From NCBI GenBank assembly GCA_021324655.1, contig JAJPIP010000044.1:1-64000 (forward strand): a stretch of DNA of 64,000 nucleotides. The letters run 5' to 3'. A program made the translations under genes and the position numbers. The DNA comes from Pseudomonadota bacterium. Lineage in GTDB: Bacteria; Chloroflexota; UBA5177. The notes under the pieces are model-generated. The model ran no database searches and was not told the origin of the DNA. It saw only the letters and a program-made list of their open reading frames with translations. Below are positions 1 to 64,000 of the stretch, one piece after another. Each line of letters begins with the position of its first letter. Within the stretch, counting starts at the first letter, position 1.

Positions 1-800
1 AGGAGAGCAACGGCACGGAGAATAAACGGATAGACAGTCGTGTGGAGATCCCCGCCACCGGCGTTCCCGACGGCGGTCACCGCGCCGTGGTAGCGCAGCG
101 TTCGCAGCACGCCCGCCAGCGTGTCGCCGCCGACGGTATCCACCGCTGCATCCCAGCGCTGGGACTCCAGTGGACGGCGTGACGGCGCCGAGATTTCTTC
201 GCGCCCCACGATCTCAGCAGCACCGAGGTCGCGAAGATAGTCCTCCGCCTCGGCCCTTCCTGTCGACGCCACGACCCGGTATCCCAGGTGAGACAGCAGA
301 GCGACCGCCATGCTCCCTACCCCGCCTGTGGAGCCGGTGACGAGCACGGACGCGCCGGGCGTGAGGCCCCGGTCTTCCAGCGTCAGCACACAGAGCATGG
401 CCGTAAAGCCCGCGGTGCCGATCGCCATGGCGTGCTTGAGATCCAATCCCTCCGGCAATGGCTGCAGCCAGTCGTCCGCTCCGCGCCACAGCTCGGCGTA
501 GCCTCCCCAGTGCGTCTCTCCGAGCCCCCACCCCGTGGCAAAGACCGGGTCGCCCGGTGCGAAGCGCGGACTATCCGACCGCTCCACCGTCCCGGCGAGA
601 TCGATGCCCGGAACCATGGGGAAGGATCGCACGATGCGGCCACTGCCCGTGACGGCGAGCCCGTCCTTGTAATTGAGATCGGAATACGCGACGCGCACCG
701 TGACGGTTCCACCGGGTAAAGAGCTTTCGGGAAGCCGATGGAGCGCTGGCGCGGTATGGCCGTCGCTCTCGCTCAGCAGAATCGCGCGGAAGTCGGTCAC
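1..800 (-). CDS. YhdH/AcuI-family MDR quinone oxidoreductase (3' end beyond window)
   Basis: This is a zinc-independent medium-chain reductase of the YhdH/YhfP (acrylyl-CoA reductase-like) group, expected to use NADPH to reduce activated double bonds in the cytoplasm. The minus-strand reading shows the family landmarks in order: a SDLNYKDGLAVTG segment near residue 45, PGIDLAGTV near 70, and the Rossmann motif VTGSTGGVGSMAV near 160. About 266 codons are visible; the C-terminus lies outside the window. The start is a GTG at 800, since the nearby ATG at 808 runs into a stop after three codons. It is divergent from the GAF gene across about 130 bp. The exact substrate cannot be told from sequence. 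Confidence 0.88.
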   Translation of the reverse strand, partial: MTDFRAILLSESDGHTAPALHRLPESSLPGGTVTVRVAYSDLNYKDGLAVTGSGRIVRSFPMVPGIDLAGTVERSDSPRFAPGDPVFATGWGLGETHWGGYAELWRGADDWLQPLPEGLDLKHAMAIGTAGFTAMLCVLTLEDRGLTPGASVLVTGSTGGVGSMAVALLSHLGYRVVASTGRAEAEDYLRDLGAAEIVGREEISAPSRRPLESQRWDAAVDTVGGDTLAGVLRTLRYHGAVTAVGNAGGGDLHTTVYPFILRAVAL

Positions 801-930
801 GACCTCATTTTAGGAGCGAAGACGGCCGCAAGATTTCAGCGCTTCTTGCGTCTAACACAGGGACAGACCCGATTGGGTGGCGCAGCGGGGAAGGGCGCGT
901 CACCCGTCGGGTCTTCCGTATGATGGGGTA

Positions 931-1494
931 GTGACGGACGCCCCCCTCGGGATCTATTTCGACGCCCTGTACCAGATCACCAAGCGTATCAGCAGTAGTC
1001 TTGATCTGGATCATGTGTTGGCGTATCTCGTCGAAGAAGCCACCAAGGCCATGCAGGGCAAGGCAGCGTCGGTGCGTCTCCTCAATGACGGCGGAGAGCT
1101 GGACGTGGCCGCTGTCTATGGTCTTAGCCGGCAGTATCTGAACAAAGGATCGGTTCGGTTGTCGAATAGTCCGTTTGACCGGGCGATCCTGGAGGGCCGG
1201 CCCGTGCAGGTGCGGAACGTGACGCAGAGCGATGCATTTCAGTATCCGCAAGAGGCGCAACGCGAGGGGATTGTCTCGGTCGCGGGCGTGCCGCTCGTGG
1301 CACACGGCAAGCCCATAGGCGTCCTGCGCGTCTACTCCGGGCAGGAGCGCGACTTCAGCGACGCGGCTCTCAAGTTCCTCCAGTCGGTGGCCGATCTGGC
1401 CGCTCTCTCCATCGACAACGCCCGTCTTTATGGCGAGGCGCGAGCGAACTACGAAGAGACCATGAACGTGCTCTGGGGCGATTCCCCCGCCTGA
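931..1494 (+). CDS. GAF domain protein
   Basis: A 187-aa cytoplasmic protein that is almost entirely one GAF domain (about residues 18-175). The domain pattern is clear: a helix with SSSLDLDHVLAYLVEEA, then an ASVRLL strand, an REGIVSVAGVPLV segment and a closing LADLAALSIDNARLY helix. GAF domains bind small ligands or sense redox or nitric oxide, but no partner domain (kinase, GGDEF, HTH) is attached, so the output is unknown. GTG at 931 is preferred because upstream in-frame sequence looks non-coding; an ATG at 877 would add 18 unlikely residues. It stands alone between the reductase and the peptidase gene. Confidence 0.8.
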   Translation: MTDAPLGIYFDALYQITKRISSSLDLDHVLAYLVEEATKAMQGKAASVRLLNDGGELDVAAVYGLSRQYLNKGSVRLSNSPFDRAILEGRPVQVRNVTQSDAFQYPQEAQREGIVSVAGVPLVAHGKPIGVLRVYSGQERDFSDAALKFLQSVADLAALSIDNARLYGEARANYEETMNVLWGDSPA

Positions 1495-1524
1495 TCGCCG
1501 CCGGATAGGTCGCTACAATACACC

Positions 1525-2907
1525 ATGTCGTCCGACGCTGCCTTGCACTACGCCCGCGACAATCGGGAGCGCTTCCTCTCCGAGATGGAGGAGTTGCTGA
1601 GTATCCCGAGTATCAGCACGCTTCCGGAGCATCAGCCGGATATGGTCCGCGCCGCACGCTGGCTGTGCGATCGCCTCCAGGATATGGGAGTCCAGGCGGA
1701 GACCGTGGGAAGCGAGGACTACCCCCTGGTCTACGGTCAATGGCTGCAGGCAGGGAACGCTCCGACCGTCCTGGCGTACGGCCATTACGATGTGCAGCCG
1801 GTCGATCCCCTCGACCTCTGGACCAGCCCGCCCTTTGAGCCGGAGGTGCGGGACGGCAACATTTTCGCCCGCGGTGCCTCGGACGACAAGGGCCAGGCAC
1901 TGACCATGGTGTTCGCGGCCGAGAGCTACCTCCGGTCCACGGGCGCGCTGCCGCTCAACCTCAAGTTCATCATCGAGGGACAGGAGGAATCGGGCGGCCA
2001 GGTCATCAAGGAGTACGTCCGGGATCACGGTGACCGCCTCAGTGCGGACGTTGCGGAGGTGGCGGATTCCGGCCTCCTCGCTCCGGGTGTCCCGACACTC
2101 GATACCGGCCTGCGCGGCATCGTCTATACCGAGATCCACGTGCATGGCGCCGCGCACGACCTCCATTCCGGTCTGTACGGTGGCGTGGCCCCCAATGCGC
2201 TCAATGCACTGGCCGCGATCATCGCGCGTCTGCGTGACGAGCGGGGGCGGATTCTCATCCCCGGCTTCTACGACAGCGTGCAGATGCCGAGCAAGGAAAT
2301 CCTCGAGTCGTGGCGCCGCCTGCCGTTCGACGAGGCCGCCTTCCTCCGCGATGAGATCGGCGCGCGCAGTCTCATCGGCGAACCCGCGTACACGCCGTAC
2401 GAGCGGATGTGGGCCCGGCCGACCCTCGATGTCCATGGCATCGCCGGCGGATTCACCGGCGAGGGCGCCAAGACGGTCATTCCGGCCGAGGCGATCGCCA
2501 AAGTCAGCATGCGCATCGTTCCCAACCAAACTGTCGACGAGGTCTTCGATCTCTATCGCCACTACGTGCAGGAAATCGCGCCGTCCAGCGTCGAGGTCGA
2601 CGTCCGCCTCATCCACGGAGACAATCCGGTCGTCGTGCCCGAGGATAGCCCTGCCATCCGTGCCGCGCGAGAAGCTCTGCAGGCCACTTTCGGGCGTCCG
2701 GCCGTGCTGGCCCGCTCCGGAGGCTCCATCCCGATCGTCGGCATCTTCCAGGGGGCACTCGGCTTGAGCAGTGTCCTGATGGGCTGGGGCCTGCCCGACG
2801 ACAATTTGCACGCGCCTAACGAGAAGTTCTCGCTCGAGAACTTTTACAACGGCATCAACGCCACGATTCGCTTCTGGGAGCGGCTAGGAAGCAGCGCCAC
2901 GGCGTGA
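1525..2907 (+). CDS. M20 family metallopeptidase (dipeptidase)
   Basis: A 460-aa di-zinc peptidase of the M20 carnosinase/CNDP-like group that hydrolyses dipeptides or related amides. Metal ligands and catalytic residues are visible: YGHYDVQP (H87, D89), GASDDKG (D120 region), the EGQEESG motif (catalytic Glu at 154-155), the D181 region, and a C-terminal His in DNLHAPNE. The dimerisation domain lies in the middle, from about residue 200 to 310. Length is normal for the family and no signal peptide is present, so it is cytoplasmic. Its stop overlaps the GTG start of the GH5 gene by 4 bp, implying coupled translation, although a functional link between the two is not obvious. Confidence 0.93.
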   Translation: MSSDAALHYARDNRERFLSEMEELLSIPSISTLPEHQPDMVRAARWLCDRLQDMGVQAETVGSEDYPLVYGQWLQAGNAPTVLAYGHYDVQPVDPLDLWTSPPFEPEVRDGNIFARGASDDKGQALTMVFAAESYLRSTGALPLNLKFIIEGQEESGGQVIKEYVRDHGDRLSADVAEVADSGLLAPGVPTLDTGLRGIVYTEIHVHGAAHDLHSGLYGGVAPNALNALAAIIARLRDERGRILIPGFYDSVQMPSKEILESWRRLPFDEAAFLRDEIGARSLIGEPAYTPYERMWARPTLDVHGIAGGFTGEGAKTVIPAEAIAKVSMRIVPNQTVDEVFDLYRHYVQEIAPSSVEVDVRLIHGDNPVVVPEDSPAIRAAREALQATFGRPAVLARSGGSIPIVGIFQGALGLSSVLMGWGLPDDNLHAPNEKFSLENFYNGINATIRFWERLGSSATA

Positions 2908-4181
2908 GAATCACCTCGACCGCGCTTCTGGTCGCTCTGGTGGCAGCCATCACCCTCGTGGTGTACCACGTTACCAGCGCCATGCTCATTCCGCCGGCCG
3001 GCCAGGGCTACTGGCACACCGAGGGCGTGCAGATCGACGACGTCAACAATCGCCCGGTGCGCATTGCCGGCGTCACCTGGTTCGGCATGGAGAGCGCGTA
3101 CTGGGTGCCGGCGGGCCTGGATTATCAGCCGTACACCCGCATCATGGACGAGGTGAAAGCGCTGGGCTACAACACGATCCGGCTGCCGCTCTCCAACCAA
3201 GTGATCGAGCAAAATCCCATCGTGACTCAGATGGTCGCCGCCAACCCGCAACTGAAGGGACAGCACGCGCTGACGGTGCTCGACGACATCGTGGACTATG
3301 CCCACAAGATCGGCCTGAAAATCATCCTCGACAACCATCGCAACATGGCCGCGACGCGTCATGAGGTTAATTTCCTCAACGAGGGCTTATGGTATTCGCC
3401 GGGCTACCCGTCATCGGCGTGGCTGCGTGACTGGGAGTTCCTGGCGCGACGCTATAAGGGCAACGATACCGTCATCGGCTTCGATCTGCGCAACGAGCCA
3501 CACACGCAAGGGCCCGGTCCCTGGAACCTGCATGCCTACCTCTATCAAGGCGCGACCTGGGGACCGTACCGCGGTGTCGACAATCCCAACACCGACTGGC
3601 GGCTGGCGGCGACGCGGGCCGGCAACGCCATTCTGAAGATCAACCCGCATCTGCTGATCATCGTGGAGGGGCTTCAACTCTATCCCTGGAGTCCCACCAG
3701 TTCCGCCGTGGAGAACTACTGGTGGGGCAGCATTTTGCGGCAGGTTCGGCAGTATCCCGTCGTCCTCAAAGTGCCGCACCAGCTGGTCTACGAGGCGCAC
3801 GATTGGGGCCCCTGGAAGTGGGAGATGGCCTGGTTCAAGCACATGAGCTACGCCGGACTGCAGAAAGTGTGGGAGAGCAACTGGGCCTTCATCGACAATC
3901 CCACATGGAAGTTCGCCGCCCCCGTCTGGATTGGCGAGTTCGGTACCTGCACCACCAACCCGCAATGCATCGACGACGTGCGACCCGGCAATCAGGCGCA
4001 GTGGTTCCACTTCCTACTTCGCTACCTGCACGATCACCCGGAGATCGGCTGGAGCTTCTACGCCCTGAACGGCACGAATTCCAACGACCACACGGCGGAC
4101 AATGGATTGCTCAATGCGCACTGGGACGGAGTGCAGATCCCCGCGCTGCAGAAGGATCTGGCGAGCATCCAGGACCAGTAA
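2904..4181 (+). CDS. Glycoside hydrolase family 5 (cellulase-like), membrane-anchored or secreted
   Basis: A 425-aa GH5 enzyme, a retaining beta-glycanase of the cellulase/mannanase type. The acid/base Glu is E198 in LRNEPH and the nucleophile is E345 in WIGEFG; the supporting residues LDNHRN (about 142) and YEAHDWG (about 296) fit the fold. Residues 5-28 form one hydrophobic segment, either a signal peptide or an N-terminal anchor, so the catalytic domain faces outward. No carbohydrate-binding module follows. The GTG start overlaps the peptidase stop (GTGA), so expression probably depends on the upstream gene. The precise polysaccharide cannot be inferred. Confidence 0.92.
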   Translation: MRITSTALLVALVAAITLVVYHVTSAMLIPPAGQGYWHTEGVQIDDVNNRPVRIAGVTWFGMESAYWVPAGLDYQPYTRIMDEVKALGYNTIRLPLSNQVIEQNPIVTQMVAANPQLKGQHALTVLDDIVDYAHKIGLKIILDNHRNMAATRHEVNFLNEGLWYSPGYPSSAWLRDWEFLARRYKGNDTVIGFDLRNEPHTQGPGPWNLHAYLYQGATWGPYRGVDNPNTDWRLAATRAGNAILKINPHLLIIVEGLQLYPWSPTSSAVENYWWGSILRQVRQYPVVLKVPHQLVYEAHDWGPWKWEMAWFKHMSYAGLQKVWESNWAFIDNPTWKFAAPVWIGEFGTCTTNPQCIDDVRPGNQAQWFHFLLRYLHDHPEIGWSFYALNGTNSNDHTADNGLLNAHWDGVQIPALQKDLASIQDQ

Positions 4182-4186
4182 CGGTC

Positions 4187-5413
4187 TCAGAAGTGCGTCG
4201 CGCACCAGGGTGCTTGATCTGTGCCGAACATGAGATCGGCCCGCCGCACCGCCCCCGATCGATGCTGCTCGATGCGGCCGCCACGTGCCAGTTCGCCCGC
4301 GGTGATGCCGCCCAGGTAGAGCGAGCCGAGGACATCCACCCCCATCGACAGATCGGGATTATCCGCGACGCGCCGGCAGGTGGCACCGTTGGTACCGCCG
4401 TCCAGCCGGTAGATTCCGGTGTTCTCCGGACAAAAGGGATCATGTATCTGCAGAGTGAGAGTGCCCTCCACCGCGTAGTGACGTGCCTGGAGGGCGCCCG
4501 CGACATCGGCGAGCCGGACCCAGAGGGCATCGCCCACATCCCGGAGGCGCAATTGACGTGAGTCGGAAAGCATCCACCGCACCGGCTCGTCCAGGGGGCG
4601 ATGGTGGACCTCGACGCGGGACAGCAGATCGACGCTCAGACAGTAGTTCCAGAGCCCGACATAGGCTGTAGCGGTGGTGGCAACAAGATCGGTGACGCGC
4701 ATGATGTTTCCGTCTGTGCCCTCCGACCACTCTCCTTTGACGCGATAAGCGGCGTACCCGCGATGCTCGCCGTTCTCTGTGTATACGGCATAGAAGCGCC
4801 CGCTGGCGCCCCCTCGGTGTGAGTCCGGGTCGTGAAACCAGGCATCCCAGTGGCCCGGCGGCCGATCGACCTGGCCGGGTATCTCCCGCCGAAAGCGATC
4901 GAAGACGACGGGCAGTATGTGCCTCGCTTCGTCGCGATCCACCAAGGTGGTCTCGCCCGGTTGCGGTATCCCCTCCCTGAGCTCGACGCGGCGCGGATCG
5001 ATGTGGAGATCGGCCTGGGTGGTGGCGGCGCCATATCCGAAGCGGCCGTAGATTGGCGCCTCGGAGGCGTAGAGAACGGCAAGGGACTCGCCGCGCTCCC
5101 GCATCTCGGCGAGTTGTCGCCGCATCAGCGCGGTCAGAATGCCGCGGCGCCGGTGCGTGGGTAAGACGCCGACGGCGGTCACGCCGGCCGCCGGCACGCT
5201 GAGTGGCCCCGGAATCGTGAGGTTGAAGGAGTACGCGGACGTGGCGCCAACCATGCGCCCACGATCGACCGCCGCCAGGCTGCGCTCTACTTCCAGGCGG
5301 CGACAGTCGTTCTCGATTTCCTCGGCGGAGGGAGTCCATCCGAAGGCCGCCTCGGCGGTGCGTATCCAGCCGGGCAATTCGTCGGCTGTAACCGTGCGGA
5401 TCTCAAAAGTCAT
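4187..5413 (-). CDS. Eis-like GNAT N-acetyltransferase (copy 1)
   Basis: A 408-aa acetyltransferase of the Eis (enhanced intracellular survival) family. An N-terminal GNAT domain contains the acetyl-CoA loop VLPTHRRRGIL (about residues 84-94) and the YGRFGYG segment near 128. A second GNAT-like region and a C-terminal SCP2-like domain follow. The chain ends in Phe, as in characterised Eis proteins, whose terminal carboxylate takes part in catalysis. Family members acetylate amines, including aminoglycosides and polyamines; the substrate here is unknown. It lies 76 bp downstream of a paralogue on the same strand and the two probably form one operon. Confidence 0.88.
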   Translation of the reverse strand: MTFEIRTVTADELPGWIRTAEAAFGWTPSAEEIENDCRRLEVERSLAAVDRGRMVGATSAYSFNLTIPGPLSVPAAGVTAVGVLPTHRRRGILTALMRRQLAEMRERGESLAVLYASEAPIYGRFGYGAATTQADLHIDPRRVELREGIPQPGETTLVDRDEARHILPVVFDRFRREIPGQVDRPPGHWDAWFHDPDSHRGGASGRFYAVYTENGEHRGYAAYRVKGEWSEGTDGNIMRVTDLVATTATAYVGLWNYCLSVDLLSRVEVHHRPLDEPVRWMLSDSRQLRLRDVGDALWVRLADVAGALQARHYAVEGTLTLQIHDPFCPENTGIYRLDGGTNGATCRRVADNPDLSMGVDVLGSLYLGGITAGELARGGRIEQHRSGAVRRADLMFGTDQAPWCATHF

Positions 5414-5489
5414 AAAGGGATTTCATCCATGGGTCAGAGGTGACGCGGACGTCGCGCCAGGGCAACTTCCCGCGTCCACGGTGCGCGGA

Positions 5490-6728
5490 TTAGAAGCTGG
5501 TCGGGCACCAGGGCTCGATGGGAGACGAAAACATGGCATCGGCGCGTTGCACGGCACCGGACGATCTTTCCGCCACGTGTCCGGCGCGCGCCAGCCGGCT
5601 GAATGAGACGCCGCCCAGGTAGACGGAGCCCAGCCGCGCGACGTCCAGTTCGATATCCGGCGCCCCGGCGTCGCGGCGGCACCGCGCTCCGTCAGGGCCG
5701 CCGTGCAGGAGGTAGGTGCCGGAATTCTCAGGGCGGAATGCGTCGCGGACTCCGATGCGGAGGGCGCCCTCTGCCGTGTAGCGCCGGGACTCCAGCGCAG
5801 CCGGGACACTGACGAGGCGTACCCACAGGCCATCGGACAGCCATGTGGTCCGCATGCGGCGTGAGTCGGCAAGCAACCAGCGCAGCGTCTCATCCACGGG
5901 CCGTCCGCTTGCGGTCACCTCGCCGGCCAGATCGAGGGTAATCAGATACCGCCAGAGTGCGGAGTACGCGCGATCGGTGGTGGCAATGAGATGGTTGACC
6001 CGGATCGTGTCGTGCGCGTACCCGCGCGACCAATCCCCCTTGCCGCGGTATGCCGCGTACCCCTCGACGTCACCATCCGGATTCGCGTAGGTGACGTAGA
6101 AGCGCTCGCTCATCCCATCCTGCGGCTTGCCTTCCTCAATCCAGGCATTCCACCACGGAGCACTACGCCGGATGGCACCGGGCTGCACGGCAACGTGGCG
6201 GTCCGCCACCGGTGGCAAGATCTTGAGAGCGGTCTGCCCGTCGATAATGCGCAGGGTACCCGGAGGGGGCGTGGGGTCGATAAAGTCGGGGCGATCGGTC
6301 GCGATCGTGTACTCGGCATGGAGCGTGGCGGGCCCGAAGCCGAAGCGTCCGTAGATCAGGGTTTCCGAGGCATAGAGGATAGCGACCGCCTCACCGCGTT
6401 CCGCGGCACCATCCATCTCGTGTTGCATGAGGCGAGTCAGGATGCCCTGGCGCCGGTGCGTGGGTACCACCCCAACCGCCGTCACACCTGACGCCTGAGT
6501 CACGGCGGGGCCCGGTAGTGTCAGGTCAAAGCATTCTGATGCGGCCGTCCCGACAATATCGCGTCCCTCCACGGCCGCCAGGCAGCGACCGATCTGACTC
6601 TCGTCCTCCCATTCGCGCTTCCACCGCTCGCGCTCGTCCTTTGGGGACGTTTCCGTGAAGGCGAGGGCGAGGACAGCGGCCCACTGCAGGAACTCGCTGG
6701 GCGCGATCGACCGGATCTGGATCCCCAT
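5490..6728 (-). CDS. Eis-like GNAT N-acetyltransferase (copy 2)
   Basis: A 412-aa paralogue of the gene at 4187-5413 with the same order of parts: VVPTHRRQGIL acetyl-CoA loop, YGRFGFG motif, SCP2-like C-terminal domain and a C-terminal Phe. The ATG at 6728 is chosen because an AGGAGAG ribosome site lies 7 nt upstream; an ATG further upstream at 6779 would add 17 residues and overlap the neighbour's end region. The similarity of the two products over their full length indicates tandem duplication followed by divergence. It lies 54 bp downstream of the response regulator gene on the same strand, so co-transcription with the regulator is possible. Confidence 0.87.
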   Translation of the reverse strand: MGIQIRSIAPSEFLQWAAVLALAFTETSPKDERERWKREWEDESQIGRCLAAVEGRDIVGTAASECFDLTLPGPAVTQASGVTAVGVVPTHRRQGILTRLMQHEMDGAAERGEAVAILYASETLIYGRFGFGPATLHAEYTIATDRPDFIDPTPPPGTLRIIDGQTALKILPPVADRHVAVQPGAIRRSAPWWNAWIEEGKPQDGMSERFYVTYANPDGDVEGYAAYRGKGDWSRGYAHDTIRVNHLIATTDRAYSALWRYLITLDLAGEVTASGRPVDETLRWLLADSRRMRTTWLSDGLWVRLVSVPAALESRRYTAEGALRIGVRDAFRPENSGTYLLHGGPDGARCRRDAGAPDIELDVARLGSVYLGGVSFSRLARAGHVAERSSGAVQRADAMFSSPIEPWCPTSF

Positions 6729-6782
6729 CACGTGCTCTCCTCTTGGCCGCCCACCCGGCCGACCGAGCGAGGATAGCACGCC

Positions 6783-7484
6783 TCAATCTTGTTCTTTGAA
6801 CCGGTACCCGACGCCCCAGACGGTTTCGATGAAGCGTGGATTCTGGGAGTCGTCGTCGAGCTTCGACCGCAGCCGGCGGACGTGGACATCGATGGTGCCG
6901 CTGTCGCCGAAGAAGTCGTAACCCCAGACGTCCTGCAGAAGTTTCTCGCGGCTGAACACGACACCGGGACGGCGTGCCAGCTCGAGGAGAAGGTCGTACT
7001 CTTTGGCGCGCAGCGTCACTGGGTTGCCGTCTACAGTGACCTCGCGTTTGGCGGGGAATAGTGTGAGGGGACCACGGTCGAGGCGTTCATGTTGTGGCTG
7101 AGCCGGCGTGGTGGGCCGCGCACGCCGCAGAATGGCCTTCACCCGCGCCACCAGCTCGCGCGGAGCGAATGGCTTGGTGACATAGTCGTCCGCGCCGAGT
7201 TCCAGGCCGACAATCTTGTCCTCGTCCCCCTCGCGCGCCGTCAGCATGATGATGGGAACATCACTGGTCCGTCTGATCTCGCGACAGACATCCCAACCGT
7301 CGATATCGGGCAGCATGATGTCCAGAATCACCAGAGATGGGTTCCCGGTCTCGATCGCTTCCAGTGCCTGGGCGCCGGAGCGAACGCTCGATGACTGAAA
7401 GCCCTCGCGCTCCAGGTACATGGCGATGAGCCGGCTGATACCCGGCTCATCATCCACGATCAAGACTTCCCCGCGCACGGTCAT
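6783..7484 (-). CDS. OmpR/PhoB-family response regulator
   Basis: A 233-aa transcription factor with a receiver domain (residues 5-120) and a winged-helix DNA-binding domain (about 135-230). The receiver has acidic residues D11/D12, phospho-acceptor D55 in VILDIMLPD, T82 and K104 in YVTKPF. The C-terminal domain has the RAKEYDLLLELA start and the GVGYRF end typical of this family. No kinase gene is adjacent; the nearest sensor kinase, at 9619, is on the other strand 2 kb away and may or may not be its partner. A palindrome lies upstream at 7563-7584 and could be an autoregulatory site. Confidence 0.95.
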   Translation of the reverse strand: MTVRGEVLIVDDEPGISRLIAMYLEREGFQSSSVRSGAQALEAIETGNPSLVILDIMLPDIDGWDVCREIRRTSDVPIIMLTAREGDEDKIVGLELGADDYVTKPFAPRELVARVKAILRRARPTTPAQPQHERLDRGPLTLFPAKREVTVDGNPVTLRAKEYDLLLELARRPGVVFSREKLLQDVWGYDFFGDSGTIDVHVRRLRSKLDDDSQNPRFIETVWGVGYRFKEQD

Positions 7485-7562
7485 CTCGTGCCTTCCCCCT
7501 ATTGACGTTACGCGATTCTATAGGTCTACTGCACGGCGAGATCGCACCGCCGTGACGGCCCC

Positions 7563-7584
7563 TTAACTTGTCACGAAAAGTTAA
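7563..7584. promoter_or_regulatory. Inverted repeat between response regulator and divergent secreted protein gene
   Basis: A 7-bp perfect inverted repeat, TTAACTT and AAGTTAA, separated by 8 bp, lies in the 166-bp divergent intergenic region. It is AT-rich in an otherwise GC-rich setting and placed about 80 bp from both starts. It may be the binding site of the adjacent response regulator, though OmpR-type proteins more often use direct repeats. Confidence 0.4.
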
Positions 7585-7650
7585 TACGCAGATAAGGTTT
7601 GGCTGAGACGCGCGCCCTGTGCACGCCCTAGACTTGGCTGGTATTGACGG

Positions 7651-8250
7651 GTGAGACGTTTCTTGACTCTGGCCATCATCGCGCTTGTCGCCTCGTTCTG
7701 CTCATCGAGTGCGACGGCGGCATCGCGCCGTCCGGCTCATAGTCCCTTGCCCCGGTACGCTCTGTGGGGCCAGGTTGTGTCGCTTGACGGTCAGGCCGCG
7801 GATCCCACAGGATTCGTCTTGCAAACGGCCGCGCGCACGGTCGACATCAAGATTGCAGTCAATCGCACCCGATTCACCGCCCGCAGTGCCGAGGCGCTGG
7901 TCGATGGGTTCATCGCGGGCGATTTTGCCGTCGTGACCGTGCGGCGTGTGCCCCCCGGCGAGGTTCTGCGGGCCAACCGCGTGCTCTACGACGTCGTTCC
8001 CTTTGGCCCGATCACACAATTCACGCTGACGGGTGCGTTCGTGCGGGAGGCGGTCGATGGACATGCCTTCCTCATGCACCTGAAGACCGGCACATGGCAC
8101 TGGATCAGTGTCAACGCCAACACTCAATACACCGAGGACGGCAGCCCCATCGCGATGCTGCCGGACGTCCGCGGTGAGATCCTCACGGTGAGTATTCACC
8201 GGCTGAATGGCCGCTGGATTGCGCTCTCCGTGGACGTCAAGACGGCCTAG
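7651..8250 (+). CDS. Secreted protein of unknown function
   Basis: A 199-aa protein with a clear signal peptide (residues 1-24, hydrophobic core LTLAIIALVASFC, cleavage probably after the ATAAS region). The mature part is predicted beta-rich and seems to hold two similar units: one near 38-95 beginning LWGQVVSLDG and one near 120-195 beginning FTLTGAFVRE. Both end in segments that read like OB-fold or DUF5666-type strands; that assignment is tentative. GTG at 7651 is used because the reading frame opens there directly with the signal peptide. The divergent response regulator may control it. Confidence 0.7.
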   Translation: MRRFLTLAIIALVASFCSSSATAASRRPAHSPLPRYALWGQVVSLDGQAADPTGFVLQTAARTVDIKIAVNRTRFTARSAEALVDGFIAGDFAVVTVRRVPPGEVLRANRVLYDVVPFGPITQFTLTGAFVREAVDGHAFLMHLKTGTWHWISVNANTQYTEDGSPIAMLPDVRGEILTVSIHRLNGRWIALSVDVKTA

Positions 8251-8269
8251 CGTCTACGTACGCGGGCAC

Positions 8270-8298
8270 AAAAAAGCGGGGCGGTTTTACCGCCCCGC
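8270..8298 (-). terminator. Rho-independent terminator of the small Cys protein gene
   Basis: A 9-bp perfect stem (GCGGGGCGG and CCGCCCCGC, loop TTTTA, 8276-8298) is followed on the minus strand by six Ts (8275-8270). It sits just past the stop of the gene ending at 8312. Read rightwards it lacks a T-run and so would not serve the gene ending at 8250. Confidence 0.85.
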
Positions 8299-8311
8299 AT
8301 GGCTGACGTGG

Positions 8312-8548
8312 TTAGCTCGCGACCTCGCTGGTCTCGCCGTTGAGGACGCGCCACTTCAGGAAGTGCAGACGCTCCCACTCGATCAGGCTGAACAGGGTCT
8401 CGTTGGAGAGGCGGAAATGACGGCTACAGTCTTGCGAGCAGAACGGACCGACGCGGCCGTTCTCGACCACCCGCCAATACCAGTTCTCGCTGCTGTTGTC
8501 TGTGGGTTCACCGTGCGATGAGCCGCACGTCAAGCACTTGTAGTCCAT
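8312..8548 (-). CDS. Small Cys-rich (zinc-ribbon-like) protein
   Basis: A 78-aa protein with two Cys pairs, CLTC at residues 5-8 and FCSQDC around 36-41, a spacing consistent with one structural zinc site. The C-terminal half, from RHFRLSNETLF onward, is predicted helical. I do not recognise a named family. It is reliably a gene: the ATG at 8548 has coding-like composition downstream and the gene ends at a strong intrinsic terminator. It is monocistronic, between a secreted protein gene and an HIBADH-family dehydrogenase. A role in nucleic-acid or protein binding is a guess only. Confidence 0.65.
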   Translation of the reverse strand: MDYKCLTCGSSHGEPTDNSSENWYWRVVENGRVGPFCSQDCSRHFRLSNETLFSLIEWERLHFLKWRVLNGETSEVAS

Positions 8549-8661
8549 TGATAAGGCCTCGTGAGCTGTGATTAATTGGAGGAGTTGGCACAGATTATAG
8601 TGATGCCCGGTGGAAATGCAACGGGCAAAAAGGGGAATCGCCGGGCGAACGATCGAGCATA

Positions 8662-9561
8662 TCAGACACCCGGTGCCCGCACTTCGACCCCCGCGAGATC
8701 CTCGATCACGCGCAGGATCGACGTGTAATCGTCCGGGCCAAACCCTCTGGCCTGGGCCGCGCCGTAGAGCTGGCGCGCCAGCGCGGTCAGCAACAGCGGG
8801 CTCTGCTGCTCGGCGCCCAGCTCGAGTCCCAGTCCCAGATCCTTGACCAGGAGATCGGTCATGAAGCCGGGATGGAAAGTTCCGCTGAAGGCACGGAGGG
8901 GAAACTGCTGAGACAGCTGCCAGCTAGCCCCGGCGCTGACTCCGATGACCCTGGCCATGGTCTCGACATCGGCTCCTGCCTTCGCGCCCGTCGTGAAGGC
9001 CTCAGCGATCCCGGCGGCGATGATGCCAACCAGCATGTTGTTGACGAGCTTGATGATCTCCCCCGTGCCGGACGGGCCGACGTGGAAGATGTTGGAGCCC
9101 ATCGCCTCAAAGACGGGACGGGCGATTTCCAGCGCCGCCGCGTCGCCGCCCACCATGATGGTGAGCGTCCCGGCGTCCGCCCCCTGAGTGCCGCCGCTGA
9201 CCGGGGCATCGAGAAAGGCGACGTTGCGGGCCGCGCACTCATCGGCCAGCTGCCGGCTCACCGCTGGGGCGATCGTGCTCATATCGGCCACCACCAGCCC
9301 TGGACGCGGCGCCGTCAGGATCCCATCCGGTCCGGTGACGAGGGCCCGCACATCGGGCGAATCGCTGACGATGGTGATGAGGATGTCCACGCTGCCGGCC
9401 AGGGCGGCCGGTGACGAGGCCCAGCCGGCACCCGCCTGGAGGATGGGGTCGGCACGCTCCGGCCGGCGCGCCCAGACGGTGAGCGGGAACCCCGCTCGCA
9501 CGACGTTCCGTGCCATCGGCATGCCCATGGCACCCAACCCGATGAAGCCGACTCTCTGCAC
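8662..9561 (-). CDS. 3-hydroxyisobutyrate dehydrogenase-family (HIBADH) oxidoreductase
   Basis: A 299-aa beta-hydroxyacid dehydrogenase that oxidises a 3-hydroxyacid to the semialdehyde with NAD(P). The N-terminal Rossmann motif GFIGLGAMGMPMA is at residues 4-16, the substrate loop DAPVSGGTQGADAG near 120, and the catalytic Lys in GEIIKLVNN near 170. The GTG at 9561 is chosen because GGAGG lies 5 nt upstream; an ATG at 9582 lacks a ribosome site. The frame stays open further upstream across the divergent kinase gene, but that part is antisense noise. Substrate could be 3-hydroxyisobutyrate, tartronate semialdehyde or a related acid. Confidence 0.92.
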   Translation of the reverse strand: MQRVGFIGLGAMGMPMARNVVRAGFPLTVWARRPERADPILQAGAGWASSPAALAGSVDILITIVSDSPDVRALVTGPDGILTAPRPGLVVADMSTIAPAVSRQLADECAARNVAFLDAPVSGGTQGADAGTLTIMVGGDAAALEIARPVFEAMGSNIFHVGPSGTGEIIKLVNNMLVGIIAAGIAEAFTTGAKAGADVETMARVIGVSAGASWQLSQQFPLRAFSGTFHPGFMTDLLVKDLGLGLELGAEQQSPLLLTALARQLYGAAQARGFGPDDYTSILRVIEDLAGVEVRAPGV

Positions 9562-9618
9562 CGTCACCTCCCGCCGCGACATCCCATGGTAGCCGTACAC
9601 TGATGCGGAATCTCCGCC

Positions 9619-11025
9619 ATGCTCGAAGCTCTCCGCAGCCGTCTCGTCCTGACCAACCTTCTTATCACTCTCATCGGTCTGGTCGTCGTCGTCCTGGTAT
9701 TTACGAACCTTCTGGCGAATCAGACGACCGCGGCCAAAACGGCGCAGCGTCAACAGCAGGCGGGACGCATTGCCACCCAGGTGGAGCGCCTCTATACGGG
9801 GAATGCCAAGCCTGCACAGCTGCAGCAGTTGGTCACGCTGTCCAGCCGTCTGCTGGGGGCGCGAGTGGCAATCGTGGGGCCGGATCGCCTGATTCGTGTC
9901 GACTCGGCGCACCGCACGCCGTACTACTCGGGTACGTATCTCACGCCGAACAAGGAAGCGCTGGCGGCCGGAGAAGCGGCCACGACTGAGATCAACGCCG
10001 ACCAGAGTCTCTACCGCTTTCAGGCGCCCATCCCGGGCGTGCACGGACCCAACGGCGGAGCGGTCTTGCTGATCGTGCAGGTGACGGAAGTGCGCCCGGG
10101 GGTTGGATCGCTGGCGGCGTTCATCGGGCTCGCTCTCGGCATTGCCGTCCTGGTGTGGCTGCTGATCGCGCTCTACTTCACCACCTTCGTCTCCCGGCCG
10201 CTCCTTCAGGTGATGCAGGCGGCGGGCCGAATGGCACGCGGCGACTACAATGCGCGCGTTCCCGTGCACGGCCACGGGGAGATTGCGGGGCTGGCGCGGC
10301 AGTTCAACATAATGGCCGACCGCGTGCAGCGCAGCAACCAGACGCTGAAAGACTTCGTGGCCAACGTGTCCCACGACCTTCGGACGCCGCTGACGATTGT
10401 CGCCGGCTTCTCCGAGGCCGTGCTGGACGGCACCTCGCCGGCCCGGGAGGCGGCCCAGATCATCCGGGAGGAAGCGGACAAGATGGGCCGGCTGGTGGAG
10501 GATCTCCTGCAGTTGACGCGGCTGGAATCCGGGTTACTGACGCTACAGCGCCGTCCGGTGCGGCTCTCCACGCTCGTGCAAGACGCCATGGATCGTCTGC
10601 CGCGTCCCGGTCCGCTCCTCACGAATGAGGTGCCGCCCGGCCTGGGCATCGAGGCCGACCCCATGCAACTGGAGCGCGTGCTGCGCAATCTCCTGGAGAA
10701 TGCGGTTCGGTACACGTCGGCGGACGGGGAGATCATCGTCAAGGCAGAGGCAGCACCGGGCCGCCGCGTGGCGCTGGTGGTGCAGGACACGGGGACTGGA
10801 ATCGCACCGCAGGACATCGCTCGCATCTTCGAACGCTTCTATCGTTCGGACAAGAGTCGGGAGGATAGGGGGCATTCCGGGCTGGGGTTGGCCATCGTGC
10901 GCGAGATAGTGGAAGCGCATGGCGGGACGGTCTCGGTGCAAAGTGAGCCGGGCCGGGGCACCCTGTTTCGTCTGGAGTTGCCGGGAGCGACGCGCGTGGC
11001 CGATATGGAGGAAAGCCTTCGATGA
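9619..11025 (+). CDS. Membrane sensor histidine kinase
   Basis: A 468-aa HisKA-type kinase. Transmembrane segments are at about 9-30 and 163-190, bracketing an extracytoplasmic sensor of about 130 residues. A HAMP domain (191-243) leads into the phospho-acceptor helix with H252 in VSHDLRTPLT. The ATPase domain has the N box LLENAVRY, the G1 box DTGTGIA, the F box ERFYR and the G2 box HSGLGLAIV. No response regulator is adjacent; the OmpR-type regulator at 6783-7484 is the closest candidate partner. Its stop overlaps the start of the methyltransferase gene by 4 bp (ATGA). Confidence 0.95.
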   Translation: MLEALRSRLVLTNLLITLIGLVVVVLVFTNLLANQTTAAKTAQRQQQAGRIATQVERLYTGNAKPAQLQQLVTLSSRLLGARVAIVGPDRLIRVDSAHRTPYYSGTYLTPNKEALAAGEAATTEINADQSLYRFQAPIPGVHGPNGGAVLLIVQVTEVRPGVGSLAAFIGLALGIAVLVWLLIALYFTTFVSRPLLQVMQAAGRMARGDYNARVPVHGHGEIAGLARQFNIMADRVQRSNQTLKDFVANVSHDLRTPLTIVAGFSEAVLDGTSPAREAAQIIREEADKMGRLVEDLLQLTRLESGLLTLQRRPVRLSTLVQDAMDRLPRPGPLLTNEVPPGLGIEADPMQLERVLRNLLENAVRYTSADGEIIVKAEAAPGRRVALVVQDTGTGIAPQDIARIFERFYRSDKSREDRGHSGLGLAIVREIVEAHGGTVSVQSEPGRGTLFRLELPGATRVADMEESLR

Positions 11026-11801
11026 ACTTTGATCGCGCCGCCGATATTTACGACGCGACGCGCGGCTTGCCACCCGGCATCCCGGAGCAAATCGCCGGCC
11101 GCATTGAGGAGATTGTGAATGCCGGCCCCGAGACGCGCTTCCTGGAGATGGGCGTGGGGACGGGGCGGATCGCGCTTCCGCTCATCGCGCGCGGCTACCC
11201 CTACGTCGGCGTGGACATCTCGCACCGGATGCTGGAGCGGCTGAAGGCCAAAGCGGGAGGCGCCCCGAACCTGACCGTGATCGAAGGCTCGATCACCGAT
11301 CTCCCCCTGCCGGACGACAGCGTTGACGTGGTGCTTGTCATCCACGTCTTTCATCTCTTCCCCGAGTGGCGCACGGCGCTGGATGAGGCGCTGCGCGTGC
11401 TGCGCCCGGGTGGGCACTTCCTGTGGGGCGGCAACGACCGCGCGCCGGAAGATCCCGGCACCCAGATCCGCCGGACATGGTCGGCGGCGGTGCGAGACCT
11501 GGGGGCGAATCTGCGCGCGAGGTACGGCGATTGGGAGGCGATCAGCGCCGAGGTGACAGCCCGAGGCGGGTATACGGCCATGTATGAGGTCGCGCGCTGG
11601 CAGGGGGAGCTGGTGCCGGCCGAGGTGATGGAGACTATCCGCAGCGGCGCGTTCTCGGCGTCGTGGGACCAGCCGCGCGAGGTGATGGAAGAGGCCCACC
11701 GACGCGTGACGGCATGGGGTGAGGGATACTACGGCGATTTGACCGCACCGCAAGTGAGCTCGGAGTCTTTCACCATCTTCGCCGCGCGCTTTCCCGGCTG
11801 A
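11022..11801 (+). CDS. Class I SAM-dependent methyltransferase
   Basis: A 259-aa methyltransferase of the UbiE/type-11 sort. Motif I is FLEMGVGTGRIALPL (residues 38-52), followed by the acidic DIS at about 67, the post-II segment DDSVDVVLVIHVFH near 101 and LRPGGHFLWGG near 128. It has no signal or membrane segment and acts in the cytoplasm. The substrate is not evident. The ATG overlaps the stop of the histidine kinase gene, so the two are translationally coupled. This kinase-methyltransferase pairing has no obvious functional explanation. Confidence 0.92.
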   Translation: MNFDRAADIYDATRGLPPGIPEQIAGRIEEIVNAGPETRFLEMGVGTGRIALPLIARGYPYVGVDISHRMLERLKAKAGGAPNLTVIEGSITDLPLPDDSVDVVLVIHVFHLFPEWRTALDEALRVLRPGGHFLWGGNDRAPEDPGTQIRRTWSAAVRDLGANLRARYGDWEAISAEVTARGGYTAMYEVARWQGELVPAEVMETIRSGAFSASWDQPREVMEEAHRRVTAWGEGYYGDLTAPQVSSESFTIFAARFPG

Positions 11802-11885
11802 CGTTGCCTAAAAGGGTGCGAGTCCGTATACTTCATTGTGCCGCCGGGAGCGGGCCCTTTTGCCTCTGCGTGTCCTGGCTGACGA

Positions 11886-11972
11886 GCCGAGATGGCGGAA
11901 TCGGCAGACGCGCCGGTCTCAAAAACCGGTGGCCGCAAGGCCATGAGGGTTCGAGCCCCTCTCTCGGCACCA
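11886..11972 (+). tRNA. tRNA-Leu (anticodon CAA)
   Basis: An 87-nt class II tRNA with acceptor stem GCCGAGA/TCTCGGC, anticodon stem CCGGT/ACCGG around the loop CTCAAAA (anticodon CAA, reads UUG), a long variable arm and the T-loop GGTTCGAGCC. The CCA end is encoded. It lies 11 bp upstream of a second tRNA-Leu gene. Confidence 0.97.
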
Positions 11973-11983
11973 ATCAAATACGG

Positions 11984-12071
11984 GCGGCTGTGGCGGAACA
12001 GGTAGACGCGCATGGCTCAGGACCATGTCCCCGCTAAGGGGGTGGGGGTTCGAGTCCCTTCAGCCGCACCA
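11984..12071 (+). tRNA. tRNA-Leu (anticodon CAG)
   Basis: An 88-nt class II tRNA with acceptor stem GCGGCTG/CAGCCGC, anticodon stem CATGG/CCATG around the loop CTCAGGA (anticodon CAG, reads CUG), a long variable arm, the T-arm GGGTTCGAGTCCC and encoded CCA. CUG is the commonest Leu codon in GC-rich genomes. It is co-transcribed with the preceding tRNA and followed by a terminator. Confidence 0.97.
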
Positions 12072-12081
12072 GACTGAAAAG

Positions 12082-12115
12082 ACCCCGTGAGATGACTGTC
12101 TCCCGGGGTTCTTTC
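12082..12115 (+). terminator. Terminator of the tRNA-Leu pair
   Basis: The stem ACCCCG/CGGGGT, extended inward by GAGA/TCTC around a 6-nt loop, is followed by TTCTTTC. It starts 10 bp after the second tRNA and overlaps the end region of the minus-strand pseudogene. Confidence 0.7.
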
Positions 12116-12159
12116 ACTCCGGGAGTTGTTCCACGAACAGGGCCCACTCTCTGTTCTCG

Positions 12160-12479
12160 TCAAAGGACACGCACCCTCCCCTTGAAGAGGCTGATCCGCA
12201 GTTCGGGCCGCACGCTGTGACGGGGAACGACATCAACTTGCCGTTCAAGGAGCGCGGCCAGGTAGTTCTGCACCTGAGAGTGCTTGAGCAAGCCGGCCGC
12301 CCCAGGTCGACAACAATGTCACTGTCGGGACGCGCCTCACCTCTTGCGACTGACCCGGCGAGAGCGAGATATTTCACTCCCATCTTCCGTAGCTCGCCCT
12401 GCATGGCTATCAGGCGCTCAATGATGATCTGCTTGTCCGGCTGATTAGCGCTATCTGGAATCGTCGGTCTGTCCTTCAT
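12160..12479 (-). pseudogene. Decayed MNT-type nucleotidyltransferase
   Basis: The first about 60 codons read as a minimal nucleotidyltransferase of the MntA antitoxin type: ALAGSVARGEARPDSDI then VVDLG. After VVDLG the family-like sequence (LLKHSQVQNYLAALLERQ, then VRPELRISLFKG) continues in a different frame and stops at 12160-12162, so a single-base frameshift separates the halves. The catalytic SDxD signature is also damaged: SDI is followed by VVD rather than D. The unshifted frame runs on to 12114 but gives unrelated sequence. No intact HEPN partner is next to it. Decay is certain; former toxin-antitoxin function is inferred. Confidence 0.8.
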
Positions 12480-12803
12480 CAGCCGTTCCTAATCGAGATC
12501 GGTCCTCCGCTGGAAATCTCACCACGTGCGAGCCGAAATGCGTGTTTACCCCGGGACGAGCCGCGTCTAGCAGCGCACGGGTCACGTGCTCGAGTGTCTC
12601 GGCGAGGGCAGATAACTGTTCCTACCTCCCCTCAGCCATTGCATCAGTCTTGAGGTCACACGCGGAGCGTGGGGGGATCAGCGTTTTCGCGACCGCGCTC
12701 GGCGTTACCACAGTCCCTCCGCGTGTTTTCTCTCTTGCCACTTTCCACGCATCCCCCTCGTACACGCCTGGATCGGTCGTGATTTGCCACTGTAGAGCAG
12801 GGG
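12480..12803. other. 324-bp gap with possible gene remnant
   Basis: No intact gene is visible. On the minus strand an ATG GCT start near 12628 is interrupted by a TAG five codons later. The same frame then stays open for about 55 codons (beginning EQLSALAETLEHVTRALLDA) and overlaps the start of the nucleotidyltransferase pseudogene. This could be the ruined partner gene of that element. The right half, upstream of the chromate transporter gene, shows no convincing promoter. Confidence 0.4.
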
Positions 12804-13979
12804 ATGGGCGAGATGGAGCAGCAGCCGGACGAGATCCTGGGGACCAGACCCGCAGCCACCCGTGGCGCTGTCGCCATGATCTTCCTGAAGTTGGGCATCA
12901 TCGCCTTCGGTGGTCCGGCTGCCCACGTGGCGTTGATGCGCCGGGAGTTCGTGGAAAAGCACCACTGGATCGAGGAGGACGAGTTCCTCCGGATGTTCGC
13001 CGCCTGCAGCGTCATTCCCGGTCCCAGCTCCACGGAGCTTGCCATCTACCTCGGCTACCGCCTGGCGGGCGTCTCGGGCCTTGTGCTGGCCGGCACCCTC
13101 TTCATCGCGCCCGCGATGCTCATCATGGTGGCAATCGCCGTCGTCTATGCCCGGTTCGGATCAACGCGGGCCGTCACGTCCGCCCTCTATGGCATCCGTC
13201 CGGTGGTGGTTGCCATCGTGGCGTGGGCCCTCCTCGACCTCGGCCGGCGAATCCTCACGCGTCCGCCACTCTGGGTGGTCGCCCTCGGCGTCTTCGGCCT
13301 CTCCCTGGTCTACGTCAATCCCATCCTGCTGCTCGGTCTCGCCGGCATTGCTGCCGTGCTGGCCGCTCAAGCGTCAACGGTGGGACGGCGCAAGGATGCC
13401 GGGGCGCTGATGGTCGGGCCGATCCTGCTTCCCGTGGCAGCCGTCGCCGCTCACCCAGGCCGGCTGGCGACGATCTTCTTCACGTTTCTCAAGCTCGGCG
13501 CTGTCTCGTACGGCAGCGGATATGTGCTCTTCGCCTTTCTGCACGCGGACTTCGTGGCCGGTCTTCACTGGCTCACGGATGGCCAATTGGCGGACGCCGT
13601 GGCGATCGGACAGGCTACGCCGGGACCGGTCTTCACGACGGCGACCTTTCTCGGCTATCTCTTCGCTGGTGTGCCCGGGGCACTCCTCGCGACGCTCGGC
13701 ATTTTCCTGCCGGGGTTCGTGCTCGTCCCCTTTCTCGATCGCATTGTGCGGCTCGTCGGATCGCACCCCGGCGTCCGGGCGTTTCTGGACGGCGTGAACG
13801 TGGGTGCCCTCGGCCTGATCGCCGCCGTCACCGTCGCCCTGGCCCGGACCGCCTTCCTCGACCCGCTGACCATCGTCCTCGCGGCCGCCGCGTTGCCCGT
13901 TCTTCTCTGGCGGCCGCTCACCGCACCCGGGCTGATCGCGGCCGGCGCGTTGATCGGTCTGGCTGCCGGCCATGGGTGA
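12804..13979 (+). CDS. chrA: Chromate ion transporter (CHR family, two-domain)
   Basis: A 391-aa integral membrane protein with two homologous halves, as in full-length ChrA. The first half (about 22-190) carries LKLGIIAFGGPAAHVA and CSVIPGPSS. The second half (about 225-390) repeats these as LKLGAVSYGSGYVLFAF and IGQATPGPVFT. Ten or so hydrophobic helices are visible. The family exports chromate, probably by anion antiport, and may handle sulfate-like anions. ATG at 12804 is used; 12813 is an alternative that removes three residues. It is monocistronic, and no chromate reductase or regulator is nearby. Confidence 0.93.
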   Translation: MGEMEQQPDEILGTRPAATRGAVAMIFLKLGIIAFGGPAAHVALMRREFVEKHHWIEEDEFLRMFAACSVIPGPSSTELAIYLGYRLAGVSGLVLAGTLFIAPAMLIMVAIAVVYARFGSTRAVTSALYGIRPVVVAIVAWALLDLGRRILTRPPLWVVALGVFGLSLVYVNPILLLGLAGIAAVLAAQASTVGRRKDAGALMVGPILLPVAAVAAHPGRLATIFFTFLKLGAVSYGSGYVLFAFLHADFVAGLHWLTDGQLADAVAIGQATPGPVFTTATFLGYLFAGVPGALLATLGIFLPGFVLVPFLDRIVRLVGSHPGVRAFLDGVNVGALGLIAAVTVALARTAFLDPLTIVLAAAALPVLLWRPLTAPGLIAAGALIGLAAGHG

Positions 13980-14042
13980 CATCGGGGGGCAGGGCGGTGA
14001 TTAGCCGGCCATGCCTCTCCATGGCTGGATGCGCCGGCGTCT

Positions 14043-15668
14043 CTATGGTTCGGTTCTCGATTCGCCCAATTCGTGGGCGGCGATGAAGGCGCGCTCGCGA
14101 CGCCGGCCCTCGCGCCGGTTCACACGGAACGTCCCGGACTGTCGCCGTACGCGCTGAATCTCCTCGAGGCTGCGCAACAGCCTCGCGGGCGGGATCTCCC
14201 GCGCCTTGCGGTCTTCGATTCCTCGCTGCCACCGCGCGATCGGCTCCGGCCGTGGCCTCTGTCCTCGCCGGCACTTGATGGCCAGCGCCGCGGAGATGGT
14301 CCAGGCTTGATCGTTTTCCGGGACATTGGTGGCGTGGATCTCCTCCGCCGGCTCGGAGGTGCGGCGATCGTACGGATCGAAATCCACGCGGCCGTCGGGA
14401 AGCACATACAGGAACTCGGTGGCGTCGCCGGTAACGTTGACCGCATTGAGAAGGCGCGTCTCCAGATCGGACGCGAGCCGCGGAAACCCCTGGCGCCGAA
14501 AGCCCCTGGCGACGTCGTAGGTCTCCTTGTGCCAGACGGTCTCGCTGCTCTGGTATGCCGTGTAATTGAGCAGATGCGCGTGAGCGACGGACGTGCAGCG
14601 GATGCCGGCGGAGGTGACGAACTCGTCGCTGTACAGACGCTCGACAATGGCTCCGACGGCGCTTCGCCGGCGGTCGAGTGGGAGCCGATCGAAGAGGCCG
14701 GAGTCGAGCAGAGCTCCGGGATTGGAGGTGATCGTCTTCACCTGCCGCACGTCACCGGTCGCGGGATCGCGATCGAGCGCCATCGCAAAGTACTGCTCGT
14801 CGGGCATCCAGAAGCGCTCGAGCGTGCTGTCGCGGAGGCGCCGAGCCAGTTCATGCCACCGCGCGCGTTCCGTGTCGCTTGCCCGGCTGAGAAGCGAGCT
14901 CGCCGCCAGCAGCGCATCGTATGCCAGCCCCTGGACCTCGATGGAGGCAATCGGAGCGTTGTAGTTCGCGAAGGTCGCATTGGCATGGAGGTAGGACACG
15001 CCTCCGTCCTTCCAGGCCTGAAAGGGATGACCGTGGGGAGTCATACGCCGAAACTCCAGCAGACCGAGGGGAGAACGCTCGACGGAGCGGACGATCCATC
15101 CCACCGCTCGCAGCACACTGTCTTCAATCGTGTGGCGGCGACCGCCCGGTCTTGCTCCGTGCGGCAGGTACTCCTCGTCCAGTAGAGCGCGCCCAAAGAG
15201 CCGGCAGTACGAGGAGATCAACCGCACGTAGAGCGGCGTCGCATCGACCGTCGCGTAGATCGTCAGGCTGGTAAGCGCGTCCAGCGTCTCGGGAGTCGGG
15301 GCCAGTTCCCAGTGAGCGGCCAGCCGCCGGAAAATGGCCCGGGATTCGTTCCCCACCGCGCGCCCCTCCAGGTGCAGGGCACGAAACTCGTGATGAATCT
15401 TGCCCGGCTCTTCCTCGGTCGTCGCCTTGGTGGCGGTCCCCTGCATGACGGCCAGCTGCCGGATGACGGCACGGGCGATGTCCGGACGGATAGGCAGGAG
15501 ATCCTCCGCGACCTCCAGTGCATCACGGCCGAAATAGGCATCCTTGAAAAGGTGATAGCCGCTGGCGGACGGGAAGCCGGACGGGGAGAGGATCCGCTGC
15601 AGTGCGCGGATCATACTGGGAGCTGCCGGTCTCTTCGAACTTGACTCGGCGGGTCGCAGCGACTGCAT
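14043..15668 (-). CDS. Amylo-alpha-1,6-glucosidase / glycogen-debranching-type GH
   Basis: A 541-aa (alpha/alpha)6-barrel glycosidase of the glycogen-debranching C-terminal-domain type. Diagnostic segments are GYHLFKDAYFGRDALE (residues 37-52), the LTIYATVDATPLYVRL strand near 175, GLAYDALLAA near 295, and TVWHKETYDVARGF near 430 with its acidic catalytic residue. The protein lacks the N-terminal beta-sandwich of full-length debranching enzymes and has no signal peptide, so it is probably an intracellular alpha-glucan or oligosaccharide hydrolase. The last about 70 residues are rich in Arg and look disordered. The start at 15668 is not backed by a strong ribosome site; a later ATG (residue 19) is possible. 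Confidence 0.82.
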   Translation of the reverse strand: MQSLRPAESSSKRPAAPSMIRALQRILSPSGFPSASGYHLFKDAYFGRDALEVAEDLLPIRPDIARAVIRQLAVMQGTATKATTEEEPGKIHHEFRALHLEGRAVGNESRAIFRRLAAHWELAPTPETLDALTSLTIYATVDATPLYVRLISSYCRLFGRALLDEEYLPHGARPGGRRHTIEDSVLRAVGWIVRSVERSPLGLLEFRRMTPHGHPFQAWKDGGVSYLHANATFANYNAPIASIEVQGLAYDALLAASSLLSRASDTERARWHELARRLRDSTLERFWMPDEQYFAMALDRDPATGDVRQVKTITSNPGALLDSGLFDRLPLDRRRSAVGAIVERLYSDEFVTSAGIRCTSVAHAHLLNYTAYQSSETVWHKETYDVARGFRRQGFPRLASDLETRLLNAVNVTGDATEFLYVLPDGRVDFDPYDRRTSEPAEEIHATNVPENDQAWTISAALAIKCRRGQRPRPEPIARWQRGIEDRKAREIPPARLLRSLEEIQRVRRQSGTFRVNRREGRRRERAFIAAHELGESRTEP

Positions 15669-15691
15669 GGGCTCTCGAAAGTTCAGGGAAT

Positions 15692-15707
15692 ATTCACGAA
15701 GGTGAAT
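15692..15707. promoter_or_regulatory. Palindrome upstream of the glucosidase gene
   Basis: The inverted repeat ATTCAC-GAAG-GTGAAT begins 24 bp upstream of the glucosidase start. A second inverted repeat, TGCGGTCT/AGACCGCA, lies further away at 15735-15768, in the region shared with the divergent secreted protein gene. Either could be an operator for a sugar-responsive repressor; no regulator gene is adjacent. Confidence 0.35.
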
Positions 15708-15858
15708 GCTCTAGGCCCGCATTGTCTCGGATCTTGCGGTCTTCCCTTTCTATAGTGGAGAGACCGCAGTTGAGAGCGGTTCTGACTCGCGCCCAGCCCG
15801 GGAAAAATGCGTTCTCCCGGCCTTCCCGCGGGTGTGAGCGGCCGAGAGGAGATGGCCT

Positions 15859-16404
15859 ATGTCACGAACTCGTTTAGTCGTCGCGATGACCACCGCCGGC
15901 GTATTAGCCCTGGGGGTGGTCTCGCTGGGACGCCCGGCCGCAGCGGCGGTGCCCCTGGAGGCCGCAACGGCGACCGCAACCGCGACCGTCGGGACGGTAA
16001 CGGCGACCGCGACAAGCACGGCGACCGCTGTCGTCGCGACGGGAACTGCGACGGCCACACCGCCGCCGCCTCCGCCGCCACCGTCAGTAGCAACCGCGAC
16101 TGCGACCGCTGCTGCCCCGACGGCCACGGCGACCGCGGCACCGCTCGGTGCCTCCGCCGTTCTCGTGGCGCGGGCCAACGTGCGGCACGTGGGCGCATCG
16201 GCGCTGGTGCGCTGGACGATGGCCTACCAGTTGGGCGTCAAAGGGTTCCGCATCTACGCGCATCGGCGTGATCTTACCCCGCGACTGATCCACCCTCACC
16301 ACGCGCGCAGCTACTCGGCGCGGGTGCCGTGGACCAATGGCGGCCACTATTCGCTGCATATTCTGTTCAAGAATGGACATACCCAGACCAAGGCGATACG
16401 CTAG
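15859..16404 (+). CDS. Secreted protein with Ala/Thr-Pro linker and small C-terminal domain
   Basis: A 181-aa exported protein. Residues 1-30 form a signal peptide (core VAMTTAGVLALGVVSLG, then PAAAA). Residues 35-142 are a low-complexity linker of TAT-type repeats with a run of eight Pro near 68-75. The last about 80 residues are a compact domain containing ALVRWTMAYQLGVKGFRIYAH, resembling a fibronectin-III-like strand pair. Such repeats are usual in surface proteins of Chloroflexota. It is followed after only 4 bp by the caspase-like gene, so the two are co-transcribed. No function is known. Confidence 0.7.
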   Translation: MSRTRLVVAMTTAGVLALGVVSLGRPAAAAVPLEAATATATATVGTVTATATSTATAVVATGTATATPPPPPPPPSVATATATAAAPTATATAAPLGASAVLVARANVRHVGASALVRWTMAYQLGVKGFRIYAHRRDLTPRLIHPHHARSYSARVPWTNGGHYSLHILFKNGHTQTKAIR

Positions 16405-16408
16405 GCGC

Positions 16409-17233
16409 GTGATCAGCCGTTCAGCCGCCCCATTCCGGTGCTCGCCACCGGGATGGGGCGGCTCCTTTGCCTACCGTCTCGCTGCCGCCCTGTTGGTGGC
16501 CGCGCTCGGCGTCGTGACGGCCTTGCCGGCGAGATCAACCGCCGCCGGAGTTCAGCCGCAAGCCCTCGTGCTGGATCCGTTTCCGGAGCAGCACGGAGCC
16601 GGGTATACAGCACAGGATGCCGTGACTCTCCTCCAGAGCGCGGGATTCCGCGTGACGGACCTGGAAGGCACGCAGGTAACGGTGCCTGTGATGATGACCC
16701 TCTCGCACTATGCGGTCATCTACGTGTTCACCCATTCCGGCCCGCTTCCCAACAACGATGCCGCGGTGGCGACCGGAGACACCCGGCACGCGATGTACAA
16801 GAAGTACTTCCGCACGCAGAGCCTGGTTGAGATGCACATCATGTCGGACCACGGCTTCCGGTATTTCGATGCCGTCACCGGCCGGTTTATCGATCGCTAC
16901 ACGGGCAAGTTCTCGCCGCATAGCATCGTGTTCCTCAACGCCTGCACCGCCCTGGGCATGACACAGTTCTGGGTCGACTTGAAGAAGGCAGGCGTGGGGA
17001 CGCTCATCAGCTGGCGTCACCACGTGAACAACACCGATGCGGACGTGGGAGCGCACGAGGTGCTGGCGGCGCTGGCCAGGGGCGAAAGCGTGTCTCAGGC
17101 CATCCGGCAAGCGTTCGAACTGGGCGCCGGCATCAGCGTCGTCAAGGGGAAACTCGGAACTCTCGCCTACACTGGCGACGGCGGCAACACGTTCGCGCGT
17201 GCGACGAGCGGCGCGCTGACGGCGGCACGTTAG
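16409..17233 (+). CDS. Secreted caspase-fold (CHAT/gingipain-like) protein, putative Cys peptidase
   Basis: A 274-aa exported protein: residues 20-46 are a hydrophobic signal segment ending ARSTAAG. The mature part resembles the caspase-hemoglobinase fold: a strand VIYVFTHSG places H109, and a strand SIVFLNACTALG places C179, the spacing and context expected of the catalytic His-Cys pair in CHAT and C25-type enzymes. Later, VGTLISWRHHVNNTDADVGAHEVL matches the segment that closes the active site in these folds. GTG at 16409 is preferred; an ATG at 16337 would overlap the upstream gene heavily. Protease activity is inferred from the motif only. Confidence 0.6.
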   Translation: MISRSAAPFRCSPPGWGGSFAYRLAAALLVAALGVVTALPARSTAAGVQPQALVLDPFPEQHGAGYTAQDAVTLLQSAGFRVTDLEGTQVTVPVMMTLSHYAVIYVFTHSGPLPNNDAAVATGDTRHAMYKKYFRTQSLVEMHIMSDHGFRYFDAVTGRFIDRYTGKFSPHSIVFLNACTALGMTQFWVDLKKAGVGTLISWRHHVNNTDADVGAHEVLAALARGESVSQAIRQAFELGAGISVVKGKLGTLAYTGDGGNTFARATSGALTAAR

Positions 17234-17245
17234 AGGCCCGGATCG

Positions 17246-17587
17246 CTACTCCCCCGGAGTTCTCCAGGGTAGATCTTCCCCTTCCGACATCAAGACATAG
17301 AAGGAGAACGGGGACCGAAACGTCGCGTGTTGCATGGTCTCCAGCGCCGGTACTCGCTGAATGAACGCGAGCCACTGGTTACCCGGGTTCCACGCCGTGA
17401 CGATGGCGTACCCGTTGTCTTCGCGCGTGCTCTGGGCCAGACGGAAGTAGAGGCACCCCTCGGTCGCCTCCGCCTCGCGGGCCACCGGCTCCCACTGATT
17501 GCGCCACGCCTCCACCTCACTGGGGCGCACGGTAAAGGAGACGATTCCGACCACCGTGTGGTCAAACGAGATGCCCTGGGTCGTCAC
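17246..17587 (-). CDS. Antibiotic biosynthesis monooxygenase (ABM)-domain protein
   Basis: A 113-aa dimeric alpha/beta-barrel protein. The core is an ABM-type ferredoxin-like unit: VVGIVSFTVRPSEVEAW (strand and helix, residues 11-28), EGCLYFRLAQS (43-53), and YAIVTAWNPGNQWLAFI (60-76). Such proteins are small heme-degrading or quinol monooxygenases, or simply ligand-binding folds; none of the heme-degrading IsdG residues is obvious. It is convergent with the caspase-like gene, with 12 bp between the stops. Substrate unknown. Confidence 0.8.
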   Translation of the reverse strand: MTTQGISFDHTVVGIVSFTVRPSEVEAWRNQWEPVAREAEATEGCLYFRLAQSTREDNGYAIVTAWNPGNQWLAFIQRVPALETMQHATFRSPFSFYVLMSEGEDLPWRTPGE

Positions 17588-17771
17588 GGCTGTCCTCCTC
17601 GAGGGATGATTCCCACCCCATGTCGCTGGCGCCTCATCATAGACTCCGATTCGGGATTCCGCGGAGTATCAGCGGCCAGCGGTACCGAAACAGGGTGAAG
17701 AGATGCGGCCCGTCCTTTCGTGTAACCGACGTCCGTATAGAGGAGCATCCTGAGAAGAGGAGAAGTGGTTC

Positions 17772-18311
17772 ATGATCAAGATTCGCCGCCGATCCAGCCG
17801 GTCTTCCGATGACACCCTTGACGATCTGTCTCGCGTTGGGAACGCGGTGCAACGACGTGGAAGGCGCCGCGCCATCCTCCTGGCGGTCCCGGTCACGCTG
17901 CTCGGTGTCGCCGCCATAACTGCTGAGTCACCGGTGCTGGCACGGAGCCATTCGTCCGCCCACGCCGCCTCGTTGGTCAAGATGCGCGCGGCACACATTC
18001 TGGTGAATGCGAAGGGCCGGACCCTGTACGTGTTCGCGGCCGACAGCAAGAACAAGAGCACGTGCTACGGTGGGTGCGCCGGCTTCTGGCCGCCGGTCAC
18101 CGTACCCTCCGGGACGACGCCTCCGCGCACGATGTCCGGCATTCCCGGCACGTTTGGCGTGATCATGCGCACCGATGGATCACACCAGCTGACCTATGAC
18201 GGTGCGCCGCTGTACACGTTCGCCGGCGATAAGAAGAAGGGCCAGATGAACGGCCAGGGCCTCGTCGCCTCCGGCGGTTACTGGTGGGCCGTTGTGGTCG
18301 CCGGGAAGTAA
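17772..18311 (+). CDS. Secreted-repeat (COG4315/lipoprotein_15 family) protein
   Basis: A 179-aa protein with a cytoplasmic N-terminus rich in Arg, one membrane/signal segment (about 34-52), and two copies of the secreted repeat family. Each copy has the form LVNAKGRTLYVFAADS-like strand followed by a WPP or similar motif: residues 75-115 with CYGGCAGFWPPV, and 128-175 with LTYDGAPLYTFAGD. The Cys pair in the first repeat may form a disulfide. The domain family is widespread in Actinobacteria and Chloroflexota and its function is not established. ATG at 17772 follows an AGAGGAGAAG ribosome site. Confidence 0.85.
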   Translation: MIKIRRRSSRSSDDTLDDLSRVGNAVQRRGRRRAILLAVPVTLLGVAAITAESPVLARSHSSAHAASLVKMRAAHILVNAKGRTLYVFAADSKNKSTCYGGCAGFWPPVTVPSGTTPPRTMSGIPGTFGVIMRTDGSHQLTYDGAPLYTFAGDKKKGQMNGQGLVASGGYWWAVVVAGK

Positions 18312-18326
18312 GGAGGAGACATCATG

Positions 18327-18372
18327 CCCGACGACCCGTCAGCCTCTGTGACGCGGCTGACGGGTCGTCGGG
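18327..18372. terminator. 18-bp perfect hairpin between convergent genes
   Basis: An exact 18-bp inverted repeat (18327-18344 and 18355-18372) encloses a 10-nt loop. It lies between the convergent genes ending at 18311 and 18389. No T-run follows on either strand, so it may act as a bidirectional block or RNA-stabilising hairpin rather than a classic terminator. Confidence 0.6.
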
Positions 18373-18388
18373 CTGCGTGCCGGGCCCG

Positions 18389-20761
18389 CTAGCCTTTTCC
18401 ATCCATGAAGGAGAGAGGGGGTCCGAAGGGAACCAGGGCATAATCGACGGCTGCGTGCCAAGTCATGGAGCGCCCCTCCTCGATAGCCTTCTGGAAGGCG
18501 TCTGGCGAGTTTTGCTTCCAAATAGGCTCGATCATCTGCTGGAGGATGTCGGACTCGAGAGCCGAGAGCGGACTGTCAATCTTCTCGCGAAGTGAGGCAG
18601 CCGCCCCAAAGAGCCGAGCGGATTTCACGGCGTTGCCCTGGCGCGCCTCGATAGCTGCGAACCCCTCCAGGTAGTAGGCGATCGGACGTTTGTCGCCTCG
18701 CTGCACAGCAAGCCGGAGACCTTCCTCCCACAGCGGAATGGCGTTCTCGAGATCGCCCGTCAGCAGGAAAGCTCGGGCGCACGTGTCGAGCGTGCGCGTC
18801 AGCAACCCGTGTGCGTCCTGCGCCCGAGCGCGGGCCAGGCTCGCCTGCGATCGCGCGATCGCCTGGTGGAAGCAGCCTTCATACAGTGCGATTTCACCCA
18901 GCCAGTGCAGACAAGCGGCAACACCGTCGTCGTCGCCCAGTGAGCGACATTCCTCGAGATCGTGTTCGAGGAACTCTCGCATATGTTTCAGGTCGCCCTG
19001 CTGGATCGCCGACATGACAAGCCCCATCGGAATGTCTCGACTCTGCGCCAGGCGGAAGTGGCGCAAACCCTCCGCTCCCAGCGCGTGCCCCTCGTCGGTC
19101 GCTCCTCGCAGCGTCGCCAGCCAGGATGCCCAGCTCAACGCTCGGGCTCTCTCCCGAGGCGGGGCGTCTGATGCTGCCACGATCGCCTCCTCCAGCCAGT
19201 GCTGTCCCTCCTGATAGGACGAGACGGCGGTCCAATATGGACCGAGGAGTGTGGCCGCGTGGAGCGCTCGCCTACCCTCTCCAGCATCGAGCAGCCGTCG
19301 CAGCGCTGCCCGTAGATTGTCTCGCTCCTGGTCGAGCCGGGAGAACCGCTGCGGTCCGTCGTCACCTGAATGGTCCTCTTCCGGCGACATCCGCTCCAAC
19401 AGACGAATGCAGTAGTCGGTGTGCCTCTGGGCGATGCGGCAGTCGTCCATTGACGCCCGCAGTCGCTCCGCGGCGTATTCACGGATTGTTTCCAGCATCG
19501 AGAACCGGGGCTCGCCTCCAACGCCCTCGCGACATACCAGCAAACAATGTTCGACCAGTACCGTCAGACGGTCGACCACATCGCGCGCCGGGTCATCCGA
19601 GGGATCGCAGACCGCCTCAACACCCTCGAGGCCAAAGCTCCCGGAAAAGACAGAGAGCTGAGCTAGTAGAGTCTGCGCATCTCTCCCAAGCAGCCGGTAG
19701 CTCCAATCGAGCGCTGCCTGCATCGTCTGTTGACGCTCCGGAGCATCGCTTGTGCCTCCCTTCAGGATGGATAGACGCGAAGAGAGTCGAGAAAGGAGCG
19801 CTTCCGGGGACAGGACTCGCAGTCTGGACGCCGCTAGCTCGATGGCCAGTGGAAGACCATCGACGCGGGCACAGATCGCGGCGACCGAAGCGGCGTTGTC
19901 TTCGGTGAGCGCGAAGTCGGCCCGCACTGCTCGGGCGCGGTCGACGAAGAGCGCGAGCGCACCGAAGCGGAGGAGGTGGTCTACGTCCGGAAGATCGTGG
20001 AGGTCGGGAACGGCCAGAGGTGAGACGAGAAACTCGTGTTCACCATAGACATGAAGTGGCGTTCGACTGGTAACCAGCACTCGAAGATCGCCGGCTGCTT
20101 CGAGAAGGTGCTTCACCACGCAAGCAGCACCCAGCAGATGCTCAAAGTTATCCAGGATCAAAAGCAGCTGCCGCGAGAACAAGTAGGTTGCGACTGCGTC
20201 TTCCAGGTCGCCACCCCGCGCCTCTTTGATCCCCAGCACCGCCGCAATTGACGGAACGACCAACTCAGGGGAGGGGAGCGACGCGAGCGATACCAGAAAG
20301 ACCCCATCCCGGTACTCAGGGAGCAGGGCGCGCCCAACCCGGAGCGCCAGACGAGTTTTGCCCGTTCCTCCCGTACCGACGAGGGTCACGAGACGAACGC
20401 CCGCCGAGGCGAGGAGCTTCCCCACCATGCTGACTTCGCGCTCCCGGCCGACAAACGAGGCCAGGTCCTCGGTGAGGTTCGTGGCGGATCGCTCACGATG
20501 CAGGTGGGGGGACATCCCCATCTCGACAACGCCCCGGCCGGCTCCCTCGAATCGCACCCGGTCCAGTGCGGGAAGGCCCAGCGCTTCGCCCAGGCGTCGC
20601 ACCGTGTCGCGATACGGCCGGGTCGTGAAGCCTCGTTCCAGATCGCTCACGGTGCGCACGCTGACCCCGGCTCGCTCTGCCAGATCCTCCTGGGTTAGAC
20701 CGGCGGCGATCCGGTGTCGTTTGAGCAGAGTTGCGAACGACGGCGATGGACGGACGGCCAT
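18389..20761 (-). CDS. XRE-family HTH regulator with NTPase and TPR-like domains
   Basis: A 790-aa one-protein regulator of the AfsR/LuxR-ATPase type (COG3903). Residues 8-65 are an XRE helix-turn-helix (LTQEDLAERAGVSVRTVSDLERG). An NB-ARC-like NTPase follows, with Walker A GTGGTGKT at 129-136 and Walker B LLLILDNFEH near 199-208 (D204). A DGLPLAIELAASRL motif typical of these proteins is near 310. The remainder (about 480-770) is helical and TPR-like, probably sensing a ligand or partner. Genes of this type are numerous in Chloroflexota and Streptomyces. The target is unknown; the divergent small secreted protein gene is a candidate. Confidence 0.92.
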   Translation of the reverse strand: MAVRPSPSFATLLKRHRIAAGLTQEDLAERAGVSVRTVSDLERGFTTRPYRDTVRRLGEALGLPALDRVRFEGAGRGVVEMGMSPHLHRERSATNLTEDLASFVGREREVSMVGKLLASAGVRLVTLVGTGGTGKTRLALRVGRALLPEYRDGVFLVSLASLPSPELVVPSIAAVLGIKEARGGDLEDAVATYLFSRQLLLILDNFEHLLGAACVVKHLLEAAGDLRVLVTSRTPLHVYGEHEFLVSPLAVPDLHDLPDVDHLLRFGALALFVDRARAVRADFALTEDNAASVAAICARVDGLPLAIELAASRLRVLSPEALLSRLSSRLSILKGGTSDAPERQQTMQAALDWSYRLLGRDAQTLLAQLSVFSGSFGLEGVEAVCDPSDDPARDVVDRLTVLVEHCLLVCREGVGGEPRFSMLETIREYAAERLRASMDDCRIAQRHTDYCIRLLERMSPEEDHSGDDGPQRFSRLDQERDNLRAALRRLLDAGEGRRALHAATLLGPYWTAVSSYQEGQHWLEEAIVAASDAPPRERARALSWASWLATLRGATDEGHALGAEGLRHFRLAQSRDIPMGLVMSAIQQGDLKHMREFLEHDLEECRSLGDDDGVAACLHWLGEIALYEGCFHQAIARSQASLARARAQDAHGLLTRTLDTCARAFLLTGDLENAIPLWEEGLRLAVQRGDKRPIAYYLEGFAAIEARQGNAVKSARLFGAAASLREKIDSPLSALESDILQQMIEPIWKQNSPDAFQKAIEEGRSMTWHAAVDYALVPFGPPLSFMDGKG

Positions 20762-20841
20762 GGTCCTCGGCTGTCGCTTTCGACGGCAATTATATGGAAC
20801 GCCTGCGAATTTCGGGAATCATAGCACACCTGGCCTGAGAT

Positions 20842-20865
20842 CTGTGAGCAACTCTGTGAGCAACT
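20842..20865. repeat. Tandem 12-bp direct repeat
   Basis: CTGTGAGCAACT occurs twice head to tail, 80 bp upstream of the regulator start and 82 bp upstream of the small secreted protein gene. It may be a tandem operator for the XRE-type regulator, or a simple slippage duplication. There is no other copy in the surrounding gap. Confidence 0.6.
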
Positions 20866-20946
20866 ACTCATGGTCACCGAGCGCGGGACGCTGCAAACTG
20901 GGTCCAGGCGCCTGAGTACGGGGCGCGTCGAGACGTAGCGGAAAGG

Positions 20947-21306
20947 ATGAGAGGACCCATGCTTCGCACTGTGGCGATTTTGGTCATTGCTCTACTTCTG
21001 GCCATTCCATTAAGTCTCGCGGCCGGGTCGACACCCGTCCCCGCAGTCCATGCAGATCCCGGCGCGCCGCAGATGTGCGCCGGAGACAGCAACCATGGCG
21101 GCGCCCTCGGCCAGTGCGTCTCATTCAGTCAGAACGAAGAGACGAGTGCCTGGGCTGCCTGGGGGTGCACCCAGATCGCAGACTTCGAAGGTGGCTATCC
21201 AATCTGGTTCAATCTGTACGACAACAGCGGGAACTATGTGGGCTTCTTCACGAATGTCGCCACCCATGGTCAGTGTGTCAGCATCATCAATCAGTACGTG
21301 AAGTGA
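20947..21306 (+). CDS. Small secreted protein of unknown function
   Basis: A 119-aa exported protein with a signal peptide at residues 1-36 (core VAILVIALLLAIPLSLA, cleavage near VHA-DP). The mature domain of about 80 residues has four Cys (MCAG, QCVS, GCTQ, QCVS) that could form two disulfides, and aromatic-rich strands such as YPIWFNLYDN. I do not recognise the family. The start ATG follows a GGAAAGGATG region; the second Met at residue 5 is an alternative. It is divergent from the XRE-NTPase regulator and is a plausible target of it. Confidence 0.65.
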   Translation: MRGPMLRTVAILVIALLLAIPLSLAAGSTPVPAVHADPGAPQMCAGDSNHGGALGQCVSFSQNEETSAWAAWGCTQIADFEGGYPIWFNLYDNSGNYVGFFTNVATHGQCVSIINQYVK

Positions 21307-21745
21307 GGCTCAGGGACGTGCCCATTCGAGGGCCGGGGCCGTCATGAGTCGGACGACGCGGCACACCTAGCCCCATCCAGTCACTGACAAGGTGAAGCGA
21401 AGGCACAAAGCGCCTCTGTGGTACGGGTGGCTCATCACCTCCCCCTCCCGGAGGCGCTTTGTGCCCCGGTATGCCACCTCGATCCCCTATGGTTCCTCTC
21501 TCCCGCTGCCGGTTGATGCGCGCTCCGATCTCTGCACTCCGGCAAGCGACGGCCTGCGGTGGCTACGACACGCCGATGGAGCTGACGCTCCGGTGCACGG
21601 GGAGCAGGAAGGCGGCTGCTTAAGACTGGTGGCTGGGTCCGGCAGCGGCTAGATCGGATTCGACGGCACCTCTCGGCCAGCCACCCCGGCAACGATATCC
21701 GGCAGGTGCTCTCTTCCCGCCTGCATCGCTCATGAGTAAGTCAGC
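21307..21745. other. 439-bp gap without a convincing gene
   Basis: Open frames here have no ribosome site and unlikely composition. The only structure seen is the inverted repeat at 21402-21465. The right end lies downstream of the minus-strand tatA gene. Confidence 0.5.
21402..21465. repeat. 15-bp inverted repeat with 34-nt loop
   Basis: GGCACAAAGCGCCTC at 21402-21416 is exactly complementary to 21451-21465. The long loop and lack of a T-run argue against an ordinary terminator. It could be a relic of a small mobile repeat or a structured 3' end of the preceding transcript. Confidence 0.6.
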
Positions 21746-21964
21746 CTACTTGGCCTGATGATCGGTGGGGTTCGAGGTGACCGGGACTGCTTCGATGGAG
21801 CCGGTCCGGTGCTCCGGCTGTCCATCGATTTCAGAGAGGCCGTGTCGGAAGCTGCGGATGCTCTGACCGAGAGAGGAACCGACTTCGGGGAGGCGCTTCG
21901 GCCCGAAGAGCAGCAGACCGATGATCACGACGGCGAAAAGCTCGGGAAGATGACCGCCTAACAT
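21746..21964 (-). CDS. tatA: Twin-arginine translocase subunit TatA/E-like
   Basis: A 72-aa Tat pore subunit. A short N-terminal transmembrane helix (HLPELFAVVIIGLLLFG, residues 4-20) runs into the FGPKRLPE hinge and an amphipathic helix ending SFRHGL, then a disordered acidic tail. The ATG at 21964 is chosen over one seven codons upstream because AAAGGAG lies 6-9 nt before it. It follows the Tat-signal ferritin-like gene on the same strand with 89 bp between, so it may be dedicated to exporting that neighbour. No tatC is in the window; a core tatC must lie elsewhere. Confidence 0.9.
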   Translation of the reverse strand: MLGGHLPELFAVVIIGLLLFGPKRLPEVGSSLGQSIRSFRHGLSEIDGQPEHRTGSIEAVPVTSNPTDHQAK

Positions 21965-22053
21965 GGTTGTCTCCTTTGGTGTCAATCGGCCGCCGCCGAG
22001 AAGGGAGCGCGCGACTCCCTCCCCGGACGGCGGCGTTGTGATGATGTGTCCGG

Positions 22054-23172
22054 CTACACTCCGCGCCGCGCGTTGTCTGCGGCGGTCGCCAGACTGGATA
22101 GGAACTCCAGGAAGTCGTTCGACTGGCCGGCAAAGAGGTTGTCGTTGACGAGCGCCTGGAGCGCGCTCGTGGCAGCCATCTGCGTGTTGGTCGGCCGGAC
22201 GATGGAGACGTGCGGGAACGCCGGATTGAGGAAAATCGTCGGTTCCGGCATGATCAGGTTGCCTTCGAGCAGCGGATCAGTGGAACCGGCCAGATTCGGG
22301 AACGTTAGCCCGTTTGTCGGGTCGGTGATGGCGGGGGCATTTCCCGCCTTGTCATGCCACGTCTGGAAGTGCATGGCTTCCGTCGGGCCGATGCTGAGCA
22401 GGATGCGCAGGACCACGGGATCGGTCACTCGCTGCGCCAGGGACGGGTACAGGCTGGTTCCTCCTTGCTCGATGAAGGCGAAGTGGAAGCCGGCGGTGTT
22501 GGCGATGGCTTGCAGGTGGTTGGTCGCCGTGGTTGCCGTCGATCCCTCCAGGTCTTCTTTATGACGCGGAATCGCCGGGAACTTCCCTTTCAGCAAGCCC
22601 GGGACGGCGGGCGCAAAGGTGTCGCCGAAGTCTGGGTTCTTCGAGTCGCTGCGATACTTCTCCCACCAGCTCGTATCGATGACCAGTTCCATCAGGTTGG
22701 TCAACCGCTTGATCTGCTGGGCACCGGGGGCGGTGCTGCTGGGGAGACGTCGGAAGGGATCGAGATTGACCGGCTCCGCTCCAACCGACTTGAGATACGC
22801 GTTGATGAAAAACCAGTGGCTGAATTCATCGTCGGTGTTGTCGTGGACGTATTGAGGCATGTCGCCGTCAAGTTGTTGGAGGGCGTTTGTGTACGCGGCA
22901 TTGCCGGTTCCACCCGGGACTTCACTGTCCTGGATCCCACCTAGCTCGTTGTACTGCTGCCACAGATCGCTCTCGATGATCTCGGCAGCGGCGAGGAAGC
23001 GGAGGATGGCGATATCGCCCTCCGTGGGGGAACCGCTTGCCTCCGCTGTCAGGACCGGCAATCCGTCGACGAGCAGACCGGCGCCGACGACGCCTGCTCC
23101 CAGAGCGATGCTCTTGCCGAGAAAGGACCGCCGAGTGGTCATGCCGACCCGCTGCTGTACTGTCGGTGCCAT
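22054..23172 (-). CDS. Tat-exported ferritin-like domain protein
   Basis: A 372-aa protein with a textbook Tat signal: TRRSFLG at residues 13-19, then SIALGAGVVGAGLLVDG. The mature domain is of the ferritin-like/desiccation-related (Ferritin_2) family. Candidate metal ligands are E65 in AAAEI, E116 and H119 in DDEFSHWFF, and a later Glu-x-x-His in GPTEAMHFQTW. It may bind iron or another metal in the envelope or act as an oxidative-stress protein. ATG at 23172 is preferred because AAGGAGA lies 8 nt upstream; an earlier ATG at 23256 would displace the Tat signal. TatA is encoded directly downstream. Confidence 0.85.
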   Translation of the reverse strand: MAPTVQQRVGMTTRRSFLGKSIALGAGVVGAGLLVDGLPVLTAEASGSPTEGDIAILRFLAAAEIIESDLWQQYNELGGIQDSEVPGGTGNAAYTNALQQLDGDMPQYVHDNTDDEFSHWFFINAYLKSVGAEPVNLDPFRRLPSSTAPGAQQIKRLTNLMELVIDTSWWEKYRSDSKNPDFGDTFAPAVPGLLKGKFPAIPRHKEDLEGSTATTATNHLQAIANTAGFHFAFIEQGGTSLYPSLAQRVTDPVVLRILLSIGPTEAMHFQTWHDKAGNAPAITDPTNGLTFPNLAGSTDPLLEGNLIMPEPTIFLNPAFPHVSIVRPTNTQMAATSALQALVNDNLFAGQSNDFLEFLSSLATAADNARRGV

Positions 23173-23485
23173 GTTCAAGATCTCCTTGGTCGTGGGGGTG
23201 TCGGAAACCATCGGCTGGGCCCAGCGCGATGCAGAGAGGAGGATTCCCGCCGGCACATCCCGGCGGGCGCCCTACGTGTCATGCATACGAGTGCCGGTTA
23301 CATGAACCCCGACTGGTTCCCGTCGCCGAGGGCCGGCCGTTGTGGCCGGCGCCCTCGTGTTTCAGGGACGCCCATGGCCGCGCGCCGTGCCCTCGTCCCC
23401 GTCCGGAGGAACGGGCATGCACCCGCCGACGCCCGACCCCGGTGACCGCCTCAGACGCGGATACCGCGAGTCGGAGTACGGACGG

Positions 23486-23896
23486 CTATGACCTCACGAT
23501 GATCGTGCCGATCATGCGCGGGTGAAAGACACAGCTGTAGCGGAATGTCCCGGCCTTGTGGGCGATATAGGTCCAGCTGGAGCCCACATCGAGTGTGCCC
23601 GAGTCGAAGCTGAAGTTATCGGCCGTCACGGTATGAGCGGTGTTGCTGACGTTGGTGAAGATCACGTCCTGGCCGGGATGCACCGTGACCGAGGCGGGCA
23701 CATAGCGTCCGATTGTCTTCGCGTCGGTCTCGATCCTGACGTGGATGGCCGGTAGGCTGCTGGCGTGGGCCGGCCCGAGATTCACCATACGAAAGGGACC
23801 GTGGAAGACGATCACGCCCATGATGCCGACCACGATGATCGCCAGGATGAAACCGACGATCTCGGCAGCACTGAAGCGTACAAACCTGTTGTTCAT
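23486..23896 (-). CDS. Membrane-anchored cupredoxin
   Basis: A 136-aa type 1 copper protein. Residues 10-32 form a transmembrane anchor; the plastocyanin-like domain spans about 50-136 on the outer face. All four copper ligands are present: H88 in NTAHTV, and C122, H125 and M128 in YSCVFHPRM. It probably carries electrons between envelope redox partners, possibly to the oxidase encoded at 34.7-39.8 kb; that is inference. It lies upstream of the Tat-ferritin gene on the same strand, 313 bp away, and is divergent from a second cupredoxin gene. Confidence 0.9.
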   Translation of the reverse strand: MNNRFVRFSAAEIVGFILAIIVVGIMGVIVFHGPFRMVNLGPAHASSLPAIHVRIETDAKTIGRYVPASVTVHPGQDVIFTNVSNTAHTVTADNFSFDSGTLDVGSSWTYIAHKAGTFRYSCVFHPRMIGTIIVRS

Positions 23897-24054
23897 GTCA
23901 CCGCCTCCCTTCCCGGCCCGGGTGCTGTGTTCTTTACATCTCTCTATGATGGACGCCGCGCGGTTGCATCACGCCTCGTTTTGCCCAGCATACTCCTCGC
24001 ATCTGTAACCCGCCCCCGTACGAGGTTGTCATCACCCTCAGAGGAGGAGCAGGA

Positions 24055-24939
24055 ATGAAGGGAAGGAAGACGGCATCCCTCGCCGCGGCGGCGCTACTCG
24101 CCGGGACGGCTGCCGTTGTCGCCATATCACCGCACCGTGTTGCTCAAGCGCAGACCGCGACCGTGACCATTCGGAACTTCGCCTTTGCCCCGGCTACCTT
24201 GACCATTGCCGCGGGAACGACGGTGACGTGGATGAACGCCGATTCGGTCGCTCACACATCGACCAGTGATCCCGGCGATGCGATGTCCTGGGATTCCGGC
24301 TCAATCTCGCCAGGGAGTTCATTCAGTCTGACCTTCACCCAGGCGGGCACCTTCACTTACCACTGCTCGATTCACCCCTTCATGAAGGGCACGATCATCG
24401 TGGCGGCCGGGGTGACCTCCACCGCGACGGCGACGTCATCCGTCGTCGCCACGGCCACGGCCACTTCCGGCGGGGTGACGGCCACCGCGACGACCGTGCC
24501 GCTGAGCGCGGTACCCGGGCCCGGCGGGATGGGTATGGGACCGGCATCTCTCGCTTCCCAGCCCACCTGGCAAGGCTACTACGACGGCCACAAGGATACC
24601 TACCTCAGCACCGATGTCTCAAGCGCCGCTATGGCCGCCGAAATGCACATCCGCTACGCCCCTGGCCTGAGGAACGCCGCCGCGGCCTCCGTCGATCCGA
24701 TGTACCTCGTCCCTGGCCGGGCAGCCACCAATCAACTGGCGGTGTTTGGCTCACAGCCCGGTGAATCCGATTATTCACCGCTGTGGCGTGAGATCACCGT
24801 CACCTGGAAGTCAGGCGTGAAGCCGGTGCTGCTGACAAGCGACAACCAGATCTTTGCCCTGCAGCACAAGGGCCGCCTGACGCTCCGTCGCACGCAGGTC
24901 ATCCTGAACTGTCCGATTATTCGATACAAGAAGGGCTAG
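24055..24939 (+). CDS. Secreted cupredoxin with Ala/Thr linker and an unassigned C-terminal domain
   Basis: A 294-aa exported protein. A signal peptide (1-32) is followed by a plastocyanin-like domain (34-117) with complete copper ligands H67, C104, H107 and M110. Residues 120-150 are a TAT-type linker. The C-terminal about 130 residues begin WQGYYDGHKDTYLS and contain a conserved-looking MYLVPGRA and SDYSPLWREITVTW; I recognise no catalytic motif there. The gene ends inside the 3' end of the convergent SufR-like regulator gene (23-bp overlap). A GGAGGAGCAGG ribosome site precedes the ATG. Confidence 0.85.
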   Translation: MKGRKTASLAAAALLAGTAAVVAISPHRVAQAQTATVTIRNFAFAPATLTIAAGTTVTWMNADSVAHTSTSDPGDAMSWDSGSISPGSSFSLTFTQAGTFTYHCSIHPFMKGTIIVAAGVTSTATATSSVVATATATSGGVTATATTVPLSAVPGPGGMGMGPASLASQPTWQGYYDGHKDTYLSTDVSSAAMAAEMHIRYAPGLRNAAAASVDPMYLVPGRAATNQLAVFGSQPGESDYSPLWREITVTWKSGVKPVLLTSDNQIFALQHKGRLTLRRTQVILNCPIIRYKKG

Positions 24940-25651
24940 GAGGCTCGGCGGCGTCTGAGCCGGGTAGGTGCAGCGTCACACAGCACATGCCCGGCTCAGG
25001 CGTGAGTTCGGCGCGAAGCGCCGGGACGTCGAGAGCGCCGACCAGGCCACGGCAGAGTTCGAGGTTCATGCCGCAGACCAGGTCGCGGTGCTCGGCTGCC
25101 AGGGCGTGAAATGGGCAGTTGCGTAAGCGAATTGAGCCGGCGCGATCGCGTTGCGGCTCATACCCGTAGGCCGTGAGCACAGTCTGCAGGGAGTCGAGAA
25201 TCCTCTCTTCGTCGGCAGCGGGCTGGACACCGAGACGCGTTTCGGCGCCGAGCATCTCCCCAAACGAACGCGCGGTCTCCTCCAGCGCGGTGAGGGTCTC
25301 CGGTGACGCCGCTTGCTCGATCGCGACCGCGAGGAGGCGGGCGGCAAGTTCATAGCGGCGGGGAGGGATCGACACCTCAACCTCGGAGTTGGCCCACCGG
25401 TAGTATTTGGTTGGCCGCCCCGCGCCCGGGCCGCCCCGACCGGACGGACGGCGAAACGTCGCCTCGAGAAGGCCGCAGGCAACCAGGCGATCGAGGTGGG
25501 TGGCGGCGAGTGCGCGCGCTATGTCGAGCGCTCTGGCCGCCTCGTCGCGCGAGACCTCGCCGCGCTCCCGAACCAGGCGATACAGCGCTCGCCGCAGCGG
25601 ATCGTTGAGCTCCGCGGCCCGCCCGATTTCACCTTCTGCCGACGGCTCCAT
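24917..25651 (-). CDS. SufR/ArsR-like HTH regulator with a Cys cluster
   Basis: A 244-aa winged-helix repressor-type protein. The N-terminal HTH (15-65) reads LRRALYRLVRERGEVSRDEAARALDI, followed by a GRPTKYYR wing. The C-terminal sensor has C179 in RNCPFHALA, C193 in LVCGMN, C200, and C223-C224 in GMCCVTL. This spacing matches the Fe-S cluster sensor of SufR-type regulators, though here the target appears to be different. It is divergent from folE, and a 30-bp palindrome overlapping the folE promoter lies between them. It therefore probably represses folE and the flavoprotein gene in response to Fe-S, redox or nitric oxide state; the signal is inferred. Confidence 0.8.
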   Translation of the reverse strand: MEPSAEGEIGRAAELNDPLRRALYRLVRERGEVSRDEAARALDIARALAATHLDRLVACGLLEATFRRPSGRGGPGAGRPTKYYRWANSEVEVSIPPRRYELAARLLAVAIEQAASPETLTALEETARSFGEMLGAETRLGVQPAADEERILDSLQTVLTAYGYEPQRDRAGSIRLRNCPFHALAAEHRDLVCGMNLELCRGLVGALDVPALRAELTPEPGMCCVTLHLPGSDAAEPPSPSCIE

Positions 25652-25674
25652 TTCTGAGACAGCCTACCATCCTC

Positions 25675-25723
25675 TTGACATTCGCCAACATTCTTCTAAA
25701 ATGACTATATCAGTGTTTTAGAA
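25675..25723 (+). promoter_or_regulatory. folE promoter with overlapping palindromic operator
   Basis: The -35 box TTGACA (25675-25680) and -10 box TAAAAT (25697-25702) are separated by 16 bp. An inverted repeat, TTCTAAAA (25694-25701) and TTTTAGAA (25716-25723), spans the -10 box and the likely transcription start. This arrangement is that of a repressor site, and the divergent SufR-like gene is the obvious candidate for the repressor. Confidence 0.75.
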
Positions 25724-25732
25724 GGAGCTGCT

Positions 25733-26347
25733 ATGGAAGCGCTGTCTGTCGCCCGGCCCGAGGAGAGGCGTCCGGCCGAATTCCGCTCCACGGGCGAAGG
25801 GCTGATTCGGGACCTCCTATTGGAATTGGGCGAGGATCCTAATCGGGACGGGCTGGTCCGCACCCCGCATCGGGTCTGGGAGTCACTGTCTCAGCTCACC
25901 GACGGCTATACGCAGGACGCCCTCGACGTCGTCGGCGACGCTCTCTTCGCGGAGGAGACCGACGGCATGGTGACCCTCCAGGGCGTTGAGTTCTACAGTC
26001 TCTGCGAGCATCATCTCTTGCCGTTTTTTGGGCACGTCCACATCGCATATCTCCCGGATGGCCAGATCGTCGGGCTGAGCAAGCTCCCGCGCCTGGTCGA
26101 TCTCTTCAGCCACCGTCTTCAGGTGCAGGAACGATTGACCACGCAGATCGCCGACGCCTGCGAAGAACTGCTGCACCCGCGAGGCGTGGCGGTCGTGGTG
26201 GAGGCGAGTCATCTCTGTCTGATGATGCGCGGCGTGGAGAAACAAGGCGTACGGACCGTCACCACCGTCATGCGCGGGACGTTCGATACCGATCCGGCGC
26301 TTCGCCGGGACTTTCTGGATCAAGTGCAACACGCAACGGGAGGCTGA
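25733..26347 (+). CDS. folE: GTP cyclohydrolase I
   Basis: A 204-aa FolE enzyme that converts GTP to dihydroneopterin triphosphate, the first step to folate and pterin cofactors. The zinc ligands are C91 and H94 in SLCEHHLLPF and C162 in SHLCLMMRGV; GLSKLPRLVDLFSHRLQVQERLT carries the substrate-binding residues. No signal peptide. AGAAGGAGCTGCT precedes the ATG, so the ribosome site lies inside the right arm of the operator. The flavoprotein gene follows after 1 bp. Pairing with an Fe-S-type regulator suggests this copy may be induced under metal or redox stress, perhaps alongside another folate pathway enzyme elsewhere. Confidence 0.95.
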   Translation: MEALSVARPEERRPAEFRSTGEGLIRDLLLELGEDPNRDGLVRTPHRVWESLSQLTDGYTQDALDVVGDALFAEETDGMVTLQGVEFYSLCEHHLLPFFGHVHIAYLPDGQIVGLSKLPRLVDLFSHRLQVQERLTTQIADACEELLHPRGVAVVVEASHLCLMMRGVEKQGVRTVTTVMRGTFDTDPALRRDFLDQVQHATGG

Positions 26348-26348
26348 G

Positions 26349-27596
26349 ATGGATCACCCTGACATTTTGGTCATTGGAGGCGGCCTGGCCGCCGCTGCCA
26401 TGGCGGAAGAGTACCGGAGGGCAGGCGGAACGGAGAGCATCACGATCCTCTCCCACGATCCCGACCTTCCTGTGCACCGCCCGCCGCTTTCCAAAGGGTA
26501 TCTGCGTGGTGCGGAGGATCGAACCTCGGTGTTCGTCCACCCGCCGGCGTTTTACAACGACAACCGGATTGACGTGCGCCTTGGCCGGCGGGTGGCAGGG
26601 ATCGATCTCGGCCGCAAACAGGTCACAGTCGCGGACGGCGAGCGTCTGTCCTTTGGACGGTTGGTACTGGCGACGGGTGCCCGACCACGTCGCCTCCCGA
26701 TTCCAGGGAACGATTTGCCCGGCGTGTACTATCTTCGGAGTCTCGCCAGCGCGGACGATCTGCGCGCCGGCGCGGAGCGGGCCGAGCGGGCAGTCATCGT
26801 CGGCGCCGGATTCCTCGGTCTGGAGGTGGCCGCAACCCTGGCTCAGCGCGGTATCTCATGTACCGTCGTTGAGACTGCGCCGCGGGTCTGGCCGCAGTTG
26901 GTTCCTCCCCTGGTCTCCGACTTCATCCGGACGGCCTTTGAAGCCCGCGGCGTACGCTTCCGCTTCGGCCGCAGTGTTCGGTTCGTGGGCGGCGGTGACC
27001 GTGCCGATCATGTCGTGCTGGACGATGCCACCGTCCTCGAGACCGATCTCGTCGTGGTCGGTGTCGGGGTCCTCCTCAACACGGAGTTGGCCCAGGACGC
27101 CGGTCTCACGGTCGACCACGGCGTTGCCGTCGATTCCGTCTTCCGCACTGCCCATCCTGATGTCTATGCGATCGGCGACATCGCCCGATTCCCCGATCCG
27201 ATCGCCGGGCCGATTCACCTGGAGCACTGGGACAACGCGCTTCACCAGGGCCGGTCGCTGGGCGCCCACCTGGCCGGAGCCGGAACGCCCTTCGATCACG
27301 TGGCGTACTTCTTCAGTGATCTCTTCGACCTGTCGTTGAACATGGTCGGGTATCCCGGCGAGTGGGACGACGTGATCGTGCGAGGGGTTCCGGGAGATGG
27401 CCGGTTCACGGCGGTCTATCTTCAGCAAGGCGAGGTGCGGGCTGTTCTCATGGTGAACGATGATCACGAGTTTGACCGCTGGGTCGATTTGGTCAGGCAG
27501 AGGTTTCCCGCTGATGCCCACCGCCGCATCCTCGCCGATGCCGCGAGCGAGCTCTCCTCACTCCCGACGAGGCAGCCCGGTCCCGTCCGGGTGTAA
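26349..27596 (+). CDS. FAD-dependent ferredoxin/rubredoxin reductase-like oxidoreductase
   Basis: A 415-aa flavoprotein of the pyridine nucleotide-disulfide class that passes electrons from NAD(P)H to a small redox protein. The FAD motif is ILVIGGGLAAAAMAEEY (residues 6-22), the NAD(P) motif is VIVGAGFLGLEVAATL (about 148-163), and the second FAD site is VYAIGDIARFP near 274. There is no CxxC redox disulfide, which fits ferredoxin reductases of dioxygenase or P450 systems. It starts 1 bp after folE and is certainly co-transcribed. Its electron acceptor is not encoded nearby; the Rieske protein 800 bp downstream is a possible but unproven partner. Confidence 0.92.
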   Translation: MDHPDILVIGGGLAAAAMAEEYRRAGGTESITILSHDPDLPVHRPPLSKGYLRGAEDRTSVFVHPPAFYNDNRIDVRLGRRVAGIDLGRKQVTVADGERLSFGRLVLATGARPRRLPIPGNDLPGVYYLRSLASADDLRAGAERAERAVIVGAGFLGLEVAATLAQRGISCTVVETAPRVWPQLVPPLVSDFIRTAFEARGVRFRFGRSVRFVGGGDRADHVVLDDATVLETDLVVVGVGVLLNTELAQDAGLTVDHGVAVDSVFRTAHPDVYAIGDIARFPDPIAGPIHLEHWDNALHQGRSLGAHLAGAGTPFDHVAYFFSDLFDLSLNMVGYPGEWDDVIVRGVPGDGRFTAVYLQQGEVRAVLMVNDDHEFDRWVDLVRQRFPADAHRRILADAASELSSLPTRQPGPVRV

Positions 27597-27748
27597 CCAC
27601 GCCCGTATGTAGGAGGGTAGCGAGTATGGCGGCCAGGGATCACAGTGATTCCGGGCGGCGCCTCGTCGGAAGAACGTAGGGCATGATGTCTCGACAGCGC
27701 CTCCCGGCCCCAGAGCCCCTCGGTCGCTCCAGGTTTACCACCCCTCCG

Positions 27749-27812
27749 CTGGACGCGCGTGCGGCCCCACGCCTCGCTGCCCCGGGTCACTCGGCCGCAC
27801 GCGTGAGTCCAG
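27749..27812. repeat. Imperfect inverted repeat upstream of the sigma factor gene
   Basis: CTGGAC and CGCGTGCGGCC on the left pair with GGCCGCACGCG and GTCCAG on the right around a loop of about 26 nt. It lies in the 282-bp gap between the flavoprotein and sigma factor genes, so it may be a terminator-like structure or part of the regulation of the sigma operon. No other feature is seen in that gap. Confidence 0.5.
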
Positions 27813-27878
27813 CGCCTGTCTCACTCGACCCCAAAGGTATACGATGATGGTCGTCAAGTACACGTCGAAGGCGTCCCG

Positions 27879-28427
27879 GTGAGCGAGGCCATCGGCGCGA
27901 TGGCGGCAGCGACGCAGAGGACAGCCCTGAACGCTCCTCCTGACCTTGAGGAAGTTTTCTCGCGTTTTGTCGATCCGGTCTACCGGTTCCTCTATAGTCA
28001 CGTGGGGAATCGGGAGGACGCCGAGGACCTGACTTCGGAAGTGTTCCTGAAAGCGGCACGACAACTCGACAGCGAACGGCCGGAGGCGAGTATTGCCAAG
28101 TGGCTGTTCACGGTGGCGCGCACCGTTCTCGCCGATCACTGGCGGCGATACTACCGGGGCGGTGGTCACGTCCCTCTCGACGACACCTACCTCGGTACCG
28201 CTCGACAGGATCCGGCGCCCAGGATGTCAGCCGCCCGAGCCAGTCTTCTTGATGAGCTTCTGGATTCCCTGCCGGAGCGGTACCGGATGGTCCTGGAATT
28301 GCGGTTTCTTCGTGGCTATTCGATTCAAGAGACGGCGCGCGAATTGGACACGACACCGGAGAATGCGAAGGTGATCCAGCATCGCGCGCTGGCGAAGGCG
28401 GCCCAACTGATGGAGGGACGGCTGTGA
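27879..28427 (+). CDS. ECF-type RNA polymerase sigma factor
   Basis: A 182-aa sigma-70 family protein with only regions 2 and 4. Region 2 (about 25-92) includes DPVYRFLYSHVGNREDAEDLTSEVFLKA and the WLFTVARTVLADHWRR promoter-melting helix. Region 4 (about 120-178) includes LPERYRMVLELRFLRGYSIQETA and the recognition helix TTPENAKVIQHRALAKAA. GTG at 27879 is used; a downstream ATG at residue 7 is possible. Its stop overlaps the GTG of the Rieske gene (GTGA). ECF factors are normally coupled this way to their anti-sigma factor, so the Rieske protein occupies that position. Confidence 0.93.
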   Translation: MSEAIGAMAAATQRTALNAPPDLEEVFSRFVDPVYRFLYSHVGNREDAEDLTSEVFLKAARQLDSERPEASIAKWLFTVARTVLADHWRRYYRGGGHVPLDDTYLGTARQDPAPRMSAARASLLDELLDSLPERYRMVLELRFLRGYSIQETARELDTTPENAKVIQHRALAKAAQLMEGRL

Positions 28428-29074
28428 ACGATCCGGAACGTCTGGACCGCGCCCTCGAGGAGCTCCTCCATGACCGATCGCCGCGCGGCGTCGGCGAATC
28501 GCTGGACGGCGAGGAGCAGCGTATGCTCCGTGTCGCGCAGCTCTTACGGGGCAGCCGGCCGGCAGATCCCGACGGTGAGTTTGTCGAAGCGCTGCACGCG
28601 CGCTTGTTTCCCGCGCCCGCCCGGGTCTCGCGCCGTACTGCCTTTCTGGGCGGGCTCGGCGCGCTCGCTGCGGGTGTCCTGGCGGGCGTGGGCATCGATC
28701 GTTTCGCGTCGGAGAGCAGGTCTGCGACCACATGGACGCCGCTGGTTGGCGCCAATGGGCGCTGGGTACCGGTGGCGACGGTCGCGGACCTGCCGCACGG
28801 CACCATCAAGGCGTTCCGAGCGGGTCATGTCCAGGGATTCCTCATCAACCGGCACGGTGAAATCCGAGCGCTGTCGGGCGTCTGTACGCACATGGGATGT
28901 CTGCTCGAGTTCAAGCAGTCTGACCAGGCATTCGTCTGCCCCTGCCACGGCGCTGAGTTCAGCATCTCCGGCGAGGCTTACCAGGGACCTCATCACTACA
29001 ACATCCGGCTATCCCCCCTCCCTGAGATTCGGGTGAGGCGAAGTGGTGAGTCGATCGAAGTCTGGAGCGTGTAG
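28424..29074 (+). CDS. Membrane-anchored Rieske [2Fe-2S] protein in the anti-sigma position
   Basis: A 216-aa protein with three parts. Residues 1-66 are a charged, helical cytoplasmic region including DPDGEFVEALHARL. Residues 69-91 carry SRRTAFLGG and a hydrophobic helix, a twin-arginine-like anchor. Residues 105-216 form a Rieske domain with both cluster motifs intact: CTHMGC (154-159) and CPCHG (172-176). The GTG start overlaps the sigma factor stop, so translation is coupled. Most Rieske proteins have only a few residues before the anchor. The extra cytoplasmic region and the sigma partner suggest a redox-sensing anti-sigma factor. A plain electron-transfer role remains possible; no cytochrome b gene is nearby. 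Confidence 0.88.
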   Translation: MNDPERLDRALEELLHDRSPRGVGESLDGEEQRMLRVAQLLRGSRPADPDGEFVEALHARLFPAPARVSRRTAFLGGLGALAAGVLAGVGIDRFASESRSATTWTPLVGANGRWVPVATVADLPHGTIKAFRAGHVQGFLINRHGEIRALSGVCTHMGCLLEFKQSDQAFVCPCHGAEFSISGEAYQGPHHYNIRLSPLPEIRVRRSGESIEVWSV

Positions 29075-29101
29075 CCCTCTTGGCGCCGGGAGCGACAGCT
29101 C

Positions 29102-30514
29102 TCACGGTGCGGACGGACCAAGCGGTGGACGCCGTGCCGGCCAGTCGTGATTTCGCTCGTAGTGGCGAGCGATGCGGTAGAGCGAGGGCTCGCCGAAGGG
29201 ACGGCCCATCACCTGCGCACCGATCGGCAGACCCTCCGATGAGAAGCCACACGGGAAGGTGAGGGCCGGCAGTCCAAAGACGTTCGCCGGCCAGGTTGCA
29301 TTGATCGCCGAGGTCATTGCCTCCTGTCCGGTCTCATCCGGGCTCCTCACGGCGTCCATCGGGACCGTCGTCGTGGGGAGGGTGGGACTGAGGAGGGCAT
29401 CCAGCGCGTGAGACTCAAACAGGTCGTGGATGCGTCTCTGCAACACTGTCCGAGCGCGCTGGGCCAGCACGTAGTGCGTCGCCGGTATCAGCTCGCCCAA
29501 CTCCAGCATGACGCGCGTCGCGGGATCGAGCCGGTCTCCGCGCTCGCGCAGCAGGCCGCGATGCTCCGCGCTCGCCTCGGCGAGAAGAAGTGTCAGACCG
29601 ACGGTGCCCACCTGATCCAGCTCAGGCATGCTGACCTCGATCACGTCCGCTCCGTGGGCGCTCAGTTCACTCAGGACCTCGTCCACCGCTGCCCGCACCT
29701 CCGACTTGACGGCCGGTCCAAAAAAATAACGGCGCTCGACGCCGATCGTCATGCCCCGCAGACTGCCCTCCATGCCTCGGAGGTAGTCAGGCACCGGCTC
29801 GTCAAGGGTGGATGGATCGCGGGGATCCTTCCCTGCAATCGCCTGGAGGAGCAGAGCGTTATCGGCGACGGTGCGTGTCATCGGGCCGACGTGGTCAAGG
29901 GATGAGCTAAGCGGGACCACGCCGTGGCGGCTCACGCGGCCGAACGTCGGTTTCATTCCAACCAGGCCGTTCAACGCCGCCGGCTCACGGATCGACCCGC
30001 CGGAGTCGGTGCCGATGGCGCCGAAGGCAGAACGCGCCGCGACCGCCGCCCCGGAGCCGGCACTTGAGCCGCCGGGATAGTGACCCTCTCCCCAGGGACT
30101 TCGGGTTGGCGGCTCATTGACACCGTACGCCAGTTCATGCGTGACGGTTTTCCCGACGATCACGGCACCGGCCTCTCTCAGCCGCTCGATTACCGTCGCC
30201 TCGTCCGGCGCGACGAAACCCTCCATGGCTCGCGATCCTGCCTCCGTCGGCGCGTCGGTCGTGTACAGGAGGTCTTTGGCCGCCAGCGGGATACCGTGGA
30301 GGGGACCGCGCCAGTGTCCCGCAGCTGCCTCCCGGTCGCGATCACGGGCCTGGTCGAGTGCCTCCCGCCGGTAGACATGTGCATAGGCATGAATGCGCGG
30401 TTCCGTTTCCTCTATACGCTCCAGCGTCGCCTCGGTCAGCATCACCGCGCTAACAGCGCCATGGCGCAGGGCCCGGTCGGCCTCCACGATGGTGAGATCG
30501 GTGAGATCACTCAT
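29102..30514 (-). CDS. Amidase (amidase-signature family)
   Basis: A 470-aa Ser-cis-Ser-Lys hydrolase. The triad is visible: K80 in PLAAKDLLY, the cis-Ser in YPGGSSAGSG (150-151), and the nucleophile S174 in GTDSGGSIREPA. Length and order fit GatA-like amidases, but the operon lacks gatB, so this is more likely a catabolic amidase than the tRNA amidotransferase. Cytoplasmic, no signal. The small gene upstream overlaps its start by 8 bp and encodes a GatC-like subunit. Substrate unknown. Confidence 0.92.
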   Translation of the reverse strand: MSDLTDLTIVEADRALRHGAVSAVMLTEATLERIEETEPRIHAYAHVYRREALDQARDRDREAAAGHWRGPLHGIPLAAKDLLYTTDAPTEAGSRAMEGFVAPDEATVIERLREAGAVIVGKTVTHELAYGVNEPPTRSPWGEGHYPGGSSAGSGAAVAARSAFGAIGTDSGGSIREPAALNGLVGMKPTFGRVSRHGVVPLSSSLDHVGPMTRTVADNALLLQAIAGKDPRDPSTLDEPVPDYLRGMEGSLRGMTIGVERRYFFGPAVKSEVRAAVDEVLSELSAHGADVIEVSMPELDQVGTVGLTLLLAEASAEHRGLLRERGDRLDPATRVMLELGELIPATHYVLAQRARTVLQRRIHDLFESHALDALLSPTLPTTTVPMDAVRSPDETGQEAMTSAINATWPANVFGLPALTFPCGFSSEGLPIGAQVMGRPFGEPSLYRIARHYERNHDWPARRPPLGPSAP

Positions 30515-30719
30515 GCCAGCGTGGATCGAAGGCTGGAAGTGGCGTCACACCGGCGAGGTTGAGCGCTTCCAGTTGAGCAATCGATGCCAGCTGATCGCGC
30601 AGCGCGACGGAGAGGGTGTCGAAATCGTCGACAGGGACAGAAAGACCGAATAGGGAGGCCAGCGCCCGGATGCGGTCGGGTGGAACCGGGTCACCGCCGG
30701 TCGAGCGCAGGTAGGCCAT
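30507..30719 (-). CDS. Small GatC/AtzG-like subunit of the amidase
   Basis: A 70-aa protein whose end, PLPAFDPRWHE, and helical body LRDQLASIAQLEALNLAGV resemble the small accessory subunits that stabilise amidase-signature enzymes (GatC and AtzG types). It overlaps the amidase start by 8 bp. It has no catalytic residues. The ATG at 30719 follows a GAGGAGA ribosome site. Function by analogy: it wraps the amidase and supports its folding or activity. Confidence 0.7.
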   Translation of the reverse strand: MAYLRSTGGDPVPPDRIRALASLFGLSVPVDDFDTLSVALRDQLASIAQLEALNLAGVTPLPAFDPRWHE

Positions 30720-30838
30720 ATTCTCTCCTCGTTGCCGGTCGGCGTACCTTCAGCTTGATGGTAACGTACGCTGTATTTCAAGATCGTCGGTTGCCGCCGT
30801 ATCGGCCGTATCCGGTTCGCGCGTCGATAACGCCATCG

Positions 30839-30861
30839 GAATACAAGAGTTTGAATACAAG
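30839..30861. promoter_or_regulatory. Direct repeat GAATACAAG x2, candidate operator
   Basis: GAATACAAG occurs at 30839-30847 and 30853-30861, a 14-bp period, with a weaker third half (TTGAATGGA) just after. It lies about 80-100 bp upstream of the small basic protein gene, in the divergent region shared with the amidase operon. AT-rich compared with its surroundings. Confidence 0.4.
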
Positions 30862-30939
30862 TTGAATGGAATGCGAAATGACGCGCACCCTTTGTCCGGT
30901 GCGCATAGTAGTATCGAAGGAGCGTAAGGAGCGGCCATA

Positions 30940-31227
30940 ATGACACGGTTTAAGACGGCACCAATCACGGATGTAGTTCCGCGGCGGCGTGGTACCGAAC
31001 CGTCCCGGCGGGCACAAATCAGGACGCAATATCAGGATGCTCTCAAGAATGCGGTGTTGGATCATCATGAGGCTCTCGTCGTGGAGATGGATGCGAACGA
31101 CAAGCCGTTGACGATCCGAAATCGTATTCAGCGAGCCGCCGAGGCGCTTGGAGTCAGTGACCTGCGCGTCCGGCGCCGCGGCAATCGCATTGTGGCCTAT
31201 CGGGAAGGTGATATCCCGACAGGATAG
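30940..31227 (+). CDS. Small basic protein of unknown function
   Basis: A 95-aa cytoplasmic protein rich in Arg and Lys, with DVVPRRRGTEPSRRAQIRTQYQ at the start and an acidic stretch EALVVEMDANDKPLTIRNRI in the middle. The C-terminal half (TIRNRIQRAAEALGVSDLRVRRRGNRIVAY) reads like a helix-turn with two strands and could bind nucleic acid. I do not recognise the family. A clear AAGGAG ribosome site precedes the ATG. It is followed 106 bp later by the M42 peptidase gene; no link is known. Confidence 0.65.
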   Translation: MTRFKTAPITDVVPRRRGTEPSRRAQIRTQYQDALKNAVLDHHEALVVEMDANDKPLTIRNRIQRAAEALGVSDLRVRRRGNRIVAYREGDIPTG

Positions 31228-31333
31228 AGTGGTCGTCCTGCGAGCTCTGCTCTGCAGCCACGTACCCCCAGACGTGATACAAGGAAGTACCGTGGAAAGG
31301 CGCGCCGCCGGCGCTGGGGGGAAGAGGTATGCC

Positions 31334-32389
31334 ATGAACGAGGATCAGCGGGAGTTCTTGCGCCGTCTGGTCGAAACGACGGGGCCATCCGGGTACGAAG
31401 AGCGCGCCCAGGCTCTGTGGCGGGAGCGCGTCGCTCCGGTCGCTCCGGTGCAGATCGATGCGATGGGGAATGCCATCGCCACCCTCAATAAGGATGGCTC
31501 CCCACGCGTCATCATCGAGGCACACATCGACGAGATCGGTTTCCAGGTGCGTTACATCGACGACGACGGGTTTCTCTGGTTTTCGCCGATTGGCGGTCTC
31601 GATCCGGTGACCCTGGCCGGCAATCCGGTGCGAATCATGGGAAAGTCAGGGCCGGTTCTCGGGGTCATCGGCCGTAAGGCGGCGCACCTCGTGTCGGACG
31701 AGGAGAGAGGCAAGCCGCCAAAGCTCAGCTCCTTCTGGATCGACATTGGAGCTCGGGATCGGGCCGAGGCGGAGCGGCTGGTGGCAGTGGGTGATGCCGG
31801 AGGGCGCGCCGTGGGGATGGCCTCCTTGCAGGGACAGGTGATAACGGCCAATTCTCTTGACGACCGCGCCGGGGGCTACGTCATCGCCGAGGCGCTCCGT
31901 CGCCTCGCCGCCCATCCTCCGCAGGCTGCGGTGATTGCTCTGTCGGCGGTCCAGGAGGAGATCGGCTTGCGGGGCGCCGAGGCCGGTGCCTATGCCATCA
32001 ACGCGCCGATCGGAATCGCCGTGGACGTAACGTATACCAGCGACCATCCCCAGGCTCCGAAGTCTGAGATCGGAGACATACGGGTCGGAGCGGGACCGGT
32101 TCTGTCGCGTGGCGCCAACACGAATCCGCGCATCTTTCAACGTTTGGTCGCGGCTGCCGGGGCGGAAGGGATTTCGTATCAGGTGGACGCGGACCCGGTC
32201 GGCGCCGGGACCGATCAGCACGCGATGCAGATCGCGCGAGGCGCGATGGCGACCGGACTCATCAGCATTCCTACCCGATACCTGCACACCGCCTCGGAGG
32301 TCGCGTCGCTCGAGGATATCGACGCGTGTGTCAGATTGCTGACGCGTTTCGTGTCCGACCTGACCGCCGACGCCGACCTCATCCCGTAG
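31334..32389 (+). CDS. M42 family glutamyl aminopeptidase-like metallopeptidase
   Basis: A 351-aa di-metal aminopeptidase of the M42 (TET/FrvX-like) family, usually a dodecameric cytoplasmic enzyme trimming oligopeptides. Metal ligands and catalytic residues are visible: H62 region in IIEAHIDEIGF, D in NSLDDRAGG (about 178), catalytic and ligand Glu pair in AVQEEIGLRG (about 210), D in IAVDVT (about 233), and the C-terminal His in RYLHTASE (about 320). ATG at 31334 begins the conserved N-terminus; upstream in-frame sequence is not family-like. It may stand alone, since the SCO-TlpA gene follows after 119 bp. Confidence 0.92.
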   Translation: MNEDQREFLRRLVETTGPSGYEERAQALWRERVAPVAPVQIDAMGNAIATLNKDGSPRVIIEAHIDEIGFQVRYIDDDGFLWFSPIGGLDPVTLAGNPVRIMGKSGPVLGVIGRKAAHLVSDEERGKPPKLSSFWIDIGARDRAEAERLVAVGDAGGRAVGMASLQGQVITANSLDDRAGGYVIAEALRRLAAHPPQAAVIALSAVQEEIGLRGAEAGAYAINAPIGIAVDVTYTSDHPQAPKSEIGDIRVGAGPVLSRGANTNPRIFQRLVAAAGAEGISYQVDADPVGAGTDQHAMQIARGAMATGLISIPTRYLHTASEVASLEDIDACVRLLTRFVSDLTADADLIP

Positions 32390-32508
32390 AGGAACTATCC
32401 CACTCTGCATCGCTGCCGGCGCCGCTGTGCGCCTCGGGGTGGACCAGGGAGCTGCGCTCTGTATCTCGCCGTCCGGGGCGCATAATGCGGGAGAGAGTAG
32501 GTGATGGG

Positions 32509-33573
32509 ATGGTCCCGCTGCGCCGCGCCCTGATCGTTGTCCTCTGCGCCGTCATAGTGGCCGGCGCCTTGACCGGACTGATGACGGTGCGGTCGGACAC
32601 GGCTCCGGCAGGTCCCGCGCTGGCCGGAACGCTGATGAATCGTCCCGCTCCTCTCTTCACCTTGCCCGATCAGAGCGGCCGGCTGATATCGCTCCGCACG
32701 TTGCGTGGACACCCCGTTGTGCTGACCTTCCTCAGCGCGGCGTGTACCACGCTCTGTCCGGTCGTGGCGGAATCTATCGGGCGCGCGATCCGCGAGATGG
32801 GCCCGGCCGGCAAGCGGGTGACCGTGCTGGCGGTCAGCACGGCGCCGGAGGAGGACAGCAGGGCAGCGACGCTCAGGTTTCTTCGCGCGCACCAGGACCT
32901 CAACTGGCATTATTTGTCGGCGCCGCGGCGCGTCCTGGCGCGGGTCTGGCGGGAGTACTACGTCTATGTGGCCCCGGCCAACGCTCCGCAATCGGTCAAG
33001 AATGATCACACGAGCGCGACCTACTTCCTCGACGCGTCGGGACGAGAGCGGGTGCTGATGGCAGGTGCCGTATCCGGATCGGACGTCTTGCGTGACCTTC
33101 AGATCCTGTCGGGCGCTCCGGTCGCCCAGACGGTGGGGTCGCGGGTCGCGGCGCCGCAAGTGGGGCACCCGGCACCCAGTCTGGCGCTACCGACACTGTC
33201 CGGCGGGCGGCTCTCCTTGCGCTCTCTCCATGGCCGGACGCTCCTTCTCAACTTCTGGGCCTCCTGGTGCACGGCCTGCCGTACTGAGATGCCTCTCCTC
33301 GTGCGCTGGGAGCATCGCCTGGGAGGACGGCTGATGGTGGTGGGCGTGGATGAGCAGGACAGTGCCGGCGCCGCTCGCACCTTCCTGGCGCGCTACGGCG
33401 CGCGCTATCCCGTGCTGTTCGACGGGTCGAACTACGGCGCGGCGCAGTACGACATCGTCGGCCTCCCGACCTCCTTCCTCATCACACCGGATGGCGTGGT
33501 TCGATTCGTCTATCAGGGACAACTGACCAATCGCGACTTTGTGCGACAGATAGTGCCGGCCCTTGGAGGCTGA
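32509..33573 (+). CDS. SCO1/SenC-TlpA fusion, membrane-anchored copper/thiol protein
   Basis: A 354-aa protein joining two thioredoxin-fold domains behind one N-terminal anchor (residues 5-27). The first (about 43-205) is SCO1/SenC-type with copper ligands C79 and C83 (CTTLC) and H167 in NDHTSATYFL. The second (about 217-354) is TlpA-like with the redox pair C254/C257 in WCTAC and cis-Pro at 320. It probably inserts copper into the CuA site of the oxidase and also reduces the CuA thiols, tasks usually divided between two proteins. ATG 32509 is used; an in-frame ATG at 32485 would add eight residues. It opens the oxidase cluster. Confidence 0.9.
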   Translation: MVPLRRALIVVLCAVIVAGALTGLMTVRSDTAPAGPALAGTLMNRPAPLFTLPDQSGRLISLRTLRGHPVVLTFLSAACTTLCPVVAESIGRAIREMGPAGKRVTVLAVSTAPEEDSRAATLRFLRAHQDLNWHYLSAPRRVLARVWREYYVYVAPANAPQSVKNDHTSATYFLDASGRERVLMAGAVSGSDVLRDLQILSGAPVAQTVGSRVAAPQVGHPAPSLALPTLSGGRLSLRSLHGRTLLLNFWASWCTACRTEMPLLVRWEHRLGGRLMVVGVDEQDSAGAARTFLARYGARYPVLFDGSNYGAAQYDIVGLPTSFLITPDGVVRFVYQGQLTNRDFVRQIVPALGG

Positions 33574-33574
33574 G

Positions 33575-34060
33575 ATGCGCGAGCCCCTTCGCTCGGATCC
33601 CTCTGCACGGACGCGGCGGCGCGCGTACCGATACCGGCGCCCGCACACCCCTCACTTTTATCTCGTCCTTGGGGGCCTCACCGGTGCCGTCCTCGTGTGT
33701 GTGCTGAATCTCGTGTCGTACGTCACAGGCAGCGTCTTGCTGGCGACTGTTACCTTCGGCGCCACGCTCTTCACTGCCTTGATGATCTTCCTCGCGTTTT
33801 TCTGGGGCTTTTACATGGTGAGTAGCGGCCTGAACCCGGAGCGCCGTATCGTGATCCTCCACGGAGCCGTCGGGATGCTGGCTCCGCTGTTCTACACGCT
33901 GAATATCGACGCGGCGCTCGACGGCGTGGGGACATCTCCGGTTGGTGCTCTCTCCCTCGGCACCAGCTTCGCTTGTCTGGGCCTGCTGATCGTGCAATTC
34001 TTGATGGGGAAGGCCGTGGTCAAAACGGAGCGACTCCGGGTGATCCGGCCCGAGGAGTGA
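33575..34060 (+). CDS. Four-helix membrane protein of the oxidase cluster
   Basis: A 161-aa integral membrane protein with a basic cytoplasmic N-terminus (RTRRRAYRYRR) and four hydrophobic helices at about 30-50, 55-78, 95-108 and 122-143. GGAGG lies 5 nt before the ATG, which follows the fusion gene by 1 bp; the next SCO1 gene starts 4 bp after its stop. Such tight spacing between two SCO1 genes points to a role in oxidase biogenesis or copper handling. I do not recognise a family, and no metal-binding motif is obvious. Confidence 0.75.
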   Translation: MREPLRSDPSARTRRRAYRYRRPHTPHFYLVLGGLTGAVLVCVLNLVSYVTGSVLLATVTFGATLFTALMIFLAFFWGFYMVSSGLNPERRIVILHGAVGMLAPLFYTLNIDAALDGVGTSPVGALSLGTSFACLGLLIVQFLMGKAVVKTERLRVIRPEE

Positions 34061-34064
34061 GCTG

Positions 34065-34631
34065 ATGCGCGTCGTATCGCTCGTGTTGGGTCTTGTCATG
34101 CTGACGGCGGGACCGGTGCTGGCCGCCGGTCGACCCTCCCTGCACGGCACCGAGGTTTTTCAGGTCGGCCAGCATCGCGCGCCCGATTTCACCCTCCGGG
34201 ATGTGAACGGGGGACGCCTGCATTTCGCCTCGTTACGGGGGCACGTGGTCGCCCTGACATTTCTCGATTCGCAGTGCCGGCAGCAATGCCCTCTGGTCGG
34301 ACGGGAGCTGGCCACGGCGCAGCGGCACCTTGGCGGCGGGCACTCGCCGCTGGTGATCGTGGTCGTGAGCGTGGCGCCCCGGCACGATACGCCCCGGAGT
34401 GTTCACCGTTTTATGCGTGACATGCGTATGACGGGCCGGTGGTACTGGCTGACCGGAACGCAGGAACAGCTGAACCGCGTTTGGGTGGAGTGGGGTATCG
34501 AGGTGGTCTCGACCGTGACGCACACGTCCGCGGTCTATCTGGTGGATCGACACGGCTGGGTTCGTGTGGCCGACGGCGATCTTATCATCCCCAGTCAACT
34601 GGTTGAGAGCGTTCGCGCTCTGCTCAACTGA
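34065..34631 (+). CDS. SCO1/SenC copper chaperone
   Basis: A 188-aa exported SCO protein with a signal peptide or anchor at residues 1-21. Copper ligands C71 and C75 (CRQQC followed by P) and H153 in THTSAVYLV are present. It is the second SCO domain in this cluster, after the SCO1-TlpA fusion, and probably acts in CuA assembly of subunit II or in the related cupredoxin subunit. A lone domain of normal length. The gene lies 150 bp upstream of subunit I, the longest gap in the cluster, which may contain an internal promoter. Confidence 0.9.
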   Translation: MRVVSLVLGLVMLTAGPVLAAGRPSLHGTEVFQVGQHRAPDFTLRDVNGGRLHFASLRGHVVALTFLDSQCRQQCPLVGRELATAQRHLGGGHSPLVIVVVSVAPRHDTPRSVHRFMRDMRMTGRWYWLTGTQEQLNRVWVEWGIEVVSTVTHTSAVYLVDRHGWVRVADGDLIIPSQLVESVRALLN

Positions 34632-34639
34632 GCACTGAT

Positions 34640-34691
34640 TGACGACGTCATCTGTTTACAACTTGACAGGACGTCAACCGAGGAAGATTAT
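34640..34691 (+). promoter_or_regulatory. Candidate internal promoter/operator upstream of subunit I
   Basis: A palindrome TGACG-A-CGTCA is at 34640-34650 and an inverted repeat TTGAC-AGGAC-GTCAA at 34663-34677. The latter begins with a -35-like TTGACA (34663-34668), followed 17 bp later by GATTAT (34686-34691), a weak -10. The TGACG/CGTCA halves suggest an operator. If this promoter is used, the short frame at 34690 would not be translated. Confidence 0.45.
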
Positions 34692-34776
34692 GAAATCAAG
34701 GATCAGTCCTAATCTGGGCAGTACGATTTCCCCTTTCGTGGAGTGGGCCGCTAGGCCGGACGGGGAGCGGAGGTAG
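34690..34776 (+). CDS. 28-codon leader-type ORF upstream of subunit I
   Basis: An ATG with GAGGAA upstream opens a 28-residue frame beginning MKSRISPNLGSTISPF and ending at a TAG five bases before the subunit I ATG. The ribosome site of subunit I (GGAGGT) lies inside its last codons. If transcribed from further upstream, its translation would influence initiation at ctaD. It has no recognisable peptide motif and could be chance. Confidence 0.35.
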   Translation: MKSRISPNLGSTISPFVEWAARPDGERR

Positions 34777-34781
34777 AGAGC

Positions 34782-36683
34782 ATGGCTGTCGCGACCGGTG
34801 TAATGCCCGCGAGGCGTTCGTGGCTCATGCGCCCGAACATGCTGTGGGCGTTTGTCCTGGGCATTGCCGCCTTTGTGTTCGTGGTCTGGGGGCTGGGGCA
34901 CGACGGCGGTCTGCTGCCGTCGTGGGGACTCGAGATCAACCAGATCATGTTCCTTGGCTACGGCGCGGCGATCCTTTTCTTCTTCATCGGCCTGGGAGTC
35001 TTCAATGAGCCGGTGAAGTGGCTTCTGGGTATTCCCATCTCCGAGGAAGAGGAACTGGAGCGTTACGGCGCCTACGGCGGGATCGACCGCTACTTTCGCT
35101 ACACGCTCGACCACAAGGTCATCGGCATCCAATACATGGTGACGATCCTGGCCGCCTTCTGTCTGGGTGGCTTCATCGCCATGCTGATTCGGACCGAGCT
35201 TCTCACGCCGAACGCGAGGTTCACCGATCCGGAGACGTATCTCTCCCTGGTCACCGAGCACAGCGTCATCATGCTGGTCATGGCCAGCAGCATCATCATT
35301 GGAAGTTTTGGCAACTACTTTATTCCGCTCTTCATCGGCTCGAAGCGCATGGCCTTTCCGCGCATTGAGGCGCTTTCCTTCTGGCTCTTCCTTCTCGCCA
35401 TCGTGATCATGCCGACCGCGCTGTTCTTCGGTGGGTCTCAGACAGGATGGACCGGGTATGCCCCGCTCGCCGACCAGATGCATGCCGGGCATGATGCGTA
35501 CATCACGACCTGGGCGCTGGCAGGGACGGCCAACACCCTGGTTGGGATCAACCTGGTGGCAACGATCTGGCTGATGCGCGCTCCCGGCATGACCTGGTCG
35601 CGCATGAACCTCACCTGCTGGTCGGTCCTGGTCGGCGCCATCCTTGACTGGTTGGCCATGCCGATCATGGTCGCGGTGCAGAGCATGGTGGGCTTCGACC
35701 GCGCCCTCCTGACCGGCCTTTTCGTCCCTGTCCAGGGAGGCAGCGCTTTCTTCTACGAAAACGTGTTCTGGACGTTCGGCCATCCCGAGGTGTACATCCT
35801 CGCCATTCCAGGCATGGGCATTGTCCTTGACATCCTGCCCGTCTTCACCCGCCGTCCGATCTACGCGTATCGCGCGGCGGTGGTCGGCATGCTGGGAATC
35901 GGGCTTCTGAGCTGGTTCGTCTGGCAGCATCACCTCTTTGTCAGCGGCCTCACGCCGGGCCTGCGTCCCTTCTTCATGTTCTCGACCGAGATGATCTCGT
36001 TCCCCACGGGACTCGTGTTCCTGGCGGCCCTTGGGACGCTGTACGGCGGTGCCATCCGTTTCAAGACGGCCATGTTGTTCGCGGTCGCGTTCTTCCCCGA
36101 CTTTCTCCTGGGCGGGTTCAGCGGCATCTTTGTGTCCGATGTTCCGAGTGATGTGCAGTTGCACGGATCCTACTGGGTCCAGGCGCATTTCCACTTCATC
36201 CTGATGGGGGCGACGCTCTTCGCGTTCTTTGCCGGGATCTACTTCTGGTTCCCCAAGTTCACGGGACGGCGCCTCAATGAGCGGCTCGGTCAAGTGCACT
36301 TCTGGTTGATGTGGATCGGCTTCAACGGCACCTTCATCACGCTGGCGATCGTCGGGATCATGGGGATGTCGCGGCGCTACGCGACGTACTTCCCTTACCT
36401 ACAGGGTGTCAATGTGACCGCGACCATCTTTGCCTACCTGCTCGGCATCTCAATCATTCCGTTCCTGTGGAACTTCATCTACTCATGGGGTTGGGGTGAG
36501 AAGGCGGAAGAGAATCCCTACCAATCACGCAGCCTGGAGTGGCAGGTCCCGACGCCGATACCGGTCGACAACTTCGAGGAGATCCCACTCGTGCTGAGCG
36601 GTCCATACGAGTACTGGAGCAACCAGCCCATGGCCATTCTCAAGCCCTCTGAGTCGGCCGGAACACCGGCCGCGGGCAACTAG
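34782..36683 (+). CDS. ctaD: Cytochrome c oxidase subunit I (heme-copper oxidase, A-like, unusual proton-channel residues)
   Basis: A 633-aa catalytic subunit that reduces O2 to water in the cytoplasmic membrane. All heme and CuB ligands are present: H160 in TEHSVIM, H334 in FGHPEVYI with cross-linked Y338, H383/H384 in WQHHLF, and H469/H471 in AHFHFI. E336 of GHPEVY is kept. Two features are unusual. Where A-type enzymes have the D-channel entry Asp (APDMAFPR), this one has R189 (SKRMAFPR), and the following Asn pair is IEAL. The K-channel Lys after PTG is V412. An extra about 105 residues with two hydrophobic helices precede the family's usual N-terminus. Proton pumping may therefore differ. 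Confidence 0.95.
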   Translation: MAVATGVMPARRSWLMRPNMLWAFVLGIAAFVFVVWGLGHDGGLLPSWGLEINQIMFLGYGAAILFFFIGLGVFNEPVKWLLGIPISEEEELERYGAYGGIDRYFRYTLDHKVIGIQYMVTILAAFCLGGFIAMLIRTELLTPNARFTDPETYLSLVTEHSVIMLVMASSIIIGSFGNYFIPLFIGSKRMAFPRIEALSFWLFLLAIVIMPTALFFGGSQTGWTGYAPLADQMHAGHDAYITTWALAGTANTLVGINLVATIWLMRAPGMTWSRMNLTCWSVLVGAILDWLAMPIMVAVQSMVGFDRALLTGLFVPVQGGSAFFYENVFWTFGHPEVYILAIPGMGIVLDILPVFTRRPIYAYRAAVVGMLGIGLLSWFVWQHHLFVSGLTPGLRPFFMFSTEMISFPTGLVFLAALGTLYGGAIRFKTAMLFAVAFFPDFLLGGFSGIFVSDVPSDVQLHGSYWVQAHFHFILMGATLFAFFAGIYFWFPKFTGRRLNERLGQVHFWLMWIGFNGTFITLAIVGIMGMSRRYATYFPYLQGVNVTATIFAYLLGISIIPFLWNFIYSWGWGEKAEENPYQSRSLEWQVPTPIPVDNFEEIPLVLSGPYEYWSNQPMAILKPSESAGTPAAGN

Positions 36684-36694
36684 GGAGGTTCGCT

Positions 36695-37327
36695 GTGGCA
36701 GAGAGCACGCAGTTTCACTCCGATGCGGCCGAGCAGGCATTCGCTCCGGTGCCGCGGTCTCTCGACGACCGCCTGACGCTGCTGTCGGTTCGCATGTTCT
36801 ACATCGCGGGGTCCTTCTTCTTTGCGTCCTTCTACTTTGGTCTGGTCTACCTCCAGATCATGAATCTCAACAACATGTGGCTACCGCACGGCATCGACCA
36901 TCCGCCGGCCTGGATCGGGGTATCGGAGGTGGTCCTCGTGCTGCTCGCCGGATCCGCCTACTTCGTCGGACAGTGGTTCGGCATGTACCGCGGCAATTTC
37001 AGCCTGCTCCGTTTGATGCTGTGGGTGGCAAGTCTGCTGACCGTCGTCGCGGTGATCATCCACATCTACGAGCTGCACAATCCGGGTTTCAGCCTGCAGG
37101 GCGGTGGGTACGTCAGCCTCTTCATCGCGATCGAGACCGTTTTCACCATCTTTCTGGTCGTGACGGCGCTGGTGTTGATCGGCGTCGCGATCCGCGCCCA
37201 GAAGGGGCTCTTCAGTCGAAATGGCATCGCGGTGGCAGGATTTGGCGAGTACTTCGGCTGGCTGGCCGGGGTGGCGCTCTTTAACTTTCTGGCGCTGTAC
37301 GTGCAGCCCTTCTTCCCGATCGCGTGA
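36695..37327 (+). CDS. ctaE: Cytochrome c oxidase subunit III-like
   Basis: A 210-aa membrane protein with about five helices, matching the short CyoC/CtaE type. It starts with GTG at 36695 after a GGGAGG site, 11 bp after subunit I. Family landmarks include RMFYIAGSFFFASFYFG near 33, IGVSEVVLVLLAGSAYF near 74 and EYFGWLAGVALFNFLALY at the end, although the canonical central Glu is not obvious. Subunit III stabilises subunit I and helps sustain proton uptake. Its stop overlaps the GTG start of ctaG by 4 bp. Confidence 0.85.
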   Translation: MAESTQFHSDAAEQAFAPVPRSLDDRLTLLSVRMFYIAGSFFFASFYFGLVYLQIMNLNNMWLPHGIDHPPAWIGVSEVVLVLLAGSAYFVGQWFGMYRGNFSLLRLMLWVASLLTVVAVIIHIYELHNPGFSLQGGGYVSLFIAIETVFTIFLVVTALVLIGVAIRAQKGLFSRNGIAVAGFGEYFGWLAGVALFNFLALYVQPFFPIA

Positions 37328-38232
37328 CGACCATGAACTGGCTGTTGCAGTGGTCGTTTGATCCGGGGATCGTGGCGGCGATTGCCCTCGCCGCCATCCT
37401 GTACTGGCGAGGACGTCGCCGTCTCAGCGATGTCCGGCGCGGCGTGCCGCTGGAGCGCTGGCGAGTCGCATCGTTCTACGCGGGGCTGGTCGTGGTCCTG
37501 CTGGCGCTGGAGTCACCCATCGACGTGCTCTCCGCGTACCTCTTCAGCTTCCACATGATCCAGCACTTGTTGCTCATCATGGTTGCTGCACCGTTGATTT
37601 TGATGGGTGATCCCGGCGTGACCATCATGCGTGGTGTCCCGCTCTCCCTGCGCCGATCAGTCCTCGGCTCGGGGGCGCGGCAGGGCTGGTTGCATCACCT
37701 GGGTCACTGGTTCGGCCGCCTCAATCACCCCGTCCCGGCGGCGGTGATCTTCCTGGTCGATCTGTATCTCTGGCACTGGAACTTCCTGTTCAACCTGACC
37801 CTTCAGAACGATGCGGTGCACGCGTTCGAGCACCTCTGCTTTCTGGGGACCGCCCTTCTCCTGTGGACACAGGTCATCGATCAGCGGGCTCTGCACCCCC
37901 GACTCGGCCACTTCCAGCGGGCGATCTTTACCGTCATTGTCGGCGGGCTCAGCAATCTGCTCGCGATGTACTTCGTCTTTTCAACGGTCCCGCTGTATAC
38001 CTACGCGCGGGTCATCAATCGTCCCTTTGGCATGACGGCGCTCGGCGACCAGCAACTGGCCGGAGGCATCATGTGGGTGCCTGTCCTCTTCCTCTTCGCC
38101 GGAGCCTTCGCGACGTTCATGTACCTGGGCCTGGGAGAAGATGCAGAGGCGGCTCCCCAGGCCGCGGTCGAGACACCGTATAGAGTCATACCCCGGCGGG
38201 CGCCGGGTGATGTGGGAGGTCGGCATGTCTAA
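37324..38232 (+). CDS. ctaG: CtaG-type (caa3) cytochrome oxidase assembly protein
   Basis: A 302-aa membrane protein of the caa3_CtaG family, with seven or so hydrophobic helices. Landmarks include FYAGLVVVLLALESPIDVLS, the FSFHMIQHLLLIMVAAPL segment with conserved His residues (about 78-84), and LYLWHWNFLFNLTLQ near 140. The family is needed to assemble the CuB or subunit II centre in Bacillus-type oxidases. GTG 37324 overlaps the subunit III stop; ATG 37333 is an alternative. Its end overlaps the start of the CuA-like cupredoxin gene by 8 bp. Confidence 0.9.
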   Translation: MTTMNWLLQWSFDPGIVAAIALAAILYWRGRRRLSDVRRGVPLERWRVASFYAGLVVVLLALESPIDVLSAYLFSFHMIQHLLLIMVAAPLILMGDPGVTIMRGVPLSLRRSVLGSGARQGWLHHLGHWFGRLNHPVPAAVIFLVDLYLWHWNFLFNLTLQNDAVHAFEHLCFLGTALLLWTQVIDQRALHPRLGHFQRAIFTVIVGGLSNLLAMYFVFSTVPLYTYARVINRPFGMTALGDQQLAGGIMWVPVLFLFAGAFATFMYLGLGEDAEAAPQAAVETPYRVIPRRAPGDVGGRHV

Positions 38233-38875
38233 CCGAGGCATCCTCGTGACAGCGTTGTTCACCGTCATCGGGATCATTCTCCTGGCTTTGATGACGTTCT
38301 GGGTCGGGTACCACGCGGCCTACAGTGCCAACCGGGCAGCGGCCGGAGCCGTCACCATCTCCACCAACAGCAGCGGGCAACCGGTGGCGCATATCTCGCT
38401 CAGCATTCAGCAAGAAGTTGGCGTGGGCCCCAACGCAGCATGGTTGGGCTATCAGACCCGGACGAATCCTCCGCACCCCGGAACCATCTTCACCGTGCCC
38501 GCGAACGCTCTCGTGACTATGGATATCCACAACTTCGACTCCACGACGGCACTGCGAAACTACTTCTTCACGAAGGTGCAGGGGACCATCGGCGGCGTCG
38601 AGTACGTGAATGGGAAGCGCATCACCGTCATGAATCCCGACGACCTCTCCCATACGTTCACTTTCCCGGCGGCCGGCGTGTCGGTGCCCATGATGGGGAT
38701 CCCGAACAATGCGCGGGCGGGGGCGTTCGAGGACATGCGCTTCAGCTTCCGTGCCCCCTCCAGGAAGGGCGTCTACCGCTGGCAGTGCATCGTGCCGTGT
38801 GGCTGGGGGACGTACGGCAACGGCGGACCGATGGGTGAGATCGGCTACATGAGCGGCCTGATCACGGTCAACTAG
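38225..38875 (+). CDS. Membrane-anchored CuA-like cupredoxin (oxidase subunit II-like)
   Basis: A 216-aa protein with one N-terminal helix (7-30) and an outward cupredoxin domain. It has H143 in DLSHTF and two Cys spaced as in CuA sites (C188 and C192 in CIVPC), with M203 as a possible further ligand. The His of the canonical Cx3CGxxHxxM loop is absent (GWGTYG instead), so it is not a standard CuA centre. It may carry a type 1 or altered copper site and serve as an extra electron entry subunit. GGGAGG lies 5 nt before ATG 38225. The true subunit II gene follows after 11 bp. Confidence 0.82.
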   Translation: MSNRGILVTALFTVIGIILLALMTFWVGYHAAYSANRAAAGAVTISTNSSGQPVAHISLSIQQEVGVGPNAAWLGYQTRTNPPHPGTIFTVPANALVTMDIHNFDSTTALRNYFFTKVQGTIGGVEYVNGKRITVMNPDDLSHTFTFPAAGVSVPMMGIPNNARAGAFEDMRFSFRAPSRKGVYRWQCIVPCGWGTYGNGGPMGEIGYMSGLITVN

Positions 38876-38886
38876 GAGGGACGCGC

Positions 38887-39816
38887 GTGAGACACGCCAT
38901 ACGTATTGCGATCATCTGGATTGTCGTCACCGCCATCCTGGAGGTTTTGATTGGGATCGTTCCCATCCCGTCGCCGGTGGGGTCGGATGAAGGTGAAGGA
39001 ATCCACCAGACCATCTACATGCTGTTCTACCTGGGCGCACCCATCTTTGCCTTTGTGTGGGTCGTGCTGCTGTATGGTTTGATCACCTATCGGGCGCGCG
39101 ATCCCCAAACCGAGACGGAACGGCCGCCGATGCCGGGATCGAATGCCCTGATCCTGCTCTGGGCCGGGATTACCTTCCTGATCGTTCTTTTCATGGCGGG
39201 TTGGGGGACGTTCACACTGCACGAGATCACGCAGCCGCCGTCGGTAGCTGCGGAGGGAAGCGCGGCCTCCACCCGCAGCCACCCCGGTGCTACCAACCAG
39301 AAACAGCCGGGAGGTCTGCCGGCAGGGTCGGTCTACACCAACGCTCGTCCGCTCATCGTTCAGGCCATCGGCCAGCAGTGGTTCTGGACATTCCGCTATC
39401 CGAGCTTCGGCGGAATGGAAACCAAGGAACTCGTGGTGCCGGTGGGTGTCCCCGTTCTCTTCCACATCACCTCGCTGGATGTCGTGCATAGCTTCTGGAT
39501 CTACGAGGAGGACGTCAAAGAGGACGCGGTCCCCGGACAGGACAACACCGCGTGGATGGTGGCGCGGTTCCCCATACATACCGAGGTCAACGGCAAGAAC
39601 TCGGCGTACTGCAACGAGCTGTGCGGTCTCTGGCACGGCTACATGGTAGCCAATGTGACCGTCGAGAAGTATTCGGCGTTCAAGAGTTGGGCTACGCACA
39701 TGGAGTCGTACGAGAAATCGACAGGTCTCCTGAAAAACTTGCCGTCCTACGCGCCGGTGTACTATCCGGCATCCAACGCGAACTTCCCGCCCGCGCCCCA
39801 GGATCAGTCACCGTAG
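38887..39816 (+). CDS. ctaC: Cytochrome c oxidase subunit II (CuA)
   Basis: A 309-aa subunit with two transmembrane helices (about 40-66 and 85-107) and an external cupredoxin domain. The CuA ligands are complete: H201 in VVHSFWI, and C242, C246, H250 and M253 in YCNELCGLWHGYM. QQWFWTFRYP near 163 is the usual electron-entry Trp region. There is no fused cytochrome c domain, so the electron donor must be a separate protein such as a cupredoxin or cytochrome c. It is preceded by a GGAGGGACGC ribosome site with a GTG start. Confidence 0.95.
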   Translation: MRHAIRIAIIWIVVTAILEVLIGIVPIPSPVGSDEGEGIHQTIYMLFYLGAPIFAFVWVVLLYGLITYRARDPQTETERPPMPGSNALILLWAGITFLIVLFMAGWGTFTLHEITQPPSVAAEGSAASTRSHPGATNQKQPGGLPAGSVYTNARPLIVQAIGQQWFWTFRYPSFGGMETKELVVPVGVPVLFHITSLDVVHSFWIYEEDVKEDAVPGQDNTAWMVARFPIHTEVNGKNSAYCNELCGLWHGYMVANVTVEKYSAFKSWATHMESYEKSTGLLKNLPSYAPVYYPASNANFPPAPQDQSP

Positions 39817-39817
39817 C

Positions 39818-39976
39818 ATGGTGGTTCTCCTCCTGACGGCTCTGCTCGTCCTGGTCGTGGGCGGGCTCATCCTCTATGGCGCCGTCGCCTACCGGCGTCA
39901 GGCGGCGGGGCGTGAGGTACTCTGGACTGGGATGGCCGCGCTCTTGTTGGTGCTGCTGTTCGCCTACGTGCGTTAG
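39818..39976 (+). CDS. 52-aa membrane peptide in the oxidase operon
   Basis: A short protein made of two hydrophobic helices (VVLLLTALLVLVVGGLIL and WTGMAALLLVLLFAYV) linked by the basic loop YRRQAAGRE. ATG 39818 comes 1 bp after the subunit II stop, and the CtaB ATG follows 5 bp after its stop, so it is embedded in the operon. Small accessory subunits (subunit IV or CcoQ-like) are common in oxidases; this could be one. It is too short for family assignment. Confidence 0.6.
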   Translation: MVVLLLTALLVLVVGGLILYGAVAYRRQAAGREVLWTGMAALLLVLLFAYVR

Positions 39977-39981
39977 AGGGG

Positions 39982-40908
39982 ATGGGTATGGTTGCGGGTG
40001 AAGTTGGCGCGGCAGAGATCGCTGTCCCGTCGCGGAGTGAGAAGATCTCGGCCTACGTCGCGGTGACCAAGCCACGCATTATGAGCTTGCTCCTGGTCAC
40101 CACCCTTGCCGCCCTCCTCATCGCCGCCCGTCAACATCCGCTCCCCACATTGACCCTCTGGCGAGTGCTGGTGGCCACGATCGGCGGCGGCGTTCTGGCT
40201 TCCGGCGGGGCCGCCGCTCTGAACTGCTATATCGATCGTGATATCGATGTGGTCATGGCACGCACCCGGCGGCGGGCGATTCCGACCGGGACTCTGTCCC
40301 CGCGCGAGGTGCTGATCTTCGGTCTGTCGTTGACCGCGTTGTCGGTGGTGGTTCTGCTGATCTTCACCAACCCGCTGGCGGCCGTTCTGGCCTTCCTGGG
40401 GAACTTCTACTACGTCGTCATTTACACGCTCTGGTTGAAGCGCAGCACCACCCAGAACATCGTGATCGGCGGCGTAGCCGGTGCCATCCCGCCGCTGGTG
40501 GGGTGGGCAGCGGTGACGGGCGGTCTGGCGCTCCCCGCCTTTCTCCTCTTCGTCATCATCACCTACTGGACGCCTGCCCATTTCTGGTCGCTGGCGCTGC
40601 TCGTGCGGGGCGATTACTCGCGTGCTCACGTGCCCATGCTGCCGTCGGTGACCAGCCAGACGCACGCGCGCTGGCAGATCCTGGTCTACGCGCTGCTCGT
40701 CGTCATCGCCTCTCTCCTGCTGGGCGCTGTCCACGCCATGGGCGCGATCTATATCGGCGGGGCGATCGTCCTCGGAGCGACCTTCCTGGGCTTTGCTGTG
40801 ACCCTGGCCGCCCGGGGGACGGCGCGCCTGGCTCGCCGCACGTTCCTCTTCTCCAATCTCTATCTGGCGGCTCTCTTTGCCGTCATGGTGATCGATCGCC
40901 TTGTCTGA
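39982..40908 (+). CDS. ctaB: Protoheme IX farnesyltransferase (heme O synthase)
   Basis: A 308-aa UbiA-superfamily prenyltransferase that adds farnesyl to heme B to make heme O for the oxidase. The first Asp-rich motif is NCYIDRDIDVVMART (about 77-91); the second is around the YWTPAHFWSLAL segment (near 194) typical of CtaB. Around nine helices are visible. No ctaA (heme A synthase) is in the window, so the oxidase may use heme O, or heme A may be made elsewhere. The C-terminus overlaps the next gene by 8 bp if that one starts at 40901. Confidence 0.94.
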   Translation: MGMVAGEVGAAEIAVPSRSEKISAYVAVTKPRIMSLLLVTTLAALLIAARQHPLPTLTLWRVLVATIGGGVLASGGAAALNCYIDRDIDVVMARTRRRAIPTGTLSPREVLIFGLSLTALSVVVLLIFTNPLAAVLAFLGNFYYVVIYTLWLKRSTTQNIVIGGVAGAIPPLVGWAAVTGGLALPAFLLFVIITYWTPAHFWSLALLVRGDYSRAHVPMLPSVTSQTHARWQILVYALLVVIASLLLGAVHAMGAIYIGGAIVLGATFLGFAVTLAARGTARLARRTFLFSNLYLAALFAVMVIDRLV

Positions 40909-41473
40909 GGGGGTGCTCCCCGCATCCCGGCCGGCCTCGCAGCGTCTGATCGCGGGGGCACTGATTCTGGTCACGGCTCTCATCGTGATCGGCCAGCTGG
41001 TGGCGGTGTTCGGCGCATTTCGGAGTGACAGCGGGGCCGTGCCCATCCCCTCTCACGGTTCCGTCAGCCGGCGGCTCGATGCGGTATTGATCGATGCGCT
41101 GGGACCGAGTGACCGCGGCGTTCGCCGCTTTCGTCTGGCGCCCCCGGTCCATCACGGCAACAGCTACAGCGTCTCCATCATCTGGTCCCTGAACAACGAC
41201 GTGGCGGAAGGAACCGTGGGAAACGGCGGCGCGGCCGATGTCTACAACATGCTGCATGACCTGGCGGTATCCGGGATACCGATTTCCTCGGTCCGCCTCA
41301 CCGGGACCTATCCCGTTGCCGGCCAGGAGCGCGTCGTGATGCAGCTCGCCGCCGGGCGAAAACTGCTGGCGCTCCTGAAGTCGGTGGGAAGCGATGGCCT
41401 CGATCCGCAGTCGGCCTGGCCGCTGGTGGATCGGATGTATGTCTATCCCCCCGTTCAGCCGACCGGAGAGTAA
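40901..41473 (+). CDS. Membrane-anchored protein at the end of the oxidase operon
   Basis: A 190-aa protein with one N-terminal helix (about 16-38) and an external domain of about 150 residues. The domain begins after GAFRSDS and includes NSYSVSIIWSLNNDVAEG and SSVRLTGTYPV, suggesting a small alpha/beta fold. No Cys or obvious metal ligand set is seen. The start is uncertain: TTG 40901 overlaps ctaB, and GTG 40913 is an alternative. Its position suggests a link with oxidase assembly or electron supply, but the family is not recognised. Confidence 0.65.
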   Translation: MSEGVLPASRPASQRLIAGALILVTALIVIGQLVAVFGAFRSDSGAVPIPSHGSVSRRLDAVLIDALGPSDRGVRRFRLAPPVHHGNSYSVSIIWSLNNDVAEGTVGNGGAADVYNMLHDLAVSGIPISSVRLTGTYPVAGQERVVMQLAAGRKLLALLKSVGSDGLDPQSAWPLVDRMYVYPPVQPTGE

Positions 41474-41513
41474 GTTCCTCCGCCGCAATTCCCGCAGATC
41501 TCCATGCATTGCG

Positions 41514-41652
41514 GGTAGGCGCAGGGCTTGTCCCTGCATGCGTCAGGTCCAGGATTCCGTCGTCACGGACTGAGGAGCCCGCGACCAGACATGGAGTAGA
41601 TGAACATGGGCCTGTGCAGGCGTCTCGCGCAGGGACAAGCCCTGCGCCTACC
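41514..41652. repeat. 139-bp element with 24-bp terminal inverted repeats (MITE-like)
   Basis: The ends, 41514-41537 and 41629-41652, are perfect 24-bp inverted complements containing the core GCGCAGGGCTTGTCCCTGC. The inner about 90 bp hold no open frame. Elements with nearly this core are common in intergenic regions of Chloroflexota and some other phyla. It sits between the convergent oxidase operon and the methyltransferase gene. No flanking target-site duplication is evident by eye. Confidence 0.75.
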
Positions 41653-41674
41653 GGCGGACGGGCCCGCTCGGTAC

Positions 41675-42370
41675 CTACCCCTTGCGTTCCGCTCCCACCA
41701 TGAGGTGATACCCCCACGAGCCGGCCGGGATTAGATCCTCGGCCAGATACGCGCCGAAATAGAGATACTGCGCGATTGCGTGGATGCCCGGCAGGAAGGG
41801 GCGCAGCCCGAGGAGCAGCGGTAGGTGGATGAGCTCGGCCAGGCCCAGCCCCGTGTACTGCCGCTCGGTCATCTGGAAGTCCGGGGCCAGCAGTTCCGCC
41901 AGCCGGTCCGCGTCGTAATGGCGGTGCACCGGCGACTGCGGCCACGACGGGTCATCCGTGGGGGGACGTGCCCAGGGCAGCAGACGGGCGTACACATTGA
42001 GCGAGTCGAGTCCGGCAAGGGCTCCGCGGTTGGGGACGCTCAGGACGAGTTTGCCGCCGGGACGGAGCAGGCGGGCGACCTCGCGCACGACGGCCGTGTC
42101 ATCCGGAACGTGCTCCAGGACATCCAGCAGGAGGAGACCGTCGAAGTAGCCGTTCGGGTATGGGACCTCGCTCGCCGGGCCGCACGTGAAGAGAGCGTGG
42201 GGAACAGCCGTCCGGGCGCGTTCGATGTACGTTGGGTCGAGGTCGTGGCCGTAGGTCTCGTACCGTCGTGCCGGCAGCCGCGTGCCGAAGCCAAAGGCAC
42301 AACCCAGATCCAGGACACGCGAGCCGGACGGTAGGTCCAGCAGGGTGAAGGCACGGCCCCAGCGCGCCAT
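41675..42370 (-). CDS. SAM-dependent methyltransferase
   Basis: A 231-aa class I methyltransferase. Motif I is RVLDLGCAFGFGT (about 18-30), then GHDLDP near 41, FDGLLLLDVLEHV near 76 and LRPGGKLVLSVPN near 101. It is the last gene of the leftward arm of the carotenoid locus, and its ATG overlaps the acyltransferase stop (ATGA). By position it may methylate a carotenoid, sugar or lipid intermediate. No membrane helix is certain, though a hydrophobic segment near 175-195 could associate with membrane. Confidence 0.88.
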   Translation of the reverse strand: MARWGRAFTLLDLPSGSRVLDLGCAFGFGTRLPARRYETYGHDLDPTYIERARTAVPHALFTCGPASEVPYPNGYFDGLLLLDVLEHVPDDTAVVREVARLLRPGGKLVLSVPNRGALAGLDSLNVYARLLPWARPPTDDPSWPQSPVHRHYDADRLAELLAPDFQMTERQYTGLGLAELIHLPLLLGLRPFLPGIHAIAQYLYFGAYLAEDLIPAGSWGYHLMVGAERKG

Positions 42371-43074
42371 CAGGCGCCTCCGTAAGGCCCGCGGAGCGAG
42401 GGCGGTAAGAGGGCGGCGATCGCCGGCATGAGATCGTCGAGGTTGGCGGGCTCCGGGGCGCCGAACCGGATGTGCAGGCGATCATGCTCTTCGTAGATGG
42501 CAACGGGAAGCGCCGTGACGCCAAGACCGGCAAGGTGCTGGATCAGGAGGTGCGCGCCTCGCGATGGGCGGCGCAATCCACGATTTCGGCCCTCCGGTCC
42601 CTCCGGAAAGAAGCCGAGGACAGCTCCGTCGCGCGCGCCGCCCATCCAGGATCGCAGCGCTAGCGATCGCGCTACTGACCCGGTCGGCGGAAGTGCCGTC
42701 ATGCCATAGAGATCGGCCACCCGGCGCAGGATAGGTCGGGTCAACGGAACCTCGGGTCCGCGATTGCGGGACTGCAGCAGGCGGATACCACCGATGGTCA
42801 GCCAGCGTACCGGCGGATCATCGGGCCGGCACGCGGCCACCGCCAGCGTGATGGCAGCCCCCGGGAAACCGATCCACAGGCCGTGCCGCTGGTAGTGATT
42901 CGCGACGAGGAGAACCGGTCCGTTGGGAGGAATGTGCTCGGCACCCAGGACACGGGGCGGCGGGTCGACACGGGCGAGCAAGGTTGCCGCATCGTCAGCC
43001 AGGGATCGCCGGCCCGCAGGAAAGGCGGCGCAGAGCTGCGGCACCAGGGCCCACGCGATAGGGTAGCGGGCCAT
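42370..43074 (-). CDS. PlsC-like acyltransferase of the carotenoid locus
   Basis: A 234-aa protein of the glycerolphosphate acyltransferase superfamily. Block I appears as VANHYQRHG, with H60 but Gly at position 65 where HX4D enzymes have Asp. Block III is intact: GFFPEGPEGR near 148. In Chlorobiota, CruD of this superfamily acylates the sugar of carotenoid glucosides, and the operon position after a GT2 gene fits that role. ATG 43074 overlaps the GT2 stop by 1 bp plus context (ATGA); upstream in-frame sequence is antisense noise. Confidence 0.82.
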   Translation of the reverse strand: MARYPIAWALVPQLCAAFPAGRRSLADDAATLLARVDPPPRVLGAEHIPPNGPVLLVANHYQRHGLWIGFPGAAITLAVAACRPDDPPVRWLTIGGIRLLQSRNRGPEVPLTRPILRRVADLYGMTALPPTGSVARSLALRSWMGGARDGAVLGFFPEGPEGRNRGLRRPSRGAHLLIQHLAGLGVTALPVAIYEEHDRLHIRFGAPEPANLDDLMPAIAALLPPSLRGPYGGA

Positions 43075-44126
43075 CAGTAGGTCCGTCCTTTCCAGCGTGC
43101 GGTATGCAGGAGTGTTCGCCGCATCCCGTCCACTGCCAGGATCTGAAAGGTCACGGAGGCCAGCGGCTGGAGGAGCGCATAGCGGCGCGGCACTCCGAAC
43201 CGGTCGAGCCAGGGCACGAGTCCGAGAACCGGCGCTATGAGGAGTGCACCACGCACCGGGCCGCGGGCCGTCATCATGGGCAGCGCGCCGCCGGCCAGCC
43301 CCGCCAGCACGGTGCGCAGACCGGAACGGGGCGCATGCAACACGAAGCGAAAGACGTTTTTGCTGAGCCCATCCCACAGCGAGTGGAGATCGGGATACAT
43401 CCGCACCGCCAGATCCTGCTCGGCGCGCAACAGCGTCACCGGAAACCGCGCTTCTCGGGTCCGGCGCGCCAGCGCCACGTCCTCGACGAGGCTGGCGTGG
43501 ACGGCCGCGTGTCCGCCGACCGCCTCATACACAGGGCGCGGAAAGAGCATGTACTGACCGTTGGCGACGTCGGGACCGCCGGGCCGGTTGATACCGGAGG
43601 CGCCGGCAAAATACAGCGCGTACGCGTAGGGCAGGAGCAGGCACTCCCAGAAGGTCCGGCATATCTGGCGGGCGAGCAGAGAGGTCAGGCCGGGCCGGCC
43701 GAGCGCGCGACTGAGACTTCGCGGACCGTGGATCGTGTCGGCATCCGTGAAGAGCAGCCATTCACCGCGCGCCTCCCGTGCCCCAACCCAGCAGGCGTGG
43801 CATTTGCCCGTCCAGCCGCGAGGCAGCGGACCGGCCGGGATGACACGCGCTCCCGCCGCGGCGGCGATCTCCGCCGTCGTGTCCCGCGAGCCATCATCGA
43901 CGACGATGATTTCCGCCTCTGGATACGTGAGGGATTGCAGCGAGTGAAGAAGCGCGGGCAGACGTTCGGCCTCGTCGCGGGCCGGGATGATGATCGACAC
44001 GAGGCCGGCGTCAATGATCTCCTCGTCGCCAAGCGTCGGTAGGGCGCGGTAGTTCCTCTCCGCCTGCCGGGAGGACGTAGCATGGATGGCGAGTGCCAGC
44101 CGGCCTAAATATCGGCTGACGCCCAA
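43074..44126 (-). CDS. GT2 family glycosyltransferase (carotenoid-type)
   Basis: A 350-aa enzyme with a GT-A domain: nucleotide-sugar motif VSIIIPARDEAERLPAL, IIVVDDGSRDTTAE, and the metal-binding LFTDADTIHG. An acidic catalytic candidate lies in SLVEDVALARR. C-terminal hydrophobic helices anchor it to the membrane. It resembles the CrtQ/CruC group that glycosylates carotenoids. The start is uncertain: TTG at 44126 has GGAG 8 nt upstream and gives a short N-terminal helix, but overlaps the Mo enzyme's end by 22 bp. It transfers an unknown sugar, probably onto a hydroxylated carotenoid. Confidence 0.86.
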   Translation of the reverse strand: MGVSRYLGRLALAIHATSSRQAERNYRALPTLGDEEIIDAGLVSIIIPARDEAERLPALLHSLQSLTYPEAEIIVVDDGSRDTTAEIAAAAGARVIPAGPLPRGWTGKCHACWVGAREARGEWLLFTDADTIHGPRSLSRALGRPGLTSLLARQICRTFWECLLLPYAYALYFAGASGINRPGGPDVANGQYMLFPRPVYEAVGGHAAVHASLVEDVALARRTREARFPVTLLRAEQDLAVRMYPDLHSLWDGLSKNVFRFVLHAPRSGLRTVLAGLAGGALPMMTARGPVRGALLIAPVLGLVPWLDRFGVPRRYALLQPLASVTFQILAVDGMRRTLLHTARWKGRTY

Positions 44127-45484
44127 CCTGAGGCTCCGTTGGGGTAGGCACCATGCACACGGGCGTTCTGGATCGCACCGGAGCCGTCGATGGTCCGCGC
44201 TTCGATGCGGCCGCGGCGCGCGGGAAGGACAATGCGCCACTGGACCCAGGCATCTGGTCCCAGACGGGGCCCAATCTCCGCCTGCAACCAGTGGCCGCCC
44301 GTGACCCGCACCTGCACGGCATGGACGCCACGATTCCCGGCAAAAGCGATGCCCGCCGCGAGTGTGCCGCTGGGGACGCGGCGCACGACGTCGATCCGCG
44401 TCGTCGTTTGGATCACCGGCATGTCGGCCCAGCCATGCGCCGCCCAGTGTCCCGATCCTGCGCTCGCCCGCACGCGGAGACGGCTCAGCCACTTGACGCT
44501 CTTGAAACCGTAGAGTCCGGGGATCAACAGGCGAGCCGGGTACCCATGGGCACGGTCCAGCATCACTCCATTCATACCCACGGCGATCAACGCGTCGGTG
44601 CGTCGCAGGATCTCGACCGGGACGCTTTCGCTGTATCCGTCCAGTCCGTCGATCTGCACCGTCGCTCCTCGCGCTCCGGCGAGGGACAGAACCCGGAAAG
44701 CCGGCACGCCCGTCCAGAGCGCATTGCCAATGAGAGGACCTCCCACCGGATTGTCCACACACTCCATGGTGACGTAGCGCTGCTCGGCGCCGCGCAGGAG
44801 GTCGTCCAGCCCGAGCGAGAGTGGATGCGTGACCTCGCCGTCTACGGCGAGACGCCAGCCGGTCCCGGCAATCGGGTATTCCAGAACCTGATCGTTGACA
44901 TAAAAGCCATCCACGGGCGTGACCAGCTCGGAGAGTCCCGGGATATTGAGATCGGTGGGCCGGCGGAAGGGAAATAGCCGGCGCGTGACGGCCGGGTGGA
45001 GGAGCGGGCGAACTTCATAGAGGAGCAGCAGGCCTGCTGCTCCTCCCACTATGCTGCCGCTCCGGAGCAGAAAGTCACGGCGGCCCGGAGCGTGATGCAC
45101 GCGATGGACGACCGTCAGCCCGAGGCCGTACATGACGACGGTCACGATGACCGTCAGGCCGATTGGTACCGAAAGCAGCATCAAGAGCAAGAGCAGGACG
45201 GACGGAGCGGCAACGAATGCCAGGCGGTGGAGAGGCGCGGCGATCGTCGCAGCGACTCCGGCACAGAGGAGAAGGCAAGCAAAGGCGCCCAGGAGCGCGG
45301 CCGGCCGGGCCCACCAGCCGGCGTGGAGGAGGAGGAAGTTGGCTATGGGCAGCGGCGTCGAGGCCATGAGCCACTCGCCGATTCCTTCGAGTGGCGAGGG
45401 GAGGCCGGCGACGGCGGCGAGTAGCGCGGCGATGAGAGCCGCCGGGACGACGGCGAGGAGACCGCCCTGATATTCTCGGGACAG
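44105..45484 (-). CDS. Membrane-anchored molybdopterin oxidoreductase (sulfite oxidase-like)
   Basis: About 460 residues. Four hydrophobic helices lie within the first 125 residues, then a twin-arginine-like GRRDFLL (134-140) and a fifth helix, followed by the Moco domain (about 190-440). The Mo-ligand Cys is C242 in TMECVDNPVGGPLIGNALWTG-type context. It would oxidise a small molecule on the outer face. The start is unclear: the first conventional start is ATG 45367, but hydrophobic sequence typical of the family extends in frame to about 45484, where only a CTG is found, right at the divergent crtYc start. Position inside the carotenoid locus is unexplained. Confidence 0.82.
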   Translation of the reverse strand: MSREYQGGLLAVVPAALIAALLAAVAGLPSPLEGIGEWLMASTPLPIANFLLLHAGWWARPAALLGAFACLLLCAGVAATIAAPLHRLAFVAAPSVLLLLLMLLSVPIGLTVIVTVVMYGLGLTVVHRVHHAPGRRDFLLRSGSIVGGAAGLLLLYEVRPLLHPAVTRRLFPFRRPTDLNIPGLSELVTPVDGFYVNDQVLEYPIAGTGWRLAVDGEVTHPLSLGLDDLLRGAEQRYVTMECVDNPVGGPLIGNALWTGVPAFRVLSLAGARGATVQIDGLDGYSESVPVEILRRTDALIAVGMNGVMLDRAHGYPARLLIPGLYGFKSVKWLSRLRVRASAGSGHWAAHGWADMPVIQTTTRIDVVRRVPSGTLAAGIAFAGNRGVHAVQVRVTGGHWLQAEIGPRLGPDAWVQWRIVLPARRGRIEARTIDGSGAIQNARVHGAYPNGASGWASADI

Positions 45485-45781
45485 ATGACCTATGCCGAAT
45501 TTCTCGCGCTGTTCCTGGTGGTCCCGGTCGTCGTTCTGGCCGCTGCCGGTCCCTGGCCCCGCCGGCTCGGCCTGACGCTGGCCGCTCTGAGCGTCGTGGC
45601 TCTGCTCTACACCGCTCCGTGGGACAACATGATCGTCACCGCCGGCGTGTGGTCGTACGGGCGAGGGCATGTCGCGGGGGTTGTGATCGGCCATGTTCCG
45701 CTCGAAGAATACGTGTTTTACGTCCTGCAGGTCGCCCTGGCCGGATTGCTGACCGCTCGACTCCTGCGGCGCTTTTCGTGA
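45485..45781 (+). CDS. crtYc: Lycopene cyclase domain subunit c
   Basis: A 98-aa membrane protein with three helices, corresponding to one half of the heterodimeric (CarR-type) lycopene cyclase found in Actinobacteria and relatives. Motifs: PWDNMIVTAGVWSYG near 45 and the PLEEYVFYVLQ segment near 76 that carries the essential Glu pair. It forms the active cyclase together with the next gene's product, converting lycopene into cyclic carotene. ATG 45485 is directly at the divergent start of the Mo enzyme. GTGA overlap with crtYd. Confidence 0.9.
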   Translation: MTYAEFLALFLVVPVVVLAAAGPWPRRLGLTLAALSVVALLYTAPWDNMIVTAGVWSYGRGHVAGVVIGHVPLEEYVFYVLQVALAGLLTARLLRRFS

Positions 45782-46122
45782 CCCATCTCACCTACCTCCT
45801 CTTCGAGCTTGGCTGGGCGCTGCCGGTGTTGATTCTCCAGTGGTTGGTGGGACGGACGGTGCTGCGTCGTCACCTCCGCCCCCTCTTGATCTCGATCGGT
45901 ATCGCGACGGTGTATCTATCCCTGGCGGATGCCTTTGCCATCGCGCACGGCATCTGGGCGCTGCATGAATCCCGGATCCTGGGCGTGCGCATCGGCGACC
46001 TGCCGATCGAAGAGAGTATCTTCTTCCTGGCAACGAACGCGATGGTCGCGCAGTCGATCGTCCTCATCCATGGCGCGGGGGAATTACGGTGGATACCGGG
46101 GAGGAGCCGGCGTGCCGCCTGA
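45778..46122 (+). CDS. crtYd: Lycopene cyclase domain subunit d
   Basis: A 114-aa membrane protein, the second half of the heterodimeric lycopene cyclase. It contains IAHGIWALHESRILG near 60 and the PIEESIFFLATNAMVAQ motif near 80 with its paired Glu. GTG 45778 overlaps the crtYc stop by 4 bp, so the two are made in equal amounts. The C-terminal dozen residues are basic. Its end overlaps the start of crtI by 11 bp. Confidence 0.9.
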   Translation: MTHLTYLLFELGWALPVLILQWLVGRTVLRRHLRPLLISIGIATVYLSLADAFAIAHGIWALHESRILGVRIGDLPIEESIFFLATNAMVAQSIVLIHGAGELRWIPGRSRRAA

Positions 46123-47566
46123 GACCATTGTGATTGGTGGAGGGCTGGGCGGCCTGGCCGCGTCGATTCGACTGCGTCTCGCCGGCCGGCGTGTACGGCT
46201 CCTGGAAAAGAATGGCCGGCTGGGAGGGCGCTGCAATCGGCTCGAGTTGGATGGGTTTACCTTTGATACCGGTCCCACCCTGCTTCTGATGCGCGATGTG
46301 CTTGACGACCTATTCGCGTGCGCGGGCCGCCGGCTCGAGGACTATCTCGACCTGGTGCGGCTCGATCCCAACTACGTGATCCATTTCGGCGACGGCTCAA
46401 CACTGGAAATATCCGGGGACCTCGATGCCACTGCAAAGCAGATGGACGCGCTGGAGACCGGAGCGGGCGAGAGATTCCGTCACTATCTTGCCGATGCGGG
46501 CCGCAACTACCGAATCTCGCGGGAGCGCTTCGTGGAGCGCAACTTTTGCCACTGGCACGAGTTCTTCACGCCTGTCAACCTTCGATATCTCCTGGCGACG
46601 CACGCTCTCCGTTCCCTGGCACGCCACGTCGGCCGCTTTTTCGAGGACGAGCGGCTGCGTCTCGCTCTGAGCTTCCAGACGATGTATCTCGGTCTCTCCC
46701 CCGACGATGCTCCATCCATTTACTCGTTGCTGCCGTATACAGAGATAGCGGAGGGCATCTGGTATCCGCGAGGAGGCATGTACCGGATCGTGACAGCGTT
46801 AGCCCGTCTGGCCGGCGAACTCGGGGTCGAGATCGAAACCGGTGCCGAGGTGAGGGAAGTGAGCCGCGTAGAACGCCGTGTGACCGACGTCCGGACGGCG
46901 GACCGCTCCTACCCGGCCGACCTCGTCGTCTGCAACGCCGACCTGCCGTGGGCGTCCCGTGCTCTCTTCGATATCCCGCGGCGCCGCCGGCTCAATCCGG
47001 GCTCTTCGGCATTCCTGCTCTATCTCGGCCTCGACCGCCGGTATCCGTGTTTGCGCCACCACAACGTGTACCTCTCTCCCGATCCGGCAGCCAACTTCGA
47101 TGCGATCTTCCACCGTCACAGCGTGCCCCGCGACCCCTCGTTTTACGTCTGCGCGCCCACCGGGACCGACCCGTCGACGGCCCCGCCGGGAGGAGAAGCG
47201 CTCTACGTGCTGGTTCCGGTCCCTGCCACGTCGCCGGCGATTGACTGGTCGAGTGACGCTTCTCCGCTGCGCGAGCATGTGCTGGACCGCCTGGAACGCG
47301 ATCTGCCGGGTCTCTGCTCCCACATCGTTTGTGAACGCGCCTATACTCCCACCGACTTTGAGCACGATTACCACATCAGCCGCGGATCCGCCTTCGGTCT
47401 CTCGCACGCCCTCCACCAGGTTGGCTACTTTCGGCCGTCCAACCGGGCTCTCGGCTACGACAACCTGTATTTCGTCGGCGCCAGCACGGTGCCTGGCGGC
47501 GGTATTCCCATGGTGATCATCGGCTCACGACTCGTGGCGGAGCGCATCGCCGAGGAGCGCCGCTGA
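46112..47566 (+). CDS. crtI: Phytoene desaturase
   Basis: A 484-aa CrtI-type FAD enzyme that introduces double bonds into phytoene to make lycopene or neurosporene. The FAD motif IGGGLGGLAASIRLRLAG lies near residues 7-25, followed by LLEKNGRLGGR. The C-terminal bacterial-type signature region YFVGASTVPGGGIPMVIIGSRLVAE is near 450. GTG 46112 is chosen because GAGGAG lies 6 nt upstream and the FAD motif begins right after. It is peripheral membrane and acts with the phytoene synthase encoded 1 bp downstream. Confidence 0.95.
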   Translation: MPPETIVIGGGLGGLAASIRLRLAGRRVRLLEKNGRLGGRCNRLELDGFTFDTGPTLLLMRDVLDDLFACAGRRLEDYLDLVRLDPNYVIHFGDGSTLEISGDLDATAKQMDALETGAGERFRHYLADAGRNYRISRERFVERNFCHWHEFFTPVNLRYLLATHALRSLARHVGRFFEDERLRLALSFQTMYLGLSPDDAPSIYSLLPYTEIAEGIWYPRGGMYRIVTALARLAGELGVEIETGAEVREVSRVERRVTDVRTADRSYPADLVVCNADLPWASRALFDIPRRRRLNPGSSAFLLYLGLDRRYPCLRHHNVYLSPDPAANFDAIFHRHSVPRDPSFYVCAPTGTDPSTAPPGGEALYVLVPVPATSPAIDWSSDASPLREHVLDRLERDLPGLCSHIVCERAYTPTDFEHDYHISRGSAFGLSHALHQVGYFRPSNRALGYDNLYFVGASTVPGGGIPMVIIGSRLVAERIAEERR

Positions 47567-47567
47567 T

Positions 47568-48419
47568 ATGCAGGTGATGCGCGAGCGCGCCACGACGTTC
47601 TCTCTGGCGGCGCGCTTCCTGCCGCCGGCGATGCGCCGCGACGTGGGCGCGATCTATGCCTTCTTCCGGATGGTGGACGATGCGGCCGACCGTCCCGGTG
47701 ACCGATCACCTGTCGAGATCCTGGAGCAGCTGGCGCGGTGGGAGGTTGAGATCGCGGGGGAGGCGCCTCCTTCACCTTCAGTCGCTCCAGTGCTTCGCGT
47801 CTCCGCTCGGTACGATGTTCCGCGCGCTCTACTATCCATGGTGATTGAGGGCGCGCGGCGCGATGTCGAGGGGCAGCACATCGAAACCATGGACGATCTG
47901 CGCAGCTACTCACTCCTCGTTGCCGGCAGCGTCGGGATGGTGATGGCGCACGTGCTTGGCGCGGCCTCGCGCCCTGCCCTGTCCGCCGCGGCTGAACTGG
48001 GTATCGCCATGCAGCTGACGAACGTCGCCAGAGACGTAGGAGAAGACATGGCACAGGGTCGGTGCTACCTGCCGGCCGGCTTGCTGACGGCCGCCGGGAC
48101 CGCCCGACAGGATCTCGTGGAGGGTCGGGTGACCGCCGGGTTCGTTCAGGTCATGCAGGCGGTTGTCGGGGAGGCGCGTGCGTCCTACCGGCGCGGAATC
48201 TCCGGTATCGGATATCTCCCGTCCGAGGTGCGTCCGTCCATCCTGATTGCTGCCCGGCTCTACGCGGCGATCCTCGAGGAGATCGAGCAGAAGGACTACG
48301 ACGTCTTCTCCACCCGGGCATGCCTCTCTGCCGCGCGGCGTCGAGACCTCGTGCTCGCCGCGCTCCTGGGCGCGGCGCACGGTGATAGCCAGGCCGAATT
48401 CGACTCAGCCGTTTCATAA
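47568..48419 (+). CDS. crtB: Phytoene synthase
   Basis: A 283-aa squalene/phytoene synthase-family enzyme that condenses two geranylgeranyl diphosphates into phytoene. The Asp-rich motifs that bind Mg-diphosphate are visible: FFRMVDDAADRPGD near residue 30 and QLTNVARDVGEDMAQGRCYLP near 148-168. The ATG is 1 bp after the crtI stop. Together with crtI and crtYc/crtYd it gives a full path from geranylgeranyl diphosphate to cyclic carotene. No geranylgeranyl diphosphate synthase is in the window. Confidence 0.95.
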   Translation: MQVMRERATTFSLAARFLPPAMRRDVGAIYAFFRMVDDAADRPGDRSPVEILEQLARWEVEIAGEAPPSPSVAPVLRVSARYDVPRALLSMVIEGARRDVEGQHIETMDDLRSYSLLVAGSVGMVMAHVLGAASRPALSAAAELGIAMQLTNVARDVGEDMAQGRCYLPAGLLTAAGTARQDLVEGRVTAGFVQVMQAVVGEARASYRRGISGIGYLPSEVRPSILIAARLYAAILEEIEQKDYDVFSTRACLSAARRRDLVLAALLGAAHGDSQAEFDSAVS

Positions 48420-48476
48420 CCGGCTGTCATCAAACCGTCACAAATATCTCAAGAAACCATCATGCCGGCTCGGTAC

Positions 48477-48492
48477 GCTTGAGTCATCAAGC
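48477..48492. promoter_or_regulatory. Palindrome upstream of the small gene
   Basis: GCTTGA-GTCA-TCAAGC, a 6-bp inverted repeat with a 4-bp centre, lies 22 bp before the 48514 start in the 94-bp gap after crtB. It could be an operator or a short hairpin in the leader RNA. Confidence 0.3.
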
Positions 48493-48513
48493 CAAGACAG
48501 AGGAGAGCCTGCC

Positions 48514-48741
48514 ATGAAGACACGAAACCTCAATCTGCGACTGCTGCACAACGGAGACACGGTTGTCGCCGAGCTCAGCGATCCCGCCACCGAGACGGTC
48601 ACGTCCACGCAATCGCCGACCGACCTGGTTCGACTGATCTGGGAGCAGTCGGATGCACTGCGTCCCGCGCAGTCCACGCGGCTGGGTGAGCTGCTGACCT
48701 CCCATCGCTCGTCCCTCGAGCAAGAGCGGGCCAGCGCCTAG
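48514..48741 (+). CDS. Small conserved-looking protein of unknown function
   Basis: A 75-aa cytoplasmic protein. It begins with a strand pair (NLNLRLLHNGDTVVAELSD), then has a helix (SPTDLVRLIWEQSDAL) and a charged tail. A good AGGAGAG ribosome site lies 7 nt before the ATG. I do not recognise the family. It is the last rightward gene before a strong hairpin terminator and may be read from the crt promoter or its own. Confidence 0.6.
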   Translation: MKTRNLNLRLLHNGDTVVAELSDPATETVTSTQSPTDLVRLIWEQSDALRPAQSTRLGELLTSHRSSLEQERASA

Positions 48742-48781
48742 CAGCCGATCGGCGCAGCCGGACCCGCGCGGAAAGAGATAT

Positions 48782-48816
48782 GACAGCGGCGGATGGAGCA
48801 CCCATCCGCCGCTGTC
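48782..48816. terminator. Bidirectional terminator after the crt arm
   Basis: A 15-bp perfect stem (GACAGCGGCGGATGG and its complement) around a 5-nt loop, followed rightwards by TCTTT. On the minus strand a short pyrimidine run also follows, so it may serve the Mo-enzyme gene whose stop lies just to the right (48820). Confidence 0.8.
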
Positions 48817-48819
48817 TCT

Positions 48820-51087
48820 TTAGCTCGATCGCTGGGAGAGCGCCTGCAGGACGCGCTCCGGCGTCATGGGCAGGTCAGTGGGGCGGATTCCGGTGGCATC
48901 GTAGATGGCATTGGCGATCGCCGCCGCGCCGCCGACCACCGGCGGTTCACCCACTCCTCGGCCCCCGAGTGGACCGGAGGGATACGGAACCTCGACCAGG
49001 ACGGGATCGATCTGCGGGACTTCGAGCGCCGATGGCAGCGCATAGTCCATGAAGGAACTGGTACGCAGGTGCGCCGACTCGTCGTACACGACCGATTCCA
49101 GAAGCGCCCAGCCCACGCCTTGCGCGACCCCGCCACGAATCTGGCCGACGATGCCGGCGGGGTTGATGGCGCGCCCCACATCCTGTACCGCGACGTAGTC
49201 GAGGACCTCGACCTTCCCGGTCTCGTCATCCACGCGCACCCGCGCCAGGTGCGCGATGAAGCCGGGCGCTGCGTCGTCCGGGGCTGCTCGTCCGCTCCCC
49301 AGAATCGGCCCATGCTTCGAGCCGAATCCGGTGGTAAGGGCGGCGATGCGCTCCAGGCTGACCGCACTGGAGGGAACGCCCTTCACTCGCACCTGTCCGT
49401 CGACGATCTCCAGATCATCCGGGGCCGCTTCCAGTTCGTCCGCCGCGATGGCGAGCACCTGCCGCCGTGCCTCTTCCGCTGCTTGCCGCACCGCCGAACC
49501 GACCGTGAAGGTAATCTTGCTTCCGCCGGCGGCGCCGGCGAAGGGAGCCGTGTCGGTCGGGGCGTCCGCCACCTCGACAGCGTCGTAGCCGACCCCAAAG
49601 GCGTCCGCCGCCAGCAGCGCGAAGCCCGAGCGCGTCCCGCTGATATCCGACGAGCCGACCACCACGGTGAGGGTGCCGTCGTCGTTGAGTCGGCATAGAG
49701 CGCTGGCCGGCTGGGTCCCTCCCGGCCAGCCCCCGAACGCGATGCCGACACCCTCGCCGGGACCCTTCTGATGCCGGTTCTGCCAGGCTGGATGGTTCCG
49801 CAGTGCCTCCAGGACCTCTCGCGAGCCGATGCGCGGCCATGTCTCTTCGCCCGGCATCGAATCACCTTCCACGACGGCGTTCTTGAGGCGCATCTCGAAC
49901 GGATCCAGGCCGAAGGTCCGCGCCAGCTCTTCGATCTGCCCCTCGATAGCGAAGCAGGCCTGAGGCGCGCCCGGGGCGCGATAGGCTCCGCACCCCGGCT
50001 TGTTCGTCAGGATCTCATAGGCGTCGATCCGCATATGCGGGAACCGGTACGTACCGCCGAGCAAGAGAGCAACGATGCCCGCTGTCCCGCCGGGGAACGA
50101 CCCGGTGTCAACGATGATGGTGGCCTGTAACGCGGTGAGAGTGCCGTCCTTCCTGGCGCCCGTCTTGACGCGCATGGTAATGCCGGGGGCCGGCACCCCT
50201 GCCAGAAAATCTTCGGTGCGAGTTAGCGTCAAATGAACGGGCCGCTTGGTGTCCCAGGCCAGGGCGGCGACGAGCGGATCGAACACCGCATACTTGGCGC
50301 CGAACGCGCCGCCGACTTCCGCCGTCCGCACGTTGACGCGGCGCTCTGAGATTCCCAGTCCCTTGGCGACCTCCTCACGAACGAAGAACGCTCCCTGCGT
50401 GCTGGAGTGGACGTCGATATTGCCGGCATTATCGGGAATGGCGACGACGGAGAACGGCTCGAGATAACCCTGGTAGACCCAGGACGTGTTGTAGGTGTGC
50501 TCGACCACGGCATCCGCCTCGGCGAACCCGCGGTCGATGTCGCCGCGCTGGTAGCGCTCGGCGGTCGTGCCGTTCGGCGGCATGGGCAGCTGCTGGGTAT
50601 GTTCGCTGACGCTGGTGTGGGCGCCGGCATCGTCACGGAGGCCGAGTGCCTCGCTATCGTGCACCTGAACGTGCGTGTTCTCCATGGCGGCCACCGGGTC
50701 GCTCAACGCCTCTCGGGGCTCATAGTCAATTTCCACCAGGCCGGCCGCGTCCTCGGCAATCGCTTCCGACTCGGCGACGACGGCGACGACCGGCTGTCCC
50801 TCAAAGAACACGCGGTCGCGCGCCAGCGGATCACGTGACCGGGTGAGCCCGTCGGGCGGAACGAGCGGCAGATCCTCCGCCGTGTAGACACCCACGACAC
50901 CGGGCACCGCTTTCGCGGCCTCCGTGTCAACGCGCGTGATGGTGGCATGGGGGTAGGGGCTGAGCACGAGCCGCGCGTGAAGCAGATTGGGGACCCGTAG
51001 GTCACCCGCGTAGACCGCTCGTCCCAGGACTTTGCGCTCGCCGTCCTCGCGGCGCACCCACTGCCCGATCACCGATTCCGTCGCCAT
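48820..51087 (-). CDS. Xanthine dehydrogenase-family large (molybdopterin) subunit
   Basis: A 755-aa molybdenum hydroxylase catalytic subunit of the XdhA/CoxL superfamily. It begins with SVIGQWVRREDGERKVLGRAVYAGDL, and contains YQGYLEPFS, TQGAFFVREEVAKGLG, FGAKYAVFDPLVAALAW, the substrate loop AYRAPGAPQACFA, and the C-terminal GRGVGEPPVVGGAAA, with its active-site Glu. The CO-dehydrogenase loop AYxCSFR is absent, so it is not a form I CODH. No gene for the FAD or 2Fe-2S subunits is adjacent, which is unusual. ATG 51087 with GAAGAGGAA is preferred; the upstream frame is not family-like. Confidence 0.93.
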   Translation of the reverse strand: MATESVIGQWVRREDGERKVLGRAVYAGDLRVPNLLHARLVLSPYPHATITRVDTEAAKAVPGVVGVYTAEDLPLVPPDGLTRSRDPLARDRVFFEGQPVVAVVAESEAIAEDAAGLVEIDYEPREALSDPVAAMENTHVQVHDSEALGLRDDAGAHTSVSEHTQQLPMPPNGTTAERYQRGDIDRGFAEADAVVEHTYNTSWVYQGYLEPFSVVAIPDNAGNIDVHSSTQGAFFVREEVAKGLGISERRVNVRTAEVGGAFGAKYAVFDPLVAALAWDTKRPVHLTLTRTEDFLAGVPAPGITMRVKTGARKDGTLTALQATIIVDTGSFPGGTAGIVALLLGGTYRFPHMRIDAYEILTNKPGCGAYRAPGAPQACFAIEGQIEELARTFGLDPFEMRLKNAVVEGDSMPGEETWPRIGSREVLEALRNHPAWQNRHQKGPGEGVGIAFGGWPGGTQPASALCRLNDDGTLTVVVGSSDISGTRSGFALLAADAFGVGYDAVEVADAPTDTAPFAGAAGGSKITFTVGSAVRQAAEEARRQVLAIAADELEAAPDDLEIVDGQVRVKGVPSSAVSLERIAALTTGFGSKHGPILGSGRAAPDDAAPGFIAHLARVRVDDETGKVEVLDYVAVQDVGRAINPAGIVGQIRGGVAQGVGWALLESVVYDESAHLRTSSFMDYALPSALEVPQIDPVLVEVPYPSGPLGGRGVGEPPVVGGAAAIANAIYDATGIRPTDLPMTPERVLQALSQRSS

Positions 51088-51230
51088 TTCCTCTTCTCCC
51101 GTCAACGCAATGCGGCCCACCGTGGCAGGCCGTAGCCCATCTTCGCATGAGGATCGTGGCTGCCTATCAGAAAAGTGGCGACGCACGTGGACAGCGCGCG
51201 TGCCGGAGTGTATGCTCTGGTTCCAGAGCA

Positions 51231-51929
51231 ATGCCGCTGCGTCTCCCCTTCGGTCACAACACCGTGCGCCCTTTCGGCGCGGGAGCATGGCCACGCACCC
51301 TCCTGACTGTGCTGACGCTCCTCCTGGCCGCGCTGGGGTCGGCGCCCCACACGAGCTTCTCTGCCGGATCGGCATCGCCGGTTCACCACTGCCGCGGGAG
51401 TACGCGTGCTCGCGTGCCGATTGCCTGGCCCACCGCGCACGATCACGCGATAGATCACCGTCTCCCCTTTCACCACGTCCCGGCGGACATTCGCCGCTGG
51501 GGATACCTCATCGTCCCGACCGCTCGCCGGTATCACGTCGATCCCTACCTGATTGCCGGTGTCATCCAGATGGAATCGAATGGCGACCCTCTCGCCTGGA
51601 ATCTCGACAGCGATGCGCGTGGTCTCATGCAGGTCCTGCACGCCTCCTTCCAGCCGGCCGACAATATACGCCTCGGAGTCTCCATGCTGGCCGGCTTTCT
51701 GGCGCAGTACCATCGCCTGAATCTGGCCCTTGCTGCGTACAACGCCGGTCCCGGCTACGTGCAGGAATACAACGGAGTTCCGCCGTTTCCCGAGACGCGA
51801 GACTACATCGTGATGGTCCGGTACTTTCGTGACCACGACGCTGGGAGACACCTCTCGCTCGCCCGGAGGGTGCGCTTCGAAGCGGCGCTCCACAACCTGA
51901 TTGCCGTCTCCAAACGCCTATGTGGATGA
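51231..51929 (+). CDS. Lytic transglycosylase (SLT domain), exported
   Basis: A 232-aa protein with a signal peptide or anchor (about 20-47: TLLTVLTLLLAALGSAP) and a C-terminal SLT domain. The catalytic Glu is in GVIQMESNGDP, supported by DARGLMQVL and the family motif LALAAYNAGPGYVQEY. It cleaves peptidoglycan glycan strands in the envelope. The ATG at 51231 is used; it has a weak ribosome site and an in-frame ATG at 51147 would add 28 residues. It is divergent from the Mo-enzyme gene and stands alone. Confidence 0.88.
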   Translation: MPLRLPFGHNTVRPFGAGAWPRTLLTVLTLLLAALGSAPHTSFSAGSASPVHHCRGSTRARVPIAWPTAHDHAIDHRLPFHHVPADIRRWGYLIVPTARRYHVDPYLIAGVIQMESNGDPLAWNLDSDARGLMQVLHASFQPADNIRLGVSMLAGFLAQYHRLNLALAAYNAGPGYVQEYNGVPPFPETRDYIVMVRYFRDHDAGRHLSLARRVRFEAALHNLIAVSKRLCG

Positions 51930-52052
51930 TCCTGCTGCCGGGATCATGGGCCTGGCGCCGGGCTGTCCCCGCCGGAATCCCTGCCCGGACGAGTCCTTCG
52001 CCTCCATCGCGGAGGATGAACCTACCTCAGCCCGTCGCGGACGGCGGCCATT

Positions 52053-52081
52053 TTGTCGACAGTTGGACAATAGCCTATACT
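52053..52081 (+). promoter_or_regulatory. Promoter with inverted repeat upstream of the GntR operon
   Basis: A -35-like TTGTCG (52053-52058) and a -10 TATACT (52076-52081) are 17 bp apart. TTGTC (52053-52057) and GACAA (52066-52070) form an inverted repeat over the -35 region. That is a suitable place for autoregulation by the GntR-type protein encoded 55 bp downstream. Confidence 0.6.
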
Positions 52082-52135
52082 CCCGACACGACCACCGTGC
52101 CCTGACCGTCAAGTCCCCCTGCGGAGGGTTAGCGC

Positions 52136-52873
52136 GTGCAGTCTCCTGAGCCGCGGCCCCGCCGGTCCTTCACGCCGGTCCGCCACCCGTCATTGGCCGA
52201 TACCGTCCTGATTGCCCTGCGGCGCGCGATCGTCAACGGTGACATTGAGCCCGGGCAGCGACTGGTCGAGACGGACCTTGCCGACCAGTTTCACGTCAGC
52301 CGGGCCACCATTCGCCAGGCGCTGGAGCGCTGCAAGGTGGAGGGACTGATCGAGATCCGTCCCCGCCGTGGTGCTGTCGTCACCCGCATGTCCAATGACG
52401 TGGCCCGCGATGTCTGCGTGGTCCGCGGCGTCCTGGAGTCATGGGTGGCACGCACGTCGTGCCGGCGACTCACCGACCAGGATCTTGAGAGGATGCGCGC
52501 CCTGAGCCGTGAGATGGGTGATCTGGTCCGCTCCGGCGATGTCTACGGCGTGGCGGAGCGCGACATCGAGTTCCACTCCCTCATTCTGCGCGGCGACACC
52601 AATGCCTACCTTCGCGAGCGATGGGACTCTCTCAATGCGCTGCACGGCGCTCTCCTGGCATCACGTCTTGCCTACTACGATTACGATCCGGCCGGCGTGA
52701 TTGAACGTCATCTCGATCTCGTCGGCGCTCTGGCGCGGCGTGATCCCGATGTCGCGGAGCACGCGGTGCGCGGCCACTACATCGCCCCGTTCATTCCGGA
52801 CGAGTCGGAGACTACCACCATCGTGTCGCTCGACGCCCTGAAACGACCCGCGCGGGAGGCGCGCTATGACTGA
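52136..52873 (+). CDS. GntR-family (FadR/FCD) transcriptional regulator
   Basis: A 245-aa regulator. The winged helix (about 20-88) contains GQRLVETDLADQFHVSRATIRQALERCKVEGLIEIRPRRG-type sequence, and the FCD ligand domain follows (about 95-225) with an RDIEFHSLIL segment and ERHLDLVGALARRD. GTG 52136 has GGAGG 8 nt upstream. It overlaps the deacylase gene by 8 bp and heads an apparent operon of seven genes to 58789. It probably senses a carboxylic acid or amino-acid derivative that the operon takes up and degrades. Confidence 0.92.
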   Translation: MQSPEPRPRRSFTPVRHPSLADTVLIALRRAIVNGDIEPGQRLVETDLADQFHVSRATIRQALERCKVEGLIEIRPRRGAVVTRMSNDVARDVCVVRGVLESWVARTSCRRLTDQDLERMRALSREMGDLVRSGDVYGVAERDIEFHSLILRGDTNAYLRERWDSLNALHGALLASRLAYYDYDPAGVIERHLDLVGALARRDPDVAEHAVRGHYIAPFIPDESETTTIVSLDALKRPAREARYD

Positions 52874-53816
52874 ACTGACGGTGACCAAGATTCCCATCAA
52901 ACGGGGGCAGCGCATCACGCAGGTGGCGCGCGTGCCCATCGCCGGTGCGACGGTCGAGGTTCCCGTTATCACCATCGGCGGGGTACACGATGGGCCGCGT
53001 GTCGCGGTCACCGGCGGAATCCATGGTGCCGAGTACGTCGCGATCGAGGCGGCGCGGCGCCTGGGCATGAGCATCGACCCCCAGGAACTCTCCGGCACGC
53101 TGGTCGTGGTCCCTATCAGTAACACGACTGCCTTCTTCAGCCGCTCGATCTACACCTCCGGACTTGACACCAACAATCTGAACCGCATGTTCCCGGGCGA
53201 CGCCCAGGGCGCGCCCAGCCAGGTACTGGCCGGTTGGCTGTTTCGCACCATCATTCAGCCCTCGCAGTACTACATCGACATGCATGGCGGCGACATGATC
53301 GAGGCCCTCGTCCCCTTCGTCCTGGCTCCTCAGACCGGCAACGCGGAGGTCGATGCACTCTCACTGGCCATGGCCGAAGCATCCGGCATCGAGCGCATCA
53401 TCGCCGGAGACGTCGCCGGGTCAACCAGCGGCGCGGCGGCCGCTGCCGGCATCCCATCCATCCTGGCTGAGGTGGGGGGCCAGGGAGTGTGGCGTGAGGA
53501 AGAGGTCGCGGCCCACCTGGAGAGCACGCTCCGGGTTTTGCGCCGTTTGAGCCTGCTCCCGGGCGATGTGCCCGCCGCCCTGGACCAGCGGACGTACCGG
53601 ACGTTTGCCTGGATGCGCGCGGAAACCCGCGGACTGTTTCATCCATCCGTACGAGTAGGAGAGCAGGTTCGGGACGGTCAACATCTCGGGCAGATCGTTG
53701 ACTACTTCGGGAACCCGCTGCAGTCGGTGAACGCCGTGACGGACGGCGAGGTGGTCTTCCTGGTGACGTCTCTCGCCATCAACGCCGGCGATCCGCTCCT
53801 GGCCCTCGGAGCCTAG
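52866..53816 (+). CDS. Succinylglutamate desuccinylase/aspartoacylase-family deacylase
   Basis: A 316-aa zinc hydrolase of the M14-like AstE/AspA family, which removes acyl groups from N-acyl amino acids or related amides. Zinc ligands are H53 and E56 in GGIHGAEY and H140 in YIDMHGGD; LNRMFPG (105-111) is the usual substrate-binding segment. The C-terminal part (about 225-316) is a beta-domain. It overlaps the GntR gene by 8 bp and precedes an ABC binding-protein gene, so the substrate is likely the imported compound. No signal peptide. Confidence 0.9.
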   Translation: MTELTVTKIPIKRGQRITQVARVPIAGATVEVPVITIGGVHDGPRVAVTGGIHGAEYVAIEAARRLGMSIDPQELSGTLVVVPISNTTAFFSRSIYTSGLDTNNLNRMFPGDAQGAPSQVLAGWLFRTIIQPSQYYIDMHGGDMIEALVPFVLAPQTGNAEVDALSLAMAEASGIERIIAGDVAGSTSGAAAAAGIPSILAEVGGQGVWREEEVAAHLESTLRVLRRLSLLPGDVPAALDQRTYRTFAWMRAETRGLFHPSVRVGEQVRDGQHLGQIVDYFGNPLQSVNAVTDGEVVFLVTSLAINAGDPLLALGA

Positions 53817-53918
53817 CAGAGGGCCGTTGTATCGGTCATTTGGTGGAGGTGAATGGCGTATTGGACGACGTAAGAGGCGCTCGGTCGGACCCTTAGAGAT
53901 CCCGTTGAGGAGAAGTTC

Positions 53919-55496
53919 GTGAACTACCATCCATTCAATCCCTGGCGTCGCGTCCTTGTCCCTGTGTCCCTGGCAGCCGTCGTGCTCAGTGGTTTCGTGG
54001 TCGCGGCGCCGCATGTGGCCCGCGGTGCGACCGCACCGGCGCAGAGTTCGAAGAATACCCTGACCATCGGCTGGAGTATCGAGACCAAGACGCTCGATCC
54101 GGCCGGCAACTCCCAGAATCCCGACATCTGGGTTCAGGTCAACATCTTCGACAAGCTGGTGCAGGTGGCGCCGAACGGTACCAACATCGTCCCGGATCTC
54201 GCCACCACATGGTCGATGTCCAACCGTGGGAAGGTGTACACCTTCCACCTCCGCAAGGGCATCAAGTTCCAGAACGGGGCACCGGTGACGGCCAAGGATG
54301 TGGCCTTCTGTATCAACCGAGCCCGCAAACCGGCTGCGGCATGGTCGTGGACGCTGACGGCCGTCAAGAACGTCACCGCGCCCAACTCCAGGACGGTGCG
54401 CATCACCCTCAAGCATCCGTGGGCGCCGCTTCTCTCCGACGTCTCGCTCTTTGACACCGGCGTTTACCCGGAGGCGTACTTCAAGAAGGTCGGCGCGAGC
54501 GGGATGGCCACGCACCCGATCGGAAGCGGTCCCTATAAGTTCGTGACCTGGAAACGCGGCCAGTACATCCTGCTGCAGAAGGATCCGCACTACTGGAACG
54601 CGGCGAAGTACCCGATGCAGTACGTCGAGTACGAGTTGATTCCGAACGACAACACGCGCCTGCTGCAGACCGAGGCCGGGCAGCTCGACGTGGACAACGT
54701 CCTTCCCTGGAGCGATATCGCCTCGGTCACGCGTTCCGGCAAGGCGCAGGTCCAGATCAACCGCTCGACCGAAACGATGTACATAACGGCGCTCGACACG
54801 CTGCCGCAGTTCAAGGACGTCCACGTGCGGCAGGCCATCAACCATGCGATCGACCGGGCGGCGTTGGTTCGGGCCATCCTCTTCGGTCATGGCACGCCCG
54901 CCAACTCCTTCATGCCGAAGGGCGCGCTTGACTACGATCCCAACATTCCGGTGCCGAGCTACAACATGACGCTCGCCAAGAAGGACATGAGTGAGTCGAA
55001 GTACAAACACGGCTTCACCATCACCATGGAGGTACCCTCCGGAGACTCGGTGAGCAACTCGATCGACGTCATCCTCAAGAGTGAGTTGAAGCCGCTCGGC
55101 ATCACCCTCAACCTGCGGCAGGAAGATCAGACCACGCTCTTCAACAACCAGCAGAAGGCGAAGTACCACCTGACCAACAACCTGTGGACCAACGACATCC
55201 CCGATCCGGACGAACTGGTGTCTTTCGCCGTGGATTACAACCTCCCGGCGTCCCGGTCGTTCTTCACCTGGTACGACAACCCGACGCTGTCCCGGCTCTC
55301 CTCGGAGGCGGAGCAGACCAATAGCGCATCGAGGCGGCAGCACGACTACTACGAGATCCAGACGATCTTCATGCAGCAGATACCGTTCTGGCCGCTGTTC
55401 TACGTGCCGTTTGCAAATGCGGTTGCCAATGGTGTCCACGGGTTCTCGGAGAACCCGCTGGGATACTTCAACCTGCAGGGCGTGCACAAGTCCTGA
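53919..55496 (+). CDS. ABC transporter solute-binding protein (dipeptide/oligopeptide type)
   Basis: A 525-aa family 5 (SBP_bac_5) extracellular binding protein. A signal peptide occupies about residues 1-38, with no lipobox Cys. Family landmarks include TLDPAGNSQNPDI near 52, VPDLATTWSMSNRGKVYTFHLRKGIKFQNG near 90-118, and DVRQAINHAIDRA-like sequence near 305. It delivers a peptide or similar solute to the two permeases encoded next. GTG 53919 follows GAGGAGAAG. No ATPase gene follows in the window. Confidence 0.93.
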   Translation: MNYHPFNPWRRVLVPVSLAAVVLSGFVVAAPHVARGATAPAQSSKNTLTIGWSIETKTLDPAGNSQNPDIWVQVNIFDKLVQVAPNGTNIVPDLATTWSMSNRGKVYTFHLRKGIKFQNGAPVTAKDVAFCINRARKPAAAWSWTLTAVKNVTAPNSRTVRITLKHPWAPLLSDVSLFDTGVYPEAYFKKVGASGMATHPIGSGPYKFVTWKRGQYILLQKDPHYWNAAKYPMQYVEYELIPNDNTRLLQTEAGQLDVDNVLPWSDIASVTRSGKAQVQINRSTETMYITALDTLPQFKDVHVRQAINHAIDRAALVRAILFGHGTPANSFMPKGALDYDPNIPVPSYNMTLAKKDMSESKYKHGFTITMEVPSGDSVSNSIDVILKSELKPLGITLNLRQEDQTTLFNNQQKAKYHLTNNLWTNDIPDPDELVSFAVDYNLPASRSFFTWYDNPTLSRLSSEAEQTNSASRRQHDYYEIQTIFMQQIPFWPLFYVPFANAVANGVHGFSENPLGYFNLQGVHKS

Positions 55497-55508
55497 GGGG
55501 TTAGCGCG

Positions 55509-56450
55509 GTGGGCGGCTACAGTTTCGTCGGTCGGCGTCTTATCCAGGCCATTCCGGTCCTCTTCGGGATCACGCTGGTGTCGTTCTTCCTGATCCACCT
55601 GATTCCCGGCGACCCGGTAGCAGCCATCCTGGGTAACCACTACAACGCGCAGACGGCGGCCGCCCTCCGCCATTCCCTGGGACTGGACCGTCCCATCTGG
55701 GACCAGTACCTGATCTTCCTCGGGCACGTGGTGCATGGGAACCTCGGGCAGTCGATCTACTACGAGCAACCCGTCAGCCAGGTCATCGGTGACCGCATCG
55801 CGCCGACGGCCTGGCTGGTGGTGTACTCCAGTGTCCTGGCCGCCGTCATCTCGTTTCCGCTCGCCCTCGTGTCGGCTCTGCGCCATGACGGCGTGATCGA
55901 CCAGGTCATCCGGGCCGTGTTCGTGGTGGCGTTCGCCATGCCCGCCTTCTGGGTCGGCATCGTGCTGATCCTCTTCCTCAGTATCGACGTCAAGATTTTC
56001 CCGGTAAGCGGCTACGGTAACGGCTTTGCCGGCCACCTCCAGGCGCTGTTCCTGCCGTCGCTCACTATCGCTCTTGCCTTCTCCGCGGTGCTGATCCGTT
56101 CCCTGCGGAACGGCATCCTCGAGGTCATGAGTGAGGATTACATCCGGACGGCGCGGGCGAAGGGGCTGGGCACGCGCCTCATCCTGCTGCGCCACATGCT
56201 GCGCAACGCCGTCCCGCCGACGATCACCATCTTCGGCGTCAACATCGCCTTTCTGTTGGGCTCGACCGTCGTCATCGAAAACGTGTTCGCCGTCGGCGGA
56301 ATCGGGCAACTGCTCGTCTCCGCCATCCTGCAGCGCGATTATGAGGTCGTGCAGGGGATTACCCTTCTCCTCGCCGTAGCCGTGGTCGCCATCAACCTCC
56401 TGACCGACATCGTGCATGTGCTGCTCGATCCGCGCGTCTCGTACGGGTAG
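55509..56450 (+). CDS. ABC transporter permease (DppB-like)
   Basis: A 313-aa permease of the dipeptide/oligopeptide/nickel type with six hydrophobic helices. Landmarks: RRLIQAIPVLFGITLVSFFLIHLIPGDPVAAILG at the start, and the cytoplasmic EAA-type loop SEDYIRTARAKGLGTRLILLRHMLRN near 210-235. GTG 55509 begins 12 bp after the binding-protein stop. It pairs with the DppC-like permease immediately downstream to form the channel. Confidence 0.94.
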   Translation: MGGYSFVGRRLIQAIPVLFGITLVSFFLIHLIPGDPVAAILGNHYNAQTAAALRHSLGLDRPIWDQYLIFLGHVVHGNLGQSIYYEQPVSQVIGDRIAPTAWLVVYSSVLAAVISFPLALVSALRHDGVIDQVIRAVFVVAFAMPAFWVGIVLILFLSIDVKIFPVSGYGNGFAGHLQALFLPSLTIALAFSAVLIRSLRNGILEVMSEDYIRTARAKGLGTRLILLRHMLRNAVPPTITIFGVNIAFLLGSTVVIENVFAVGGIGQLLVSAILQRDYEVVQGITLLLAVAVVAINLLTDIVHVLLDPRVSYG

Positions 56451-56458
56451 TGAGTGCC

Positions 56459-57340
56459 ATGGCTGCCAACGCTCAAGCCGCCCAGGAGCTGATCGATCTC
56501 GATGCCGAACCGATCACAACCAGCCGGCACCGCGCCGTCACCTGGCCGCTCGTGGTGGGATTGGGGATCTTTGCCGTCATCGCGCTGCTGTGCATCTTTG
56601 CTCCGTTGATTACCCACTACGATCCGACGGCGCAGGATCTCCTGCATCCCGGTGCGCCCCCCTTCACCGGCGGGCATGTCCTCGGCACCGACGCCCCCTA
56701 TGGCCGTGATGTCCTGAGCCGCCTGCTGTACGGCGGCCGCGCTGACCTCGCCATTGGATTGGGCGGGACCGGCGTGACGATTGTGGTCGGCACGCTGATC
56801 GGCCTCATCTCCGGCTACTACGGCGGCTGGGTCGACAGTGTCCTGATGCGTATCGCCGACGTCTTCTTCGCCTTCCCGTTCCTGGTGCTCGTGCTGGCGA
56901 TCGTCGCCGCCCTGGGGCCAAGCCTATTCAATCTCTTCGTGGCGATCTGGGCGGTCGGCTGGGTCTCGTACGCCCGCATCATTCGGGGACAGACGCTCTC
57001 CATGAAGCAGCGGGACTTCGTGCTGGCCTCACGGTGCGGCGGCTGCAAGAACGGCCGCATCATGGTCCGGCACATCCTGCCGCATATCATCTCCGCGGCC
57101 CTGGTGTTCGCCATGGTCGACGCCATCGGCAACATCCTGCTGGCCGCGGCGCTCGGTTACCTTGGCCTCGGCGTGCAGGAGCCTGCTCCGGAGTGGGGCA
57201 CGATGATCGCCGACGGCCAGCAGTACATCGTCACGCAGTGGTGGGTGCCGACCATTCCGGGCATCGCGATCGCCATTACCGGCATCTCCTTCAGCCTGAT
57301 TGGGGACGGACTCGCGACGTATTTACGGCCACGGGGGTAA
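56459..57340 (+). CDS. ABC transporter permease (DppC-like)
   Basis: A 293-aa permease with an N-terminal cytoplasmic tail of about 30 residues and six helices. Motifs: LGTDAPYGRDVLSRLLYGGRADLAIG near 75-100 and the EAA-type loop KQRDFVLASRCGGCKNGRIMVRHILPH near 185-212. ATG 56459 is used; a GTG at 56450 overlaps the previous stop and is an alternative. It ends 5 bp before the creatininase gene. Two ATPases must be supplied from elsewhere. Confidence 0.93.
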   Translation: MAANAQAAQELIDLDAEPITTSRHRAVTWPLVVGLGIFAVIALLCIFAPLITHYDPTAQDLLHPGAPPFTGGHVLGTDAPYGRDVLSRLLYGGRADLAIGLGGTGVTIVVGTLIGLISGYYGGWVDSVLMRIADVFFAFPFLVLVLAIVAALGPSLFNLFVAIWAVGWVSYARIIRGQTLSMKQRDFVLASRCGGCKNGRIMVRHILPHIISAALVFAMVDAIGNILLAAALGYLGLGVQEPAPEWGTMIADGQQYIVTQWWVPTIPGIAIAITGISFSLIGDGLATYLRPRG

Positions 57341-57345
57341 GTGAG

Positions 57346-58035
57346 ATGCGTGTCAGCGAGATGAACTGGATGCAGCTCGAGGAATATCTCTCGCGCGACG
57401 ACCGCGCCGTTATTCCCCTCGGGAGTACCGAGCAGCACGCCTACCTGAGCCTGGCGACCGACGCCATTCTGGCCGAGCGCGTGGCGACCGACGCCGCGGA
57501 GCCGCTCGGCGTTCCTGTCTTTCCCGTGCTGGCCTACGGGATCACGCCGTCCTTTCTGGCCTTCCCCGGGAGCGTCAGTCTGCGGGTCTCGACCTACATC
57601 GCCGTGCTCTCCGACATGCTGGACTCGCTGTACGGACAGGGCTTCCGGCGGTTCCTCCTGGTCAACGGACACGGCGGGAACAGTCCGGCGGGATCGCTGG
57701 CCGCCGAGTGGATGGCGAATCACCCCGACAGCAAGGTTGTGCTCCACAATTGGTGGAATGCGCCTCAGACCTGGGAGCAGGTGCAGGCCATCGACGCCGT
57801 CGGAGCCCACGGCTCCTGGATGGAGAACTTCCCCTGGAACCGGGTGGCCGAGACACCCGAGGGGATGAAGCAGCCGGTGAATGCGGAGGCCCTGCGCGCC
57901 CTCACTCCGGATGGTGTCAAGTCGTTGATCGGCGACGGCAACTACGGCGGTGTCTACCAGAAGTCGGACGAGCAGATGCTGCAGCTGTGGCGCACCGGTG
58001 TGGAGGAGACGCGGGGACTGATCCGTGAGCTTTAG
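57346..58035 (+). CDS. Creatininase-family amidohydrolase
   Basis: A 229-aa metal-dependent hydrolase of the creatininase family, which opens small cyclic amides. Metal ligands are placed by PLGSTEQHAYLSLATD (about 24-39), VNGHGGN (about 105), and GAHGSWMENFPW near 148-159. ATG 57346 begins the conserved N-terminus; an open frame further upstream is antisense to or out of frame with the permease. It is in the operon with the deacylase and permeases, which fits uptake and breakdown of a nitrogenous compound. Substrate not identified. Confidence 0.9.
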   Translation: MRVSEMNWMQLEEYLSRDDRAVIPLGSTEQHAYLSLATDAILAERVATDAAEPLGVPVFPVLAYGITPSFLAFPGSVSLRVSTYIAVLSDMLDSLYGQGFRRFLLVNGHGGNSPAGSLAAEWMANHPDSKVVLHNWWNAPQTWEQVQAIDAVGAHGSWMENFPWNRVAETPEGMKQPVNAEALRALTPDGVKSLIGDGNYGGVYQKSDEQMLQLWRTGVEETRGLIREL

Positions 58036-58789
58036 CTTCACGGGAAAGGTGGCCCTGGTCACCGGAGCGGCTCACGGTATCGGGCGTAGTATCTGCGTCG
58101 AGCTCGCCCGGTGCGGCGCCCACGTCTCGGCCGCCGATGTCCTGCGTGACGAACTGGAGACGACGGTCGACGCGTGCGCGGCGGCCGGCGGTACCTGCCG
58201 CTCGGCCCGGCTGGACGTGACCGACGGCGCGGCCGTCCACCGATTGGCCGCCGAGATCGGGCCGGTCGATATCCTGGTGAACGTGGCAGGAGGCGTGCTC
58301 GGGCAGGTGGGGAAGCCGATCGAGGAGGTGACGGACGAGGAGTTCGCGGCGATCGTTGCGGTGAATCTGACGGGCGCCTTTAACTGCGCGCGAGCGGTGG
58401 CGCCGGGCATGAAAGCCCGCCGGTACGGCCGCATAGTCAATATCTCCTCCGGGGCGGGGCGGAGCACCAGCCTGACCGGCATCCAGGCCTACACCAGCGC
58501 CAAGGCCGGGCAGATCGGACTGACACGGCAGCTGGCGCAGGAACTTGGGCCCTGGGGCATCACCGTCAACAACATCGCCCCCGGCTTCATTCGCAGCAAT
58601 CCCACGACGGAGCGGCAGTGGGAGTCGTACGGCGAGGAGGGCCGGCGCGCTTTGGTCGCGGATCTGGCGCTGCGCCGCCTGGGGACACCCGAGGATATTG
58701 CCTACGGCGTTCTCTTCTTCGCTTCCGACTATGCCGGATGGTGCACCGGCCAGGTCCTCAGCATCGACGGCGGAAAGGCCATGTTTTGA
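58025..58789 (+). CDS. Short-chain dehydrogenase/reductase
   Basis: A 254-aa NAD(P)-dependent SDR. The cofactor motif is VTGAAHGIGRSI (about 10-21), NVAGG near 83, catalytic Ser in NISSGAG near 137, and YTSAK near 152-156. It resembles 3-oxoacyl-ACP reductase-like SDRs. GTG 58025 overlaps the creatininase stop by 11 bp. As the last gene of the GntR operon it probably oxidises or reduces an intermediate of the same catabolic path. Confidence 0.93.
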   Translation: MSFSFTGKVALVTGAAHGIGRSICVELARCGAHVSAADVLRDELETTVDACAAAGGTCRSARLDVTDGAAVHRLAAEIGPVDILVNVAGGVLGQVGKPIEEVTDEEFAAIVAVNLTGAFNCARAVAPGMKARRYGRIVNISSGAGRSTSLTGIQAYTSAKAGQIGLTRQLAQELGPWGITVNNIAPGFIRSNPTTERQWESYGEEGRRALVADLALRRLGTPEDIAYGVLFFASDYAGWCTGQVLSIDGGKAMF

Positions 58790-58807
58790 AAACCGTGACG
58801 AGCGCTC

Positions 58808-59488
58808 CTACACTCGCACCCGGCGCTCGGCGAGTACGACCGCTGCCGTGATGAGACAGAGCCAGAGCGCGTGAGACCCGGCGGAAACGCGCTCAACCAC
58901 GCCGGCATCGGGACTCGCCGGATAGCTCACGAACAGCCCCCAGAAGATCAGGATCAGCAGGCCGCTGACGTACGAGTACACGGCCCATGCACGCCAGTGG
59001 GGTGAGCGCGCAAAGATCGCACCCATCGCGAAGCAACCCTGCGCCAGGTCGATGATGAGCGCGTACGCCAGAACGATGTGCGCGGTCTCACGCACCGAGA
59101 CGATGCCGAGAGCAATCAGGCACAGACCGCCGCATGCCTGGAACACCGGGAACCAGATCCCGCCCCGCCGCGGCATCAAGAGCCGGTACCAGCCGGCCGC
59201 CGAGAGTGCCATCAAGATGCCGAAGACGACGAAATTGGTCTGCTGCACCCATCCGCCGGGATCCAGGCTCAGGGCACTGATCGGTTGCCGCCAGGCATCG
59301 TAGCCGGGATGCGAGATCCCGTCCAGGAGGTAGGTGACGGTGAAAAGGAAGGCGCCAATTCCTCCGCAGGTCACCAGCCCAAGCGTGAGCGGGGACGGGA
59401 CGCCGGTCGCGAGGCGGGAGGACGGCGATGCCGCTCTGTCGTCGATGCGAGCCCGTCCCGCAAGGTTCTCCGCCGGAGCGTCCGTCAT
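58808..59488 (-). CDS. DUF998-family membrane protein
   Basis: A 226-aa protein with six hydrophobic helices after a 35-residue cytoplasmic N-terminus. It resembles DUF998 proteins: TYLLDGISHPGYDAWRQPISALSLD near 53-77 is characteristic. No function is established for this family, although some members sit near oxidoreductase or transport genes. It is convergent with the SDR gene, and the MFS transporter gene lies upstream on the same strand. Confidence 0.85.
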   Translation of the reverse strand: MTDAPAENLAGRARIDDRAASPSSRLATGVPSPLTLGLVTCGGIGAFLFTVTYLLDGISHPGYDAWRQPISALSLDPGGWVQQTNFVVFGILMALSAAGWYRLLMPRRGGIWFPVFQACGGLCLIALGIVSVRETAHIVLAYALIIDLAQGCFAMGAIFARSPHWRAWAVYSYVSGLLILIFWGLFVSYPASPDAGVVERVSAGSHALWLCLITAAVVLAERRVRV

Positions 59489-59508
59489 ACGCGCTTCCCG
59501 CCCATGGT

Positions 59509-60804
59509 CTAAGCGCCGGCCGGTGACAGCGCCGGCTCGTGCGCTGCCACGGCGCGCTCCTCATCCTCGACGCTCCTCACCTGGGTATGCGCCGCCTCCA
59601 GATTGATGGAGAGAAGCATCAGCAGGTCGAGCACCGTCATGACGGCCAGCACGGCGAAGATGCTGCGGTAGCCGAAGTGGTCGATGAGGACGCCCGTGAT
59701 GACGATGCTGACCGGGACGGCCGCGGCTCCGAACGCGGTCTGGATGCCGGTGAAGACGCCGACCTTGCTGGCCGGGATGAGTTCGGCCAGAAGCGGGTAG
59801 GTGAGGGCATTGGTGGCGGCAAAGCCGCAGCCGGCGAAGACGGCGAGCGGGAACACCCAGATGTAGGAGGGGACCATGATCCCGATTGCTGCCGCCGTCA
59901 TCAAGGTGACCGTCCCCAGCACCACCATGCGCCGGTTGCCGTAGCGCGCGCCCAGCCGTCCGACCGGATAGGAGAGAACCGCACTGGTCAGGATCATCAC
60001 GATGTAGACGATGAACGCCTGCGATTTGGTGGCACCCAACACGTGGATCTGAAAGAGGTTCAGGAACGGGATGATGGCGTGGAGCCCCGTCCAGAGGAAG
60101 AACATGCTGGTCATCAGCTTGAACGCCTCGGTGAAGCGCCGCAGATCGCCCACATACACCCGGAACGGGATCTTCTCCTCCACCGTTGCCAGCGCCATGG
60201 TCTCCTTCGGCTCTTTGACGCCGAGGAAAACGACCGCGTAGCTGGCGAGCATCAAAGCGGCGCAGACGTAAAAGATCACGTCCGGAAGCGCGTTCTTCTT
60301 GAAGGTGACGGCGATGGTGAAGAGGACGATGCCGACCTGGCCGACGAGGCTGATCATCGCCAGGATCGAGTTGTAGACGGGCCGCTCCCCCGGCGTCGTG
60401 ATGTCCACCATCAGCGCGGTATTGGGATCCTGCGCGACGTTCCAGGTGATGGAAAAGAGGATGACGCTGGCGGCGATCAAAGGCAGGGCGAAAGCGTGGT
60501 TGCCGTGCGCCACGATCGGGATCAGGCACAGGAAGAAGATCGAGATCGGGACCCCGACGAGCAGGAAGGGGCGGCGCCGTCCCAGCGGGCTCGTCATGCG
60601 GTCACTCCAGCGTCCCACCAGCGGCTGGATGATGACTCCCTCCATCGTCTGGGTGTTGGAGAGGTAGCCAAGGATGAACGGATTGGAGGTAAAGGCGTTG
60701 AGGTAGACGCTCAGGATCGCGTTGTTGAATCCCGAGTACACGCCGTTCCCGATATTCCCGAAAGCGTAGAAGACTTTCTGGCGGAGGCTCGATGTGGTGG
60801 CCAT
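59509..60804 (-). CDS. MFS transporter (SLC45/sugar-symporter-like)
   Basis: A 431-aa major facilitator with twelve helices. Landmarks: YSGFNNAILSVYLNAFTSNPFILGYL, the loop GRWSDRMTSPLGRRRPFLLVG near 65-85 typical of MFS members of the SLC45/GPH-like type, and a second-half RLGARYGNRRMVVLG near 285. ATG 60804 follows AAGGAGGG and is preferred over the upstream ATG at 60855. Substrate may be a sugar or glycoside; no sugar-processing gene is adjacent. Confidence 0.9.
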   Translation of the reverse strand: MATTSSLRQKVFYAFGNIGNGVYSGFNNAILSVYLNAFTSNPFILGYLSNTQTMEGVIIQPLVGRWSDRMTSPLGRRRPFLLVGVPISIFFLCLIPIVAHGNHAFALPLIAASVILFSITWNVAQDPNTALMVDITTPGERPVYNSILAMISLVGQVGIVLFTIAVTFKKNALPDVIFYVCAALMLASYAVVFLGVKEPKETMALATVEEKIPFRVYVGDLRRFTEAFKLMTSMFFLWTGLHAIIPFLNLFQIHVLGATKSQAFIVYIVMILTSAVLSYPVGRLGARYGNRRMVVLGTVTLMTAAAIGIMVPSYIWVFPLAVFAGCGFAATNALTYPLLAELIPASKVGVFTGIQTAFGAAAVPVSIVITGVLIDHFGYRSIFAVLAVMTVLDLLMLLSINLEAAHTQVRSVEDEERAVAAHEPALSPAGA

Positions 60805-60885
60805 GCTGCCCTCCTTGACGGCTACACGGTACACCTCTTGACGGCACAATGCCATCCGTAGTTTTACCGAACGGAGTCGGGCCCC

Positions 60886-62193
60886 TCAGTGCTGCAGTGC
60901 CGCCGCGAATCCGGCCGGCGTTTCGCCCGGCGAGACGCGGATGCGGGGCAGGTGCCAGAGGCTCCTGGCCGTCTCGGTGGCCGACGAAATCCGCGTGTCG
61001 GTGACGCCGCCGACGTAGCCGAGGCGGGCCAGCTGTCTGAAGAGAGCCAGTTGCTGGGGTCCGACCTCCGACGCCAGCGGATAGGGCCAGAGCGCCCCGG
61101 TATAGGCGACGAACTGCACGGGCTCGCCGCTGACGGCGCTCAGCTGTTGCGCCGAGGCGCCGGCCTCGGACCGGAGCTGCGCCGGCGTCAGCTGCCACAG
61201 CACCTGCTGATCTTTCTGCCCGTGGTCTTCGATCCAGAAGCCCATCCGCGTCAGTTGCCGGATCTGCGTCCAACTCAGGTAGTGCTGCACGTCGAGGTGA
61301 TTGCGCGTCTCGACCGTCTGGCCGACGAGCCCCGCGCAGGGAAAGAACACGGCGGTGAAACCGTCGCGGCGGAGCACGGGAACGGCATAGCGCCACGGCG
61401 AGGCTCGCCCGTCGTCAAAGGTGAGGACCACGGAGCGGGCGGGCAGCGGTAAGCCGTAGAGAAGAGCATCGGCGAGCCGCGCGAGAGAAATAACCGCATA
61501 GTGCCGGTTGGCCAGGTAGCCCATCTCGGCGGCGAATTGTTGGGGCGGGACGGTCAGCCCATACTCGATAGCGTAGCCATAGGAGTTCGTCCACTGTGAC
61601 GGCAACGGGAGCGGCGCTACGCGGTGGTACATGAGAATCGGCACATGCACCCGCGCCTGGACCGCTCGGCGCGGCACGATGACCGGCGCGTCCAGCGAGG
61701 CCGGCCCCTCACCCACCACCAGGGCACGGTGGCGGCGAATGACGAGGCTGAGCGACAGATGGCCGTACGCGACGGCGACTCCGGAAGGCTGAAGAGTCCC
61801 GGCAAACGTGACGGCAATCGGAACCGTCCAGGCCGATGAGATATGCAGTCGGGGGTTCTCGAGGCTCTGCCAGGGTGTTCCATGGCGCGGCCGTCCGACA
61901 CGGACACGTATGACCCGCAGTCCGCCGAACTTCACGCGCAACATCGCCGAGCGAGCAGCCGCGCTCGGCCAGGATGCTTGCGCCTCGGGCGCCAGCTCCC
62001 TCCACTGCGCACCATATGATCCCCGAGCGAACTGCCGGGAGAATCGGCGCGCCGCGCTGGTGACAGCGGCGGCCGGAGACGGGACCGCCGCCTTCTTCGC
62101 GACGATCACCCCCGCCGTCCGGGGGGTGCCGCACCCGGCGAAGACGATGGTGAGCAGTAGAGGCGCGAGGCAGGGAGCAGTGGGGAAAGGCAT
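60886..62193 (-). CDS. Lipoprotein with NTF2-like region and polysaccharide deacetylase-like domain
   Basis: A 435-aa protein with a lipoprotein signal: the VFAGC lipobox places the modified Cys at 21. Residues 45-165 resemble an NTF2-like domain. The deacetylase-like domain spans about 183-435, with ILMYHRV at 186-192 and LTFDDG at 258-262 (catalytic Asp pair 260-261). The usual HxxxH metal motif is DHGQKDQ near 323-329, so only H324 remains. It would act on surface glycan, but activity may be altered or lost. It is divergent from the phosphotransferase gene. Confidence 0.85.
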   Translation of the reverse strand: MPFPTAPCLAPLLLTIVFAGCGTPRTAGVIVAKKAAVPSPAAAVTSAARRFSRQFARGSYGAQWRELAPEAQASWPSAAARSAMLRVKFGGLRVIRVRVGRPRHGTPWQSLENPRLHISSAWTVPIAVTFAGTLQPSGVAVAYGHLSLSLVIRRHRALVVGEGPASLDAPVIVPRRAVQARVHVPILMYHRVAPLPLPSQWTNSYGYAIEYGLTVPPQQFAAEMGYLANRHYAVISLARLADALLYGLPLPARSVVLTFDDGRASPWRYAVPVLRRDGFTAVFFPCAGLVGQTVETRNHLDVQHYLSWTQIRQLTRMGFWIEDHGQKDQQVLWQLTPAQLRSEAGASAQQLSAVSGEPVQFVAYTGALWPYPLASEVGPQQLALFRQLARLGYVGGVTDTRISSATETARSLWHLPRIRVSPGETPAGFAAALQH

Positions 62194-62398
62194 CGTGATG
62201 TCGCATCACAGGGTACGGGATGAGCGCCTGAGATGCCCTGCGATCTGTCCGTTCCAACGGTGGACCGCAGAGCGAGGCTCGGCACGTCTGTCACGTCTCC
62301 GCACGGCGGTGGGCGTCGTCTGAGCAGCCGCTCTACTATGAAGCACGCCGGCGCGGAGTTCTCCGTGACGAGCCCTTCGTCAGGGAACAGAAGGTGGG

Positions 62399-63190
62399 AT
62401 GAGTGGAGTAGATCGCGAGCCACTGGACACGATTCCAACTGATGAGGTTCCGCTGCTAGGCGGGAATGTCAGCACCGTCGTCCGTTCCGGCCACACCGTG
62501 CGGCGCTCGACTGGTCTCTGGACCCCAGCAGTCCATGCCTGGCTACGGCACCTGGAGGCGGTGGGATTTGACGGTGCGCCACGCGCCCTGGGGATCGACG
62601 AGCAGGGCCGGGAGATCCTCACGTACTTCGACGGGGATGTCTTTCCGTACCCTATGCCGGACTATGTGTGGTCGGATGACACGCTGGCGTCGGTTGCCGG
62701 GTTCACGCGCCGCCTGCACGACGCGGCCGCGACCTTTGTGCCGCCGCCCGATGCCGCCTGGCGGCGGCAGGCCGGCGCTCCGCCCGGACCGGTTATCTGC
62801 CACAACGACATAGCCCCCTACAACACCGTTTTTCGGAAGGGACGCGTCGCCGGCTTCATCGACTGGGATTTCTCCGCTCCCGGACCGGGGGAGTGGGACC
62901 TGGCCTGGATCGCCTGGCACTATGTACCGCTCTATGAGATGGACGGACCGCCGCTTGACCGCCCCCGCCGCCTCCGGCTTCTCGCCGACGAGTACGGTCT
63001 GCCATCGCGCGAGGCACTACTCCCAACCATTGCCGAGCGGCAGCGCTGCTGCATCCGGACCTACGACGAGTTCTCCGCTGCCGGCGATCCCGCCTTCATC
63101 AAGATGGTGGAGGAAGGACACCGCGACGGTGTCCAGAACAGCCTGAACTGGCTCCAGGAGCACTGGGAAGAGCTGGCGCGGGCGCTATGA
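62399..63190 (+). CDS. Aminoglycoside phosphotransferase/choline kinase-family protein
   Basis: A 263-aa small-molecule kinase with the APH fold. The catalytic loop is ICHNDIAPYNTVF (D137, N142) and the metal site is FIDWDFSAPG (D155), followed by the EWDLAWIAWHY segment typical of the family. The N-lobe is short and its Lys not obvious. Substrates of this broad family range from aminoglycosides to choline and homoserine; no specific one can be named. It stands alone, followed by a hairpin. Confidence 0.9.
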   Translation: MSGVDREPLDTIPTDEVPLLGGNVSTVVRSGHTVRRSTGLWTPAVHAWLRHLEAVGFDGAPRALGIDEQGREILTYFDGDVFPYPMPDYVWSDDTLASVAGFTRRLHDAAATFVPPPDAAWRRQAGAPPGPVICHNDIAPYNTVFRKGRVAGFIDWDFSAPGPGEWDLAWIAWHYVPLYEMDGPPLDRPRRLRLLADEYGLPSREALLPTIAERQRCCIRTYDEFSAAGDPAFIKMVEEGHRDGVQNSLNWLQEHWEELARAL

Positions 63191-63199
63191 GACGACAAA

Positions 63200-63222
63200 G
63201 GGGCCCGAGTCGCTCGGGCCCC
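63200..63222. terminator. Hairpin after the phosphotransferase gene
   Basis: A 10-bp stem, GGGGCCCGAG and CTCGGGCCCC, with a 3-nt loop lies 9 bp after the stop and also just past the convergent small gene's stop at 63244. Neither flank has a strong T-run, so termination may be partial on both strands. Confidence 0.6.
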
Positions 63223-63243
63223 CTGTCGCCGGATGGCCGGCAC

Positions 63244-63543
63244 CTACGGTGCGTATTCCGTGACCTCGTCGAAGTCCACGAACTCCGGGGGGCCGTCCAT
63301 CAGATCGCCCAGCCGGCTCGTGAGCTCCGCCTGCTCGGGTGACTGCTCGTAGGCACGCGCCTTCTCCTGGCTGTCAAAGACCACGACCGCGTACAGCTCC
63401 TGGCCGTTCTTGCTGTTGCGTAAGCTCAGGCTGCGCACCCAACCGGAATCTCTCGACATGCGAGAGTCCACCTCGCGATACAGCTCGTCCAGTTCGTGTG
63501 CCTTACCTGGCTTGATCTGTGCCTTTATCAACTGTGCCCACAT
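63244..63543 (-). CDS. Dimeric alpha/beta-barrel (ABM-like) protein
   Basis: A 99-aa protein with a ferredoxin-like fold: WAQLIKAQIKPGKAHELDELY (strand-helix, 2-22), GWVRSLSLRNS near 34, and ELYAVVVFDSQEKARAYE near 49-66. This is the general layout of antibiotic-monooxygenase-like dimers; no catalytic residue is clear. It is the gene directly downstream of the cupin gene, 33 bp apart on the same strand, so they are probably co-expressed. Function unknown. Confidence 0.78.
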   Translation of the reverse strand: MWAQLIKAQIKPGKAHELDELYREVDSRMSRDSGWVRSLSLRNSKNGQELYAVVVFDSQEKARAYEQSPEQAELTSRLGDLMDGPPEFVDFDEVTEYAP

Positions 63544-63576
63544 GCTCTTTCTCCCCGTGCAATAAACTGAACCGCT

Positions 63577-64000
63577 CTAAACAAGCGGTGGACCGTCGAT
63601 CTCGGTGGCATACGCGTGGAAGTGGTCGACCATAGCTTGCTGGTCGAGTCCCTGATCCTGGAGGGCGGACATGCCACGCAGGAAGCCCTCGGTGCCGGGC
63701 AAGGTGAGGGCGAAGATGCGCCCCTCCTCCGGGCCGACGCTCGCGAAGCTGTGCGTCACTCCCCGTGGGACGTAGGCAAAGGTGCCGGCGCCGCCTTCGG
63801 TGACGTCGTCGCCGATCCGGAAGCGGTACCGCCCCGCCAGGACGAGGTAGAGTTCGTCCACCGCGGCATGCGTATGGAGGGGTGGTCCGCCGGGACCGGG
63901 ATTGGTGCAGATGGCGGCGGTGAGCTGTCCGCCGGTGTCCGCATCAGACGCCAGGACCCGCAGCCCCAGATTCTCGATGGTCTCCCCCTCGTCAGGCTGC
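63577..64000 (-). CDS. Cupin domain protein (5' end beyond window)
   Basis: At least 140 residues of a single-domain cupin; the N-terminus lies outside the window. Cupin motif 1 is visible as PPLHTHAAVDELYLVLAG with two His and a Glu as metal ligands, followed by GTFAYVPRGVTHSF, which carries the third His of motif 2. The C-terminal 60 residues are helical. The open frame runs uninterrupted to the right edge; the ATG near 63861 is internal, since conserved motif residues precede it. Function could be metal-dependent sensing, isomerisation or dioxygenation. Confidence 0.82.
   Translation of the reverse strand, partial: QPDEGETIENLGLRVLASDADTGGQLTAAICTNPGPGGPPLHTHAAVDELYLVLAGRYRFRIGDDVTEGGAGTFAYVPRGVTHSFASVGPEEGRIFALTLPGTEGFLRGMSALQDQGLDQQAMVDHFHAYATEIDGPPLV

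Follow-up and report, generated by a model that had tools for sequence, protein, structure and literature searches.

A membrane-anchored Rieske protein as putative anti-sigma factor of its BldN-like ECF sigma neighbour

The analysis of 64,000 nt of genomic DNA, here called the window, indicates that the Rieske protein encoded directly downstream of an ECF sigma factor gene probably acts as the anti-sigma factor of this neighbour, a reading derived from comparative sequence analysis. Systems of ECF sigma and anti-sigma factors are of a known kind; a Rieske sensor domain would be the new element. Rieske proteins are so far familiar as electron carriers or oxygenase components. A Rieske sensor in an ECF system is undescribed in the open literature searched, with an earlier listing in the supplements of ECF classifications being possible. 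We see about even chances for the wider proposal of a widespread sigma/anti-sigma system whose sensor in the envelope is the Rieske [2Fe-2S] domain. Tat would deliver this system to the outside only after insertion of the cluster, and exported cupredoxins and related proteins would be under its control via the unusually compact promoter [TC]GTAACC-N5/6-CGTA. If true, such a sensor would extend the ECF systems by a new class, and redox or copper sensing in the envelope would become testable in a phylum whose regulators have been little studied, with a predicted target set and an assayable site at hand.

The sigma/Rieske gene pair and its predicted exported domain

The gene pair shows the following layout in the window:

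27879..28427, + strand: gene for a BldN-like ECF sigma factor, 182 aa, GTG start (Sigma70_r2, r4_2; 6dxo_A match)
28424..28427, + strand: GTGA start/stop overlap of the sigma and Rieske genes (direct reading; offset -3)
28424..29074, + strand: gene for the Rieske protein, proposed anti-sigma factor, 216 aa (PF00355; ECF gene upstream in 61/61 homologues)
28424..28624, + strand: N-terminal cytoplasmic helical domain, residues 1-67, proposed to bind the sigma factor (conserved A38, L41, F53; pLDDT 94 in the first helices; recurrence beside ECF genes without Rieske)
28628..28699, + strand: twin-arginine motif SRRTAFL and anchor helix, residues 69-92 (R70 in 61/61, R71 in 58/61; helix 70-86 in the model)
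28760..29071, + strand: Rieske domain, residues 113-216 (Pfam match at residues 114-193; pLDDT about 97; PDB matches to Rieske chains)
28883..28900, + strand: cluster box 1, CTHMGC, residues 154-159 (direct reading; family conservation)
28937..28951, + strand: cluster box 2, CPCHG, residues 172-176 (direct reading; family conservation)

As claimed in the initial annotation, both genes share a GTGA, in which the sigma stop codon TGA occupies 28425-28427 and the Rieske start codon GTG 28424-28426, and the Rieske protein carries the two cluster motifs C154-T-H-M-G-C159 and C172-P-C-H-G176 as well as a single anchor helix, which is modelled at residues 70-86 after about 68 N-terminal residues. The sigma factor is matched by the Pfam families Sigma70_r2 (1.8e-13) and r4_2 (3.1e-12), its best match among all solved chains is BldN (6dxo_A, 3.8e-18), and its best NCBIfam score, that for TIGR02952, lies under the cut-off of this model. 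The Rieske protein reaches 59.3 bits with Pfam PF00355 at a cut-off of 20.3 and hence contains a Rieske domain. Just upstream of the sigma gene, a FAD oxidoreductase with a C-terminal domain of the Rieske-reductase type (PF14759) is encoded at 26349-27596, the end of which overlaps the motif at 27592-27607 described below. This reductase was rejected as a conserved partner, because it is absent from the recurrent neighbours of the pair. On the minus strand at 24917-25651, flanked by the genes for the cupredoxin and for GTP cyclohydrolase, an HTH regulator is encoded whose C-terminal part contains several cysteines (CPFH...CG...C...CC) and which is perhaps an Fe-S sensing SufR-like protein.

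A search for the same pair in other genomes had been suggested together with the anti-sigma reading, and the pair is indeed conserved. Homologues were sampled from 60 relatives first and then from 301 genomes of the phylum. The full-length Rieske protein with the N-terminal extension was found in 73 of these 301 genomes, distributed over many families, and an ECF gene is situated directly upstream on the same strand in 61/61 loci, i.e. 60 fetched loci of the phylum and one plasmid. The search was performed without the sigma gene; its profile, however, was built from coupled members. An ECF gene was found upstream in none of the 14 Rieske loci whose match lacks the N-terminal extension. The ECF coupling of the Rieske gene, present in all 61 fetched homologues, is thus more than chance. 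The two genes overlap with the offset -3 in 26 of the 61 loci, overlap otherwise or abut in 17 and are separated by a gap in 18; among the nearer relatives of the window the overlap is mostly ATGA or GTGA. The pair even occurs in another phylum, namely on the Mycobacteroides abscessus plasmid NC_021278.1 (MASS_RS25595/25600), where a cupredoxin gene is next to it and the public annotation of the Rieske copy reads only 'Rieske (2Fe-2S) protein'. The survey of recurrent neighbours revealed neither a conserved complex partner nor a conserved third regulator gene. The SAM synthetase gene downstream of the pair in seven loci was dismissed as partner, since the shared gene order of one family explains it. 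A single-protein scan of the genome contigs gave only one doubtful match, from Acidovorax (L039), with no N-terminal domain or ECF gene there.

Regarding the Rieske domain itself, the set of ligand and disulphide residues is complete in the window protein (C154, H156, C159, C172, C174, H175). All of these residues are invariant among the 61 homologues except H156, which is kept in 56 and replaced by Asp in the other five, an exchange that, according to the tree, arose independently about four times. Box 1 reads CTD or CSD instead of CTH or CSH in L100, L101, L120, L146 and L150. In about 20 Rieske loci that lack a sigma partner, Asp was not seen at the H156 position, a difference that is too small to be tested alone. 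The conserved twin-arginine S69-R70-R71 ahead of the hydrophobic helix had been missed in the initial annotation. Proteins with a Tat signal-anchor keep the N-terminus inside and the C-terminus outside. Because the twin-arginine motif precedes the hydrophobic helix, the Rieske protein is predicted to be such a signal-anchor protein, which would in vivo expose the Rieske domain outside and retain the N-terminus inside.

It might be possible that the protein is an anti-sigma factor responding to a signal other than redox. The Rieske domain would then sense a metal or another ligand, or report the Fe-S supply or Tat export, since only cluster-loaded protein would be exported. Such a signal would fit the conserved twin-arginine motif, which implies folding before export, the H156D exchange in five homologues, and the copper-binding or ferritin-like nature of several predicted targets. 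The invariance of the four Cys and H175 in 61/61 homologues, however, suggests that cluster and disulphide have been retained. We regard this possibility as somewhat improbable.

The upstream motif and the predicted targets

In 42 of the 61 loci, the motif [CTG]GTAAC-N4..9-[CG]GTA lies ahead of the sigma gene, compared with 0.2 in shuffles, and the spacer to CGTA measures 6-7 nt in 39 of 41 cases. The initial annotation had overlooked this promoter-like motif as well as the genes behind it. No other strongly conserved positions were found within 40-50 nt of the motif, nor a BldN-type promoter with a 16-nt spacer. The exact form [TC]GTAACC-N5/6-CGTA exists at five sites in the own genome, four of them inside the window, where they precede genes for a cupredoxin, a PF03640 protein, a Tat-exported ferritin-like protein and the sigma/Rieske pair:

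27592..27607, + strand: motif TGTAACC-N5-CGTA upstream of the sigma/Rieske operon (exact match)
24004..24020, + strand: motif TGTAACC-N6-CGTA before the cupredoxin gene (exact match, 34 nt before ATG)
24055..24939, + strand: predicted target, exported cupredoxin with DUF7482 (Cupredoxin_1 1.3e-13, DUF7482 2.5e-19)
23286..23302, - strand: motif TGTAACC-N6-CGTA before the ferritin-like gene (exact match)
22054..23256, - strand: predicted target, Tat-exported ferritin-like protein (Ferritin_2 5.1e-8; TTRRSFLG signal)
17721..17737, + strand: motif TGTAACC-N6-CGTA before the PF03640 gene (exact match, 34 nt before ATG)
17772..18311, + strand: predicted target, exported PF03640 (Lipoprotein_15) protein (PF03640 2.3e-27)
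23486..23896, - strand: second cupredoxin gene, possible target (Cupredoxin_1 4.3e-7; upstream only a two-mismatch site, 23952-23968)

Beside the PF03640 gene, an exported-looking protein without Pfam match is encoded at 16337-17233.

Among 24 sites in five genomes of the family, 16 have a gene for an exported protein within the next 130 nt, compared with 1.7% of random positions in the window; sigma genes come after three further sites. The reversed pattern used as control gave 17 sites, hence the evidence lies in the location of the motif and not in its count. When judged from a crude ORF call, sites before exported-protein or sigma genes were commoner in genomes with the pair (9/16) than in those without it (1/14, p=0.007), and the gene kinds recurring behind the site in pair-bearing genomes are PF03640-like, secreted and sigma. 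On the mycobacterial plasmid, the motif is situated between the Rieske and the cupredoxin gene. In several genomes, it is followed by a secreted protein family of unassigned function (L162, L166, L187; GSFIGPF..V.T.ASTVP.NGD.NPYGVAV.P). One genome without the pair (G005), which counts against the favoured reading, has the motif before a PF03640-like gene and encodes a BldN-like sigma factor without Rieske partner.

An explanation that we consider somewhat improbable takes [TC]GTAACC-N5/6-CGTA as the operator of a separate regulator, so that the predicted targets would not belong to this sigma factor. A spacer of 6-7 nt leaves too little room for an ordinary -35/-10 pair, and the promoter of BldN reads CGTAAC-N16-CGTTGA (PMC2375139). 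However, the first half of the motif equals the -35 element of BldN, most loci carry the motif ahead of the sigma gene itself, the sites before exported-protein or sigma genes are commoner in genomes with the pair, and a conserved third regulator gene is missing near it. The compact motif is either read in an unusual manner by this sigma factor, or it is read by another regulator.

The N-terminal domain as candidate sigma binder

The anti-sigma role proposed for the Rieske protein concerns mainly the region in front of the anchor. The initial annotation had regarded it as a bare cytoplasmic tail, a view that was abandoned because this domain recurs elsewhere and folds in the model. Residues A38, L41 and F53 are conserved in the alignment of 61 proteins, and the first N-terminal helices of the window protein are modelled with a pLDDT of 94, compared to 96-98 for the Rieske domain. 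Outside Rieske proteins, the N-terminal profile matched six proteins encoded directly downstream of an ECF gene (L084, L089, L091, L092, L093, L094), these matches being weak (E 3e-4 to 9e-3). They comprise three short membrane proteins, two proteins with large outer domains and one methyltransferase-like fusion. In the latter (L089, G035:C162), the weak N-terminal match is joined to an Ada/Ogt-like DNA methyltransferase domain. Five other non-Rieske matches to the profile have no ECF gene directly upstream. The locus L087 (G004:C26) encodes an orphan N-terminal domain of 80 aa that lacks both the anchor and the Rieske domain; an ECF gene was not found in its vicinity.

Evolutionary distances of the sigma factor correlate with those of the N-terminus with r=0.86 and with those of the Rieske domain with 0.80, values to which shared descent contributes a part. 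Moreover, the second copies harboured by one genome pair with each other across families. A read-through fusion of the sigma factor and Rieske protein of a relative was modelled from an alignment with six paired rows plus Rieske rows; its N-terminal helices reached mostly pLDDT 80-91 at a pTM of 0.59, a readout confined to pLDDT and pTM. The N-terminal profile matched neither RsbN nor any other anti-sigma structure of the PDB at E values up to 10, a point against the anti-sigma reading. The zinc motif Hx3Cx2C is absent, residues 1-66 contain no Cys, and the alignment shows no conserved Cys or His in this region; a class I zinc anti-sigma factor (ZAS) was therefore ruled out. The anti-sigma reading withstood those refuting conditions of the initial annotation that sequence analysis can address. 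Collectively, our data partly support the initial annotation in that the pair is conserved, the N-terminal domain is conserved, folded in the model and recurrent beside ECF genes, the protein is not a bc subunit, and the predicted targets are exported copper or redox proteins, while binding and inhibition of the sigma factor, the presence of the cluster and its redox state as signal are predictions.

Rieske proteins and cupredoxins are natural electron partners. Hence, the Rieske protein could be an electron-transfer protein, for example the partner of a cupredoxin, that is merely controlled by the sigma factor, with the N-terminus as nothing but a long region in front of the Tat motif. The full ligand set in 56 of 61 homologues and the cupredoxin genes nearby would agree with this. 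However, it leaves unexplained why the N-terminal region is conserved and folded in the model, occurs beside ECF genes even without a Rieske domain and co-diverges with the sigma factor, why the neighbours include no conserved complex partner, and why one cluster ligand was lost about four times, which makes such a role quite unlikely. A function as bc subunit was ruled out: the scores of the protein encoded at 28424-29074 are far under the QcrA/PetC equivalog cut-offs (44.5 vs 250, 43.3 vs 97.4), bc genes are missing nearby, as already noted in the initial annotation, with the cytochrome b matches of the genome restricted to contigs C52 and C72, and among the eight Rieske-domain matches of this genome (3.8 Mb, 114 contigs) a separate 185-aa Rieske protein is encoded beside cytochrome b on C52, so that the bc subunit is a different protein.

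Proposed mechanism and known systems

In the favoured reading as sigma/anti-sigma system, the helical domain of residues 1 to about 66 would lie in the cytoplasm and keep the BldN-like ECF sigma factor at the membrane. Since residues 69-92 represent a twin-arginine signal-anchor, folding of the Rieske domain and insertion of its [2Fe-2S] cluster would take place inside the cell, ahead of export by Tat. The signal might be a changed redox state or cluster occupancy of the outer Rieske domain (residues 113-216), perhaps brought about by electron exchange with exported cupredoxins, which are apparently targets of the system itself. Because Asp replaces one His ligand in 5/61 homologues, simple redox state may not be what is sensed, and cluster occupancy or a different signal may take its place. 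Release of the sigma factor could then occur by conformational change or proteolysis, and the free sigma factor would transcribe its own operon and the nearby cupredoxin, PF03640 lipoprotein and Tat-exported ferritin-like genes, all marked by [TC]GTAACC-N5/6-CGTA.

Among known systems, RsbN, the anti-sigma factor of BldN, defines class III (ASDIII) (PMC7406223, PMC8103513). The BldN/RsbN system of Streptomyces has in common with the pair of the window a BldN-type sigma factor, an adjacent partner gene and, as predicted for the window protein, a short helical cytoplasmic domain with one membrane anchor, and the -35 element of BldN corresponds to the first motif half [TC]GTAAC at the window sites. 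It differs in that the N-terminal domain of the Rieske protein is without detectable sequence similarity to RsbN and a Rieske domain is placed outside, and, regarding BldN, in the motif spacer of 6-7 instead of 16 nt and in the targets, which are cupredoxin and PF03640-type genes. Class I (ASDI) and zinc anti-sigma factors such as RseA, ChrR and RsrA likewise combine translational coupling to an ECF gene with a helical cytoplasmic N-terminus of the kind predicted here, whereas the window protein lacks Hx3Cx2C and its proposed sensor is a Tat-exported Rieske domain. Finally, the Rieske subunits of bc1/b6f complexes and lone Rieske proteins such as PetC3 and the C. tepidum Rieske share with it the Tat signal-anchor, both cluster boxes and the disulphide pair. 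In contrast to all of these, the window protein possesses an N-terminal extension of 68 residues that is folded in the model, and, unlike the genes of the bc1/b6f subunits, its gene neighbours an ECF sigma gene instead of cytochrome b.
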